IMG/VR virus record: IMGVR_UViG_3300028840_004424 | Location: 1-43,562 of that record | DNA: 43,562 nt | DNA from: a virus | Reading direction: 5' to 3' (one strand) | Part shown: piece after piece, positions 1 through 43,562 of the stretch | Position numbering within the stretch: the stretch's first letter is position 1 | How the letters are laid out: each line of letters begins with the position of its first letter | Program-made: the position numbers and the translations under genes | Notes under the pieces: model-generated | What the model saw: the letters and a program-made list of their open reading frames with translations, nothing else | What the model was told of the DNA's origin: nothing | The model's database searches: none

Positions 1-144
1 TCAATGACCTCAAGTACACGTGGTATTGTTAAAAATTCTCCATACAAACCATTAAAGTGTTCGATTATTTTTTTTATATCAACCTTGGTTCTTATTGATG
101 ATTTTGATTTGTTGTAATCCCAATATTCACCGTCGAGTTCTATA
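1..144. repeat. Left copy of 144-bp terminal direct repeat
   Basis: The first 144 bases are identical to 43419-43562, including a run of eight T. The repeat lies inside the exonuclease gene, whose frame continues without a break from position 1 to 43418. This indicates a circular or terminally redundant molecule, or an assembler overlap on a circular contig. It is too short to be a typical long terminal repeat of a phage packaged with fixed ends. Confidence 0.95.
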
Positions 145-929
145 AATCCATTAAGTTGTATACCGTCAATGTTTAGGCTTTGATCAACGGCTTCCCTTGT
201 TCTTTCTATTTCCTTTTTTATCTCTTCATGTCTAAGCGTTAGCTCGACCAATTGTCTTGCTGAATGTTCATCTATTTTTATTTGTCTTTTAATTAATTTT
301 CTGTATTCCCTGTAAATGTCTGCTTTGTCATTTTTGTTTAGGTACATACATAGAATTTTTTCCCATATCTCATAATACATATCTGGTGTTTTGTATTTGA
401 TATAATTTTCGTTTGTAAGTTGTACAATATATGATTCCCGTATCTCTAACAAATAACAATATGCAGCAAGTTGAAGGTAGTCTTCATCCTTTATTTTGCT
501 GCTTGTTTTCCAGTCAATTATAAATCGATCATTGACTAACAGATCAACCGTTCCACCATACAGTTCATTTCCTATCCTAACCTCAGATCTGAGTATCGCT
601 TTATTTGTTATTTCTTCGTTTAGAAAAATTTGTCCAGAGATTAAATAACCTCTAACCTGTCTCCATGGTGTTTTATTATCTTCTTTCTCAATCCAAGCAT
701 TGTACAGATCAACAATTTCATCCGTGTTGTATCCATCGCAAAGCAGCTCAAGCAATTTATGAACTGCCTTACCCCGGTCCCTTGCTTCGTTTATGCGTGA
801 AACTTCTGGATAGTCGGGTATTATACCTATGTGTTTTAGTATCTGTGTTACACTCAGGATTTCCGAGTCATCCTTTTTGTACTTGTGATTCACCTCCGAA
901 AACTCAACTTTTAAATTTTCTAAATTCAT
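1..929 (-). CDS. PD-(D/E)XK (RecB/Cas4-like) exonuclease, 5' portion
   Basis: The ATG at 929-927 overlaps the ERF stop codon (ATGA) and is preceded by a G-rich ribosome site. The frame is open to base 1 and, through the terminal repeat, continues at 43418 to a stop at 43325, giving about 340 residues. The nuclease signature is visible: GKAVHKLLE near residues 53-61, GGTVDLL with D129, IIDWKTS with D139 and K141, and QLAAY near 153-157. Family knowledge says such phage nucleases resect double-stranded ends for a single-strand annealing protein, and the neighbouring ERF and SSB genes fit that recombination module. The C-terminus is Lys-rich. Confidence 0.85.
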   Translation of the reverse strand, partial: MNLENLKVEFSEVNHKYKKDDSEILSVTQILKHIGIIPDYPEVSRINEARDRGKAVHKLLELLCDGYNTDEIVDLYNAWIEKEDNKTPWRQVRGYLISGQIFLNEEITNKAILRSEVRIGNELYGGTVDLLVNDRFIIDWKTSSKIKDEDYLQLAAYCYLLEIRESYIVQLTNENYIKYKTPDMYYEIWEKILCMYLNKNDKADIYREYRKLIKRQIKIDEHSARQLVELTLRHEEIKKEIERTREAVDQSLNIDGIQLNGFIELDGEYWDYNKSKSSIRTKVDIKKIIEHFNGLYGEFLTIPRVLEVI

Positions 930-1738
930 TGTGTCCCCCCCGACATTGCGTCAATAAACATTTTTAGGGCATCCGATTTTGAAATATTTAAAGAGGAAAC
1001 TACCATATTTAGATTTTCATCAGACGGATCGAATGCAAGGGAGAAATCTTCAAGTATTTTTTTACATTCTTCAACTGTTAGTTGAGGAATGCTTTTACCC
1101 AGCTCAGCTTTTATTTTTTCGTTAAGTTTGCCAAGGTCATTAAATTCAGTTTCTGACTTAAGGAAAGAGACCTGAAACAGCTTTCTCACAACATCTTCTT
1201 TTGTGACTGTTGGTTTATCCTGATTTTCTTGTTTGTTATTTTCAGCTTGTGTGTTTTTCTGTGTATTTCTAAGTTCGCTTTCTGTAATTGTTGGTGAGCC
1301 TTCATCTTCGTCTGAGTAGATAGAGACATGGAATAATTTCATTTCAAATTGTTTTTGGCAAGCAGTAACAGCTTGTGCAAGGCTTTTCCCTTTAGTGTCT
1401 CGGTCTTCGCCATAAAATGGTATTTTTTCTGAGTATCCGGTCTCACAATCTATGATTGTGAAGTTCATTTCCACCCTGCTTTTGACCCAAAATTTCCCGT
1501 TGACCTCTTGTGATTCTTGCCAGAGATTGACAATGCTCGGCAAGATGAAAACTTTAAACTTCTCCAACAATGGTCTGATCTTTGCATTAAGAGCTTTGTA
1601 ACTTGTGTACGAATACCTATCATATTCATGCGTTGAATCCTCAGGCACAGATCCAAGTTCTCTTGTGATCTGTGCAAGCTTCAATGCTAGTAAGGCACAT
1701 TCTTTGTTGTAAACTTTTTTTTCGTTTTCTTCTGACAT
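926..1738 (-). CDS. ERF-family single-strand annealing protein
   Basis: This 270-residue protein has an ERF-like core: an N-terminal helical part, then GEDRDTKGKSLAQAVTAC followed by QKQFEMKLFHVS near residues 125-155, which matches the conserved ERF signature of a charged Gly loop followed by a helix. The C-terminal half is Gln/Asn/Lys-rich and variable, as usual for the family. The start at 1738 is preferred over an in-frame upstream codon because AAAGGAGAATCAAAA directly precedes it. It should anneal single strands produced by the exonuclease encoded next, with which it overlaps by ATGA. A strong promoter lies just upstream at 1782-1810. Confidence 0.8.
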   Translation of the reverse strand: MSEENEKKVYNKECALLALKLAQITRELGSVPEDSTHEYDRYSYTSYKALNAKIRPLLEKFKVFILPSIVNLWQESQEVNGKFWVKSRVEMNFTIIDCETGYSEKIPFYGEDRDTKGKSLAQAVTACQKQFEMKLFHVSIYSDEDEGSPTITESELRNTQKNTQAENNKQENQDKPTVTKEDVVRKLFQVSFLKSETEFNDLGKLNEKIKAELGKSIPQLTVEECKKILEDFSLAFDPSDENLNMVVSSLNISKSDALKMFIDAMSGGTQ

Positions 1739-1781
1739 TTTTGATTCTCCTTTTTCAAAAAACAAAACAGTTTCCCAGGTC

Positions 1782-1810
1782 AATATAACCTGTTACCTGT
1801 AACCTGTCAA
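1782..1810 (-). promoter_or_regulatory. Sigma70-type promoter P1 with embedded CAGGT repeats
   Basis: On the minus strand TTGACA (1810-1805) is followed by exactly 17 bases and TATATT (1787-1782). The spacer contains ACAGGT repeated at 7-bp steps. The same -35, spacer length and repeats occur at 11232-11260 and 14785-14813. It lies between the MuF stop and the ERF start, so it should drive the ERF, exonuclease, HTH and SSB genes. Confidence 0.75.
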
Positions 1811-2686
1811 TTACTTTTTCAGCTTGCTAAGACGATCTTTCATGGCCTTCGTTGGTTTCATCCATCTGTTACGTTGACCCGGGTTTACATCAAAACCCTT
1901 GTCGGGTTGTTCGGTAATCTTAGGGGATTTTTGAGATATGCCTTTAATGGCAGCATATGATTCAGTGATCTCAAGAGCTTGAGATCTGCATTGAAAATGA
2001 TTAGGCGGATAGTATGTATTCCAAAACAAATCGTCTTTGCGTTTAATCGTGCCGCTCAACTGCTTGCATATCGGTGTTTGTCTTCCGTCATCAACACCAA
2101 CATATTCATAATAAATAACACTTGGATCTTGCTGGCCAGCTCTGTATCTGCCTGCGCTGTGAGCTGTTGCGTAGTTTGTTCTATAGACATTCTCTAAGTA
2201 GTATTTATTTTCCTTATGCAAGCCCAGTTCTCTCATGATGTCATCTTTTCCAATTCGATCCATCCAGTCCCTTAAACCTAACCCGGTTGGTAAACTTTCA
2301 GCAAAAATTGTTTGTAATCGTGACATTCTATCATAAAAATCAAGCTCGGCTATTAAATTAGATTTGATACCTAACTCAAGCTTTACCTTTTTTATGTATT
2401 CTTCACCTAGGCCAGCTCTTTCAATTAATTCGTCTATTGTTTTTTGATCGATAATAACTTTTCGTTCTATCGGATCGGTAATATTAGCAAATGTTTTATC
2501 TTTTGATGTTTTATTTTGATCGTCAATGTAGTCAAATGCATTTTCTAATCCTCTGATAAATGCAAAGAAGATCGAGTCAAAAATATATTTTTCCGCTTTT
2601 GTTAGATAGGTTTTGCTTGGCTTTGGATCTTTTTTGCTGGATTGTTTGTACAGTGCGTCATAAATATTTTCACCGATAACGTTCAA
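1811..2686 (-). CDS. MuF-type head morphogenesis protein (Mu gp30-like)
   Basis: The C-terminal half carries the MuF signature: RTNYATAHSAGRYRAG, then an Arg/Thr-rich stretch with PICKQLSG, and FWNTYYPPNHFQCRSQ near the end. MuF proteins sit with the portal at the head vertex, and some enter the host. The only start codon near the frame opening is TTG at 2686, which overlaps the portal stop (TTGA). The frame is also open upstream to the T9 run inside the portal gene, so the protein may be made as a -1 frameshift extension of the portal. From TTG it is 291 residues, shorter than Mu gp30. It is on the strand opposite to terminase and capsid. Confidence 0.8.
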   Translation of the reverse strand: MNVIGENIYDALYKQSSKKDPKPSKTYLTKAEKYIFDSIFFAFIRGLENAFDYIDDQNKTSKDKTFANITDPIERKVIIDQKTIDELIERAGLGEEYIKKVKLELGIKSNLIAELDFYDRMSRLQTIFAESLPTGLGLRDWMDRIGKDDIMRELGLHKENKYYLENVYRTNYATAHSAGRYRAGQQDPSVIYYEYVGVDDGRQTPICKQLSGTIKRKDDLFWNTYYPPNHFQCRSQALEITESYAAIKGISQKSPKITEQPDKGFDVNPGQRNRWMKPTKAMKDRLSKLKK

Positions 2687-4005
2687 CCACGATTCTGTAT
2701 CCTCGTATAGATCGCGCTCGTCTTCAGTTGCCTGTTTCTCTGGTGTTTTTGTCGCAAAAAAAAATCGTTGTCTTGATTCTCGATTGACGAATTAAGGACA
2801 ACACCAGATACGGATTCATCATCCGTATCGGTTGGTGGTTGCAATCCGTACTTATCAAAAAACCATGATTTTGAAAATGACAAACCAGCCTCTTGTGCCT
2901 GTATCACCTGTTCATAGGTTGGATCATATCGATACGAGTATGTTAGGTATGGTCGTTTTTCTGGTGATACCATGGATCTATTTAAAATAAGATGCCATTG
3001 CAACAACGTATTAACCGGTGGTTGTAGTTCGCTAGTTGCGATGCTCTTTGCACGTTTTTCAATTATTTCAACCTGTATTTCGTTAGCGCTTTTATTTCCG
3101 TATTTTGTATCATTAGTAACAGTAGAAGAACCAAGGATTGACTTGGAGATCATACGATCAAACAGCTCAACAATTGATATCAGTTCTTCTCCTTTTGAGG
3201 TTGCTTGAATTGTTTCTATAGACTCAACGTTCGCCATTGCGATACCAGATGAATTTGACAATTGTCTCAACTGATCTGAGATGTTCTCTGCCCTGGTAAT
3301 TGTGTCTTGTCTATTTGCGCTCGCTTCCATTAGTGCAACAATGCTAGGCAGGATTGATTTTTTGACATACAAAATATTTGCTTTGATTGCCTCTTTTTTA
3401 AATTTCCATGGCCAATAGGTTCTTCTTAAAACAGATCGTCCGAATGGGTTGTTGCTGCTTTGATCGTGAGTCATGTAGATATATTTATAGGGTTTGTCCA
3501 AGACTTTGTTTTTTGTTGTGTCAAAAGGCTTCCCGTCTGTTGTAAAGCCATATCTTTGTGGATTTAGCGGTACCAGCTTTTCAACAAACCACTGACCATC
3601 GTTGATCTCTGGTTCTTCCCAGGCAACTTCACAAACGATGTTTCCGAAATCAAGGGAGTCTAGAAGCTTTTTAGTTTGCGTAAAAAGTCTTTCTCCTTTG
3701 TACTCTAAATAATTTTTGTACTCATCTTGGTAGTCAATCGATATAGGATCATCTTGATATTGAGTTGGCAGTCTGACATCATAGTTTTCTGCTTCGATAA
3801 AACTTTTAAAAGTTTGAAGATCACTGGAGATCTGATCGTCAACCAACATGTCTCTGATCACCTCATACATTGTGTGGCGATCAACGCGTGCAAAAAAATC
3901 AACATTTGGATTCAGTAAAAGATTGTTGATTGTTTGATAATTATCATCAGACAAAACACGCTGTAAAATTTTGTCAGACACCGGTTGTTTTTGTATCTCG
4001 GCCAT
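2683..4005 (-). CDS. Portal protein, DUF935 / Mu gp29 type
   Basis: The 440-residue product has the DUF935 layout: an N-terminal helical region (DRHTMYEVIRDMLVDDQISS), a central core with a Trp-rich GQWFVEKLVPLNPQRYGF stretch and RRTYWPWKFKKEAIK, and a C-terminal segment with SFSKSWFFDKYGLQPPTDTDD. Portals form the dodecameric vertex through which the terminase packages DNA. The last residues after NQDNDFF look unlike the family and are probably an out-of-frame tail created by the T9 run at 2756-2764. It is unusual that this gene is encoded opposite to, and 14 kb from, the large terminase. Confidence 0.85.
   Translation of the reverse strand: MAEIQKQPVSDKILQRVLSDDNYQTINNLLLNPNVDFFARVDRHTMYEVIRDMLVDDQISSDLQTFKSFIEAENYDVRLPTQYQDDPISIDYQDEYKNYLEYKGERLFTQTKKLLDSLDFGNIVCEVAWEEPEINDGQWFVEKLVPLNPQRYGFTTDGKPFDTTKNKVLDKPYKYIYMTHDQSSNNPFGRSVLRRTYWPWKFKKEAIKANILYVKKSILPSIVALMEASANRQDTITRAENISDQLRQLSNSSGIAMANVESIETIQATSKGEELISIVELFDRMISKSILGSSTVTNDTKYGNKSANEIQVEIIEKRAKSIATSELQPPVNTLLQWHLILNRSMVSPEKRPYLTYSYRYDPTYEQVIQAQEAGLSFSKSWFFDKYGLQPPTDTDDESVSGVVLNSSIENQDNDFFLRQKHQRNRQLKTSAIYTRIQNRG
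2756..2764 (-). promoter_or_regulatory. T9 slippery run joining portal and MuF frames
   Basis: In the portal frame the minus strand reads gaT TTT TTT TTG CGA. Slipping back one base after the second TTT continues as TTT GCG ACA into the MuF frame with no stop, giving a predicted fusion of about 731 residues. Without slippage the portal ends 20-odd codons later at 2683. The same heptamer style (gaT TTT TTA) is present in the tail chaperone. A homopolymer sequencing error is the main alternative. Confidence 0.55.
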
Positions 4006-4043
4006 AGTTCACCTCTGTTTAAAAATAACACAGATAAAAAAAC

Positions 4044-4316
4044 TTACCAATAATAATATTCTAAATCATCGTCCGAATAACAAAAATCTTTTTTATTATC
4101 AATTACTTCCTGGTCTGGTTTTCTGTTTCGTTTTTGAATTGTATCACGATAAAAAAAACCTATCGCTTCCAAATCTTTTACAGCAATAACAAGGGGCACG
4201 TGTACATCAGATATGAGTACGAGATCAAATGGTGCTTTTTGGCGAGCAAAAGATCTCCCGTTTAGAGAGATTGGCAACGCTGTTGTTTCACCTTTTTTGA
4301 TTAAAGTTAGTCGCAT
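4044..4316 (-). CDS. Small conserved-position protein of unknown function
   Basis: This 90-residue ORF starts at an ATG preceded by GGGTAAAAA and overlaps the end of the lytic transglycosylase by 29 bases. The N-terminal half has alternating hydrophobic strands (RLTLIKKGETTALPISLNG, then FDLVLISDVHVPLVIAV), suggesting a small beta-rich fold. The C-terminus is acidic and ends in three Tyr and a Trp. I do not recognise a family. Its place between the lysis enzyme and the portal could mean a head or lysis accessory role, which is inference only. Confidence 0.6.
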   Translation of the reverse strand: MRLTLIKKGETTALPISLNGRSFARQKAPFDLVLISDVHVPLVIAVKDLEAIGFFYRDTIQKRNRKPDQEVIDNKKDFCYSDDDLEYYYW

Positions 4317-4887
4317 TTTTTACCCATTCCTCATACATTTTTTGACGTCGTTTTGGTCCGCTACACACACCGGTCTGGTATGCTTTTAGTCCTCTGATTA
4401 CATCTCCCCCACAACGTTTTGTTTCGTGTGCTAACCAAAGCGCAGATCCATAGATCTGCCCTTGTTCCGTCGACAGATCTACTCCCTGTCTCCTAGCGTA
4501 CGATCTGGCCGTCCCGAGAAGTTGTCCTATTCCTTTTTCACCGAGCGCCCCATCTCTTATTTTCCAAAAAAATGAGCTTTCGCATTGTAGTGTTATGGTT
4601 AAAGCCCTGTAGTCAACCCCTGCCCGTTCAGCTGCCTCTACAATCGCCTTGGCGCGTTTTTCCGCGTCTCTGTATCTCTTGTCGGTGGGGCGCTTTACAA
4701 AGCCTCTGATGTAGTTTGTGGCGTCTTTGATTTTTAGATCTGTTAAGAGATCATTGTGGTCATATTTGATCGGCTCGGTTGCTTGTGCAATTCGGGGCAC
4801 TATGATCGCCAGGGCTGCAAGTATCGCGAGCAAGATCAGGAGACCAATTTTACTCGGATCAGTCAACCAGGTGATGATTTTTTCCAT
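4288..4887 (-). CDS. Membrane-anchored SLT lytic transglycosylase (lysis enzyme)
   Basis: An N-terminal hydrophobic segment (about residues 15-32, ILLAILAALAIIVPRIAQA) is followed by an SLT-type catalytic domain. The expected Glu is E103 in QCESSFFW, followed by GEKGIGQLLG, which matches the family GxxGxxQ motif, and LKAYQTG near the C-terminus in the position of the usual AYNxG. The enzyme should cleave peptidoglycan glycan strands from the periplasmic side. The hydrophobic segment could be a signal-anchor-release type. AAAGGATTTTAA precedes the ATG. It lies in the minus-strand unit, apart from the holin-like gene at 42400. Confidence 0.8.
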   Translation of the reverse strand: MEKIITWLTDPSKIGLLILLAILAALAIIVPRIAQATEPIKYDHNDLLTDLKIKDATNYIRGFVKRPTDKRYRDAEKRAKAIVEAAERAGVDYRALTITLQCESSFFWKIRDGALGEKGIGQLLGTARSYARRQGVDLSTEQGQIYGSALWLAHETKRCGGDVIRGLKAYQTGVCSGPKRRQKMYEEWVKNATNFNQKR

Positions 4888-5158
4888 TTAAAATCCTTTC
4901 GACAATGTTTAAAAAATCCCTGAAATTATAAATCACAAAGGCAATCGTGTCATGTTTATTCATTTTTTGTATCTTGCGTTTTTGCAGTGGTCTTAATTTG
5001 TCTGATTTAAATTTGACTTCAAAATAATAGGTTATTCCGTGAATAATCAGTATACAATCTGGCCAACCCGACCTTGCAGCGGATACGATTTTATTGTACA
5101 AAAAACCATTGCGGTCCGCCCACTCAGAGATCTTTGCTTGGATGTTACTCGATGTCAT
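4859..5158 (-). CDS. VRR-NUC domain nuclease
   Basis: The 99-residue protein is a single VRR-NUC domain of the PD-(D/E)XK fold. SGWPDCILII followed by TYYFEVKFKSDKLRPLQKR gives the PD...(E)xK catalytic pattern (D in WPD, E and K in FEVK), and the LRPLQ helix is typical. Phage VRR-NUC proteins are standalone nucleases thought to act on branched DNA, for instance resolving junctions before packaging. It overlaps the lytic transglycosylase by 29 bases and follows the methyltransferase after a 50-base gap. Confidence 0.85.
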   Translation of the reverse strand: MTSSNIQAKISEWADRNGFLYNKIVSAARSGWPDCILIIHGITYYFEVKFKSDKLRPLQKRKIQKMNKHDTIAFVIYNFRDFLNIVERILNGKNHHLVD

Positions 5159-5208
5159 TCATCACCCCACAGTCCAAGCATATATTTGGTTGTATGCTTT
5201 CATGCCTC

Positions 5209-6006
5209 TCAAAACGGCAAGACTTCCTGACTTAACCGTTTAGCTGCTATCTCGCAATACTTTTCCTCTATTTCTATGCCTATCGCTTTTCTGTTTAAGT
5301 CCTTGGCGGCGCGTAGTGTTGTGCCGCTGCCCATGAAAGGATCGAGGATAGTGTTGGAAGTGAAAGTTTTTAAAATGAAAGCTGGTAGTTTAACTGGAAA
5401 TCGCGCTGGGTGTTCTACCTCTGGCCCAGATCTTAATACTTCGCCGCAACATCTGTTTATCCTTATAACACTATTCGGTATTTTAAAAGGATCGCCATAT
5501 TTTTTCGATGTAGTTATTTTTCTTAACTTATCATTTTTTGCCCTTAATCCATGCTTGCCAATTTTAAGCTGTTGTGTCTTAATCCATTTGTTTATTTTTA
5601 TTGCCTTTTTATTATAATGGAAAATAAATTCAAACGATGGCGCAAGCCTACCATTCCAATCACCTGGCAACCCTTCGCCTTGTTCCCAAACATACCAACC
5701 AAACAATCGATAATTTTTAGCAAGCATTGCATCTTTTAAATAATCCCAATAGCAGAACACAGACCCATCTTTGTGTATTAATCCCAAATTAATCAATATT
5801 TGTCCATTATTGGTCAGGTTGATATTACTTAACGCAACAGGTACCACGGAGACCCAGTCTTGCTTTCCACCATAAGTGCGTTGATTCCAGTATGGTGGAG
5901 ATGTAAAAACCAAATCAACCGGCTCTAACTCTGGCAATATATCACGGCAATCGCCGTGATAAATAATACAGTGATTATCCTGATAGTAAGGGACTGGGAG
6001 ATTCAT
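5209..6006 (-). CDS. DNA methyltransferase (beta-class N4-cytosine/N6-adenine)
   Basis: The order of motifs is catalytic TSPPYW (residues 35-40) first and SAM-binding DPFMGSGTT (about 221-229) later, which defines the beta-class amino-methyltransferases. TSPPYW is most often seen in N4-cytosine enzymes. GDCRDILPEL at the N-terminus and GIEIEEKYCEIAAKRL at the C-terminus are also typical. The start at 6006 is chosen over an upstream in-frame codon because GGAG sits seven bases before it and it makes an ATGA overlap with the preceding gene. No restriction endonuclease is adjacent, so it is probably an orphan enzyme protecting phage DNA. Confidence 0.88.
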   Translation of the reverse strand: MNLPVPYYQDNHCIIYHGDCRDILPELEPVDLVFTSPPYWNQRTYGGKQDWVSVVPVALSNINLTNNGQILINLGLIHKDGSVFCYWDYLKDAMLAKNYRLFGWYVWEQGEGLPGDWNGRLAPSFEFIFHYNKKAIKINKWIKTQQLKIGKHGLRAKNDKLRKITTSKKYGDPFKIPNSVIRINRCCGEVLRSGPEVEHPARFPVKLPAFILKTFTSNTILDPFMGSGTTLRAAKDLNRKAIGIEIEEKYCEIAAKRLSQEVLPF

Positions 6007-6197
6007 TTTTTTTCTCCATTTACGCAACCATCCAGCCACGCAAGCAGCATCTCAAAACGTATATTATTTTTTAGATTTGCTAGTTCGTTAATGGCGGTGT
6101 TGAGTTGATCATCTAAGCATTCAATACAATCGGCTGGTGTCGGAACATGTTCTGATTCGTAAAGTTTAGAACACTTATCACAATCTTTTTTTTTCAT
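6003..6197 (-). CDS. Small Cys-rich (probable zinc-binding) protein
   Basis: This protein of about 64 residues has two Cys pairs, CDKC and CIEC, about 20 residues apart, followed by a helical, acidic then hydrophobic segment. The spacing suggests a zinc knuckle. ATG at 6197 is preferred; an upstream in-frame GTG at 6206 would lie within the AGGTGGG ribosome site. It ends with an ATGA overlap into the methyltransferase gene, so the two are probably coupled. No function can be assigned. Confidence 0.6.
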   Translation of the reverse strand: MKKKDCDKCSKLYESEHVPTPADCIECLDDQLNTAINELANLKNNIRFEMLLAWLDGCVNGEKK

Positions 6198-6206
6198 TAC
6201 ACCCAC

Positions 6207-6710
6207 CTATTCCTTATGGACGTCTTTGTTAGAGGTGAACCAACTTTCTATTTTTATCACATCTTTTTTTTCTGTTTTCTGTTCACATGCATCTAACATT
6301 TGTTTTTTGGTTAAACTGTGGTTCCAGTCGTCTGAATGCCAAACTGGATAGTATTTTTTGTCACCAACAGACAAGGGTAAAGCTTTAATTTCTTCAAGTG
6401 TTTTGGGTGTATCTCGAAACACAAGCTCAACAGCAAAATCTTTGGTACTAATGTCCTTTGTTGATCCAGACTTCTTCTCGAATTGCTTGTCAAAATTGAA
6501 AAATGGTTTACCTGGATTAACATGCTTTGATATATCACTTGGGTTTGTATCCTTTGGCAGCTTGTCCCATGGCCGTTTAAACAGAAAATACCAAATTTTA
6601 TTGAGTAAAGAACGCCACCATGTCCACAGTAGTCCGTTTACATAAACTTCATCTTTGCCACTACGGTCTATAAACATCATCATGTGATACCATTCGTCTA
6701 GATCTTTCAT
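6207..6710 (-). CDS. Uncharacterised phage protein
   Basis: The 167-residue product starts with an ATG overlapping the helicase stop (ATGA). Near residues 25-50 there is a striking aromatic and basic patch (GLLWTWWRSLLNKIWYFLFKR) that could be an amphipathic or membrane-binding helix. The rest is hydrophilic, Lys/Asp-rich and ends in a short acidic and basic tail. I recognise no domain. Its place between the helicase and a zinc-type protein gives no strong clue. Confidence 0.6.
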   Translation of the reverse strand: MKDLDEWYHMMMFIDRSGKDEVYVNGLLWTWWRSLLNKIWYFLFKRPWDKLPKDTNPSDISKHVNPGKPFFNFDKQFEKKSGSTKDISTKDFAVELVFRDTPKTLEEIKALPLSVGDKKYYPVWHSDDWNHSLTKKQMLDACEQKTEKKDVIKIESWFTSNKDVHKE

Positions 6711-7954
6711 TTTAAAAACTCCCTTTTAAAGTGAGTAGCTGTATAGTCATCTTTGTTTTTTACTGTATCCATTATTGATCTATCTACCGGTAAGCCCATC
6801 ATCCAATACAGCACTGGCGTCTTTTCCCTGTCTAAATCTTGTAACCTGTTTTTTGCTTGCTCGTAACTCAAGTAAGCAAAGTCAGGGGAGAAGAAAAAAA
6901 CAGCGTCAGACGTATCAAGCCTGATGCCTTCGCGCCCAGATAAATACTGTGCTGTAAAAATTACCCTATCACATTGATCGCAACGTTGGAAAACCTCAGG
7001 GTCAGTAACGATCCAAGGATAAAAATATCCCTTTAGCAGCTCTAATTCAGACTTGTATTTATAAAAAACAATTGCTTTTTTGATATTTTTAGATCTCATA
7101 AAAACATCTAAATATTTTGCTTTGTATGTGGATATAAGCAAATGTTCTCTTGTGTCAGTAATCAGAGATCCACTTGATAATTGATGCACCTTACTTTTTT
7201 TCTTAGCTGGGGAATCAGCAGTAATTTCTTTTTCATCGATGATCAAAAAATCATTTTTTCTTAAATCATCAAAATATTTTTGTATTTGATCTGGCACTGG
7301 ACAATTAATTATTTGTTCATCAATTTCGAAGTTAAAACCAGCTTCTTTCTGTGTCAGGGATACACGTAAAGGTTCGAAATCGGCAAGAACCTTTTCTTTT
7401 TTTGCTTCAGTGTAAATGGTAAAATTATGAGTATTGATAAATTGTTTTTTTATATTAACATAGTCCCTTGCCCAATGATAAAAGTTTTTGTATTGCCTCC
7501 ATGGGCTAAAAGACGAAATTGAAAGTTCATGGTATAGAGAAGAAAACGATTCTGGTGTGGGGGTTGCAGAAAGAAAGATGATTGGTTTGTTGATACATAT
7601 CGCCTGCAATCGCCTTGTCCTTTGCGATGCTTTTGGAAAAGCTCCAAGTGTGTGAGCCTCATCAATGATCACCAAATCAAAATCATGAGTTGTTAGTTTA
7701 TGCAAACTCTCATAATTAATTACGGTCAACTTAAAATTAGGTTTTAGTAGTTTGTAATCTTTTTTAATTGATTTAATCGCTCGTTTTTTTGTGACGAAAA
7801 GAACAGATTTTGAATCGCGCAAATCAGAGATCCTTAGTGCCATAAGCGTTTTGCCTGTTCTCGTTTCTGCAGCGATATACACTAGTTTTTTTTTCGCTAT
7901 AATACAGTGTGCAAGGTCAACAACTTGTTTTTGATAGTCTCTTAAAATAATCAT
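6707..7954 (-). CDS. SF2 (SNF2/DEAD-like) DNA helicase
   Basis: All main SF2 motifs are visible: the Q-like start LRDYQKQVVDLA, motif I ETRTGKT (residues 30-36), motif II DEAH (98-101), motif III SATP (129-132), motif V SGREGIRLDTSD and motif VI QAKNRLQDLDR near 376-386. The 415-residue length fits phage SWI/SNF-type helicases that remodel replication or recombination intermediates. A short ORF at 7951-8004 (17 codons) ends in an ATGA overlap with its start, so translation may be coupled. Codons 14-24 hold a 27-base segment found again at 17405-17431. Confidence 0.88.
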   Translation of the reverse strand: MIILRDYQKQVVDLAHCIIAKKKLVYIAAETRTGKTLMALRISDLRDSKSVLFVTKKRAIKSIKKDYKLLKPNFKLTVINYESLHKLTTHDFDLVIIDEAHTLGAFPKASQRTRRLQAICINKPIIFLSATPTPESFSSLYHELSISSFSPWRQYKNFYHWARDYVNIKKQFINTHNFTIYTEAKKEKVLADFEPLRVSLTQKEAGFNFEIDEQIINCPVPDQIQKYFDDLRKNDFLIIDEKEITADSPAKKKSKVHQLSSGSLITDTREHLLISTYKAKYLDVFMRSKNIKKAIVFYKYKSELELLKGYFYPWIVTDPEVFQRCDQCDRVIFTAQYLSGREGIRLDTSDAVFFFSPDFAYLSYEQAKNRLQDLDREKTPVLYWMMGLPVDRSIMDTVKNKDDYTATHFKREFLK

Positions 7955-8016
7955 TTGTTTTTCTCTGCTTTTGTGATATTATTAAAGTGTCTTTGATTCT
8001 CCATAAAATGTTAGTC

Positions 8017-8076
8017 GTCCCCCTCAGAAAGGGGGACCTTTTGCCCTGCCCACTTGACGCGATCTCCTGGGCAGGG
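8017..8076 (-). promoter_or_regulatory. Two GC-rich hairpins in the helicase leader
   Basis: Within the 147-base gap before the helicase, 8044-8076 forms a 9-bp perfect stem (CCCTGCCCA with TGGGCAGGG, 15-base loop). Next to it, 8017-8037 forms an 8-bp perfect stem (GTCCCCCT with AGGGGGAC, 5-base loop). On the minus strand neither is followed by a U tract. On the plus strand the smaller one is followed by CTTTT. An ideal AAAGGAGG at 8100-8093 precedes a possible 19-codon leader ORF (TTG at 8083, stop at 8024) that runs through both stems, as in attenuators. The function is inferred. Confidence 0.5.
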
Positions 8077-8101
8077 TGAACAAGTTTTTAAACCTCCTTT
8101 G

Positions 8102-8758
8102 CTAGGGTTTGAAGTCCTTGGAGTAAGAATTTTTCGTTTTATACATGTATTTTGATAGTACACTCGGATCTATCTCTATCGACACATCACCCGGTAAAAG
8201 AGCCTTGTCCTCAAAAAACCACTCACCTCCAATTTGCACACCCCAGGGATAACGGTTCGCGATAGGTAATCCCCCGCGTCGTTCTGTAATAGCTGACCAG
8301 TTCGATATTCTTCCCTTTTGTGTATCCGTAGCCCATTGATCGGGGGGAAATAAAATGCCATCCTGTGCCTTTTGGAGCGATTCTGTGAGCAGTGGAGAAA
8401 AGTCAGACCAATTTTTAGATCTCATAATGTCCCGACGTTTTAGCTTTGGTTCTGTGCAGTATTTAGATCCGTGATACCTACCCCCTGGACGACAAAACTT
8501 TCCGTCTCGTGTCCATGCGGGATTGATCGGTTGCGAAAACCTAATCCACATTTTACCGTAGCTATACTTGTGTTTTGAAAAATATGGATGGAGCAAGCAC
8601 CTATTGATCAATGCCCATAGCATCGATGCAATTTTTTCTTGCTGTTGATCTTTTGTTAGCCCTTTTAGTCCCTCGCCCATACATCCCCTGCCCGCCCAAA
8701 GTAGATCATCATCTGTAATTATCAGATCCCTGTACTTTGACTTATAAATAGTTGCCAT
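8102..8758 (-). CDS. Uncharacterised protein, possibly a cell-wall hydrolase
   Basis: The 218-residue protein has an N-terminal part (LLWAGRGCMGEGLKG, then IASMLWALINRCLLHPYF) that resembles the helix-plus-NR arrangement of SleB-like or lysozyme-like wall hydrolases, where an acidic residue precedes a helix ending in NR. The middle is Trp, Gly and Pro-rich (RPGGRYHGSKYC). No signal peptide is seen. The family assignment is weak. The gene follows a long structured leader (8774-8867), and AAAAAAGGAGAAATC precedes the ATG. It could be a lysis or virion enzyme, or an unrelated phage protein. Confidence 0.6.
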   Translation of the reverse strand: MATIYKSKYRDLIITDDDLLWAGRGCMGEGLKGLTKDQQQEKIASMLWALINRCLLHPYFSKHKYSYGKMWIRFSQPINPAWTRDGKFCRPGGRYHGSKYCTEPKLKRRDIMRSKNWSDFSPLLTESLQKAQDGILFPPDQWATDTQKGRISNWSAITERRGGLPIANRYPWGVQIGGEWFFEDKALLPGDVSIEIDPSVLSKYMYKTKNSYSKDFKP

Positions 8759-8773
8759 GATTTCTCCTTTTTT

Positions 8774-8867
8774 AAAATGTACTCCAAAGAACCCATGATT
8801 GACTCGAAAAAGTCACAAAACAAAGGGGGGTTTGTATGGAAATCATGGGCTCATCGGAATACATTTT
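8774..8867 (-). promoter_or_regulatory. 27-bp RNA stem-loop in the leader of the 8758 gene
   Basis: Arms 8774-8800 and 8841-8867 are inverted. In the minus-strand transcript 26 of 27 positions pair: 23 Watson-Crick, three G-U, and one U-U mismatch. As plus-strand RNA the three wobble positions become A-C mismatches, so selection appears to act on the minus transcript. The 40-base loop holds an inner TGACT/AGTCA stem. The structure ends 16 bases before the ATG, next to the ribosome site, so it could be an RNase III target, a terminator-like element or a translation switch. Confidence 0.65.
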
Positions 8868-8875
8868 TATTACCT

Positions 8876-9757
8876 CTAATTATTGCACGGGCAAAAACGC
8901 ATAAGGTCTTGATGTGCTGAATCGCAATTTGTATCTACTGAGCGAACTCGACCAGCAATATAACCTCCTCCCCATCTACCCGAGCAACCAATCCCTCCAT
9001 ATTTGGTGTATGTTGAGTCGAACCAAGCAAAGCTCTCAGCCGGTTGCCAGGGCCACGTATGTGGGGGGCTACCAAGGATCTCTATAAGCTGTCTACAGTT
9101 GTAGTCTGATCCCCTATGCCCAGCAAAATAGATGATTGTCTCTAAATCACAACCACCATTGTTTCTGCAAAATTCAGTACATCCCCAGGTTTTAGGGGCG
9201 ACATACCAGCAAGCCCCACCGACATAGGAGCCTTTGTGTGTTGCTAGAGTTGGCCCGATAATATCGGGGCAATTAGTATCAGGACCGGTATCGGTATCAG
9301 GACCAGTGTCGGTATCAGGACCAGTGTCGGTATCAGGACCGGTATCGGTATCAGGACCAGTGTCGGTATCAGGACCAGGGCCGGTATCAGGACCGGTGTC
9401 GGTATCAGGACCAGTGTCGGTATCAGGACCAGGGCCGGTATCAGGACCAGTGTCGGTATCAGGACCAGGGCCGGTATCAGGACCGGTGTCGGTATCAGGA
9501 CCAGTGTCGGTATCAGGACCAGGGCCGGTATCAGGACCAGTGTCGGTATCAGGACCAGTGTCGGTATCAGGACCGGTATCGGTATCAGGACCAGTGTCGG
9601 TATCAGGACCAGGGCCGGTATCAGGACCGGTGTCGGTATCAGGACCAGTGTCAGTGTCAATAACCACTATGCCAGAATCGGTTAATTGACCAGAAAAGGA
9701 CGGTCCGCTCGAGCAGCAAGAAAAAAACATCATAAAAAGTGACAGGTGCTTAATCAT
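8876..9757 (-). CDS. Lipoprotein with PDTDTG repeats and Cys/Trp-rich C-terminal domain
   Basis: A short hydrophobic leader ends in FFSCCSSG, a plausible lipobox. Residues of about 30-160 are a low-complexity array of PDTDTG/PDTGPG units. The last 130 residues form a Cys-rich domain (CWYVAPKTWGCTEFC, NNGGCD, YNCRQLIEILG, GGIGCSGRWGGG, DLMRFCPCNN) with at least ten Cys, presumably disulfide-bonded and extracytoplasmic. ATG at 9757 with AAGG six bases upstream is preferred over TTG at 9763. Such acidic linkers plus CWY...C domains are known from myxobacterial and Bradymonadia surface proteins. Possible roles are superinfection exclusion or surface modification of the host, which is inference. 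Confidence 0.75.
   Translation of the reverse strand: MIKHLSLFMMFFSCCSSGPSFSGQLTDSGIVVIDTDTGPDTDTGPDTGPGPDTDTGPDTDTGPDTDTGPDTDTGPDTGPGPDTDTGPDTDTGPDTGPGPDTDTGPDTGPGPDTDTGPDTDTGPDTGPGPDTDTGPDTDTGPDTDTGPDTDTGPDTDTGPDTNCPDIIGPTLATHKGSYVGGACWYVAPKTWGCTEFCRNNGGCDLETIIYFAGHRGSDYNCRQLIEILGSPPHTWPWQPAESFAWFDSTYTKYGGIGCSGRWGGGYIAGRVRSVDTNCDSAHQDLMRFCPCNN
9277..9663. repeat. 18-bp-unit minisatellite encoding PDTDTG repeats
   Basis: About 21 units of a degenerate 18-base motif related to GGTATCAGGACCAGTGTC lie in the lipoprotein gene. Two unit types alternate: one encodes GPDTDT and one carries GGGCC and encodes GPGPDT. All six frames are largely open through the array, which explains the long spurious ORFs here. 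The array length is likely to vary between isolates. Confidence 0.9.
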
Positions 9758-9917
9758 TTTCAACCTTGTTTCGATGTCTTTCTTTTCGTTTCAAAATGTC
9801 GTTTGTTGTTGGCAACATCAAACAATAACGACACAACCAAACACCCCTAAATTTTACCACGACAGATCTATCTTTGCAGATAAAACATAGGAGCCGGTTT
9901 TTTTGATGGCGCTTCAT
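9750..9917 (-). CDS. 55-residue double-CxxC zinc-finger-like protein
   Basis: This ORF is short and easy to miss. It starts at ATG 9917 in an ATGA overlap with the preceding gene and ends eight bases inside the lipoprotein gene. The product has CFIC near residues 11-14 and CRYC near 29-32, spaced like a treble-clef or ribbon zinc site, and a strongly basic C-terminus (LKRKERHRNK). Position, overlaps and the paired CxxC motifs support a real gene. A DNA- or RNA-binding role is inferred. Confidence 0.65.
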   Translation of the reverse strand: MKRHQKNRLLCFICKDRSVVVKFRGVWLCRYCLMLPTTNDILKRKERHRNKVEND

Positions 9918-10180
9918 CTGTCAACAGTCCCATTACTATTGATAACATTGCCGCAAAAACCGCAACGATGATTACCGTTATCAGTATTGCTATTTTTCTC
10001 ATTATTGATCTTGTTTTTGATTTCATTTAATTCCGTCTCCAAGAGTGTTGCGCGATTCAGTAAATGGATAACAATCCACGTACCGAACATAGGACACCTA
10101 GAATAATTCGATGTGCAACTCCTAAAGTTATCCTTGTGCACACAGTCGGTACATGGATTAATCATCCTATCCTCAATCAT
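9914..10180 (-). CDS. Cys-rich small protein with two zinc-type clusters
   Basis: The ATG at 10180 makes an ATGA overlap with the upstream gene; an in-frame ATG at 10222 would overlap it by 46 bases and is less likely. The product (88 residues) has CTDC and CTSNYSRC in the N-terminal third, a predicted coiled-coil helix (RATLLETELNEIKNKINNE), and CGFC near the C-terminus. It is the first of several zinc-type proteins in this operon. No family was recognised. Confidence 0.6.
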   Translation of the reverse strand: MIEDRMINPCTDCVHKDNFRSCTSNYSRCPMFGTWIVIHLLNRATLLETELNEIKNKINNEKNSNTDNGNHRCGFCGNVINSNGTVDR

Positions 10181-10503
10181 CTCTTGACTGGAAATGTTTT
10201 TTCGGTCTTTGTGGGTTTCCATTCTTGAATCGTTGTCATGTAGCTCCCAGGGGGAAGTTCAACCTCGTGTGTTTCGAGAATTGCGTCTGGTAGGTTGTCA
10301 CTTTCCAACCATTCGCAGATTGTCTCTCCCTGTTCGTTTTTTGCTTCAAGAGTGTATCGTCTTGGTAATTTGGTCATTTTTTTTCCTTTCTTGTTTTGGT
10401 TTATTTGTCCTCTGGGTATGATATCTTCCAGAAAAATCGGGACCCTTTCTTCTTTCTGTTCAAGCCAAGTTTGTTTGTTTGTCCATCCTTTGTGCTTGTT
10501 CAT
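10177..10503 (-). CDS. Uncharacterised small protein; GWTNKQTW N-terminus
   Basis: The frame runs 108 codons from ATG 10503 (ribosome site AAGGGGGG) and contains a second well-placed start at 10377 (AAGGA seven bases upstream). The first 42 residues begin MNKHKGWTNKQTW, recalling the GWTNxxTW start of a small phage protein family. The shorter product of 66 residues (MTKLPRRYTLEAKNEQGE...) looks like a compact beta protein. Either a single protein or two nested products are possible. Function unknown. Confidence 0.55.
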   Translation of the reverse strand: MNKHKGWTNKQTWLEQKEERVPIFLEDIIPRGQINQNKKGKKMTKLPRRYTLEAKNEQGETICEWLESDNLPDAILETHEVELPPGSYMTTIQEWKPTKTEKTFPVKR

Positions 10504-10516
10504 GATACCCCCCTTT

Positions 10517-10924
10517 TTACAGACTTTCGATCTTGTGCTTTAAGGCCTTAAAAAGCCTTACGTTTTTCTTTTTATCATTGTGTTCGAACGTCCCTGTATA
10601 GTAGACATTTCTGCAACTATGAGTAACGCTGCTCTCATAGTAATACAGATCACCGTCAAAATGGATCGGCACTTCGAAAGAGTTTTGTTTTTCGGACGAT
10701 CTGCGACTAGACGCGGAGCCGGGGGGGGTCCAAAAGTAGCTTCTGGACCATTTCTCATGATGAGAGATCACTGAGTCTATTTGGTTGATCAAGCTCTCTT
10801 TTCTTTTTTTGATCTCGTCTTTTATCCTAGAACATGTCCAGGATTTAAAAGCCTGCAAGTTTAGGCTTTTCGCTTTTTTTAACAAGTCTGCTTTTGTGGT
10901 TTTTTTTGCTGTTTGATTTTTCAT
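10517..10924 (-). CDS. SAP/HeH-like N-terminal domain protein
   Basis: ATG 10924 is favoured by AAAGGGG seven bases upstream; the in-frame ATG at 10999 lacks this. The first 45 residues are Lys-rich and include a helix-extended-helix pattern (ADLLKKAKSLNLQAFKSW, then SRIKDEIKKRKESL) like SAP or Rho-N domains that bind nucleic acid. The remainder is hydrophilic with a Tyr-rich beta stretch (GDLYYYESS). Its 5' leader is a near copy of that of the next upstream gene (start 11198). Confidence 0.6.
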   Translation of the reverse strand: MKNQTAKKTTKADLLKKAKSLNLQAFKSWTCSRIKDEIKKRKESLINQIDSVISHHEKWSRSYFWTPPGSASSRRSSEKQNSFEVPIHFDGDLYYYESSVTHSCRNVYYTGTFEHNDKKKNVRLFKALKHKIESL

Positions 10925-10991
10925 TTTTTTACCCCTTTGTTTTGTTTTGTTTTCTATCTCTTTGATACTGGGATGCCATGCAATACTCTTC

Positions 10992-11198
10992 TTAATCAAT
11001 AAAATCTTTTATAGTTTGTACAACGGCTTTTTTAGTTTTGCCAGTCGTCCACTTGTAAAAAAACACGTCATCATCCTTATGGGCGTACGCGTTTGCATAC
11101 CATTCGCCAGTGGCTTCTTTATATATTTTGAATAGATATTTTGAGCTGTTCATTTCGCCTTTGAATTGCGTTTCTTGGCCTTTTTTTATCTTTACCAT
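10992..11198 (-). CDS. Small uncharacterised protein, first gene after promoter P2
   Basis: This 68-residue protein is rich in Lys and aromatic residues (YLFKIYKEATGEWYANAYAHKDDDVFFYKW), suggesting a small beta sheet, and ends in a helix (KKAVVQTIKDFID). AAAGGGGTGAGAAA precedes the ATG. It is about 27 bases from the predicted start of P2. The end overlaps the beginning of the longer reading of the SAP-like frame by eight bases. Function unknown; early host-takeover roles are common for such genes, but nothing here shows one. Confidence 0.6.
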   Translation of the reverse strand: MVKIKKGQETQFKGEMNSSKYLFKIYKEATGEWYANAYAHKDDDVFFYKWTTGKTKKAVVQTIKDFID

Positions 11199-11231
11199 TT
11201 TCTCACCCCTTTGTTTTGCTTCCTATCTCTA

Positions 11232-11260
11232 TTAGTAACCTGTCACCTGTCACCTGTCAA
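11232..11260 (-). promoter_or_regulatory. Promoter P2 with three GACAGGT repeats in the spacer
   Basis: TTGACA (11260-11255) is followed by 17 bases and a weaker -10, TACTAA (11237-11232). The -35 and spacer contain three perfect 7-bp direct repeats of GACAGGT. Upstream lies a 40-base A/T tract (long A and T runs at 11262-11300) that could serve as an UP element or end the previous transcript. It aligns base for base with P1 and P3. Confidence 0.65.
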
Positions 11261-11299
11261 TAAAAAAAAGGCAAAAAATGATTTTTTTTTAAAAAAAAA

Positions 11300-11671
11300 T
11301 TATTCGTCAGTAGAAATACACAGGGGTGGACTAGTAAAACTAAGCTGAACATGAGTCTGAAATTCAAACTGATGATCACATGCTTCGCAATTGATCTCGT
11401 GTGTATCCTCTGTGTGATATTCTTCTAAATCACCGTCATGCATATCGAAAACAGCGGAGCACCCAGGGCACCTCACGTGATTAGGGTGTGTCACCTCTCC
11501 AGTGCTTGTGTCTAGATCATTACACGAATTACAAAGTGTCTTAAAGCCTTTTGGAAATAAAATCAATGTGTTACACCTGAAACAGCATTCACCGGCGTCA
11601 ATCTGTGCCTTTTTCAGAGCAACCCAGTCTATACGCCCAGTGTTATCAATGTGATCATTTATACTTATCAT
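11300..11671 (-). CDS. Zinc-ribbon protein with four CxxC pairs
   Basis: The 123-residue protein contains CFRC and CNSC in the first half, then CPGC and CEAC in the second, consistent with two zinc ribbons. GGAGAGTCAA precedes the ATG. It lies directly after the cysteine protease gene in transcription order and just before the A/T tract and promoter P2. Zinc ribbons of this kind bind nucleic acids or proteins; no specific function can be given. Confidence 0.7.
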   Translation of the reverse strand: MISINDHIDNTGRIDWVALKKAQIDAGECCFRCNTLILFPKGFKTLCNSCNDLDTSTGEVTHPNHVRCPGCSAVFDMHDGDLEEYHTEDTHEINCEACDHQFEFQTHVQLSFTSPPLCISTDE

Positions 11672-11693
11672 TTGACTCTCCTTTTTTTGTAGA

Positions 11694-12506
11694 TCAAATG
11701 AGATCCATTTTTGTGGCAGTCCAAAGATCGAAACATTTATTTAGTGCACTTTCTGCCATCCAAAAATGACCATTGATCCCCCATCCCGACCCCCAGGAAT
11801 TACGACCGACAAATTCAACCCGAGATCCCCTGCGCTTAAAGCCAGTAAGAAGCATAGAGTGATTACCAACTGGATTGGGAAAAGATCCAAAAACCTTTTC
11901 ACCACCTCGATAAAGCTGAAACTCCCGGTTTACCGGTGTGCAAAACTCAACGGGATGATTATTGACAATGCATCCAACGATCTGATCAACCAGTGCACTA
12001 CCTGTTTTTTTTAATCTCCAAAATGAGTTAATACGATTATTACTCGCCATGGTAAACATATCCACAGGTGGAGAGGTTGTAAGATCTTTTAATCTGTCTG
12101 AGTATGGAAAATACTTTTCGAGTACGATCCCGGCCTTGGTGAGCTGAGAAAAAGCAAGGCGCGGATAAGTACCCGTATCGCGATCTGTTGCATCATGCGC
12201 AGCTCTGGAGATAAAATACAAAAAACGTCGTGAGTACTGCTGAACCCACTTGCCACCTTTTTCAATGCCGACCAAAATTTCGAACATATCACATATTGAG
12301 TTTGCAACACACGTTCCCGCACTGCCTTGGTTTGAGATCGGTGTATACTCAGGGATATAATGTTCTTCAACATCTTCATATTTTTCACCCACCATGTTTT
12401 TTTTGTTTACCGAAAATTCAGCCAACAACCGATCGACATCATAATCTTTTGCTGATACCGGGTCACGTAAGACGCCTGATACCGTAGTGATTATTTCGTT
12501 GGACAT
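11694..12506 (-). CDS. Papain-like (C1 family) cysteine protease
   Basis: The catalytic set of papain-fold peptidases is complete: oxyanion-hole Q60 and nucleophile C66 in ISNQGSAGTCVANS, His216 in GNHSMLLTGF, and Asn236 in GRNSWGSGWG. The 270-residue length with a 50-residue N-terminal extension fits a bacterial C1 enzyme. No signal peptide is present, so it should act in the cytoplasm. GGAGGTCAAAGA precedes the ATG, and it overlaps the lipoprotein gene by 16 bases. Phage C1 peptidases are uncommon. Host-protein cleavage, virion processing or injection into the host are all open. Confidence 0.88.
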   Translation of the reverse strand: MSNEIITTVSGVLRDPVSAKDYDVDRLLAEFSVNKKNMVGEKYEDVEEHYIPEYTPISNQGSAGTCVANSICDMFEILVGIEKGGKWVQQYSRRFLYFISRAAHDATDRDTGTYPRLAFSQLTKAGIVLEKYFPYSDRLKDLTTSPPVDMFTMASNNRINSFWRLKKTGSALVDQIVGCIVNNHPVEFCTPVNREFQLYRGGEKVFGSFPNPVGNHSMLLTGFKRRGSRVEFVGRNSWGSGWGINGHFWMAESALNKCFDLWTATKMDLI

Positions 12507-12781
12507 TCTTTGACCTCCTTACATGTTTTTGCTTTTACAATACAGCCTGTATTCAGAAAAATATTTGCATCATCCTGCAGGCGTTTACATGTCGTTCCAA
12601 ATGACTCCCCCTTTTTATTGATCCACATCGGATCGCCAATTAGATCTTTACATTGTAAAGCCTCGATGTTTTTGCCTGCTTGATCACATAAATGGGTGTC
12701 GGGTTTCGGATCTGGCTTTGGTGGTACGGGGGGGCCGCATCGAATAATTAGGATTGTCGCAAGCATGATTAAAAATTTCAT
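12491..12781 (-). CDS. Cys-rich lipoprotein
   Basis: MKFLIMLATILIIRCG is a short lipoprotein signal with Cys near residue 15, followed by a Pro/Lys linker (PPVPPKPDPKPD). The mature part has six Cys in a pattern of C..A..IEALQC...FGTTC.....GCIVKAKTC.EVKEC, which resembles small periplasmic Cys-rich domains seen in phages of delta-type proteobacteria. It begins in an ATGA overlap with the preceding gene. A spanin (Rz1-like) or surface exclusion role is possible, but no partner is visible. Confidence 0.7.
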   Translation of the reverse strand: MKFLIMLATILIIRCGPPVPPKPDPKPDTHLCDQAGKNIEALQCKDLIGDPMWINKKGESFGTTCKRLQDDANIFLNTGCIVKAKTCKEVKECPTK

Positions 12782-13188
12782 TGTCCTTTTTCCTCATCAC
12801 CGAGTAAAATCCCGTCGTCTGATTTGTCTTGTATGGGTGTGACCACTGGCAAATCTCTGAGCTTGCCTTTTTTGTGTCTACTATGATCTGGTCTGGGTCT
12901 CATACCGGGCTGGTTTAGCATTGATACGCGTTGAAACATGTTCATTGCATCTCTGATACAGTTAGATAATAGCACATTACCATGTATTAGATGGCATGCC
13001 TCTTGTGTGTGTTGTTCTCCTATCATGAGCAGAAACGATGCACACTTATCGCCAATGCATGGCATGCTATTTCCACCCGAGTCAATACAAATCGGACATT
13101 TAAGTTCGGTCAGTTTTTTTGGTTTGGGTAGTTGTGGTTGTTTATTGTTTTCGGGTTGCTCATTGTTTTTTTGTTGTTCTTCTTTCAT
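12778..13188 (-). CDS. Protein with Cys cluster, unknown function
   Basis: The first 30 residues are Gln/Asn/Lys/Pro-rich. Residues of about 30-50 hold CPICIDSGGNSMPCIGDKC, a likely metal site. A short helical region with further Cys and His follows (HTQEACHLIHGN). The C-terminal third is basic and Pro-rich. AAAGGAAAAAAA precedes the ATG. It could be an adaptor with a zinc or iron-sulfur centre; no family was recognised. Confidence 0.6.
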   Translation of the reverse strand: MKEEQQKNNEQPENNKQPQLPKPKKLTELKCPICIDSGGNSMPCIGDKCASFLLMIGEQHTQEACHLIHGNVLLSNCIRDAMNMFQRVSMLNQPGMRPRPDHSRHKKGKLRDLPVVTPIQDKSDDGILLGDEEKGQ

Positions 13189-13209
13189 TTTTTTTTCCTT
13201 TGTTGGTTT

Positions 13210-13380
13210 TTATTCGTCCAAAGTAAATCCCTTGTCAAACGCCCATATTACAAGATCGTTAGTTTCAAAAACCTCTTCAGGCGACATGTTTCCTTGTATC
13301 CATTCGATTGCTTTTTCAAGCAGCGTACTGGGTATCATTTCACTGATAAAATCTTCATCTTGTTTTACAGTTGTTGCCAT
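13210..13380 (-). CDS. 56-residue acidic phage protein
   Basis: A short ORF with a good ribosome site (AAAGGTAATAAAA) fills the gap between the Gly-rich repeat gene and the Cys-cluster gene. The product is acidic and helical (LLEKAIEWIQGNMSPEEVF, then DLVIWAFDKGF), and resembles many tiny phage proteins with an IxWI...PEEVF pattern. The coding-like composition and position support it. A 17-codon ORF (13439-13386) sits just upstream in the same operon. Confidence 0.65.
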   Translation of the reverse strand: MATTVKQDEDFISEMIPSTLLEKAIEWIQGNMSPEEVFETNDLVIWAFDKGFTLDE

Positions 13381-13438
13381 TTTTATTACCTTTCATTCGT
13401 TAAAATATCCAACAGCTTCGATGCATCTGACTCGCTCA

Positions 13439-13912
13439 TTATCCGCCATAGCCAGAGCCATAGCCATAGCCATAGCCAGAGCCATAGCCATCGCCATAGC
13501 CATAGCCGTAGCCAAAGCCAGCGCCATCGCCAGAGCCATAGCTATGGCCAGAGCCATAGCCATAGCCATCGCCAGAGCCATCGCCATAGCCATAGCCAGA
13601 GCCAGAGCCATCGCCATCGCCAGAGCCATAGCCAGAGCCAGCGCCATCGCCATCGCCAGAGCCATAGCCATAGCCATAGCCAGAGCCATCGCCATAGCCA
13701 TAGCCAAAGCCATCGCCATCGCCAAAGCCAGCGCCATAGCCATAGCCAGCGCCAAGCGCCATCGCTACATATTTATTGTTTGCTATAATTGGATCACTAA
13801 TTGCGAGACCTGTTTTTTGGGGACAATTAAAATTTACCCATTTATACACCCCGCTGGCACATGCTTTGCCTTTTACAATTACAAATTCTTTTGATATTTG
13901 CGGATGTTTCAT
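13439..13912 (-). CDS. Gly/Tyr/Ser/Asp repeat protein
   Basis: The N-terminal 50 residues look like an ordinary small domain (EFVIVKGKACASGVYKWVNF, then NKYVAMALGAG). The remaining 105 residues are an uninterrupted array of GYG, GSG, GDG and GFG units. It starts in an ATGA overlap with the DUF6948-like gene, which fixes the coding strand; the opposite frames (long Ala/Ile/Met or Ser/His/Gln runs) are artefacts of the repeat. Similar Gly-rich tails occur in other phage early proteins of unknown role. They may be flexible or phase-separating. Confidence 0.65.
   Translation of the reverse strand: MKHPQISKEFVIVKGKACASGVYKWVNFNCPQKTGLAISDPIIANNKYVAMALGAGYGYGAGFGDGDGFGYGYGDGSGYGYGYGSGDGDGAGSGYGSGDGDGSGSGYGYGDGSGDGYGYGSGHSYGSGDGAGFGYGYGYGDGYGSGYGYGYGSGYGG
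13442..13757. repeat. GCCATA/GCCAGA/GCCATC hexamer-type repeat
   Basis: About 52 units of six bases (GCCATA, GCCAGA, GCCATC, GCCAAA, GCCAGC) make a 316-base low-complexity tract inside the Gly-rich gene. Every frame is open. On the coding strand each unit gives Gly plus Tyr, Ser, Asp, Phe or Ala. Unit variants alternate without a longer period, which points to slippage followed by drift. Confidence 0.9.
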
Positions 13913-14193
13913 TTCTTATATTTAGCCCATTTTTTATTCGCGTCATCTGTGCACGTGACAACGCTGGTCAGACCACATAACCAAACATCGGGAGCCATGG
14001 CAGCAATCTTGCTTTTTTCCGTCGGCCCAGTGTTGGCCAGTTGATCAACGCCTTCTGTTGTACCCCAATAAATAGCCATGTTAGCATTATCAAGCACACA
14101 TTCTCTGCCACTTTTATTATGCGATCTTAGTGTGCCATGATATACTCCCCTGTATTCCGTCGTAATAATAACTTGTCTTTTTTTCGTTGTCAT
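13909..14193 (-). CDS. DUF6948-like small protein
   Basis: The pattern QVIITTEYRGVYHGTL, then GRECVLDNANMAIYWGTT, then a hydrophobic loop and a Thr/Cys-containing C-terminus (LTSVVTCTDDANKKW) matches small phage and bacterial proteins annotated as DUF6948. The family is a short beta-rich protein of unknown function. AAAGGAGTAATAAAA precedes the ATG. It is co-transcribed with the Gly-rich gene. Confidence 0.6.
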   Translation of the reverse strand: MTTKKRQVIITTEYRGVYHGTLRSHNKSGRECVLDNANMAIYWGTTEGVDQLANTGPTEKSKIAAMAPDVWLCGLTSVVTCTDDANKKWAKYKK

Positions 14194-14198
14194 TTTTA

Positions 14199-14495
14199 TT
14201 ACTCCTTTAGTTTTTCTTTTGCGATTTTATAAAGCACGAGATAGCCGATAAGGTCCATTATTGTATCTTCATCGCTGATATATTCGCTGTTTGCTTTTAT
14301 GTTTTTCAATCTTGACAGCTTATCGTCAATTCTAACTTGTAGTTGCATAAGCGGACTTGACTTGGAAAAAATTCTCAACGGTGCAAGCGCTGAATTTCCA
14401 TAAGCCTGGTTTTTTTTTATCAACATCATCTTGATGTCCGCCAACACTTGATTTAGCTCAAGCTCAAACTCAAATTTTTTTTGTTCTTCGGTCAT
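14199..14495 (-). CDS. Nmad1/DUF1599-like protein
   Basis: KNQAYGNSALAPLRIFSKSS, then RIDDKLSRLKNI, and DEDTIMDLIGYLVLYKIA reproduce the conserved order YGNS...RxxDKxxRL...DTxxDLxxYL of DUF1599, called nucleotide modification associated domain 1. The family has an all-alpha MazG-like architecture, and the conserved acids may bind a metal and nucleotide. Of 98 residues almost all belong to the domain. It may act in nucleotide pool handling or base modification during phage replication. Confidence 0.75.
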   Translation of the reverse strand: MTEEQKKFEFELELNQVLADIKMMLIKKNQAYGNSALAPLRIFSKSSPLMQLQVRIDDKLSRLKNIKANSEYISDEDTIMDLIGYLVLYKIAKEKLKE

Positions 14496-14550
14496 TTTGG
14501 GATACCCCTTGCTTTAATGAGTACAAATATTGATATAATTTGTTAGCATG

Positions 14551-14733
14551 TTACATGTCCCTATTAATTAGATCTAATTGGAAACTAATTTGTTTTAATG
14601 TCTTTAAGATCTCTTTTAAAATTTCGTCTTGATTTATATAGTAACTACATTGATTATTTTCCGTATCAAAAGCGGAACAATTTTCTACTAGACATTTTTT
14701 ATCACGCAACGGACACATTTTTATGTTTGTCAT
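14551..14733 (-). CDS. 60-residue Cys-rich phage protein
   Basis: MCPLRDKKCLVENCSAFD followed by NQC gives four Cys in a short N-terminal cluster, a pattern (CPL..KCi...C...C) found in many phage mini-proteins that probably bind zinc. The C-terminal half is a single amphipathic helix (EILKEILKTLKQISFQLDLIN). AAAAGGGGAATTAA precedes the ATG. It is the first gene after promoter P3. Confidence 0.65.
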   Translation of the reverse strand: MTNIKMCPLRDKKCLVENCSAFDTENNQCSYYINQDEILKEILKTLKQISFQLDLINRDM

Positions 14734-14835
14734 TTAATTCCCCTTTTCGATCTCTTCCAATAATTTTCTTGCTTGCTCTATTGTCTTATAATCTGTATCC
14801 TGACACCTGTCAACTATTTTGCTATTAACACACAC
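14734..14835 (-). CDS. Possible 33-residue protein upstream of 14733
   Basis: A frame opening after a TAA at 14878 contains GTG at 14835 and ends with TAA directly abutting the next ATG. The translated tail (VDRCQDTDYKTIEQARKLLEEIEKGN, split here over positions 14812-14737) looks like a genuine helix-rich protein end. The part before the GTG (KRYRFGCLVC) also looks protein-like, so a non-canonical start may be used. Against it, promoter P3 lies inside the frame. No function suggested. Confidence 0.35.
   Translation of the reverse strand: MCVNSKIVDRCQDTDYKTIEQARKLLEEIEKGN
14785..14813 (-). promoter_or_regulatory. Promoter P3, TTGACA-17-TATAAG
   Basis: The minus strand has TTGACA at 14813-14808, a 17-base spacer and TATAAG at 14790-14785, close to the sigma70 consensus. 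The spacer keeps CAGG and ACAG at the same positions as the perfect repeats in P1 and P2, though it is degenerate. Transcription would start near 14778 and enter the gene at 14733. It may separate the small accessory genes from the primase-helicase. Confidence 0.65.
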
Positions 14836-14861
14836 CAAACAGCCAAAACGATATCGTTTCG

Positions 14862-16388
14862 TTAATAAAACGAGACATTACCGTCTTTATCGGTGTGTCT
14901 CTCGGTTTCGGGCTCAGCATATCCAGTTGATCCTTGTTTGTCTTTGTCTTTGTTTTTGGCATCGTGTTTTTCTTCCCCCTTGTCGATCATTGATGAGATA
15001 TTCGGATCTGTGAGCAACTCGGTGATGCTCGGCATTTGGTAATACCAGCCGTCTGGACGTCGTGTTAGTTTTTTTATCGGCACTTTTGCATTATCGTTAT
15101 ATATTTTGATTTGACCACCGAACACCCTTGCATTTGTTTTAAAACGTCCCTGACCTATCGAGTCTAAATATGTGTTGTAGCACTCAAGCAGTCTCGATGC
15201 TTTGATCTCCACCGGGTGGTCTAGCCCTAAAGAAATCTCACCGGTTTCAAATTGATCTTTGGGCGGATAAGACAAACTTTCATTGCTCACAAAATGCCAT
15301 ATCCATCCCCTTATGGTCGCTTTTTCGGTTGCAGCTATCTGCACTTTATGGCTTTCTGTCTGGTTTGGCCTATCGGCAAAATCAAAGTTTTTGTAGTCAT
15401 ACCTTTCCAAGTAAAGCCAAAAAGCTTCTTTACCTCCGTTGTTATAGATGTGCATAAGCTCTCCATAATAATTCCTATCATTTTTATGCTGATCAGATAG
15501 ATTGATGGTAGTAAAACGCCGATCGAAAAACTCGATGGGTAGTGCCAGGTCTTCGTTAGATGTAAACATGAATCTCAAGTAGTTGTTGCCAAAATGCATC
15601 TTTTGGTTTTTTGCTTCCGTGTCCAAGGTATCGTCTGTGATCAGGCTTTTTAATCGCTCGTTTGCGTCTTTTACTCGATGTCTAGTGATCTCGTTACCCC
15701 CGACAAAAGACGCTGTTCGTAGGTGATCATTAAAACGTCCGAATATTGCTGCAGGATTACCCCCTATCTCGAGCGCATGGACGCCAAATGGGCCGCCTAT
15801 TATGCGTAATGCAACTGTTTTACCAAAACCAGGGGGTGAGATCAGTATTGGGGCATGCCCTGGCTTCGAAAATGAACTTGCATTGTGATATAGCTCAGCA
15901 AAAAAATGCATCAACCACTCAAATGTTTTATCTACTCCCCCGGCTACTACGTTGTAAAAATAATCAATAATAGGCTGAGCCTCTTTTTGTGGGGTGCTCA
16001 TCAGTGTCACATCGTTAATATGGTCCTGACTTAGGTTCCATCCCTCCCATAGGTTACGGCCCTTGTTTGGCAGGTCTGGCTCGGTATCTGGGCGATATGC
16101 AACGTATTCATACTCATGTCTATTGGGATGTTCGATCCAATATTTGCCCAGGTTGATGTTTTTTGGTTTTGCTTTTTTGTTTTCAGGGGGGATGACCAAA
16201 TTTTGGTTTTTCATTTTGGTGAGCCAGTCTCTCACTGTGTATGGTACCCAGTTGGACGATCTAATCGAGCTTTCCCCAGGGCCCTGGGGAGCATGCCTAA
16301 AAACAAACAGTCTTCCCCCGATATACGCCAGGTAGTTTTTTTCGTTGATGTCTTCTATATGATTTTCTAAATCGTGGTATGAAGACAT
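14862..16388 (-). CDS. Primase-helicase (DUF5906 / SF3-like) replication protein
   Basis: The 508-residue protein has NLWEGWNLS near residue 115, a spacer with two helices (KTFEWLMHFFAELYHN), Walker A SPPGFGKT near 186-193, an acidic Walker B-like region (FVGGNEITR) and a sensor-type stretch (LRFMFTSNEDLALPIEFFDRRF), all in the order of DUF5906/NrS-1-type and other SF3-related phage helicases. The C-terminal 40 residues are charged and disordered. It should unwind the origin, and lies next to the candidate origin at 16562-17632. A separate archaeo-eukaryotic primase domain is not obvious. Confidence 0.8.
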   Translation of the reverse strand: MSSYHDLENHIEDINEKNYLAYIGGRLFVFRHAPQGPGESSIRSSNWVPYTVRDWLTKMKNQNLVIPPENKKAKPKNINLGKYWIEHPNRHEYEYVAYRPDTEPDLPNKGRNLWEGWNLSQDHINDVTLMSTPQKEAQPIIDYFYNVVAGGVDKTFEWLMHFFAELYHNASSFSKPGHAPILISPPGFGKTVALRIIGGPFGVHALEIGGNPAAIFGRFNDHLRTASFVGGNEITRHRVKDANERLKSLITDDTLDTEAKNQKMHFGNNYLRFMFTSNEDLALPIEFFDRRFTTINLSDQHKNDRNYYGELMHIYNNGGKEAFWLYLERYDYKNFDFADRPNQTESHKVQIAATEKATIRGWIWHFVSNESLSYPPKDQFETGEISLGLDHPVEIKASRLLECYNTYLDSIGQGRFKTNARVFGGQIKIYNDNAKVPIKKLTRRPDGWYYQMPSITELLTDPNISSMIDKGEEKHDAKNKDKDKQGSTGYAEPETERHTDKDGNVSFY

Positions 16389-16561
16389 TTTTTATTTTCC
16401 CTTTTTTTTGTCGATTCATCATCAAAAATCTCTTGATATCGAGAGATCCCCAGGTCAAGGATCCGTCTGACCAGCTCGGCCTTAGATAGCCCGGTCTCCT
16501 TACCGAGTCTTTCCAGGAAAGTGTATTGCTTGTTCGTAACATTGATGTTGATGTATTTCAT
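16367..16561 (-). CDS. Ribbon-helix-helix DNA-binding regulator
   Basis: KYININVTNKQYTFLERLGK, then GLSKAELVRRILDLGISRY, gives a beta strand followed by two helices, the RHH (CopG/MetJ/Arc) fold, in the first 40 of 64 residues. AGAGGTAGC precedes the ATG. Being the first leftward gene, beside a divergent region with palindromes, it is the best candidate for a repressor of its own operon or of the late operon. It overlaps the primase-helicase start by 22 bases. Family assignment is from pattern only. Confidence 0.7.
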   Translation of the reverse strand: MKYININVTNKQYTFLERLGKETGLSKAELVRRILDLGISRYQEIFDDESTKKRENKKCLHTTI

Positions 16562-17034
16562 GCTACCTCTTTAATGTTATCGGTCCAAAATTTTCGAATT
16601 AACTATCAATACCACATAGGATTTGTGTTGAAAAGATATTTTTTTGGAAAAATATCAGAAAAAAACATACATAGGTACATAAAATATTCATGCTGTAAAT
16701 ACCTGATTTTCTTATATATATGTATATATGTATATTGTGTATATTATATATATACGTGTATATAGAAAGAGAAAAGAGTATATAGCAAGTTAAACGGTTT
16801 TATACATATACATACATATATACATTTTTCCTGTTATTTTAAGGGGTTAGGAGATGTATATTTTAATGTATGTATGTATGTTGTTTTTTGTAAATACCTG
16901 TTTCTGTTGATTTTATTGATTGTAATGGAAAGGATCTTTCCATCTGGGTAACCTAGCACACCCTGGCTGTGTGTGCAAGGGGAAACTGACAAAACTGGTT
17001 TTTTGGTAAAAATTATTCCGAAAAATATTCCCCA

Positions 17035-17244
17035 GGGTAATAGGCGATGTTCAAAGGGTAATAGGCGATGTTCAAAGGGTAATAGGCGATGTTCAAAGGG
17101 TAATAGGCGATGTTCAAAGGGTAATAGGCGATGTTCAAAGGGTAATAGGCGATGTTCAAAGGGTAATAGGCGATGTTCAAAAGGTAATAGGCGATGTTCA
17201 AAAGGTAATAGGCGATGTTCAAAAGGTAATAGGCGATGTTCAAA
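17035..17244. repeat. Ten 21-bp tandem iterons
   Basis: The unit GGGTAATAGGCGATGTTCAAA occurs ten times head to tail without spacers. Units 1-7 are identical and units 8-10 start with AGG instead of GGG. Twenty-one bases equal two helical turns, so a bound protein would lie on one face of the DNA. No copy was seen elsewhere in the window. Confidence 0.95.
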
Positions 17245-17303
17245 GTTACAAACTGTAGGTTTTGTCAATCCTGATTTTCCCAAATAAGAAATTTTTTTCA
17301 CTA
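17245..17303. repeat. 59-bp direct repeat, copy 1
   Basis: The 59 bases starting GTTACAAACTGTAGG and ending TTTTTTTCACTA directly abut the last iteron. They are identical to 17358-17416; start-to-start distance is 113 bases. Copy 1 is followed by GAAATC, while copy 2 continues as TAATACAG. Confidence 0.95.
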
Positions 17304-17357
17304 GAAATCTGAATATCCTTATAATCCGCTGATATTATTGAACAATCTTGGGACCGT

Positions 17358-17416
17358 GTTACAAACTGTAGGTTTTGTCAATCCTGATTTTCCCAAATAA
17401 GAAATTTTTTTCACTA
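17358..17416. repeat. 59-bp direct repeat, copy 2
   Basis: This is an exact copy of 17245-17303. Its right end runs into CTATAATACAGTGTGCAA, which matches the 5' part of the SF2 helicase gene (27 bases with one mismatch counting the T run). The TATAAT at 17415-17420 resembles a -10 box on the plus strand, but no -35 is at a suitable distance. Confidence 0.95.
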
Positions 17417-17505
17417 TAATACAGTGTGCAATCTGATTTGAAGAAAAAACCAGGGGACCAGTCCTATATTTCGTAATACGATAAAAAGAAACGCAAAAAT
17501 AAATC

Positions 17506-17538
17506 CATCCCCTGGGGTTTGTAACGGTCCAGGGGATG
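17506..17538 (+). promoter_or_regulatory. GC-rich inverted repeat in the terminase leader
   Basis: CATCCCCTGG (17506-17515) pairs with CCAGGGGATG (17529-17538) across a 13-base loop. A further CCAGGGGA at 17450-17457 could pair with the same left arm, giving two mutually exclusive stems. No U tract follows. It may be a regulatory leader structure or a protein site. Confidence 0.5.
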
Positions 17539-17575
17539 AACACCCAGAATCGAGGGAAAACGATCATGAGTCATT

Positions 17576-17589
17576 AAATGTTAACATTT
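17576..17589. promoter_or_regulatory. Perfect 14-bp palindrome upstream of small terminase
   Basis: AAATGTTAACATTT is fully symmetric and lies 43 bases before the start of the plus-strand late operon. Perfect palindromes in this position are typical operators. The RHH protein (16367) and the small HTH protein (43159) are candidate ligands; this is inference. Confidence 0.45.
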
Positions 17590-17632
17590 TGTCAAGCTTG
17601 CATCAATAAAACAAAAAGGTTATACAATAAAT

Positions 17633-18202
17633 ATGGGCTATTACAGACAAAAGACAAAAAATAAGTTTGACGAAAAGTCAACAAAAGGTGTTGACGAAGA
17701 ATCAAAAAAAAATGTTGACGAAAAATCAACATCCAAAAGAGGAAGACCCACAAAATTTGATGATCTGTTTTTAACGCGTGCTTTAATGATGGCAAGGTTT
17801 GGTTTTACCGATAAAGAGATTGCTGAAAAACTTGGAGTTGGTTACAGAACTTTTCAGCGCTACAAAGCGGAAAAAGAAGATTTTTGGCGAGTCTTAAAGG
17901 AATGTACTAGCGATGTTGATTTAGTTTTAGAGTCATGCCTCTGTCAAAAAGCGCATGGATATATGATAGATGAAATTACTCATTGTGATAAAAATGGTAC
18001 AAAGATTGTACGAAAACATATTCAACCTGATACTACTGCATTAATTTTTTGGCTCAAAAACAGACAACCAGCAACCTGGCGAGACGTCAAATCTGTGCAC
18101 GTTAACGATGTAACCGAAAGGCCGATCAATATTGTCGTTGAAGAGATAACAAACGAAGGTGTTAAAAAGGGCACTATTGATGGTCAACAGATTAAAGCTT
18201 AA
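17633..18202 (+). CDS. Terminase small subunit
   Basis: The 189-residue protein has a Lys/Asp-rich N-terminus with repeated DEKST/DEESK segments, then a homeodomain-like HTH (FTDKEIAEKLGVGYRTFQRYK), and the phage TerS motif TTALIFWLKNRQPATWRDV near residues 138-158. TerS binds the packaging site and delivers DNA to the large subunit. Only a weak AAAAAGG precedes the ATG. It overlaps the large terminase start by 23 bases. Confidence 0.88.
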   Translation: MGYYRQKTKNKFDEKSTKGVDEESKKNVDEKSTSKRGRPTKFDDLFLTRALMMARFGFTDKEIAEKLGVGYRTFQRYKAEKEDFWRVLKECTSDVDLVLESCLCQKAHGYMIDEITHCDKNGTKIVRKHIQPDTTALIFWLKNRQPATWRDVKSVHVNDVTERPINIVVEEITNEGVKKGTIDGQQIKA

Positions 18203-19598
18203 TAAAAAACAATTTTTAGCATTTAAATATTTAAATGATAAAACCACTAATTCTGTTTTATACGGAGGCGGAGCCGGTGGAGGGAAAAGCTGGTTAGGAT
18301 GTGCATGGATTATACTTAGTTCATTGTGGTATCCTGGCACAGTCTCTTTAATTGGAAGATCAAAACTAAAAACGCTTAAATCAACAACGCTGGTTACATT
18401 TTACAAAGTAGCAAAGTCTTTAGGGCTACAGGCTAACGTTGATTTTATTTACAATGATTCCAATCACAAAACATATCCTATGTCAGTTTTGTTTTTTAAC
18501 GATTCGGTTGTTTGGTTAAAAGATCTTTTTCTTTACGCGCAAGACCCTGAGTTTGATGATCTTGGCTCATTGGAGCTAACACGTGTATTTATCGATGAAG
18601 CAAACCAAGTCACAGTCAAGGCACGTAACATTGTTTTTTCACGCATTAGGGAGAAGCTAACAGAAAACAATCTAACACAAAAAATGTTACTCACCTGCAA
18701 CCCTGCAAAAAATTGGACTTACGCGGATTATTACAAACCCCATAAAGAAGGTTTGCTCGCTGAAAATAAAAAGTTTGTTTCTGCGCTTGTAGGGGACAAT
18801 CCGTTTATTGATCCGAATTACGAAAAAGGTCTCAAGCAGTTATCATTAAATGAACAACAAAGATTATTGTTTGGCAATTGGGATTACGACGATGATCCCT
18901 CCCGGCTGATTGACTTTGATAAAATTGCTGACATCTTTACTAACACACACATAAAAGACGGAGAAAGATTTATCAGTGCTGACATTGCGCTTCATGGCTC
19001 AGATCAATTTGTTGTTGTTGTTTGGTCTGGCATGAAGATACTGAAAATAATCACATTAAAAAAATGCGAAGCAAAAGAGGTTGAAGATCTTCTCAAAAAA
19101 ACATCAGAGGAATATTCGGTACCAAGATCTAACATCGTTTATGATGCCGATGGCCTTGGTGCATATCTGAGATCTTATCTGGCTGGTGCTGAGCCGTTTG
19201 TAAACGGGTCAAGACCACTTGAGGTTGATAAACAAATCCCTAATTTTCAAAACCTAAAAACACAGTGTTATTTTCGTCTTGCTGAAATAATTAAAAATGC
19301 GGGGCTATATATCTCGTCTTGTACCCCAGAGCAAAGAGATTGCATCATTGAAGAGTTGTCTTTTGTAAAACAGCGCAACATTGACAGAGATGGCAAGCTT
19401 CAAATTTTGCCAAAGGAGTTTGTCAAAGAGCAGATTGGTAGATCTCCCGACTACTCGGATGCTCTAATGATGCGTATGTTTTTTGAGATAAAACGATCTA
19501 AATATCTCGATCCCATTGGCGAAACAACCAGAGATCGTCTCGTTAATGCTCCTGGATATTTTGGCAAAAACGAATATGGGATAGCAGATCGCTATTGA
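18180..19598 (+). CDS. Terminase large subunit (ATPase-nuclease)
   Basis: Walker A YGGGAGGGKSW (about residues 29-39), Walker B RVFIDEANQ, a coupling motif LLTCNPAKN and the RNase H-like nuclease start ISADIALHGSDQF give a complete two-domain TerL of 472 residues. Further nuclease acids are likely in IVYDADGLGAYL and near PDYSDALMMR. ATG 18180 with AAAAAGGGC upstream is preferred to GTG at 18159. The protein powers DNA packaging into the prohead through the portal, which in this phage is encoded far away at 2683-4005. Confidence 0.93.
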   Translation: MVNRLKLNKKQFLAFKYLNDKTTNSVLYGGGAGGGKSWLGCAWIILSSLWYPGTVSLIGRSKLKTLKSTTLVTFYKVAKSLGLQANVDFIYNDSNHKTYPMSVLFFNDSVVWLKDLFLYAQDPEFDDLGSLELTRVFIDEANQVTVKARNIVFSRIREKLTENNLTQKMLLTCNPAKNWTYADYYKPHKEGLLAENKKFVSALVGDNPFIDPNYEKGLKQLSLNEQQRLLFGNWDYDDDPSRLIDFDKIADIFTNTHIKDGERFISADIALHGSDQFVVVVWSGMKILKIITLKKCEAKEVEDLLKKTSEEYSVPRSNIVYDADGLGAYLRSYLAGAEPFVNGSRPLEVDKQIPNFQNLKTQCYFRLAEIIKNAGLYISSCTPEQRDCIIEELSFVKQRNIDRDGKLQILPKEFVKEQIGRSPDYSDALMMRMFFEIKRSKYLDPIGETTRDRLVNAPGYFGKNEYGIADRY

Positions 19599-19637
19599 TT
19601 TTAATGTTGACAAATTGTTAATAAATAGTTTGCTTAA

Positions 19638-19666
19638 TTGTTAAATAGTAGTAGGATCGATATAGT
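19638..19666 (+). promoter_or_regulatory. Candidate late promoter, TTGTTA-17-TATAGT
   Basis: In the 87-base gap between terminase and protease genes, TTGTTA (19638-19643), 17 bases and TATAGT (19661-19666) match sigma70 at four and five of six positions. The gap also has a direct repeat, ATTGTTAATAAATAGT and ATTGTTAAATAGT. The predicted start would fall at or next to the AAAGGA ribosome site of the next gene, which is a weakness. Confidence 0.35.
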
Positions 19667-19685
19667 ACCATGAAAGGATTTTACC

Positions 19686-20699
19686 ATGCGTAGAATTTTC
19701 GAATTATTGGCACCAAGGCGATTAGATGACACCAGAGTTATCACACTAAAGGACATCGAGCAAGTTGTCGAATCGTCAAGCGCGAAATCAAAATACCCTG
19801 TTTCGATCGGCCATATGGCGGCTATGGGGTTTCCTACCGATACCGAGCCTGCAGCAGGAAACGTGACAAATCTTAGGGTTTCAGACGACGGGATTTTACT
19901 CGGTGATGTGGAGCTAACAGAATCAACTGAGCAGGATTACAAGGCAGGCAAATACATTTCTTGGTCTGCGGGTATTCATCGATATTCGGAGGAAGACGAA
20001 AACGGAAACGTAAAGTACACCCCCTGGACATTTGGACATCTTGCTTTATTGGGAGCAAAAGAAGCGGCATTTAAAGACTTACTAGAATTAGACTCAGAAG
20101 ATTTTGCGGTAAGTGGATATGCTTCCGTCAATACAAAATGGACTAACGGGGCATTTTTATTTATTGATGACAAAAACAAAAACAAAGAGATGGTTTGTTT
20201 TTCAGTATCGGAAAACAACGCTGTTAGAGATTCTCTTCAAGATAAAAAACAGGAAAGCAAAAAAGAAAAAGAGGTTTTGGTTTACGAAAAAAGTAAGCCA
20301 AAAGAAACAAACAAACAAAAGGAAAAACAGATGGAAGAACTTGAACTTTTACAGAAAGAAAACCAAGAACTTATCAATAAGGTCAAGTTAATGGAGGAAG
20401 AAAAGCGCAACCAAAAGATCAAAAGCTTTGCCTCCATTGTCAATGGGTCTATTGATAAGATGAAAAAAATTGGTGTTGCATCTGATCTGGTTGCTAAGTT
20501 CAGCAATCAGATTAATACATCTCTGGAATCGTTTGTTGATAGCGATATTGACTTATCGATTTTTAGCATCATGGATGAAATTCTCAACGATGCAAAGCCA
20601 AAAATTAAACCAGGCCAAATCCATGTGGTCGATTCAGGTGATGATGTTGTCAGTGATAACATCAGTGCTGCATCTGCAGTCAATGCGATCATGAAATAA
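19686..20699 (+). CDS. Prohead protease-scaffold fusion (Mu gpI-like)
   Basis: The N-terminal 140 residues match the Mu-type maturation protease: YPVSIGHMAAMGFP with H43, then a glycine turn and VELTE, then GKYISWSAGIHRY with catalytic Ser near 92-94. Residues 190-265 are a Lys/Glu/Gln-rich coiled coil, and the C-terminus is the scaffold. AAAGGATTTTACC precedes the ATG. Inside the gene, AAAAGGAAAAACAG precedes an in-frame ATG at 20331, so a scaffold-only product of 122 residues is likely, as in phage Mu (gpI/gpZ). Confidence 0.85.
   Translation: MRRIFELLAPRRLDDTRVITLKDIEQVVESSSAKSKYPVSIGHMAAMGFPTDTEPAAGNVTNLRVSDDGILLGDVELTESTEQDYKAGKYISWSAGIHRYSEEDENGNVKYTPWTFGHLALLGAKEAAFKDLLELDSEDFAVSGYASVNTKWTNGAFLFIDDKNKNKEMVCFSVSENNAVRDSLQDKKQESKKEKEVLVYEKSKPKETNKQKEKQMEELELLQKENQELINKVKLMEEEKRNQKIKSFASIVNGSIDKMKKIGVASDLVAKFSNQINTSLESFVDSDIDLSIFSIMDEILNDAKPKIKPGQIHVVDSGDDVVSDNISAASAVNAIMK
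20331..20699 (+). CDS. Nested scaffold protein from internal start
   Basis: An ATG at 20331 is in frame with the protease gene and has AAAAGGA seven bases upstream. It begins MEELELLQKENQELINKVKL, the start of the coiled coil, and would give a 122-residue scaffold without the protease domain. Phage Mu and lambda (Nu3) make scaffolds this way. It is predicted from the sequence only. Confidence 0.55.
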   Translation: MEELELLQKENQELINKVKLMEEEKRNQKIKSFASIVNGSIDKMKKIGVASDLVAKFSNQINTSLESFVDSDIDLSIFSIMDEILNDAKPKIKPGQIHVVDSGDDVVSDNISAASAVNAIMK

Positions 20700-20711
20700 G
20701 GAGCAAGCAAG

Positions 20712-21101
20712 ATGACAGATTTTGTTACTAAAAGGGCCCTGGGTAGCGAGACAACGAACTATGCCTTGTTTGTTGCCGATACTTACCTAGAAGAAGATTC
20801 AATTCTGAATAACAATGCAGGGACCTATTCGCCTGCAGTTGGTGACGTTTTGTGTTATGACACTGGCGACAGTGACAAGCACAAGCGCTATGACGCTGCA
20901 ATAGGAACCGTTGTTATTCTTGGCATTGTGTCGGCTATCACTGTTGATCAAACGACACCCACAGCGGTTGAAGCGATTAAGTTTGCTACTAATGCAACGG
21001 TTCGTTATGCATCTCTGGGGACGGATAACGTTGACACGGCACCAGAAAAACTTGCCCTGCAAAATGCTTTAAGGGCTAAAAACATCAATACGGAGGACTA
21101 G
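20712..21101 (+). CDS. Head decoration protein (lambda gpD-like)
   Basis: The 129-residue protein has a long N-terminal arm, then SPAVGDVLCYD, IGTVVILGIVSAITV and ATNATVRYASL, matching small phage head-decoration proteins that sit between the scaffold and capsid genes and form trimers on the capsid. AAGGAGCAAGCAAG precedes the ATG. Position directly before the major capsid gene supports the call. Sequence similarity to lambda D is loose. Confidence 0.75.
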   Translation: MTDFVTKRALGSETTNYALFVADTYLEEDSILNNNAGTYSPAVGDVLCYDTGDSDKHKRYDAAIGTVVILGIVSAITVDQTTPTAVEAIKFATNATVRYASLGTDNVDTAPEKLALQNALRAKNINTED

Positions 21102-21102
21102 A

Positions 21103-22116
21103 ATGTATACAAATACCATAGACTCTGCCCTGAGCATCAGACCTGAGCTGGTTGTTCAGGTGTTGCAGACAATCCCGCCATTGGAAATGGAGATCACTGA
21201 TAACGTTTTTAAAAACAAAAAAACAATTTACAGTGATACGTGCACAAAAGCCCAGGTTGATCAAATCATCCAAGCCGTGCCCTATGTAATGCCAGGTTCA
21301 GATCCACCGGCGATCACTGGTTATACAAAAACATACGAAGCCCTAACTGTTCCCCCGATGGAAGCTAGTCAAAGAGTTACGTCAAATGAGATCAAACGCG
21401 TATCTCAACTCAATGGACAAGATTACAATGCTTGGCTAGCTGAAAAGATGACACATGTAAAACGCACTCTTCAATACAATCTTGAATGGTACGCAAGGCA
21501 TTTTTTAGTAAATGGATCTCAAAACTACAAAATGCTTGTCAATAACAACTGGCACAACTCTGTGTATTCCCTTGGTTCATTCGCAACGGTTACAGCCCCG
21601 AACACCAAGTTTGATGATACAGGGGCAACGTTAACCGGTGTGATGAATCATCTCGATACAATGTACAAGAAAAACAATGATCTTGGCTGGTTCATGGACA
21701 AAAATTCGATCATCACATATTGTAGGACAGAGGTTTTTTCTGCAATCTTGAACCTGATGAATTCGTATCATACCACCAATGTGATCGGTGTTGAGCGGGT
21801 TGACATTGATACAATCAGGCTTTCTGGTTATCTCCTTAAGCGCTTTGATGGAACAAGGAAAGATCCTGAGACTCAAGCCAATGGAGCGAGCATCACCGCA
21901 AAACGTATGTTGATGATCGATGTTGGAGCCGGTGCACCTCACACGATGGTTAACCTTGAGCTTGACAACCTGAACGCTGTTGGTGGTCAACGTCATGTAT
22001 TGGTTGATGTGTACCAAGATCCACGTGGTAACTGGGTTGATATAACTGTTAGTTGGAGACCGCTTGGTTTATTGATCCCCCCTGCAGTTGTTGACTCTGG
22101 CGATTGCTTACTATAG
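21103..22116 (+). CDS. Major capsid protein (lambda E family)
   Basis: The 337-residue product has features of the E-type HK97-fold capsid: NVFKNKKTIYSDTCTKA (N-arm and E-loop), PPMEASQRVTSNEIKRV, then a spine helix ending in LEWYARHFLVNG, and a C-terminal A-domain with DIDTIRLSGYLLKRF and AKRMLMIDVGAG. GGAGGACTAGA precedes the ATG. Hundreds of copies would make the head shell. Confidence 0.9.
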   Translation: MYTNTIDSALSIRPELVVQVLQTIPPLEMEITDNVFKNKKTIYSDTCTKAQVDQIIQAVPYVMPGSDPPAITGYTKTYEALTVPPMEASQRVTSNEIKRVSQLNGQDYNAWLAEKMTHVKRTLQYNLEWYARHFLVNGSQNYKMLVNNNWHNSVYSLGSFATVTAPNTKFDDTGATLTGVMNHLDTMYKKNNDLGWFMDKNSIITYCRTEVFSAILNLMNSYHTTNVIGVERVDIDTIRLSGYLLKRFDGTRKDPETQANGASITAKRMLMIDVGAGAPHTMVNLELDNLNAVGGQRHVLVDVYQDPRGNWVDITVSWRPLGLLIPPAVVDSGDCLL

Positions 22117-22125
22117 GCGGTCATC

Positions 22126-22407
22126 ATGCCACATTACAAAGTGCTTTTGGCAGCTAAGGGAACCAAAGAGGTTATTCGTTTTGATCATATTATGGTTGAG
22201 AGACCAGACATGATTGGAAAATACATAGGCAATGATCTTTATGACATCGTTGATGTTATCGATATTGATGGCGGTAAAAGTGTATTGACAAAGGGCAAGG
22301 ATAAAAAATTTAAAAAAGACGAAGTGGCCAAACAAGAGAAAACAGAGAAAGATAACGACGATACACAACCGACAAAAAAGATCAAAAAAAGGTCAAAGGG
22401 TAAGTAA
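22126..22407 (+). CDS. Small structural-region protein with basic tail
   Basis: The 93-residue protein has an N-terminal beta-rich half (HYKVLLAAKG, IRFDHIMVERPDMIGKYI, YDIVDVIDIDG) and a C-terminal half of mainly Lys/Glu/Asp. It overlaps the next gene by one base (TAATG). Located between capsid and head-tail connector genes, it is probably a minor head or assembly protein. No family was recognised. Confidence 0.65.
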   Translation: MPHYKVLLAAKGTKEVIRFDHIMVERPDMIGKYIGNDLYDIVDVIDIDGGKSVLTKGKDKKFKKDEVAKQEKTEKDNDDTQPTKKIKKRSKGK

Positions 22408-23003
22408 TGGCAATAACAGCAAGTGACATTTTAGATTACATACTAGCAAATAAGTTGCATGTAGAAGACGGTGAATATCTACTACAGGAAAAAGTTGACT
22501 CGATGGGTATTGACGCTGTTGAGAGTGCTAGGGTTTGGATTTGGGGAAGGTTTTTACATGCTGCAGAAACGGATCAGTTTGAAGCTATGACCCTTGCTAT
22601 ATTGAGTAATCTAGATTCAGGCGACATGGTATCTTTGGCGACTATCAGGGCAGCTTTAGAGACTGCAGGTGTTTCAGACGTAGCCCAGACGGTTATGATT
22701 TTTGATGTATGGTGTCAACTTGCTGTATCGAACATTTGGCAAGCGGCTAAAATTCACAAAGAAGGGATGTATTCCAAGACGGAAGCTCAAGAGATGATAG
22801 ATGCGATCATCGGACTTGATGCTTATTCGAGTATTACAGGGACAGGCTCAGGATCGGGATCTAGTGGTAGGGAGTTATTGGGTGAGCCTGTTATTGTAAC
22901 GGACAATTACACAAAAAAAGAAATAAGCATAGAATGCGAGGGATTTGATCCACCATGGTCAGAGGAAGATGAGGTATTTGAAGGTGTTTGGGGGTCCGAA
23001 TAA
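22407..23003 (+). CDS. Head-tail connector protein (gp36/DUF1320-position)
   Basis: The first 135 residues are all-helical (ASDILDYILANKL, ESARVWIWGRFLHAA, VAQTVMIFDVWCQLAV), a layout like Mu gp36 (DUF1320) connectors, which contact the portal ring. After TGSGSGSSG the C-terminal 45 residues are acidic with several Trp (FDPPWSEEDEVFEGVWG). It overlaps the next gene at TAATG. The call rests mainly on position and fold class. Confidence 0.6.
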   Translation: MAITASDILDYILANKLHVEDGEYLLQEKVDSMGIDAVESARVWIWGRFLHAAETDQFEAMTLAILSNLDSGDMVSLATIRAALETAGVSDVAQTVMIFDVWCQLAVSNIWQAAKIHKEGMYSKTEAQEMIDAIIGLDAYSSITGTGSGSGSSGRELLGEPVIVTDNYTKKEISIECEGFDPPWSEEDEVFEGVWGSE

Positions 23004-23422
23004 TGGCAACAGTTGAATCTAAATTTATAGGATTTGATCCCAGTGATGAATTTGCAAAATGGATTGATCGGTTATCTCAGAGATCTGAGATGAAAAAAGT
23101 TTTGGATGCCTTAGGAAAAGGAGGTGTTACTGAATCTGTCAAATTCATTATGCAAAAAAAAGTGGAACCGCCATTGAAAGATTCAACAGTTGAAAGGCGT
23201 AGAAAAAAATCAAACGTTCCGCTTTTTGATACTGGTGTAGGTGCTCGCCAAATAGCGCATGACGTTAGTGTCGTTGATCTAAATACACGAGTGGGTGTTC
23301 CTGATGGATACATGGCGTATCATCAAGAAGGCAGGGTTCCCAATGCTCCGAAGCGTGAGTTTTTGCAGTTACCAGATGATGACATGATCGAAAAGACGAT
23401 CATGTTTTACTTGGAGAAATAA
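23003..23422 (+). CDS. Virion morphogenesis / tail completion protein (Mu gpG-like)
   Basis: The 139-residue product ends with the pattern GVPDGYMAYHQEGRVPNAPKREFLQLPDDD followed by a final helix, which is characteristic of phage virion morphogenesis (P2 gpS/Mu gpG) proteins. The start overlaps the previous stop as TAATG. The family joins heads to tails or completes tails. The quoted pattern spans about residues 98-128 (D, H-Q-E-G-R-P, R-E-F-L as key positions). Confidence 0.75.
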   Translation: MATVESKFIGFDPSDEFAKWIDRLSQRSEMKKVLDALGKGGVTESVKFIMQKKVEPPLKDSTVERRRKKSNVPLFDTGVGARQIAHDVSVVDLNTRVGVPDGYMAYHQEGRVPNAPKREFLQLPDDDMIEKTIMFYLEK

Positions 23423-23425
23423 AAT

Positions 23426-23722
23426 ATGGGACAGGTTTTAACAAAACCAATAAGGAAAAAAAAGAAAATTGTAAAAGAGTCCAGACCAGGGCTTTACAGG
23501 GTTTACAGCGAACCACAGAAAAAAGAAGGTAGCAAAAAAGTCTCAGTGATTAGGGACGAGATTGTTGCAAAGTCCAAACAAGATGCTCTTGATCAGTTTT
23601 CCGAAAAGCACAAGCTTGTTGCAAAGCAAGCTTTTCTCGTCAGAAAACAAACAACAAAACCGTCAGATGTAAAAAAGAAGACAGAGGAAAAAAAACCTGA
23701 AAACAAAAAGGATAGTAAGTAA
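23426..23722 (+). CDS. Lys-rich small protein of the connector region
   Basis: The 98-residue protein is very basic. The core (RPGLYRVYSEPQ, then KKVSVIRDEIVAKSKQDALDQF, AKQAFLVRK) looks like a small alpha-beta unit of about 60 residues, with a Lys/Glu-rich tail. GGAGAAATAAAAT precedes the ATG. It may be a minor virion or assembly protein; no family recognised. Confidence 0.6.
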   Translation: MGQVLTKPIRKKKKIVKESRPGLYRVYSEPQKKEGSKKVSVIRDEIVAKSKQDALDQFSEKHKLVAKQAFLVRKQTTKPSDVKKKTEEKKPENKKDSK

Positions 23723-23724
23723 CA

Positions 23725-24279
23725 ATGGATCTCTTGAAGCAACTTGCTAAAGCAATACAAGATAGAACGGGAGTTAGATCCGAAGCTGATCCGAGCACAT
23801 CTAATATTCCTGACTCTCATTTTATTGTGTCTGCAAGTGCTTTTTGGCTTGAGCCGGATGGAACGCAAAGGGATGAAGGCTATTCATTTACTGAAAATGG
23901 GCCGCCTATCCTTGGTTTTAAGATGGCATTACCGATCAACGTTGTTTGGACCTGGACTGGCAATGGTGAGGCTTTCAGGGCAAGGGTTATTTATCAGACT
24001 GCAGAGAACGCAAAAAGTTTTCAAGAGCCTTTTAGGTTTTACGGTCAAATGATGAAGGTTCCCCCCGGTGAAGCTTACGATAAGATGGCAGCAAAGATCT
24101 CTGATTTTGATGATGTCAACATTGATGGAGTACAGGGACTCACTTACATTGTTTTGTTACAACGCAATGTTACTAATGATATTGTTTTTGCAAAACAAGA
24201 TGATGGTAAATTTTTGGTTGAACAGGCTTTTTCTGGTCATATTTACACAGAAGACGGTCAAAGGAGTAAACAGTCATGA
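23725..24279 (+). CDS. Neck/tail-terminator-region protein
   Basis: The 184-residue protein has an N-terminal helix (LLKQLAKAIQDRTG) followed by beta-rich sequence with several Trp (SASAFWLEPDG, LPINVVWTWTG), and the start AGGATAGTAAGTAACA ribosome site. It lies just before the sheath gene, where tail terminator or Mu gp37-like proteins are normally found. It ends in an ATGA overlap with the sheath. Function is inferred from position. Confidence 0.6.
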   Translation: MDLLKQLAKAIQDRTGVRSEADPSTSNIPDSHFIVSASAFWLEPDGTQRDEGYSFTENGPPILGFKMALPINVVWTWTGNGEAFRARVIYQTAENAKSFQEPFRFYGQMMKVPPGEAYDKMAAKISDFDDVNIDGVQGLTYIVLLQRNVTNDIVFAKQDDGKFLVEQAFSGHIYTEDGQRSKQS

Positions 24280-25751
24280 CATTGGTTAGTTATGGCGTTA
24301 ATGTCTATCAAGGGCCGACAAAGGGGCAACCACCTTTGCAGGTTGATAGCGAAATTCCCGCTATCATAGGAGCGTTTCCTTGTGATGATGGGGCCGGTTA
24401 TGAGATCGGCAAACCATTGGAATGGTACGCGTGCACAAGCTGGGAAGATTTTCAAAACCAATACGGTGATATAGCTGTATGGGGTACAGGCAATCTTGAT
24501 CGGTCCGATGGATGGAACGCATATAAATCGATAGAGAGAATTATGTACGGATTCGGGATCTATCCCGTGCTAATTTATAATGTATTAGATCCCTCAACAA
24601 ATGTGACATCAGTTGTCGACGAATCAAAAACTTTTGTATCTGGTACTGATTACGTGACATTGACAAACAAATATATTTTGATGTCAACGATTGTTGTTAC
24701 GGATGATCCGATGACAACAACATACGTTCTCGGAACAGACTACACATTGACCCGTAATACAACAACTGGTCTTGTTGAAGTTTATCGAATTGCCACCGGT
24801 GGTATTGGTGCAACCGATGACATTTTAGTTGACTACGATTATTGTGATCCAACATCGATCACAATGGCCCAGGTTACTGCAGCAATCCAAGGCGTTGATG
24901 ATATTGTCACATCTGTTGGCTTTTCATATCTGCCAGGTTGGTTACATGTTCCTTATTGGTCTATGAAAGATTACAATAGTATTCTTTACGCGACAGTAAG
25001 AACGGACATGCTTGCCATGGCCGATAATCTAAACAGTGTGTTTATGCTTCGCTTTGTCTACGATCTTGATGAAAGCGCATTTGCTACCAGTGGAGACCTC
25101 CAAGATCTTTATGACGAGAAAACGATCTTGTCTGAATTTGGCAGGGCCATTGCCGCTTCAGGGACCTATGGCGCGACAACTGAACAGTTAGGATCTGACT
25201 GGTACATAGGCATGCAATCGGATGAAGTACAACTCAATGGTTATCCAGGTGTGTCTTGTTCGAATAGACCGCTGACAGGTTTCACACCGGATAACAAGCT
25301 GTCATTTCCGACTCAATCAAATGCAGTCAGGGACAAAGGGATCATATGTTCAATCCTTGATACTGCAGATCGTGGTTGGTGTTTATGGGGTACCTGGACA
25401 AGCTATTTTAACGGAACAGCAACAGACCTAGCACTTGATTCGACAAATCAAAACGATGTTATTGTTTATCTAAACAAATCCATTATTCGTGACCTGTGGG
25501 TAAAAGCACAAGATCGTAATTTTAACAAATACACGATCTTTGCCTACGTGGACAGCATGAACACGCTAGGAAAACAACTGGTTTCAAGGGGTCAGATGAT
25601 TGGCTTTGAGATTGAATTTAGAGAGGAAGACAATCCAGATCTTTCGACGATGATCAAGCTCAGGCTTTACATACTGGCACCCGAGCCACAGAAAAGAACA
25701 GACGTTGAGATACAAGTTGATCTAACTTATTTCAACACTCTGTTTGGTTAG
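24276..25751 (+). CDS. Contractile tail sheath protein
   Basis: The 491-residue protein starts TLVSYGVNVYQGPTKGQPP and contains PAIIGAFPCDDGAG, then long beta-rich insertions, then GVSCSNRPLTGFTPDNKLSFPTQSNAV, CSILDTADRGWCLWGTWTS, NKSIIRDLWVKAQDRNF and a C-terminal REEDNPDLSTMIKLRLYI, all in the order expected for phage sheath proteins. AAAGGAGTAAACAGTC precedes the ATG. It makes the contractile sheath, defining the phage as a myovirus-type virion. Confidence 0.9.
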   Translation: MTLVSYGVNVYQGPTKGQPPLQVDSEIPAIIGAFPCDDGAGYEIGKPLEWYACTSWEDFQNQYGDIAVWGTGNLDRSDGWNAYKSIERIMYGFGIYPVLIYNVLDPSTNVTSVVDESKTFVSGTDYVTLTNKYILMSTIVVTDDPMTTTYVLGTDYTLTRNTTTGLVEVYRIATGGIGATDDILVDYDYCDPTSITMAQVTAAIQGVDDIVTSVGFSYLPGWLHVPYWSMKDYNSILYATVRTDMLAMADNLNSVFMLRFVYDLDESAFATSGDLQDLYDEKTILSEFGRAIAASGTYGATTEQLGSDWYIGMQSDEVQLNGYPGVSCSNRPLTGFTPDNKLSFPTQSNAVRDKGIICSILDTADRGWCLWGTWTSYFNGTATDLALDSTNQNDVIVYLNKSIIRDLWVKAQDRNFNKYTIFAYVDSMNTLGKQLVSRGQMIGFEIEFREEDNPDLSTMIKLRLYILAPEPQKRTDVEIQVDLTYFNTLFG

Positions 25752-25761
25752 GAGGAAAAAA

Positions 25762-26301
25762 ATGCCAGTTGCAGATCAATTAATTAAAGCGTTTCAGGTC
25801 TCTAAATTTCAGTGTTATTTTGACGGTGATCCACAACCATATGTTGCACAGGTAACATTACCAGCAATCAACAATGCTATCGAGACCTTTAACAACACAA
25901 GCACCGGGGGACCTGTCGAGGTTGCAGACCCTTGGAGAGCTGCTCCAGATGGGGACGGCGAGATCACTTTTGAAGCTGATAGCGCAACAATTCTACCTAA
26001 GATTATGGACGCATCCAAAATTGTCCAACTAAATCTTGCCATGGCTCAGAACAACTTAAACCCACAACTTGGTCAGTTTTTGCCCATACCGATCAACTAC
26101 AAAATTGGTGCTCAGTTTTGGGGCCCAGGCCTGGGGACGATTGGGCTAAGTGTTAAACGAGAGATCACCGCAAAGTTCAAATTGTTTACACTTGTAATGG
26201 AGGTAAACCTTGTCAAGGTAATCAATTATGATTTTGTAAATGGTCAGTACGAAACGGACGCGGCAAGTTTGACCGCTGCATTAACAAACATTTTTGGATA
26301 A
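25762..26301 (+). CDS. Tail tube protein (P2 FII-like)
   Basis: The 179-residue protein has the tail-tube layout: a hydrophobic N-terminal strand, TLPAINNAIETFNNTSTGGPVEVAD, DGEITFEAD, and a C-terminal beta region (GLSVKREITAKFKLFTLVMEVNLVKV). The P-A-I-N-N-A and G-G-P-V-E-V-A motif is close to FII-type inner tube proteins. GGAGGAAAAAA precedes the ATG; an upstream in-frame codon at 25744 is less likely. Directly follows the sheath, as in P2. Confidence 0.85.
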   Translation: MPVADQLIKAFQVSKFQCYFDGDPQPYVAQVTLPAINNAIETFNNTSTGGPVEVADPWRAAPDGDGEITFEADSATILPKIMDASKIVQLNLAMAQNNLNPQLGQFLPIPINYKIGAQFWGPGLGTIGLSVKREITAKFKLFTLVMEVNLVKVINYDFVNGQYETDAASLTAALTNIFG

Positions 26302-26330
26302 AAAAAATCCTAAGAATCGAGGGAAAAAAA

Positions 26331-26753
26331 ATGAGTGAAAAAGAAAACGAAAAGAAACAAACGATAAAAGAAAAAATTTTAGGTGCAAAAGAGCAAGCAA
26401 AAGAGTATGAGCCACAGATTGAAGAGATCGAGGCAATGTCGAAAGATCTTGGTTATGACATTGGTTATGATCAGGACTTTGCTCGACAAACACCAAAGAA
26501 AGAAGGGTTGCCAAAGGTGGAGCTGACAAGACCGTCAACGGTAGGGGATGGCATACGAGCGGAATTGATGGCTAGGAGACATTTTGGCATAGGGGTTGAT
26601 GAACCCGTCCCTGATTTTGCTCTGATGCTTGCTAAGATCTCTATGCTGGTTAAATTTGATGGTAAGCTTTTACCATTGCCAGAGATTGAAAAAATAGACC
26701 CAGATTTTTTATTTCAATTGTCGCTAGTTTACGCGAGACATCTAGCGGCTTAG
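26331..26753 (+). CDS. Tail assembly chaperone, zero-frame product (gpE-like)
   Basis: The 140-residue product is acidic at its N-terminus and has RPSTVGDGIRAELMARRHFGI in the middle and DFLFQLSLVYARHL at the end. It is followed by an overlapping frame that is expressed by -1 frameshifting. It lies between the tube and baseplate genes. The family binds and folds the tape measure protein during tail assembly. GAGGGAAAAAAA precedes the ATG. Confidence 0.78.
   Translation: MSEKENEKKQTIKEKILGAKEQAKEYEPQIEEIEAMSKDLGYDIGYDQDFARQTPKKEGLPKVELTRPSTVGDGIRAELMARRHFGIGVDEPVPDFALMLAKISMLVKFDGKLLPLPEIEKIDPDFLFQLSLVYARHLAA
26705..26711 (+). promoter_or_regulatory. T TTT TTA -1 ribosomal frameshift site
   Basis: At codons 125-127 the frame reads gaT TTT TTA, a canonical XXXYYYZ slippery heptamer in the correct phase. 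The -1 frame is then open for 69 codons to 26920. This is the conserved frameshift of tail chaperone genes (gpG/gpGT, E/E'). The predicted fusion has 196 residues. Confidence 0.8.
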
Positions 26754-26920
26754 AGGATTGGGTTTTGACAGATATTACAGAGGATAAGGTAATTGAGATA
26801 CACGCCTATTTATGGGCCAATGGTTTGCCGTTATCCTACGATGATGTCATGTGTTTTAAGGAGACTTATTTTTGGAAACTGTATAATCAATATGTAGATG
26901 AGTTAAAAAGTAGGAGCTGA
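26711..26920 (+). CDS. Tail chaperone -1 frameshift extension (E'-like)
   Basis: Beginning after the slippery site, the -1 frame reads ISIVASLRETSSGLEDWVLTDI, then DKVIEIHAYLWANGLPLSY, then ETYFWKLYNQYVDELKSRS. This is helical, coding-like sequence with no good ATG or ribosome site of its own, which argues for frameshift expression. It ends one base before the next ATG. The extension is the part that usually contacts the tape measure. Confidence 0.75.
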   Translation: MSIVASLRETSSGLEDWVLTDITEDKVIEIHAYLWANGLPLSYDDVMCFKETYFWKLYNQYVDELKSRS

Positions 26921-26921
26921 T

Positions 26922-27269
26922 ATGCCTGGTCATAAAAGACTTTCTTTTGAGCAAATTGGATACAACGAAGATTCAAGGCGTACAAGGACTAAAAAGGGAG
27001 TACTAAGGGAAATAACAACACCACAATTTTCAATTCCTATGTCTACGGAAGGGACGCTTTTACATTTACGAGTTGATAGACAAGACATAACTAACGCGGT
27101 AAAAAACAGGAACGATATTGTTGACACCATTGAGATATATAAAAACGCTGTTGTTTTAACTAAAGCTTTTCCAACTTATTCCCTTGATTACTCTTTTATT
27201 AAACAATCAATTTACATAAATTATTTAGGCGATCAATCTGAGAAAGTTGAGCCAGGGGTTTATCAATGA
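26922..27269 (+). CDS. Small baseplate-region protein
   Basis: The 115-residue protein starts one base after the chaperone extension and ends in an ATGA overlap with the gpJ-like gene. It is basic at the N-terminus and beta-rich later (GTLLHLRVDRQDITNAV, DTIEIYKNAVVLTKAF, QSIYINYLG). Position before gpJ is where P2 has gpW (gp25-like), but the gp25 pattern is not visible, so no family is claimed. Confidence 0.6.
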   Translation: MPGHKRLSFEQIGYNEDSRRTRTKKGVLREITTPQFSIPMSTEGTLLHLRVDRQDITNAVKNRNDIVDTIEIYKNAVVLTKAFPTYSLDYSFIKQSIYINYLGDQSEKVEPGVYQ

Positions 27270-28744
27270 CAAATATATTTAGTCTAGATTTTACCGAAAT
27301 GTTTGAGCATATGATCGGTGTTTATGAAGATATTTCTGGTTATACCATTGAACGTCAGGATGCTGAGAGGTTGATGTTTCAGATCTTCTCTGAGGAAATA
27401 TATTACTGGGGATCTGGCTGGGTGTCGGCAAGTCAACAAAACTTCTTAAGCGGTATGACGGATGATCAGATTGACGAATACGGCGAATTTACAGATACAG
27501 AAAGGCTTGCCTCGACGCCTGCGTCTTTTGTTGTTAGATTTGAGTTTTATGAGCCACTAGTCACGGCCCTGATATTGTATGAAAACACAACCGTTCCAGG
27601 AACAAACGAAAACGGAACATATACATTTAAGATAACAGAAGACACCTATGTTGACGCTGGTCTTGACCATTATGATATTGAAATGTTTGAGTTTATTGAT
27701 TCAACAACAAACAGTGGAGCAAGTGCAAATAATATTGAAATAGGAAACATTACAGCATTAGATACTGACTCCGAAGCATTGTACGAAAATAATATTATCG
27801 AGACTGTTTCTAACATAACAGAAAGCTCCGGTGGTGTCGACTCTGAGAGTGATGAAAATTATATTGAGAGGCTTAGGCTTGCTCCTAGTAAATTCTCAAC
27901 CGGGGGAGCCTATGACGCTTACCGTTATTGGGCAAGGCGAGCGAGCGCAAACATTGCAGATGTTGGTTTAGTAAAAGTTGGATGGAATATTAATCTTTAT
28001 ATATTGCCGCAAAACTATGACGGTGCTTATGATATTGAATTAATTGGAGATGAAAATTCACAGCTAGATAATTTGTCCCTAACTGGGTTAACAATAGATG
28101 AGCCCCAATTTGGAACAACTGGCAATACTGATAATGGTGTTCTTTATTGGAATCTAACTGACACCGGGGGAACAAGGACTTTTTCTATTTATTCGGATAG
28201 CGCTAAGACAACCCTGGTTGCTCAGTATACCGGCTCGGATGGATTAGGGGTTACAGTTGCAGAGCAAGGTGGATCTGGGCTATCTGGTACTGTTGATCTT
28301 GCTTATACAGCGGATGATACAGATTCTTCAAATAGAATCAATTCAGCTATGCAAAGTGTAGGAGCTGTTCAGTTAGTAATGTATCCTGAAACAGGTTACT
28401 CAAAAATAAGACCATTAAATGATATTGTTAAATCAAATCTTATTTCTGATGTTTCTTTTACAATTTCAGGCATAGATATTGTGATTGATACTAACAATAT
28501 TGAAACGGTAAAAAACAAAACTTTGCAAGCTGTTGACATTTTTATTGTGTCTCTAAAAAACAAAGCTGGTAAAGATGTTGTTAGGTCTCAGTTAGAAGGG
28601 ATAATATCATCTATTGAAGGTGTTAAACAAGTAGTTGTTGAGCTTAACAGCAGTTCAGGCATAGCAAAAATATCAATAGCTAATTCGGAGGTTGCTTTTG
28701 GATCTTTTTCTAGCAGTAACCTGACGATAACGGTTGAGCTATGA
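27266..28744 (+). CDS. Baseplate wedge protein J-like with inserted domain
   Basis: The N-terminal half (LFSLDF... to SGGVDSESDENYIERLR and RRASANIADVGLVKVG near residue 235) and the C-terminal strands match gpJ/gp47 baseplate wedge proteins. Between about 250 and 360 an extra beta-rich domain is inserted (NGVLYWNLTDTGGTRTFSIY, then GGSGLSGTVDLAYTADDTDS), of a kind seen repeatedly in phage fibres and decorated virion proteins. The total of 492 residues is longer than P2 J. ATGA overlaps join it to both neighbours. Confidence 0.8.
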   Translation: MTNIFSLDFTEMFEHMIGVYEDISGYTIERQDAERLMFQIFSEEIYYWGSGWVSASQQNFLSGMTDDQIDEYGEFTDTERLASTPASFVVRFEFYEPLVTALILYENTTVPGTNENGTYTFKITEDTYVDAGLDHYDIEMFEFIDSTTNSGASANNIEIGNITALDTDSEALYENNIIETVSNITESSGGVDSESDENYIERLRLAPSKFSTGGAYDAYRYWARRASANIADVGLVKVGWNINLYILPQNYDGAYDIELIGDENSQLDNLSLTGLTIDEPQFGTTGNTDNGVLYWNLTDTGGTRTFSIYSDSAKTTLVAQYTGSDGLGVTVAEQGGSGLSGTVDLAYTADDTDSSNRINSAMQSVGAVQLVMYPETGYSKIRPLNDIVKSNLISDVSFTISGIDIVIDTNNIETVKNKTLQAVDIFIVSLKNKAGKDVVRSQLEGIISSIEGVKQVVVELNSSSGIAKISIANSEVAFGSFSSSNLTITVEL

Positions 28745-29409
28745 CGGAAAGTGTATCTAGATTTTTTAAATGGTCTGATGATAGCGGTAATTTTGCGACC
28801 AGCAATCTTTCTGTTCAGGGGTTCATTGCTGCAATTGATTACATGATATATGATACAAGCTACACGAAACAAGATCTTTCTGTTTTAACACATATCCCTT
28901 TGAATGATTTATTGTTGCGCGTACCAATATTTAAAGGCATCAAATACAATCTTTATAGAGAAAATGTTCTTGACGAACTTGCTGAACAATTCAATGTGTT
29001 AGGCTGGCAGTATGCTGGTAAGTACAACATAACTACCACAGTCCAAGATAGAAAAAATGATTTTTTAAAAGTGTCAGGTGATATACTTAGACATGCTGGG
29101 ACAGCATACGCTATCTATATGATAATGACACAATTTGGTTATACCAATGTAATTGTTCATGAAAATTGGGATGTTGGTATTTTGTATGATGGCGTTTTTG
29201 ATTATGACGGAAAAGCCATTTACAGTGGTAGTTTAGATAATCAGCTTTTTGTTGTTGAGTTTACATCCGATCATGACATTGACTCTGATGAACAAGATGC
29301 AATAGTTGACCTGATTAATTCTTACAAAAAATATAGGATTGAGCTTTATGCTCTAATCATTCACGAGCCGTCAAACCCCGGTGGAAGGACCGAGGTTATT
29401 TGGCCATAG
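28741..29409 (+). CDS. Baseplate protein I-like
   Basis: The 222-residue protein follows gpJ with an ATGA overlap. The pattern LAEQFNVLGWQY, then RHAGTAYAIYMIMTQFGYTNVIVHENWDVG near residues 118-145, corresponds to the GT..A....L...G....E.W segment of phage tail protein I. An aromatic loop (YDGVFDYDGKAIYSG) follows, and the C-terminus is PGGRTEVIWP. gpI joins the wedge to the fibre in P2. Confidence 0.75.
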   Translation: MTESVSRFFKWSDDSGNFATSNLSVQGFIAAIDYMIYDTSYTKQDLSVLTHIPLNDLLLRVPIFKGIKYNLYRENVLDELAEQFNVLGWQYAGKYNITTTVQDRKNDFLKVSGDILRHAGTAYAIYMIMTQFGYTNVIVHENWDVGILYDGVFDYDGKAIYSGSLDNQLFVVEFTSDHDIDSDEQDAIVDLINSYKKYRIELYALIIHEPSNPGGRTEVIWP

Positions 29410-29419
29410 GAGTTTTATT

Positions 29420-30961
29420 ATGTGGGATCCTAATGACTGGATTACAGATTTTGCAACAGCATACAGAACGATTAAGGTGCCTGAAACAACCGATCCCGTT
29501 CTAGGGCTTGATGAACCTGTAGGGGCAATTTTATTTTCTGCTCTGCCTGATTATTCTGGATCTCAATTTGCAAACATGGCCAACAATTCACTTTACAACG
29601 AGTTGCGTTTTATTGATGACAACGTTACTTTAACTGTTGGCAATGAGACGCAATTGATTGCAGCTAAAGACTGGTTGTCTAGGCGTACCGTCTTGATTGG
29701 AGGGGTAGGAATAACGGTCAACATAACTGCAAGTTTTTCGTCAGATGAATGGCCGATTGTTTTTAGCGGTATCGTTGGAGACGGTTATATTTATATAAAT
29801 GGCAACGGCTATAGTTTAACAAATACTGACAATACTAGATTCTTTTATTTTGACAGGTGTATGGTTGAGGCGCAAGTCTATGATGTTGACTTAACAAACA
29901 CTGATGCCCTTGGTGCAACATACATTGAAGCTGTTGACTGTTTTTATGTTAGGTTTGTAGCTGTGACTTTTAAAGAACCTACTGCAGCAAGTTACGGAAT
30001 AAAACTTCAAAATGTTTTTAATTCATCAATTTCTGGATGTTCATTTGAAGACGATTTCATATCATTTTTAGAGATGATCAACTCATTTTGTTCTGTTAAC
30101 GCTTCGTCAGATTTCGGATCGATACCAACAACGCAACCTATTAAAATATCTTATGGTAGCGTGTTGCACTTCGATAAACTAGATGTTTCTCTTACTGGCC
30201 AAAGTTTAACTTCGCCTGTTTATGTTGGTGTTGTTCGGGATGATTCATCACGTGTTCATTGTGTTGCCTACGGAACAAGTGGTGTTGTTACATTTACCGG
30301 GTCTGATCCTACCGCTGTTTCTGCAGACATACAAAGATTCTTAGACTTTATGCCAAAAGAATTAAACACTGACGTTACACTGGTTTTACCTGCAATTACC
30401 ATCAATGCATATCCTTTGACCGTTGAAGGTTTTTATGGAACAGGGACGCTTAAAATAAAAGGTGCAACGTCATATACATCAAAAAATCTCAGCTTAACAA
30501 CTATTATTTCAACAGACGACGATGATTCAGCGGTTGAGATTAAACACTGTAGGTGTAAAGTTGTTTTGGATAACTTAAAACTTAACCGAAGTGATTCAGG
30601 TGCAACAGTTGGATCTTTAGCATATATACTTGATTCCAGAAATGTTCTTTGCAATGTTCTTTATGCAGTCTCGGCCAATTACAATTCAAATGGATGGCTT
30701 GCACAAGAGAGCCAGTTTGTGATGATACACGAGTGTTATTGTGGTAAGACTGACAATGGGATTGTTGCCACTGATGCTAGTTATGTTGTTGCACTAGATA
30801 ACGTAGAGGAAAATAGCGGGTCTTCTCTGTGGCCAGCTCAGTATGGAAACTATGCAACCAATGGATCAATTATCAGAATGACAACCGGGGCTTCTAATCA
30901 GATAAATGGTGCTTCAGGGAGTGCAACATCAGACAATGGTGGAGATACGCACGCAAGCTGA
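29420..30961 (+). CDS. Beta-helix tail protein (spike-like)
   Basis: ATG 29420 has AGGAGTTTTATT upstream and is preferred to 29381. The first 70 residues may be a baseplate-binding part. The rest is strand-rich with repeated short turns (YIYINGNGYSLTNTDN, IEAVDCFYVRFVAVTF, LQNVFNSSISGCSFED, HCRCKVVLDNLKLNRS), typical of a right-handed parallel beta-helix as in tailspikes. The end is Ser/Thr/Gly-rich. No catalytic residues were recognised. It sits in the usual position of a gpH-like fibre, after gpI. Confidence 0.65.
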   Translation: MWDPNDWITDFATAYRTIKVPETTDPVLGLDEPVGAILFSALPDYSGSQFANMANNSLYNELRFIDDNVTLTVGNETQLIAAKDWLSRRTVLIGGVGITVNITASFSSDEWPIVFSGIVGDGYIYINGNGYSLTNTDNTRFFYFDRCMVEAQVYDVDLTNTDALGATYIEAVDCFYVRFVAVTFKEPTAASYGIKLQNVFNSSISGCSFEDDFISFLEMINSFCSVNASSDFGSIPTTQPIKISYGSVLHFDKLDVSLTGQSLTSPVYVGVVRDDSSRVHCVAYGTSGVVTFTGSDPTAVSADIQRFLDFMPKELNTDVTLVLPAITINAYPLTVEGFYGTGTLKIKGATSYTSKNLSLTTIISTDDDDSAVEIKHCRCKVVLDNLKLNRSDSGATVGSLAYILDSRNVLCNVLYAVSANYNSNGWLAQESQFVMIHECYCGKTDNGIVATDASYVVALDNVEENSGSSLWPAQYGNYATNGSIIRMTTGASNQINGASGSATSDNGGDTHAS

Positions 30962-31464
30962 TGATTACTAATAGAATACTACCATGTGAATTACTTTCCT
31001 ACTCTGTTGACGGGTATGCAACTGTAAAACTTCCACAATATGAGGGAGATATTAGAGATCTTACAATTGAAGAGGTTGTTCCAGTTAACACAAATTCACT
31101 ATCTCAATTTAACCCTAAGATTGGTGACAAAGTTCTTGTGTGTTTTGATCATTTTGGAGATTCTTATCTACTTGGTTCTCTTCATTGTCAACAACAACCA
31201 TTTACTGAACCACTTTTACCAGATCAAAATCAAGTTGTTGCAAATGATAATATTTCTTTAAAACAAACAGCCCTAGGACAATTTGGTGTAACGAAAAACA
31301 ATATTGTTCCAGTACCTCCATTTACAAATAACGAATTACTCGATATTATTTTAACCTGGATGAATCTTGTTAATACTTCCACGTGTCCCCCAGGTAGTCC
31401 GTTAAGCAACTCTGTAAATATGGTTTTACTTTATACCTTATTGTTACAGTTTAAGGTACCATAA
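30961..31464 (+). CDS. Baseplate spike/hub protein with OB-like domain (gpV/gp138-like)
   Basis: Residues 1-85 (ILPCELLSYSVDGYATVKLPQYEG, then FNPKIGDKVLVCFDHFGDSYLLGSLH) match the OB-fold of phage spike proteins such as P2 gpV or Gp138, in which the loop before GDxVLV and a Gly near the end are conserved. The C-terminal part is helical. It overlaps both neighbours (TGATG, TAATG). It probably forms the tip of the central spike complex. Confidence 0.7.
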   Translation: MITNRILPCELLSYSVDGYATVKLPQYEGDIRDLTIEEVVPVNTNSLSQFNPKIGDKVLVCFDHFGDSYLLGSLHCQQQPFTEPLLPDQNQVVANDNISLKQTALGQFGVTKNNIVPVPPFTNNELLDIILTWMNLVNTSTCPPGSPLSNSVNMVLLYTLLLQFKVP

Positions 31465-33338
31465 TGGCAAAAAACTTTCAGGCATGGGTTGAGCTGGGGT
31501 TAAGAGATAATCTCACCGGTCAGTTATCAAATGTTCGCAAGAATGCAGCTATGTCAGCGATCAGAGTATCGACGGCATGGAAGACAAACATGGCTGCAGT
31601 TGTTGTGGATTACAAAAAAGCCATGGCGTCAATTCAATCTGGTCAAAAGTTGATGCAATCGGGGATGATGACTATGGCGAAAGGGGTTGCTGTTGCTGCT
31701 CCGCTTGCTTTGGCGGCCAAACATGCCGCAAAGTTTGAAACCGGTATGGCTGAGATCGCAACACTGACAGATAAGTCAGTGAATGAGATAATCACATCAT
31801 TCGGCCCAGTTGTCGAGGCAACACAAACAAGCTTTGGCAAAAAACAACAGGATGTTATCAAGGCGTTGTATGATGGTTTTTCAGCCGGTGTTCCTCAAAC
31901 AAAACAAGCAGCAAAGGAGTATCTTGACGCTGTTGGTCAGATGGCAGTAGGGGGAAAAGCTGATCTAAGTGTTGCTGCAGATGCCATGACAACAGTCATG
32001 AACGCATACAAGGCACAAGGGATCACTTATGCTCAAGTCTCTGATCAAATGTTTACAGCGGTAAGAGAGGGCAAGACAACACTATCAGAGCTAGCACAAA
32101 ATATTGGTCAGGTTGCTGCCCCTGCAGCCGAGGCAGGGGTATCATTTGCCGATCTGATGTCTGTTACTGCAGGGTTAACCGCATCTATCGGCAAGACACC
32201 CGAATCAATGACCGCCATTAGAGCCGTAATGACTGGCTTGATGAAGCCAGCTCAAGCAACAGCGAAAGTTTTTAAACGCCTTGGTATCGAGGTTAATAAA
32301 GAGAGTTTGCAGAATAAGGGCCTTGTTGGAACATTTGATGATATTACGTCGTCAATCAACAACTACACAAAAAGCGAAAATGAACGATTAGAGATTTTGG
32401 GTGAACTTTTTCCAAATGTTAGGGCCGATCTTGGAGCAAAGATTCTTGCAGGGGCAGCGAACGAAAAGGTCAAAAAGACAATTGATGCCATGGCAAAATC
32501 ACAAGGCAACGCCAGGGTTGCTTTTGAAAAAATGGCAGGAACGACCGAGCAGCAATATAATGTTGCTATGGCTGAGGCATCAGTTGCTTGGAAAAATTTT
32601 GGCACAACAATGCTGCCTATTGTCAGGGATCTTTTAAAAGAGCTAACACCAGTAATAAAAAGTACATCATCATGGATCAAGGCAAACAAGGATACTGTTG
32701 CAACGTTAGCAAAAATAATAGGGATAACCGGTGGGGTTATAGTTGCATTGGGAGCAATGAAAATTGCTTTTGGTTTTAGTAAAATTGTTTGGGGATTGGT
32801 CAGGGCCGTTAAAGCGTTGTTTCTTGTCTTTAAAGCAAACCCTTTAGCAATCATAATTGCTGGTTTTGTTGCATGGGGATCTGTAATAAAAACGGTTTAT
32901 GATAATTGGAATTTTTTAAAGGAAAGCAATTGGGATGATGTTGGTAAAGCATTTAAGTTGATGTGGGAAGACATTCTTGGGACGGTCAGAGGTGTTTATA
33001 ATACCATCGCAAAAATAATGGGGTGGGATGAATGGAAAGCACCTAAAACCATTGGAATAGAAACAGAGGTAAGTCAGGGCAAAAAATCAAAAGAGCTTGG
33101 CACTGGCACACAACCGAAGCAAAAAAGTTTACCTGTTGGTCCAGTGACTAAAATTGACCCTAGGAAAGATGCTCCGGTTAGTAAGACATCTAATATCAAC
33201 ACTAAGGTTGATTTGAACATAAATATCAACGGAAACGCTCCACCGAAAATTGGAGAAGACATTAAACAAAAAGTAAAAGAGGTTATGGACGAAGTGCACA
33301 AAAAATCGCAAATGCGATCTTTAGCAGGAGCCGCATAA
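31464..33338 (+). CDS. Tail tape measure protein
   Basis: The 624-residue protein is Ala, Lys and Thr-rich and helical. Residues 75-330 match the TP901-type tape measure core (GMAEIATLTDKS, GVPQTKQAAKEYLDAV, VAADAMTTVMNAYKAQG, ELAQNIGQVAAPAAEAGVSF, AGLTASIGKTPES). Hydrophobic segments near 420-475 (GITGGVIVALGAMKIAF, ANPLAIIIAGFVAWGSV) are typical membrane-active stretches. A 0.15-nm-per-residue rule would give a tail of roughly 90 nm. It lies 4.5 kb after its chaperone genes, an unusual distance. Confidence 0.9.
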   Translation: MAKNFQAWVELGLRDNLTGQLSNVRKNAAMSAIRVSTAWKTNMAAVVVDYKKAMASIQSGQKLMQSGMMTMAKGVAVAAPLALAAKHAAKFETGMAEIATLTDKSVNEIITSFGPVVEATQTSFGKKQQDVIKALYDGFSAGVPQTKQAAKEYLDAVGQMAVGGKADLSVAADAMTTVMNAYKAQGITYAQVSDQMFTAVREGKTTLSELAQNIGQVAAPAAEAGVSFADLMSVTAGLTASIGKTPESMTAIRAVMTGLMKPAQATAKVFKRLGIEVNKESLQNKGLVGTFDDITSSINNYTKSENERLEILGELFPNVRADLGAKILAGAANEKVKKTIDAMAKSQGNARVAFEKMAGTTEQQYNVAMAEASVAWKNFGTTMLPIVRDLLKELTPVIKSTSSWIKANKDTVATLAKIIGITGGVIVALGAMKIAFGFSKIVWGLVRAVKALFLVFKANPLAIIIAGFVAWGSVIKTVYDNWNFLKESNWDDVGKAFKLMWEDILGTVRGVYNTIAKIMGWDEWKAPKTIGIETEVSQGKKSKELGTGTQPKQKSLPVGPVTKIDPRKDAPVSKTSNINTKVDLNININGNAPPKIGEDIKQKVKEVMDEVHKKSQMRSLAGAA

Positions 33339-33869
33339 ATGGCAACTTTAAAACAATGGGGATCTTTGGGTAACGTTGTCTTTGAATTTCAGTCAAGCCC
33401 AGTATACGGTTCTTACTCAGAGTCCAGATCGGCCCTGTATACCGATCAGAGACTACTTTTGACAAAGACGCCCATAGGTACCTTTTCAGGCCAAAAGCCT
33501 AAGAGGCAGGCTGCCGGATTGGATCTGGTGACTGTTTCGTTTGACTGCAAGATCTCAGCGTTGATTCTTACCACAATTGATCTACAACTCTGGGAAAAAG
33601 TGCTTTTAACCGGGGGACTCGGTGGTCCAATTGCTGGCGATCAGTTCGGCAAATTGAAAAAGGACGAAAGGTTTTACACTGATGTCCCTGCCTTTATCGA
33701 GTCACTTGACGATCTGTTAGATTCTCAGGCACCTGCCAGGTTTCATGTTGGAGAAAAATACCGTGGTAAGTTTACCCTGGATAATTTAGATAAGACCGTT
33801 TTTCATTACCCGAATGGCGAAATAAAACAAGCAGAGCTGTCACTTAAGCTTGTAGAATGGATTGACTGA
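33339..33869 (+). CDS. Tail protein U (P2 gpU-like)
   Basis: KQWGSLGNVVFEFQSSP, then PKRQAAGLDLVTVSFDCKISA, then LDDLLDSQAPARFHVGEKYRGKFTLDNL match the P2 gpU family, which has a conserved FxLE..S...WG-type start and a K..G.W....L end (here GEKYRGKFTLDNLDKT). The 176 residues fit the family. P2 gpU is an essential tail protein of the baseplate hub and spike region. Its start abuts the tape measure stop. Confidence 0.82.
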   Translation: MATLKQWGSLGNVVFEFQSSPVYGSYSESRSALYTDQRLLLTKTPIGTFSGQKPKRQAAGLDLVTVSFDCKISALILTTIDLQLWEKVLLTGGLGGPIAGDQFGKLKKDERFYTDVPAFIESLDDLLDSQAPARFHVGEKYRGKFTLDNLDKTVFHYPNGEIKQAELSLKLVEWID

Positions 33870-33870
33870 A

Positions 33871-35763
33871 ATGGCTGTCGCTGATTATTGGGTCAGGTTG
33901 TATCCTAGGGAAATCGATCTTGCAGATGATGTTTATCGTCTTGATTCTGTTGAGACCAATATAAGAGTTGTCAACGTATCGATCAACACCACTAGTATTG
34001 AATACATTCAAAATGATGAGGCATTTTTTGGGAGCTTTATTTTAAATCACGATCTTCTAGCTCCTAACTGGTCTGTGACTGACACATGGGGGCCTGGGGG
34101 ATCAAAAGCATTTATTAGGGGTGACTCTTACAAAAACTTTTTATTTGTGTGTACTGGTGGATCTGTTATGTCGTTCTTGATTTCAGACGGCGACATAACG
34201 GCAATACAAGAAAAGACAGCTCCAACAAGTGCAACTGACTGCGCTTATTACAATGGATACTTGCTTGTTTGTGATGATGTTTACATTAGAAGTTACAGGG
34301 TAGAGTCTGATGGAAAACTTAATCAGGTTGATAGTCTTGAATTTGTATCTTCGTTTGTTTGTATTCATGTTAATTCTGATTTTGTTTATGCTGGTGATTC
34401 CAACGGATATGTTAGGGTTATTTCATTAGACGACGATGGTCAACTGAATTGGGTTAGTTCAGATCTAGTCAATTCTGATATAACTGACATAGTTAGTGAT
34501 TCTCAAGGATATGTTTTTGTTGCTGGTTATAATCTAACTGGTGCAAAGCTAAAAACATATTCTGTTGATGAATCTGGTGATCTCGAATTAGTAGATCAAA
34601 GTTCATACCTCGGTACTGAAACAGGGGGTTTAGCGATAGATAACTATTTGGTCTATATGGCCAACATTGGATCTGGTTTGAGGGTTTTTCAGCACACAAA
34701 TGGAAATCTATCTTCACCGCTAACTATAACCCCCGGTAATCCTGTTTATGCTGTTAGCAACTGGGAGTACTACACATATGTTTCCTTGGGTGCAAATGGT
34801 GTGGTGATCTATTACATAGAAGAGCTAGCTTCAATGGATTACAAGTTGCTTAAAACTTTATCAGCAATAGATAGCGACTGGATAACTATTGTACAAAATA
34901 AAGCACTTGCTTCTGACACATCAGGTTTTAAGTTGCAATTGATCGAATTATCTAACTCTCCATATGTCGATACAACTGTTACTTTTCAGCCAATAGAAGC
35001 AGGAGTATATGATGAGGAGGTAACATATCATTTAAGTACAGCCCAATCTACAGCTTTACTGAGTTGTGAAGCAACATGTATTGCCAGAGTTGAAACATTA
35101 ATAAATCCTGCAAGTCTAACATTTGAGCAAACACAAGTTAAAGGCAGTTCGCAAGCGCAAATTTCGAGAGTGTTAAATCATGGGGATTCAAACTATAATA
35201 TCACTGAGATAAAAATACCAGACGGTTTCAATATTTCAGATGAAGTTTTACCAAAAGCTTTAGAGAGTGGTGTACTAGATGCAATAGAGTCTTTTAGTGA
35301 AAGTGGTTTTACTCCATCATCATTGGTTGCTTGTGGCAAATATTTAGTTGCAATAAGTGATACAGAGATGAAATCGCTTTATGTGGATTCAGACGGTAGT
35401 ATAACAGAGGTTGATAGTTATGCGTCAGTTGGAACAACGGATACGGACATAACAGGCGAATATATTGACAACTGTCTTTTCGTTTGTCGTGGCGGAGATG
35501 GGCTTTTTGCCTATATTGTAGACCAATCAAGTGGTGAAATAACACTAATGGACTCAATCGACATGGGAGGACAAGCAAAACAAGTTACAAAGCTGGATGA
35601 AATTATTTGGCTTGCAAATGGATCAAGAGGTGTTGATAGTTTTAAAATTGTCTCCGGTGAATTTGTTCATTTGTATCAACATAATACAGATGTCACTAGC
35701 GTCAGCGGAATATGTGTAAATGGTAGTAATGTATTTATTGCTGTTGATTATACACCAGCATAA
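33871..35763 (+). CDS. Beta-propeller tail protein with Ig-like linker
   Basis: After an N-terminal 75 residues (YWVRLYPREIDLADD...), residues 85-360 are repeated short blades with the pattern hydrophobic strand-x-D/S-G-x-hydrophobic (FLFVCTGGSVMSFLISDGD, VYAGDSNGYVRVISLDDDG, VFVAGYNLTGAKLKTYSVDE, LVYMANIGSGLRVFQHTNG), like lactonase-type seven-bladed propellers. An Ig-like piece follows (TFQPIEAGVYDEEVTYHLS), then a second, incomplete propeller. ATG 33871 is preferred to TTG 33862. Located between gpU and gpD genes, it is likely a hub-decorating or receptor-binding virion protein, by inference. Confidence 0.6.
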   Translation: MAVADYWVRLYPREIDLADDVYRLDSVETNIRVVNVSINTTSIEYIQNDEAFFGSFILNHDLLAPNWSVTDTWGPGGSKAFIRGDSYKNFLFVCTGGSVMSFLISDGDITAIQEKTAPTSATDCAYYNGYLLVCDDVYIRSYRVESDGKLNQVDSLEFVSSFVCIHVNSDFVYAGDSNGYVRVISLDDDGQLNWVSSDLVNSDITDIVSDSQGYVFVAGYNLTGAKLKTYSVDESGDLELVDQSSYLGTETGGLAIDNYLVYMANIGSGLRVFQHTNGNLSSPLTITPGNPVYAVSNWEYYTYVSLGANGVVIYYIEELASMDYKLLKTLSAIDSDWITIVQNKALASDTSGFKLQLIELSNSPYVDTTVTFQPIEAGVYDEEVTYHLSTAQSTALLSCEATCIARVETLINPASLTFEQTQVKGSSQAQISRVLNHGDSNYNITEIKIPDGFNISDEVLPKALESGVLDAIESFSESGFTPSSLVACGKYLVAISDTEMKSLYVDSDGSITEVDSYASVGTTDTDITGEYIDNCLFVCRGGDGLFAYIVDQSSGEITLMDSIDMGGQAKQVTKLDEIIWLANGSRGVDSFKIVSGEFVHLYQHNTDVTSVSGICVNGSNVFIAVDYTPA

Positions 35764-35774
35764 GGGGTTTTACA

Positions 35775-36593
35775 ATGCATAGTATAAGAGCTTTTGGATA
35801 TACGTCAAACCCTGGTCAGGTTGGAACGTTAGTTGATGAATTAGAATTTGAATATCATGTACTGGATAAGCTAAAAATAAATAGCGATGATACCATAGTT
35901 TTAAATGGAACATTAACAGACTGTCAGAATTTTATTTACACATTAAAGCTAAATGGATCTCTTAGTGTCGTTGATAATCTGTCTACTGGAGAATATGCCT
36001 TCACATACTTTGACATAAAAAACAATAGTGTTTTCTATGGAGATTATTATGATGATTCGGTTTATAAGGCTGATATAGATTCCAATGGCATAGCTATATT
36101 AAATGATTGCGCTGTTGGCTCAGTTGGTACAGTTAGTTGCATATCTGTAATGGATTCAGGATTCATCGGAGCCCTAGGTCTTTCAAGTCCTCCGGTTGTA
36201 TATATTATTGACAATCCATCTGATGGGTATATTGATCTAAATGTTGTTTTTAATCCTCAATATCCAGGCGTTTATGATGATCAAATAAGAGTTGAAACAG
36301 ATTCCCCAGGGTCTTTGCATTATATTCCCGTTTATGGCGAATCACCAGAAATAACCCTTATTGATGATTATGATCTTTTATTGGATCATGATATGCGCTG
36401 GGATCAAATATCTTACTATTGGTTTAATACTATGGGTTATGTACAAGAAGTAAAAGACGCAAATGCACATATTCCATTATCTGTTAAGATGCAAAAATAT
36501 GTTCCAATTTGGACACGTGTTATAAAGCCAGACATAGGTCAAGAATCAATTTTTGTGACATCATCTAATGAATGGAGAGCGACAGTTGATTAG
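35775..36593 (+). CDS. Propeller-Ig protein fused to a gpX (LysM-like) tail domain
   Basis: The 272-residue product has strand-rich propeller-like sequence (IVLNGTLTDCQNFIYTLKLNG), an Ig-like segment paralogous to that of the preceding gene (VVFNPQYPGVYDDQIRVET), and then HDMRWDQISYYWFNTMGYVQEVKDANAHI with IWTRVIKPDI, which aligns well with P2 gpX (D..LD.I...YYG...G.VE.V..AN......PDV). gpX is normally a 70-residue protein acting with gpU and gpD in the hub. GGGGTTTTACA precedes the ATG. It overlaps gpD by 26 bases. Confidence 0.65.
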   Translation: MHSIRAFGYTSNPGQVGTLVDELEFEYHVLDKLKINSDDTIVLNGTLTDCQNFIYTLKLNGSLSVVDNLSTGEYAFTYFDIKNNSVFYGDYYDDSVYKADIDSNGIAILNDCAVGSVGTVSCISVMDSGFIGALGLSSPPVVYIIDNPSDGYIDLNVVFNPQYPGVYDDQIRVETDSPGSLHYIPVYGESPEITLIDDYDLLLDHDMRWDQISYYWFNTMGYVQEVKDANAHIPLSVKMQKYVPIWTRVIKPDIGQESIFVTSSNEWRATVD

Positions 36594-37569
36594 CTCTTAT
36601 AAATTTTTATGGAATGGTGCTGACATAACAAGCACATTGAATATCAAGTCTATTAGTATAGATGATGATATGGGGCTTGAAGCTGATTCCATGGAAATTG
36701 TTTTGTATAATGAGGATAATAAATATTTAGATTACTTTGTTCAGGGCGATGATGTTAAAATTGATTTTGTTTTTGATAACGGGAAAACCTTTAGCACTGG
36801 ATTATTTTTTGTCGCTACCATAGGCGGAATAATAGGATCTAACAATGAACATAGGCTAGGGCTTATTTCTGTTCCAATGGATTCCCCTGGTATCAGAAAT
36901 CAAATGTCTTATGCGAGAAAAAATGTAACATTAAAAACTTTACTTTCTGATGTTTGCAAAAAAGCAAACTTGGTACTTGTATACAGGCTGATGAGAAATC
37001 CAGCTTTGCCATGGAACATAAAATTGAAAAACGTTTCCCATACTGACGAAAAAGTAGGCGAAATAATAACAGAGTATGCAAGTACATTTAATGTAATACT
37101 AAAGATACATAACGAACAATTGATTTTTTCAGATAAAAAATCGTATCTGCTTGATCCGCCGGTTTATACTTTTAACCCTTACTCTGATCCAATTGAGGAT
37201 TTTACATACGAAATGAATTGGAATCTTTATTCTCAGTATGATGTAAAATACTATAATCCTAAAACCGGCATGGTAACAAGCGACAAAAAAACAAAAAAGA
37301 GTACAATAACAACAAAGTCAGAAACGATAAAAAAGATCAATTCCAAAATCAGTGATCCTGATATGGCAAGGGCTATTGCAATGAGTGTTGATGATCAGTT
37401 TGAATTCAGGGTTTCATTTTCCACTTATGACAATCCCGATCTTGTTGCTGGTAACGTTGTTATGATAACTGATCTAGGGAATTTTTCAGGTCCGTATTTA
37501 ATAACAAAATCTTCTCATGATTATCAAACGTCATGGAAAGACACAATAGAGGCAATAAGCCTTTTCTGA
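36568..37569 (+). CDS. Baseplate hub / late control protein D-like
   Basis: The 333-residue protein starts YKFLWNGADITSTLNIKSISIDDDMGLEADSMEIVLYNEDN (residues 11-51), the typical gpD N-terminus, followed by FSTGLFFVATIGG, RKNVTLKTLLSDVCKKANL and a C-terminal GNVVMITDLGNFSGPYLITKSSHDY. P2 gpD is the hub below the tube. ATG 36568 overlaps the gpX-like gene; a TTG at 36586 with GGAGAG six bases upstream is an alternative start. A Lys-rich low-complexity stretch near residue 235 is unusual. Confidence 0.83.
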   Translation: MNGERQLISSYKFLWNGADITSTLNIKSISIDDDMGLEADSMEIVLYNEDNKYLDYFVQGDDVKIDFVFDNGKTFSTGLFFVATIGGIIGSNNEHRLGLISVPMDSPGIRNQMSYARKNVTLKTLLSDVCKKANLVLVYRLMRNPALPWNIKLKNVSHTDEKVGEIITEYASTFNVILKIHNEQLIFSDKKSYLLDPPVYTFNPYSDPIEDFTYEMNWNLYSQYDVKYYNPKTGMVTSDKKTKKSTITTKSETIKKINSKISDPDMARAIAMSVDDQFEFRVSFSTYDNPDLVAGNVVMITDLGNFSGPYLITKSSHDYQTSWKDTIEAISLF

Positions 37570-37585
37570 TTGAAAGGGGTCTATT

Positions 37586-39583
37586 ATGGGATCTAGGTAT
37601 GTGGTAACGAGTGATGACAGAACAAGAATGGAAGAATTACTCGAGAGTGAATCAATTGTTGTTCCGATTGGAGCAAGTTTTACTGTTGTAGATTCTAAGT
37701 ACAATACATACGAAGAAAATAGGGGTATTGATTCCACCGAGAGAAACCAGCTTGTTTTGTTATTGGAAATATCTGGCACAATGCCAATAGGAACAGAGAT
37801 CGTGATCACTCCTAACATAAGTCAATTTGGTGAAATCTCAGCATTTACCCATACGACAACTCAATCTTACACTGATCAAGATGCAGTAATTGAAATTGAG
37901 CATGACAATTTGACATATAGCGATTTTATTAAAGTACAGTACAAGCTCAAACAAGGTGGTTCCGAATACACGATCAATAGGATGACCGGTATTTTAAAAA
38001 AAAAGTCTGACACTGCCATAATTGAAGAACTCCAAGAGGCAAACACCGAAGCAGGGGAACCTATGGGTTTCCCGAATCTTACCGATTCGGTTATTTCTTG
38101 GACGGATGGAACAAAGACTTTCTCAATTGCACCAGCCGTTAATTCTTTTGATGTGTGGGTCCAGGGAAAAAAATTCACCAAGTATGCTGCAGAAACGCTC
38201 ATAGGAGATGGAACAGATTTTACCATAGCCGAGGGTCTTTGGTATTTTTCCTATGATGTAAACGGCGATCTGGTTGCTTCTCAGACAATTTGGGATTTTT
38301 CCCAGGTAGCACCTGTCTATCTCATCTATTGGGATAACACCGGTGAAACGGCAATAATTGAATGTGAGGAACGCCATGGCATCACTATGAGCTGGGCTAC
38401 TCATAAACATATGCACTATGGTGAGGGTACGCATTATATTAGTGGTTTACTCCCAGGTGACATAACATCGGATGGTAGCGGTGATTTGGATGCGCATGCT
38501 CAGTTGTCAATAGGAAGTGGTGAGATAGCCGATGAAGATATTTTTACGAGTATCGCGGCAATGTCTTTGCCAGCTCAGATCCCTGTTTACTACAAAACAG
38601 GTGCATCGGGGTTATGGAGAAAAACAACAGCAACAAATTTTCCTGTGAAAGAATATGGGGTTTCTGATCGCCTTGCATACAACCAATACACCGGTGGGAC
38701 TTGGCAACAGACTGAGGTAACAAACAATGGGTTTGTGCTTGCTCATATTTTTGCTTTACCTGATGTCAATAATGATGTCATTGCCATCCAGGGGGAAGCT
38801 GAATACCTCACACAGTCTGCAGCCAGAGACGGAGCTGAGATTGAGCTTTTAGCTTTACAGGTTGCTGGCTTGCCATCTGAAGAATGGATACCTATTTGTA
38901 CGTTGATTTATCAAACATCTGACAGCTATTCCAATACAGTTGAGGCAAGGATAAGAAGCACGGGAACGGGTGACGATTTTATTGACTGGCGTTTTTATGG
39001 CATCGGACCTGCCCTTGGAGGGGGTCCGCCCAGTCCGCAACCAGTGATAGAGACTGTTGTCATGCCTGTATCGATTGGATGGGTAGAAGATGGAAGCACA
39101 CCTCCAGAGACATCTTTTCTTTATGAAGGTGCGACTAATGGAAGTATAAGACTCAGGAAATTTGCTGGGGATTCGGACAATGACATTTTGTTTCCTTGGA
39201 AGGTACCACATGACATCAAAGCGGATGAAGGCATCTTTGTTTCTTTGGACGGGGTAATCACTGAGAGTACTGTTCCAGCTTCAGACGAAGGGGTGTCTTT
39301 TAAGATAAAAGGCTACTCTATTGGACAAGGTGATAGTATAGATTTGACTTATGGATCAGAGGTTGAAAGCGCGCTTGATCTGTATGCTGCAGGGGCAACA
39401 ACACAGGGCGATCATTTTCTCACTGATAAAAGCGATAAGATAACGATCACGGATTTAGCAGCAAACGAAATTGCAATGATTGCTATACGCAGACATACCG
39501 GCGATACTGATGATGATTATCAAGAATTTGTTGGTATAGCATTTATTAACATAGAATATGTTAGGGAGGTGAAAACTTCATGA
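37586..39583 (+). CDS. Tail fibre / baseplate-attached structural protein
   Basis: The 665-residue protein has an N-terminal 150 residues of helices and strands (RTRMEELLESESIVVPIGASF...), a central region with YGEGTHYISGLLPGDITSDGSGDLDAH and EYGVSDRLAYNQYTGGTW, a proline-rich hinge (GGGPPSPQPV near 490) and a C-terminal beta domain (WVEDGSTPPETSFLYEGATNG...). Similar central strands occur in phage fibre proteins. AAAGGGGTCTATT precedes the ATG. It overlaps the next fibre by four bases. Confidence 0.68.
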   Translation: MGSRYVVTSDDRTRMEELLESESIVVPIGASFTVVDSKYNTYEENRGIDSTERNQLVLLLEISGTMPIGTEIVITPNISQFGEISAFTHTTTQSYTDQDAVIEIEHDNLTYSDFIKVQYKLKQGGSEYTINRMTGILKKKSDTAIIEELQEANTEAGEPMGFPNLTDSVISWTDGTKTFSIAPAVNSFDVWVQGKKFTKYAAETLIGDGTDFTIAEGLWYFSYDVNGDLVASQTIWDFSQVAPVYLIYWDNTGETAIIECEERHGITMSWATHKHMHYGEGTHYISGLLPGDITSDGSGDLDAHAQLSIGSGEIADEDIFTSIAAMSLPAQIPVYYKTGASGLWRKTTATNFPVKEYGVSDRLAYNQYTGGTWQQTEVTNNGFVLAHIFALPDVNNDVIAIQGEAEYLTQSAARDGAEIELLALQVAGLPSEEWIPICTLIYQTSDSYSNTVEARIRSTGTGDDFIDWRFYGIGPALGGGPPSPQPVIETVVMPVSIGWVEDGSTPPETSFLYEGATNGSIRLRKFAGDSDNDILFPWKVPHDIKADEGIFVSLDGVITESTVPASDEGVSFKIKGYSIGQGDSIDLTYGSEVESALDLYAAGATTQGDHFLTDKSDKITITDLAANEIAMIAIRRHTGDTDDDYQEFVGIAFINIEYVREVKTS

Positions 39584-42381
39584 TGGATTTTGCATACCAA
39601 AACGGAATATATGTTCCAAAGGCTGATTTTTTAACATTGCCGAGGCCTCCAAGCATTGCAAATCTAAGTCAATATCTCACTGCAAATGGTGTTAGGGTAA
39701 AAGCAGATGTACGCTATAACGGGAAAGATGCGGGTTCAAGCTCGTGGGCTCCATGGGGGCCTGGTGGATCATTGACAATCACCAGCGGTACGTCTCCTAC
39801 GCTGAATGATGGATCTCCGTTATTTGGCGGAGCTGATGACTCGGTTAAATTCAACACAGGGGCAGCTTATGAAGATACGACTGGGTTAATTGGACAAGTT
39901 ACCACAGAAGATTTTGTAATAGAAGCTATTATCAAAACACAATCGGACGGGGCTGCTGACGGTTTTATTGCTACGACACGAAATTCATCTACTGGCTGGT
40001 TATTGTACCAACCCGGTTATCAAATTAGATTATTAATTAATGACGGTACATCATCAGTATCCTGGACAGGTGTCAAAGACCCTGATCATTGGTATCACGT
40101 CCTTGTTTTTGTCAACAGAGATGAAGCGTCAACAGATGGTTGTAAATTTTATATAAATGGTGTTGTTGATGGTTCCGGTGCAGACATGTCAAGTTCTTCA
40201 TCATCTTTGTCTTCTGAAAATTTTACAATTGGTCGTCGTGCCGAGGCATCGACAGCCCCGTATCAATCAAACGTTGCCTATTTGGCCATGTGGAAATACG
40301 CTTCTTGGTTCAAATCAGGCTCAGACGGCCCTGCAGAATGGGCCGAGATTGCATTTGAACGTTTTTGCACTTTGTTTAGTGCACAAGCATATGGAGGTGG
40401 AACAAAAACACCATTGTTATTTGAGCGATCGGGTACCGATTATACAATGAAATGGGAAGAATCGCTAAATGCTTATAAGCTTTATCAAATTGGCGAGGAT
40501 ATGCCAGCATTTAAGCGGGTTAAAGATAAAAGTGGTCAAATTTTTTGGGGTTATTCACCAAACGAAGCAGCTGAAAACAAAATAACCGAAGCAGAAGATT
40601 TAACAACAGATTGGTCAAGTATTGCGTTAAATAGTATAAGTTCAAATGTCGTTGATTGTCCAGACGGGCGCACTGTTGTTGATGGAACAATTGCCAATAC
40701 TACAGACACCCAACATGGCGCTTCTATTACAGCAACATTGACGGCACAGTTGTATACATTTTATGTTTTAGCCAAACCAGGTGATCAAAATTGGGTTAAA
40801 TTAGAAGACAGCACACTAACTAACTGTTACGCTTATTTTCGTATAGATTCAGGCAACGAACAAGTTGGTTCTACGCCAGGGGCAGGGGTCGACGATGCTT
40901 ACGTGTTTCCAAATTGGTGGAATGGTTTTACAATGGTATCAATCACATTTACCGCAACAGCTGCTTCCCACACCTTGAAAATACTATCAGCTGCAGCGGA
41001 TAACGATGACGACTTTGTTGGTGATGATAGTACAATTAATACTTATTGGTGGGGAATGACATGTGTTCAACATGATTGTTGGTCTACTCCGATTATATCA
41101 GTTGGTGGTACTAAATCAAGGGTATGGTCTGCACTGAGGTACAAGGGAGATGATGGTTTTGTAAATAATGTTGATCGCATTGGGTCTATGCAAAATGAAT
41201 TTTGGTTTCCTGATTACAATATAAGAGATCCAAGGCCAACTATGTACATCACAAAAAATGCATTAACAACTGATCGAATTTTTGCTTATGCTCAGTCAGC
41301 TGAAAATTACCGTTCACAAACTGAGGCATCCGGTGGAAACTCTGGTGTTTGTGGAGCGGGAACGGATGTTGCTGATGGGTACCCGCATCGAGTATTGACC
41401 AGATGGGAAGATGACAATCTCGAGAATTTTGACAATCTAGATGCGGGTACACCTGATACAGATTGCTTAATGCCAGGCGATCAGAATCATGTAAATATTG
41501 CTAATAATCAAAACGCGTCATTGATGATTACCGGGCTGATTCGTAATGCTTCTATATTTGAAAACAAGATAGATTTAAATAGCGGTAAAATAGTTGTTGC
41601 AGCAAGAAAACGAGGTGTCGATCAACTAAATCCATCATTAACAATCAATGGCACAACTAAAACACCCGAAATTCGATTCAAGGGTGGTGATGCCGATGGA
41701 ACTGATTGGAATTACTGGACGTATGGCGGAGATTTAACAATAACTACCGCGACGGCTCCATCGTATAATCAGGGTTTTCCTGATGTTGGCCAAACAGGCA
41801 AACGCTGGGATCTCAATACGGATTCTGTAAAATTCAACAATGGGGCAGCTTACGAAGACACCGGTGGTACTATTGGTCAGATTGGGACTGAAGATTTTGT
41901 TATCGAAATAGTTTTCAAATTTTATCAAACCGACACAGACTTTTTGATGTGCACACGATACGACGCAGAAGGGTATCTTGTTCGAATAGATAGCAACAAA
42001 ACGCTACAGATGGGGATATTTGACTCTGGGGGACAAATTTTCATCGACACTCCAACTTCAACATTTGTGGAGAACAACTGGTATCACGCCATGATTTTTG
42101 GCAATCGTGATGAAAATTCAAACGATAGTAGCCGTTGGTATGTCGACGGTGTTGAAAAAGGCACTGGTGATAATATTAGTTCAATTAATGGATCTTTGTC
42201 TGGTGCCAATTTCACAATTGGCAGAAAATCAAGTCCAGGCACCGGTAATGCCGCAGAGGCTAATGTTGTTTATTGCGCTATGTGGAAACAGGCATCCTGG
42301 CATCAAGCTGGTGCATCAGGCCCTGCAGAATGGGCGCTTATTGCCAAGGCGCGTTCAGATGCTTTCTGGGGGACTGTATAG
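39580..42381 (+). CDS. Large tail fibre with two LamG/ConA-like domains
   Basis: The 933-residue protein carries two homologous lectin-like domains: residues of about 40-255 and about 690-930. Both contain VKFN(T/N)GAAYEDT, IGQ(V/I)(T/G)TEDFVIE, WYH(V/A), a F/W-Y-I/V-(N/D)GV hairpin, FTIGR(R/K) and SGPAEWA. A middle part (about 330-500) has an SSNVVDCPDGRTVVDG carbohydrate-binding-like jelly roll. GGGAGGTGAAAACTTC precedes the ATG. Such domains usually bind host glycans, so this is the best receptor-binding candidate. The duplication is within the gene. Confidence 0.75.
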   Translation: MMDFAYQNGIYVPKADFLTLPRPPSIANLSQYLTANGVRVKADVRYNGKDAGSSSWAPWGPGGSLTITSGTSPTLNDGSPLFGGADDSVKFNTGAAYEDTTGLIGQVTTEDFVIEAIIKTQSDGAADGFIATTRNSSTGWLLYQPGYQIRLLINDGTSSVSWTGVKDPDHWYHVLVFVNRDEASTDGCKFYINGVVDGSGADMSSSSSSLSSENFTIGRRAEASTAPYQSNVAYLAMWKYASWFKSGSDGPAEWAEIAFERFCTLFSAQAYGGGTKTPLLFERSGTDYTMKWEESLNAYKLYQIGEDMPAFKRVKDKSGQIFWGYSPNEAAENKITEAEDLTTDWSSIALNSISSNVVDCPDGRTVVDGTIANTTDTQHGASITATLTAQLYTFYVLAKPGDQNWVKLEDSTLTNCYAYFRIDSGNEQVGSTPGAGVDDAYVFPNWWNGFTMVSITFTATAASHTLKILSAAADNDDDFVGDDSTINTYWWGMTCVQHDCWSTPIISVGGTKSRVWSALRYKGDDGFVNNVDRIGSMQNEFWFPDYNIRDPRPTMYITKNALTTDRIFAYAQSAENYRSQTEASGGNSGVCGAGTDVADGYPHRVLTRWEDDNLENFDNLDAGTPDTDCLMPGDQNHVNIANNQNASLMITGLIRNASIFENKIDLNSGKIVVAARKRGVDQLNPSLTINGTTKTPEIRFKGGDADGTDWNYWTYGGDLTITTATAPSYNQGFPDVGQTGKRWDLNTDSVKFNNGAAYEDTGGTIGQIGTEDFVIEIVFKFYQTDTDFLMCTRYDAEGYLVRIDSNKTLQMGIFDSGGQIFIDTPTSTFVENNWYHAMIFGNRDENSNDSSRWYVDGVEKGTGDNISSINGSLSGANFTIGRKSSPGTGNAAEANVVYCAMWKQASWHQAGASGPAEWALIAKARSDAFWGTV

Positions 42382-42399
42382 AAAAGGAGACCATGTGCC

Positions 42400-42804
42400 A
42401 TGTCCAATGAAACGGATACGGTGATTAAAGCGGTTGAGTTACTCAGAAACGATGTCAAAGAGTCTTTGGGGGATACGACAAAAGAGCTGGTCAGCGTGGG
42501 AAAGAAGATCGTTAGGATTGAAACCCGGTTAGATATTTTTGGAAAAGATCTAACAGAAACAAAAGAGGTCGTTTCTAAGATTCGCGATTCTAGGGCCGAT
42601 GCCACTGCAAGGATCGATCTGGCCGAGAAGCGCCTTGATAAGATCTCAGACTCCTACAAAACCATAAAAAAATCTTATCCACCAAGAAAGACGGCTGATA
42701 ATTTTCAGTCAATGGCGAAATTTGCTGGTCTGATAATCACCGCATTCGTTACCGGAGTAGGTGCTCTGTTTGGAATTCTGTATCAATTTGGTCTTTTTGA
42801 TTAA
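42400..42804 (+). CDS. Holin-like protein (coiled coil plus C-terminal membrane segment)
   Basis: The 134-residue protein has a long charged coiled coil (residues 5-90, ELVSVGKKIVRIETRLDI and ATARIDLAEKRLDKISD) and one C-terminal membrane helix (FAGLIITAFVTGVGALFGIL, about 107-126). The architecture resembles XhlA/Bhl-type lysis proteins. It is the last gene of the late operon. AAAGGAG lies ten bases before the ATG. The lytic enzyme it would release is encoded on the other strand at 4288-4887. Confidence 0.6.
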   Translation: MSNETDTVIKAVELLRNDVKESLGDTTKELVSVGKKIVRIETRLDIFGKDLTETKEVVSKIRDSRADATARIDLAEKRLDKISDSYKTIKKSYPPRKTADNFQSMAKFAGLIITAFVTGVGALFGILYQFGLFD

Positions 42805-43166
42805 AATGGGATTAGATCTTCATCTGGGCTTTTTTCGTTCCTTTGACTGGCCGGTTCGTTTCTTCTCTGTCCCTTGGAGCTAAGGTTCCATACAGAAAAA
42901 GCAATGATGTTTGTATATTTTTTGCCATCCTTGCCAACATCATATGTTATCTGTCCTTCAACGTAAACAAGATCTCCTTTATCTATGTACTTAGCTGCAT
43001 TCTCTGCTGTATTTCTGTAAGCCGTTATTTGATGCCAGTCTGTTGTGTTTTCGTTTCTTCTGGTAGCAACCGAAAAGTTGATGGTAGGAGATCCACCTTG
43101 TGTGTATTGGAGCTCTTTAATAAATCCTACATGACCAATTATTACCGCCTTGTTAATGCTAGGCAT
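42801..43166 (-). CDS. ssb: Single-stranded DNA-binding protein
   Basis: The 121-residue protein matches bacterial-type SSB: SINKAVIIGHVGFIKELQYT, INFSVATRR, TDWHQITAYRNTAENAAKYIDKGDLVYVEGQITYD (OB-fold core, residues 35-70 and on), and an acidic tip PDEDLIPF like the canonical DDDIPF that recruits partners. ATG 43166 with GAGG seven bases upstream is preferred to 43181. Its stop overlaps that of the holin-like gene on the other strand in TTAA. It belongs to the ERF-exonuclease operon through the genome junction. Confidence 0.92.
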   Translation of the reverse strand: MPSINKAVIIGHVGFIKELQYTQGGSPTINFSVATRRNENTTDWHQITAYRNTAENAAKYIDKGDLVYVEGQITYDVGKDGKKYTNIIAFSVWNLSSKGQRRNEPASQRNEKSPDEDLIPF

Positions 43167-43347
43167 TGATTGACCTCTCAATCTGATCCCTTAGGACCTC
43201 ATTATATTTTGTTGGATCGGTCGGATTGATTGCTTGATAGACATTTTGCCTTGACACACCAAGCAGTCTTGCAAATCTTGACACAGATCCATATTGACGC
43301 CTGATTTCATCATAGATTTTTTGTTTATTTTTTTTGTTTACCTTCAT
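43159..43347 (-). CDS. Small HTH DNA-binding protein (YdaS/Cro-like)
   Basis: The 62-residue product is a single HTH: KQKIYDEIRRQYGSVSRFARLLGVSRQNVYQAIN, with the recognition helix SRQNVYQAI (quoted region about residues 8-41; keys G20-S-V, A-R-L-L-G-V-S). It overlaps the exonuclease by 23 bases and SSB by eight. It may repress a phage promoter; the palindrome at 17576 is one candidate site. No second regulator is adjacent, so a lysogeny switch is not evident. Confidence 0.72.
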   Translation of the reverse strand: MKVNKKNKQKIYDEIRRQYGSVSRFARLLGVSRQNVYQAINPTDPTKYNEVLRDQIERSINA

Positions 43348-43562
43348 CTCTTTTCTTTCTTTTCGTCTTCTTTGTTAGACGGTATGAACCATCTATAATT
43401 GTGGTTGTCGTGTATTGATCAATGACCTCAAGTACACGTGGTATTGTTAAAAATTCTCCATACAAACCATTAAAGTGTTCGATTATTTTTTTTATATCAA
43501 CCTTGGTTCTTATTGATGATTTTGATTTGTTGTAATCCCAATATTCACCGTCGAGTTCTATA
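43325..43562 (-). CDS. PD-(D/E)XK exonuclease, 3' portion
   Basis: This is the C-terminal part of the gene whose start is at 929; the last 144 bases repeat 1-144. The frame reads VIDQYTTTTIIDGSYRL and then a Lys/Arg-rich tail before TAA at 43327-43325. The stop lies inside the HTH gene. The two parts together give one intact gene and confirm that the ends join. Confidence 0.88.
   Translation of the reverse strand, partial: IELDGEYWDYNKSKSSIRTKVDIKKIIEHFNGLYGEFLTIPRVLEVIDQYTTTTIIDGSYRLTKKTKRKKRDEGKQKK
43419..43562. repeat. Right copy of 144-bp terminal direct repeat
   Basis: These bases are identical to 1-144. See the left copy. The repeat sits inside a coding frame that is continuous across the joint, so it is not an attachment site or a cos site by appearance. 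Confidence 0.95.

Follow-up and report, generated by a model that had tools for sequence, protein, structure and literature searches.

gpX is BW4, a LysM-fold wedge protein that may stand alone or be part of a fusion with other baseplate proteins (PMC10811340), and its R2-pyocin form appears in PDB 6u5b as 'Glue PA0627'. Seven-bladed propellers have been described at the end of short tails. The T7 nozzle gp12 is a 7-bladed propeller at the tail end (PMC6702177), and the crAss001 muzzle gp44 combines a seven-bladed propeller with Ig-like domains inserted in the propeller (PMC10172136).

The window analyzed here is the whole 43,562-nucleotide stretch of virus record IMGVR_UViG_3300028840_004424, from an uncultured phage. 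Its contractile-tail gene cluster runs in the order sheath, gpJ, gpI, a fibre-like gene, a short gpV-like gene (so labelled by inspection only), tape measure, gpU, gene 1, gene 2, gpD and two large fibre genes. Genes 1 and 2 occupy positions 33871-36593, where an initial annotation of the sequence had correctly placed extra coding material between gpU and gpD. The main features of the locus, with the predicted domains, are as follows.

33339-33869, + strand: gpU-like gene, upstream neighbour (PF06995, E 0.0015, below cutoff; TMP-U-X-D order)
33871-35763, + strand: gene 1, 630 aa from its ATG; predicted Ig (ASH) domain 1 with propeller 1 inserted, N-terminal half of ASH2, and propeller 2 blades 1-3.5
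33958-34086, + strand: putative N-terminal half of ASH1, from its position and analogy with ASH2
34090-34962, + strand: predicted propeller 1, about seven blades (counted by inspection), from Pfam and blade profiles
34963-35085, + strand: predicted C-terminal half of ASH1 (VTFQPIEAGVYDEEV), paralogous to 36219-36344, with a weak CFAP65 Ig match
35086-35238, + strand: predicted N-terminal half of ASH2
35239-35760, + strand: predicted propeller 2, first part, with blades 1-3 and two strands of blade 4, from blade-profile matches
35757-35777, + strand: gene border, with stop TAA at 35761-35763, Shine-Dalgarno-like TAAGGGG and ATG at 35775
35775-36593, + strand: gene 2, 272 aa; predicted second part of propeller 2, C-terminal half of ASH2 and gpX-like domain
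36219-36344, + strand: predicted C-terminal half of ASH2 (VVFNPQYPGVYDDQI)
36360-36590, + strand: candidate gpX/LysM-like domain (BW4 'glue'), from weak profile matches and a position overlapping the gpD start
36568-37569, + strand: gpD baseplate hub, downstream neighbour (phrog_52, E 1.3e-24; tblastn matches to phage late-control D proteins)
29381-30961 and 37586-42381: separate fibre-type genes

The domain limits in gene 1 were set by inspection, and TTG at 33862 is an alternative possible start of this gene. The gene order J, I, fibre, V, tape measure, U, X, D is unlike that of the relatives examined. The protein in the gpV-like position before the tape measure (30961-31464, 167 aa) has no family match worth naming.

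The reading that we prefer, with a probability of roughly one half, is that gene 2 encodes a gpX extended by propeller-in-Ig modules, two in all, and that the gene 1 product docks on it by complementation of a shared propeller and Ig domain, as an elaboration of the baseplate. Such an assembly would resemble the crAss001 muzzle and T7 nozzle in carrying a seven-bladed propeller at the distal tail, and the crAss001 muzzle also in its Ig domains and domain insertion. However, in those two podovirus nozzles it is the propeller that receives the insertion, of Ig domains or of a tip, whereas here the propeller is predicted to be inserted in an ASH-type Ig domain; moreover, the tail is contractile (sheath, gpJ, gpD) and the propellers lie next to gpX, whereas the T7 and crAss nozzles sit on short tails. 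The nesting, the contractile tail and the attachment to gpX set the locus apart from both. The initial annotation had described a propeller hung on the hub plug or spike as not a known arrangement; the combination of propeller and Ig domains at a phage tail end does have a precedent in the crAss001 muzzle. No phage tblastn match pointed to homology with the T7 nozzle or crAss001 muzzle. The literature covered was that under open licence, and the lack of an earlier description therefore counts for little.

Two predicted propellers within split Ig domains

Gene 1 matched the Pfam Lactonase family (PF10282) through propeller 1 with an E-value of 5.3e-6 (26.3 bits against a cutoff of 21.7), and this propeller could be divided by inspection into seven blade-like segments. 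A profile made from ten blades of both propellers retrieved the solved structures 3fgb, 3hfq, 6igb and 3scy (E 6.7e-5 to 0.07), all of them lactonase-type 7-bladed proteins. These matches support the assignment of propeller 1 to the lactonase-type 7-bladed family and bear out the propeller blades predicted in the initial annotation. Propeller 1 differs from the proteins of this family (PF10282; 3fgb, 3hfq, 3scy) in its tail context and in having a second copy split over two genes, and its likeness to them is one of sequence. Propeller 2 by itself matched no Pfam family; with a profile built from propeller 1 only, it scored 15.2 bits, compared with 9.9 bits for the best of 1000 shuffled sequences. 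Its blade-profile signal came mostly from the gene-1 half; the gene-2 half matched poorly and was much weaker alone.

AlphaFold models of the gene 1 and gene 2 proteins, made from single sequences without an alignment, had a pLDDT of about 34 in both cases. These models, made without relatives, gave no usable fold; the blade number and ring closure are accordingly putative, and all fold assignments for the two genes are drawn from sequence. The top Foldseek matches of the gene 1 model were mostly propellers (TM 0.1-0.3), a result given little weight because the underlying model was poor; the gene 2 model had no significant Foldseek match.

No homologues of gene 1 were found in phages, IMG/VR or genomes, and none of gene 2 in phages or IMG/VR. 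Three weak matches were all that a search of 296 Bacteroidota genomes returned for gene 1, and on inspection we set these aside as generic propeller-type proteins encoded away from tail genes. The terminase large subunit of the phage (18159-19598) is closest to those of Flavobacterium phage 11b (49%) and other Bacteroidota phages; its nearest relatives in IMG/VR showed no detectable match to the gpD or gene 1 of this phage.

The segments at 34963-35085 and 36219-36344 are paralogous, with an alignment score of 56 that none of 5000 shuffles reached (best, 50), and both contain the motif VxFxPxxxGVYD. This agrees with the paralogy of Ig-like segments proposed in the initial annotation. They are not complete domains, however: each corresponds only to the C-terminal half of an ASH/HYDIN-type Ig domain, and that these are half-domains interrupted by propellers had been overlooked.

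For ASH2, the stretch before propeller 2 was joined to the stretch after it. The C-terminal half alone matched Pfam Cep192_D8 with 19.4 bits (E 0.0012), and the joined sequence with 31.1 bits (E 2.9e-7; cutoff 33.5), so that the N-terminal half adds about 12 bits. When eight shuffled N-terminal halves were joined to the real C-terminal half, scores were 17-20.9 bits, a gain of at most about 1.5 bits. The joined sequence also matched HYDIN-type Ig, ASH and NCBIfam choice_anch_D (24.2 bits). The rise far above the shuffled controls argues that module 2 consists of a propeller inserted in an ASH/HYDIN-type Ig domain. Several members of the ASH/HYDIN/Cep192 and choice-of-anchor D Ig domains are thus matched by the joined halves; unlike those domains, the Ig domain here would contain an inserted propeller of about 300 residues. 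The N-terminal half of ASH1, tested alone, was not significant, and by analogy with module 2 we infer that module 1 has the same layout, with propeller 1 inside ASH1.

The gene border within propeller 2

Genes 1 and 2 appear to be pieces of one repeated architecture and not two independent propeller proteins. An alignment of module 1 with module 2 runs across the gene border; its score was 110, and the highest among shuffles was 76. On inspection, we place the border in blade 4 of propeller 2, within the hairpin that links strands 2 and 3, so that this blade is cut and the propeller divided over two genes, a point missed in the initial annotation. Gene 2 is read in frame -1 with respect to gene 1; 11 nt separate the genes, and their frames overlap by 16 nt.

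This arrangement could also arise if the locus encoded one gpX fusion chain of about 900 aa, with a split that is only apparent and caused by faulty assembly or by the recent change of a single base; the architecture and wedge location of our preferred reading would then be kept. The 16-nt overlap of the frames, the joining of the two halves into one repeat unit and the position of the break within a blade are consistent with a single chain. By contrast, gene 2 is preceded by a strong, well-spaced Shine-Dalgarno sequence: the anti-Shine-Dalgarno energy at its ATG, -7.9 kcal/mol, is matched or bettered by 2.1% of all ATGs and 20% of listed gene starts. Moreover, read-through would produce a blade of about 57 residues, whereas the segments of propeller 1 have 31-49 (by inspection), and no homopolymer longer than four bases was seen at the border. 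Programmed -1 frameshifting was rejected, as no slippery heptamer was seen in the frame overlap and the RNA fold at the border was unremarkable (z 0.36). The strong Shine-Dalgarno sequence and the lack of a frameshift signal therefore favour two real proteins over an error, and we regard the single chain as rather doubtful. No homologue in which the split between genes 1 and 2 is conserved was found.

With two proteins as the preferred reading, the position of the border in the blade 4 hairpin suggests that the products would assemble by completing propeller 2 and ASH2. We put forward, tentatively, that the split propeller serves as an assembly joint: each protein would bring half a propeller and half an Ig domain, and their completion would lock a propeller-bearing accessory onto gpX. 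A propeller common to two chains would, if true, be an unusual joint in a phage tail.

An imperfect repeat with a 24-nt offset covers 35757-35798 (13 of 18 positions identical, P about 0.02; SIRGFTM/HSIRAFGY in the gene-2 frame). Such a near-duplication is a possible origin of the extra start site, but it is too weak to rely on. Shine-Dalgarno-like sites are present at many gene starts of this phage, despite its Bacteroidota-phage-like terminase.

The gpX-like end of gene 2 and its location

Like the gpX/BW4 'glue' proteins (PF05489; R2-pyocin PA0627; T4 gp53 LysM), the end of gene 2 is encoded in the slot before gpD and shows a weak match to the core motif. It occupies the exact gpX position in the order TMP-U-X-D, and the 3' end of gene 2 (36593) overlaps the start of gpD (36568). 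About 30 loci from phages and IMG/VR that have a related gpD, many of them near-identical, carry an ordinary gpX, usually of 69-72 aa, upstream of gpD; exceptions include Acinetobacter phage HFM1, with an 878 aa protein after gpX, and one phage of Bacillus, where gpU takes that place. Two Bacteroidota loci share the TMP-U-X-D order, with a gpX of 76-83 aa. No extension of the gene-2 kind was seen in the related gpD loci with an identified gpX. Thus gpX/BW4 normally has 69-83 aa in the loci examined, whereas the version in gene 2 is preceded by propeller and Ig modules and its match is below the Pfam cutoff. HFM1 also has a large extra protein in this slot (L002:4287-6923, annotated as tailspike-like), but it is encoded by a separate gene and the HFM1 gpX has no N-terminal extension.

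The sequence match is weaker. The last ~76 residues of gene 2 keep the RWDxI...AN core of gpX and matched PF05489 with an E-value of 0.062 (13.4 bits, below the cutoff of 22). With our own gpX profiles, built from 12-14 sequences or from two Bacteroidota sequences, the score was matched or bettered by 6-17 of 5000 shuffles (P about 0.001-0.003). When all ORFs of the window were scanned with these profiles, gene 2 was not clearly ahead of chance matches; in the six-frame scan it ranked first only with the two-sequence Bacteroidota profile, at a non-significant E-value of 0.38. The gpX-like C-terminus proposed in the initial annotation is thus supported, through its slot directly before gpD more than through its marginal sequence match. 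Position is the stronger argument, and the C-terminus of gene 2 is probably, though not provably, gpX, with a predicted LysM/gpX fold.

If the C-terminus were not gpX, gene 2 would encode just the latter half of a decorative protein; a separate gpX would then be absent, or the glue domain fused elsewhere. The match to gpX is indeed marginal, and Mu and Milano carry LysM glue domains fused to other proteins (PMC10811340). However, the overlap with the gpD start in a conserved gpX slot, the RWDxI...AN core and the comparison with shuffles make this explanation improbable.

Taking gene 2 as the phage's gpX, the wedge/hub 'glue' with an N-terminal extension, its product would be anchored to the wedge through the gpX domain, probably in six copies per baseplate. 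The extension and gene 1, about 800 extra residues, would form two tandem modules, each with an approximately seven-bladed propeller inside an ASH/HYDIN-type Ig domain. Because gpX is a BW4 wedge protein, we expect the propellers at the wedge/hub rim; there the glue of each wedge would also carry the propeller of gene 1, so that every glue copy would bear two. The hub plug or spike proposed as their location in the initial annotation was rejected on family knowledge of gpX as the BW4 wedge 'glue' (PDB 6u5b; PMC10811340). BW4/gpX is a small conserved baseplate part, and a version with two large modules would reveal the wedge glue as a display site. It is a poorly known phage group, with a terminase resembling those of Bacteroidota phages, that offers this anchor-plus-module architecture.

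Possible structural or surface-binding roles of the modules

The modules may make the baseplate stiffer or attach to the host surface; either is possible, and we propose that they elaborate the baseplate structurally and possibly also bind a surface. A primary function as a receptor- or glycan-binding device at the baseplate rim would accord with the propeller lectins on eCIS fibres (PMC12923769) and with the tailspike-like protein between gpX and gpD in HFM1, which lend receptor binding some plausibility. Surface modules are also often lineage-specific, and those described here have no detected homologue. Against this, the modules matched no known lectin family, lactonase-type propellers being the closest, and three other large genes of the phage are of fibre type, one of them encoding two LamG lectin domains. 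Since lectin-like domains (LamG) are found in these other genes, it is less probable that the propellers act as the main receptor binder, and the main receptor-binding proteins are more likely to be encoded by the separate fibre-type genes. We therefore consider receptor binding as the primary function unlikely, though well ahead of a cargo role, with an effector or toxin on the hub; effector cargo had also been raised in the initial annotation. For cargo, only the location speaks; no enzymatic or toxin family was above cutoff in Pfam or NCBIfam and PHROGs gave nothing, and the idea was rejected as very improbable, having no evidence of any kind.

The fibre-type protein encoded at 39580-42381 has 933 aa and contains two LamG_3 (ConA-like lectin) stretches together with a match to a GTA spike-fibre domain.
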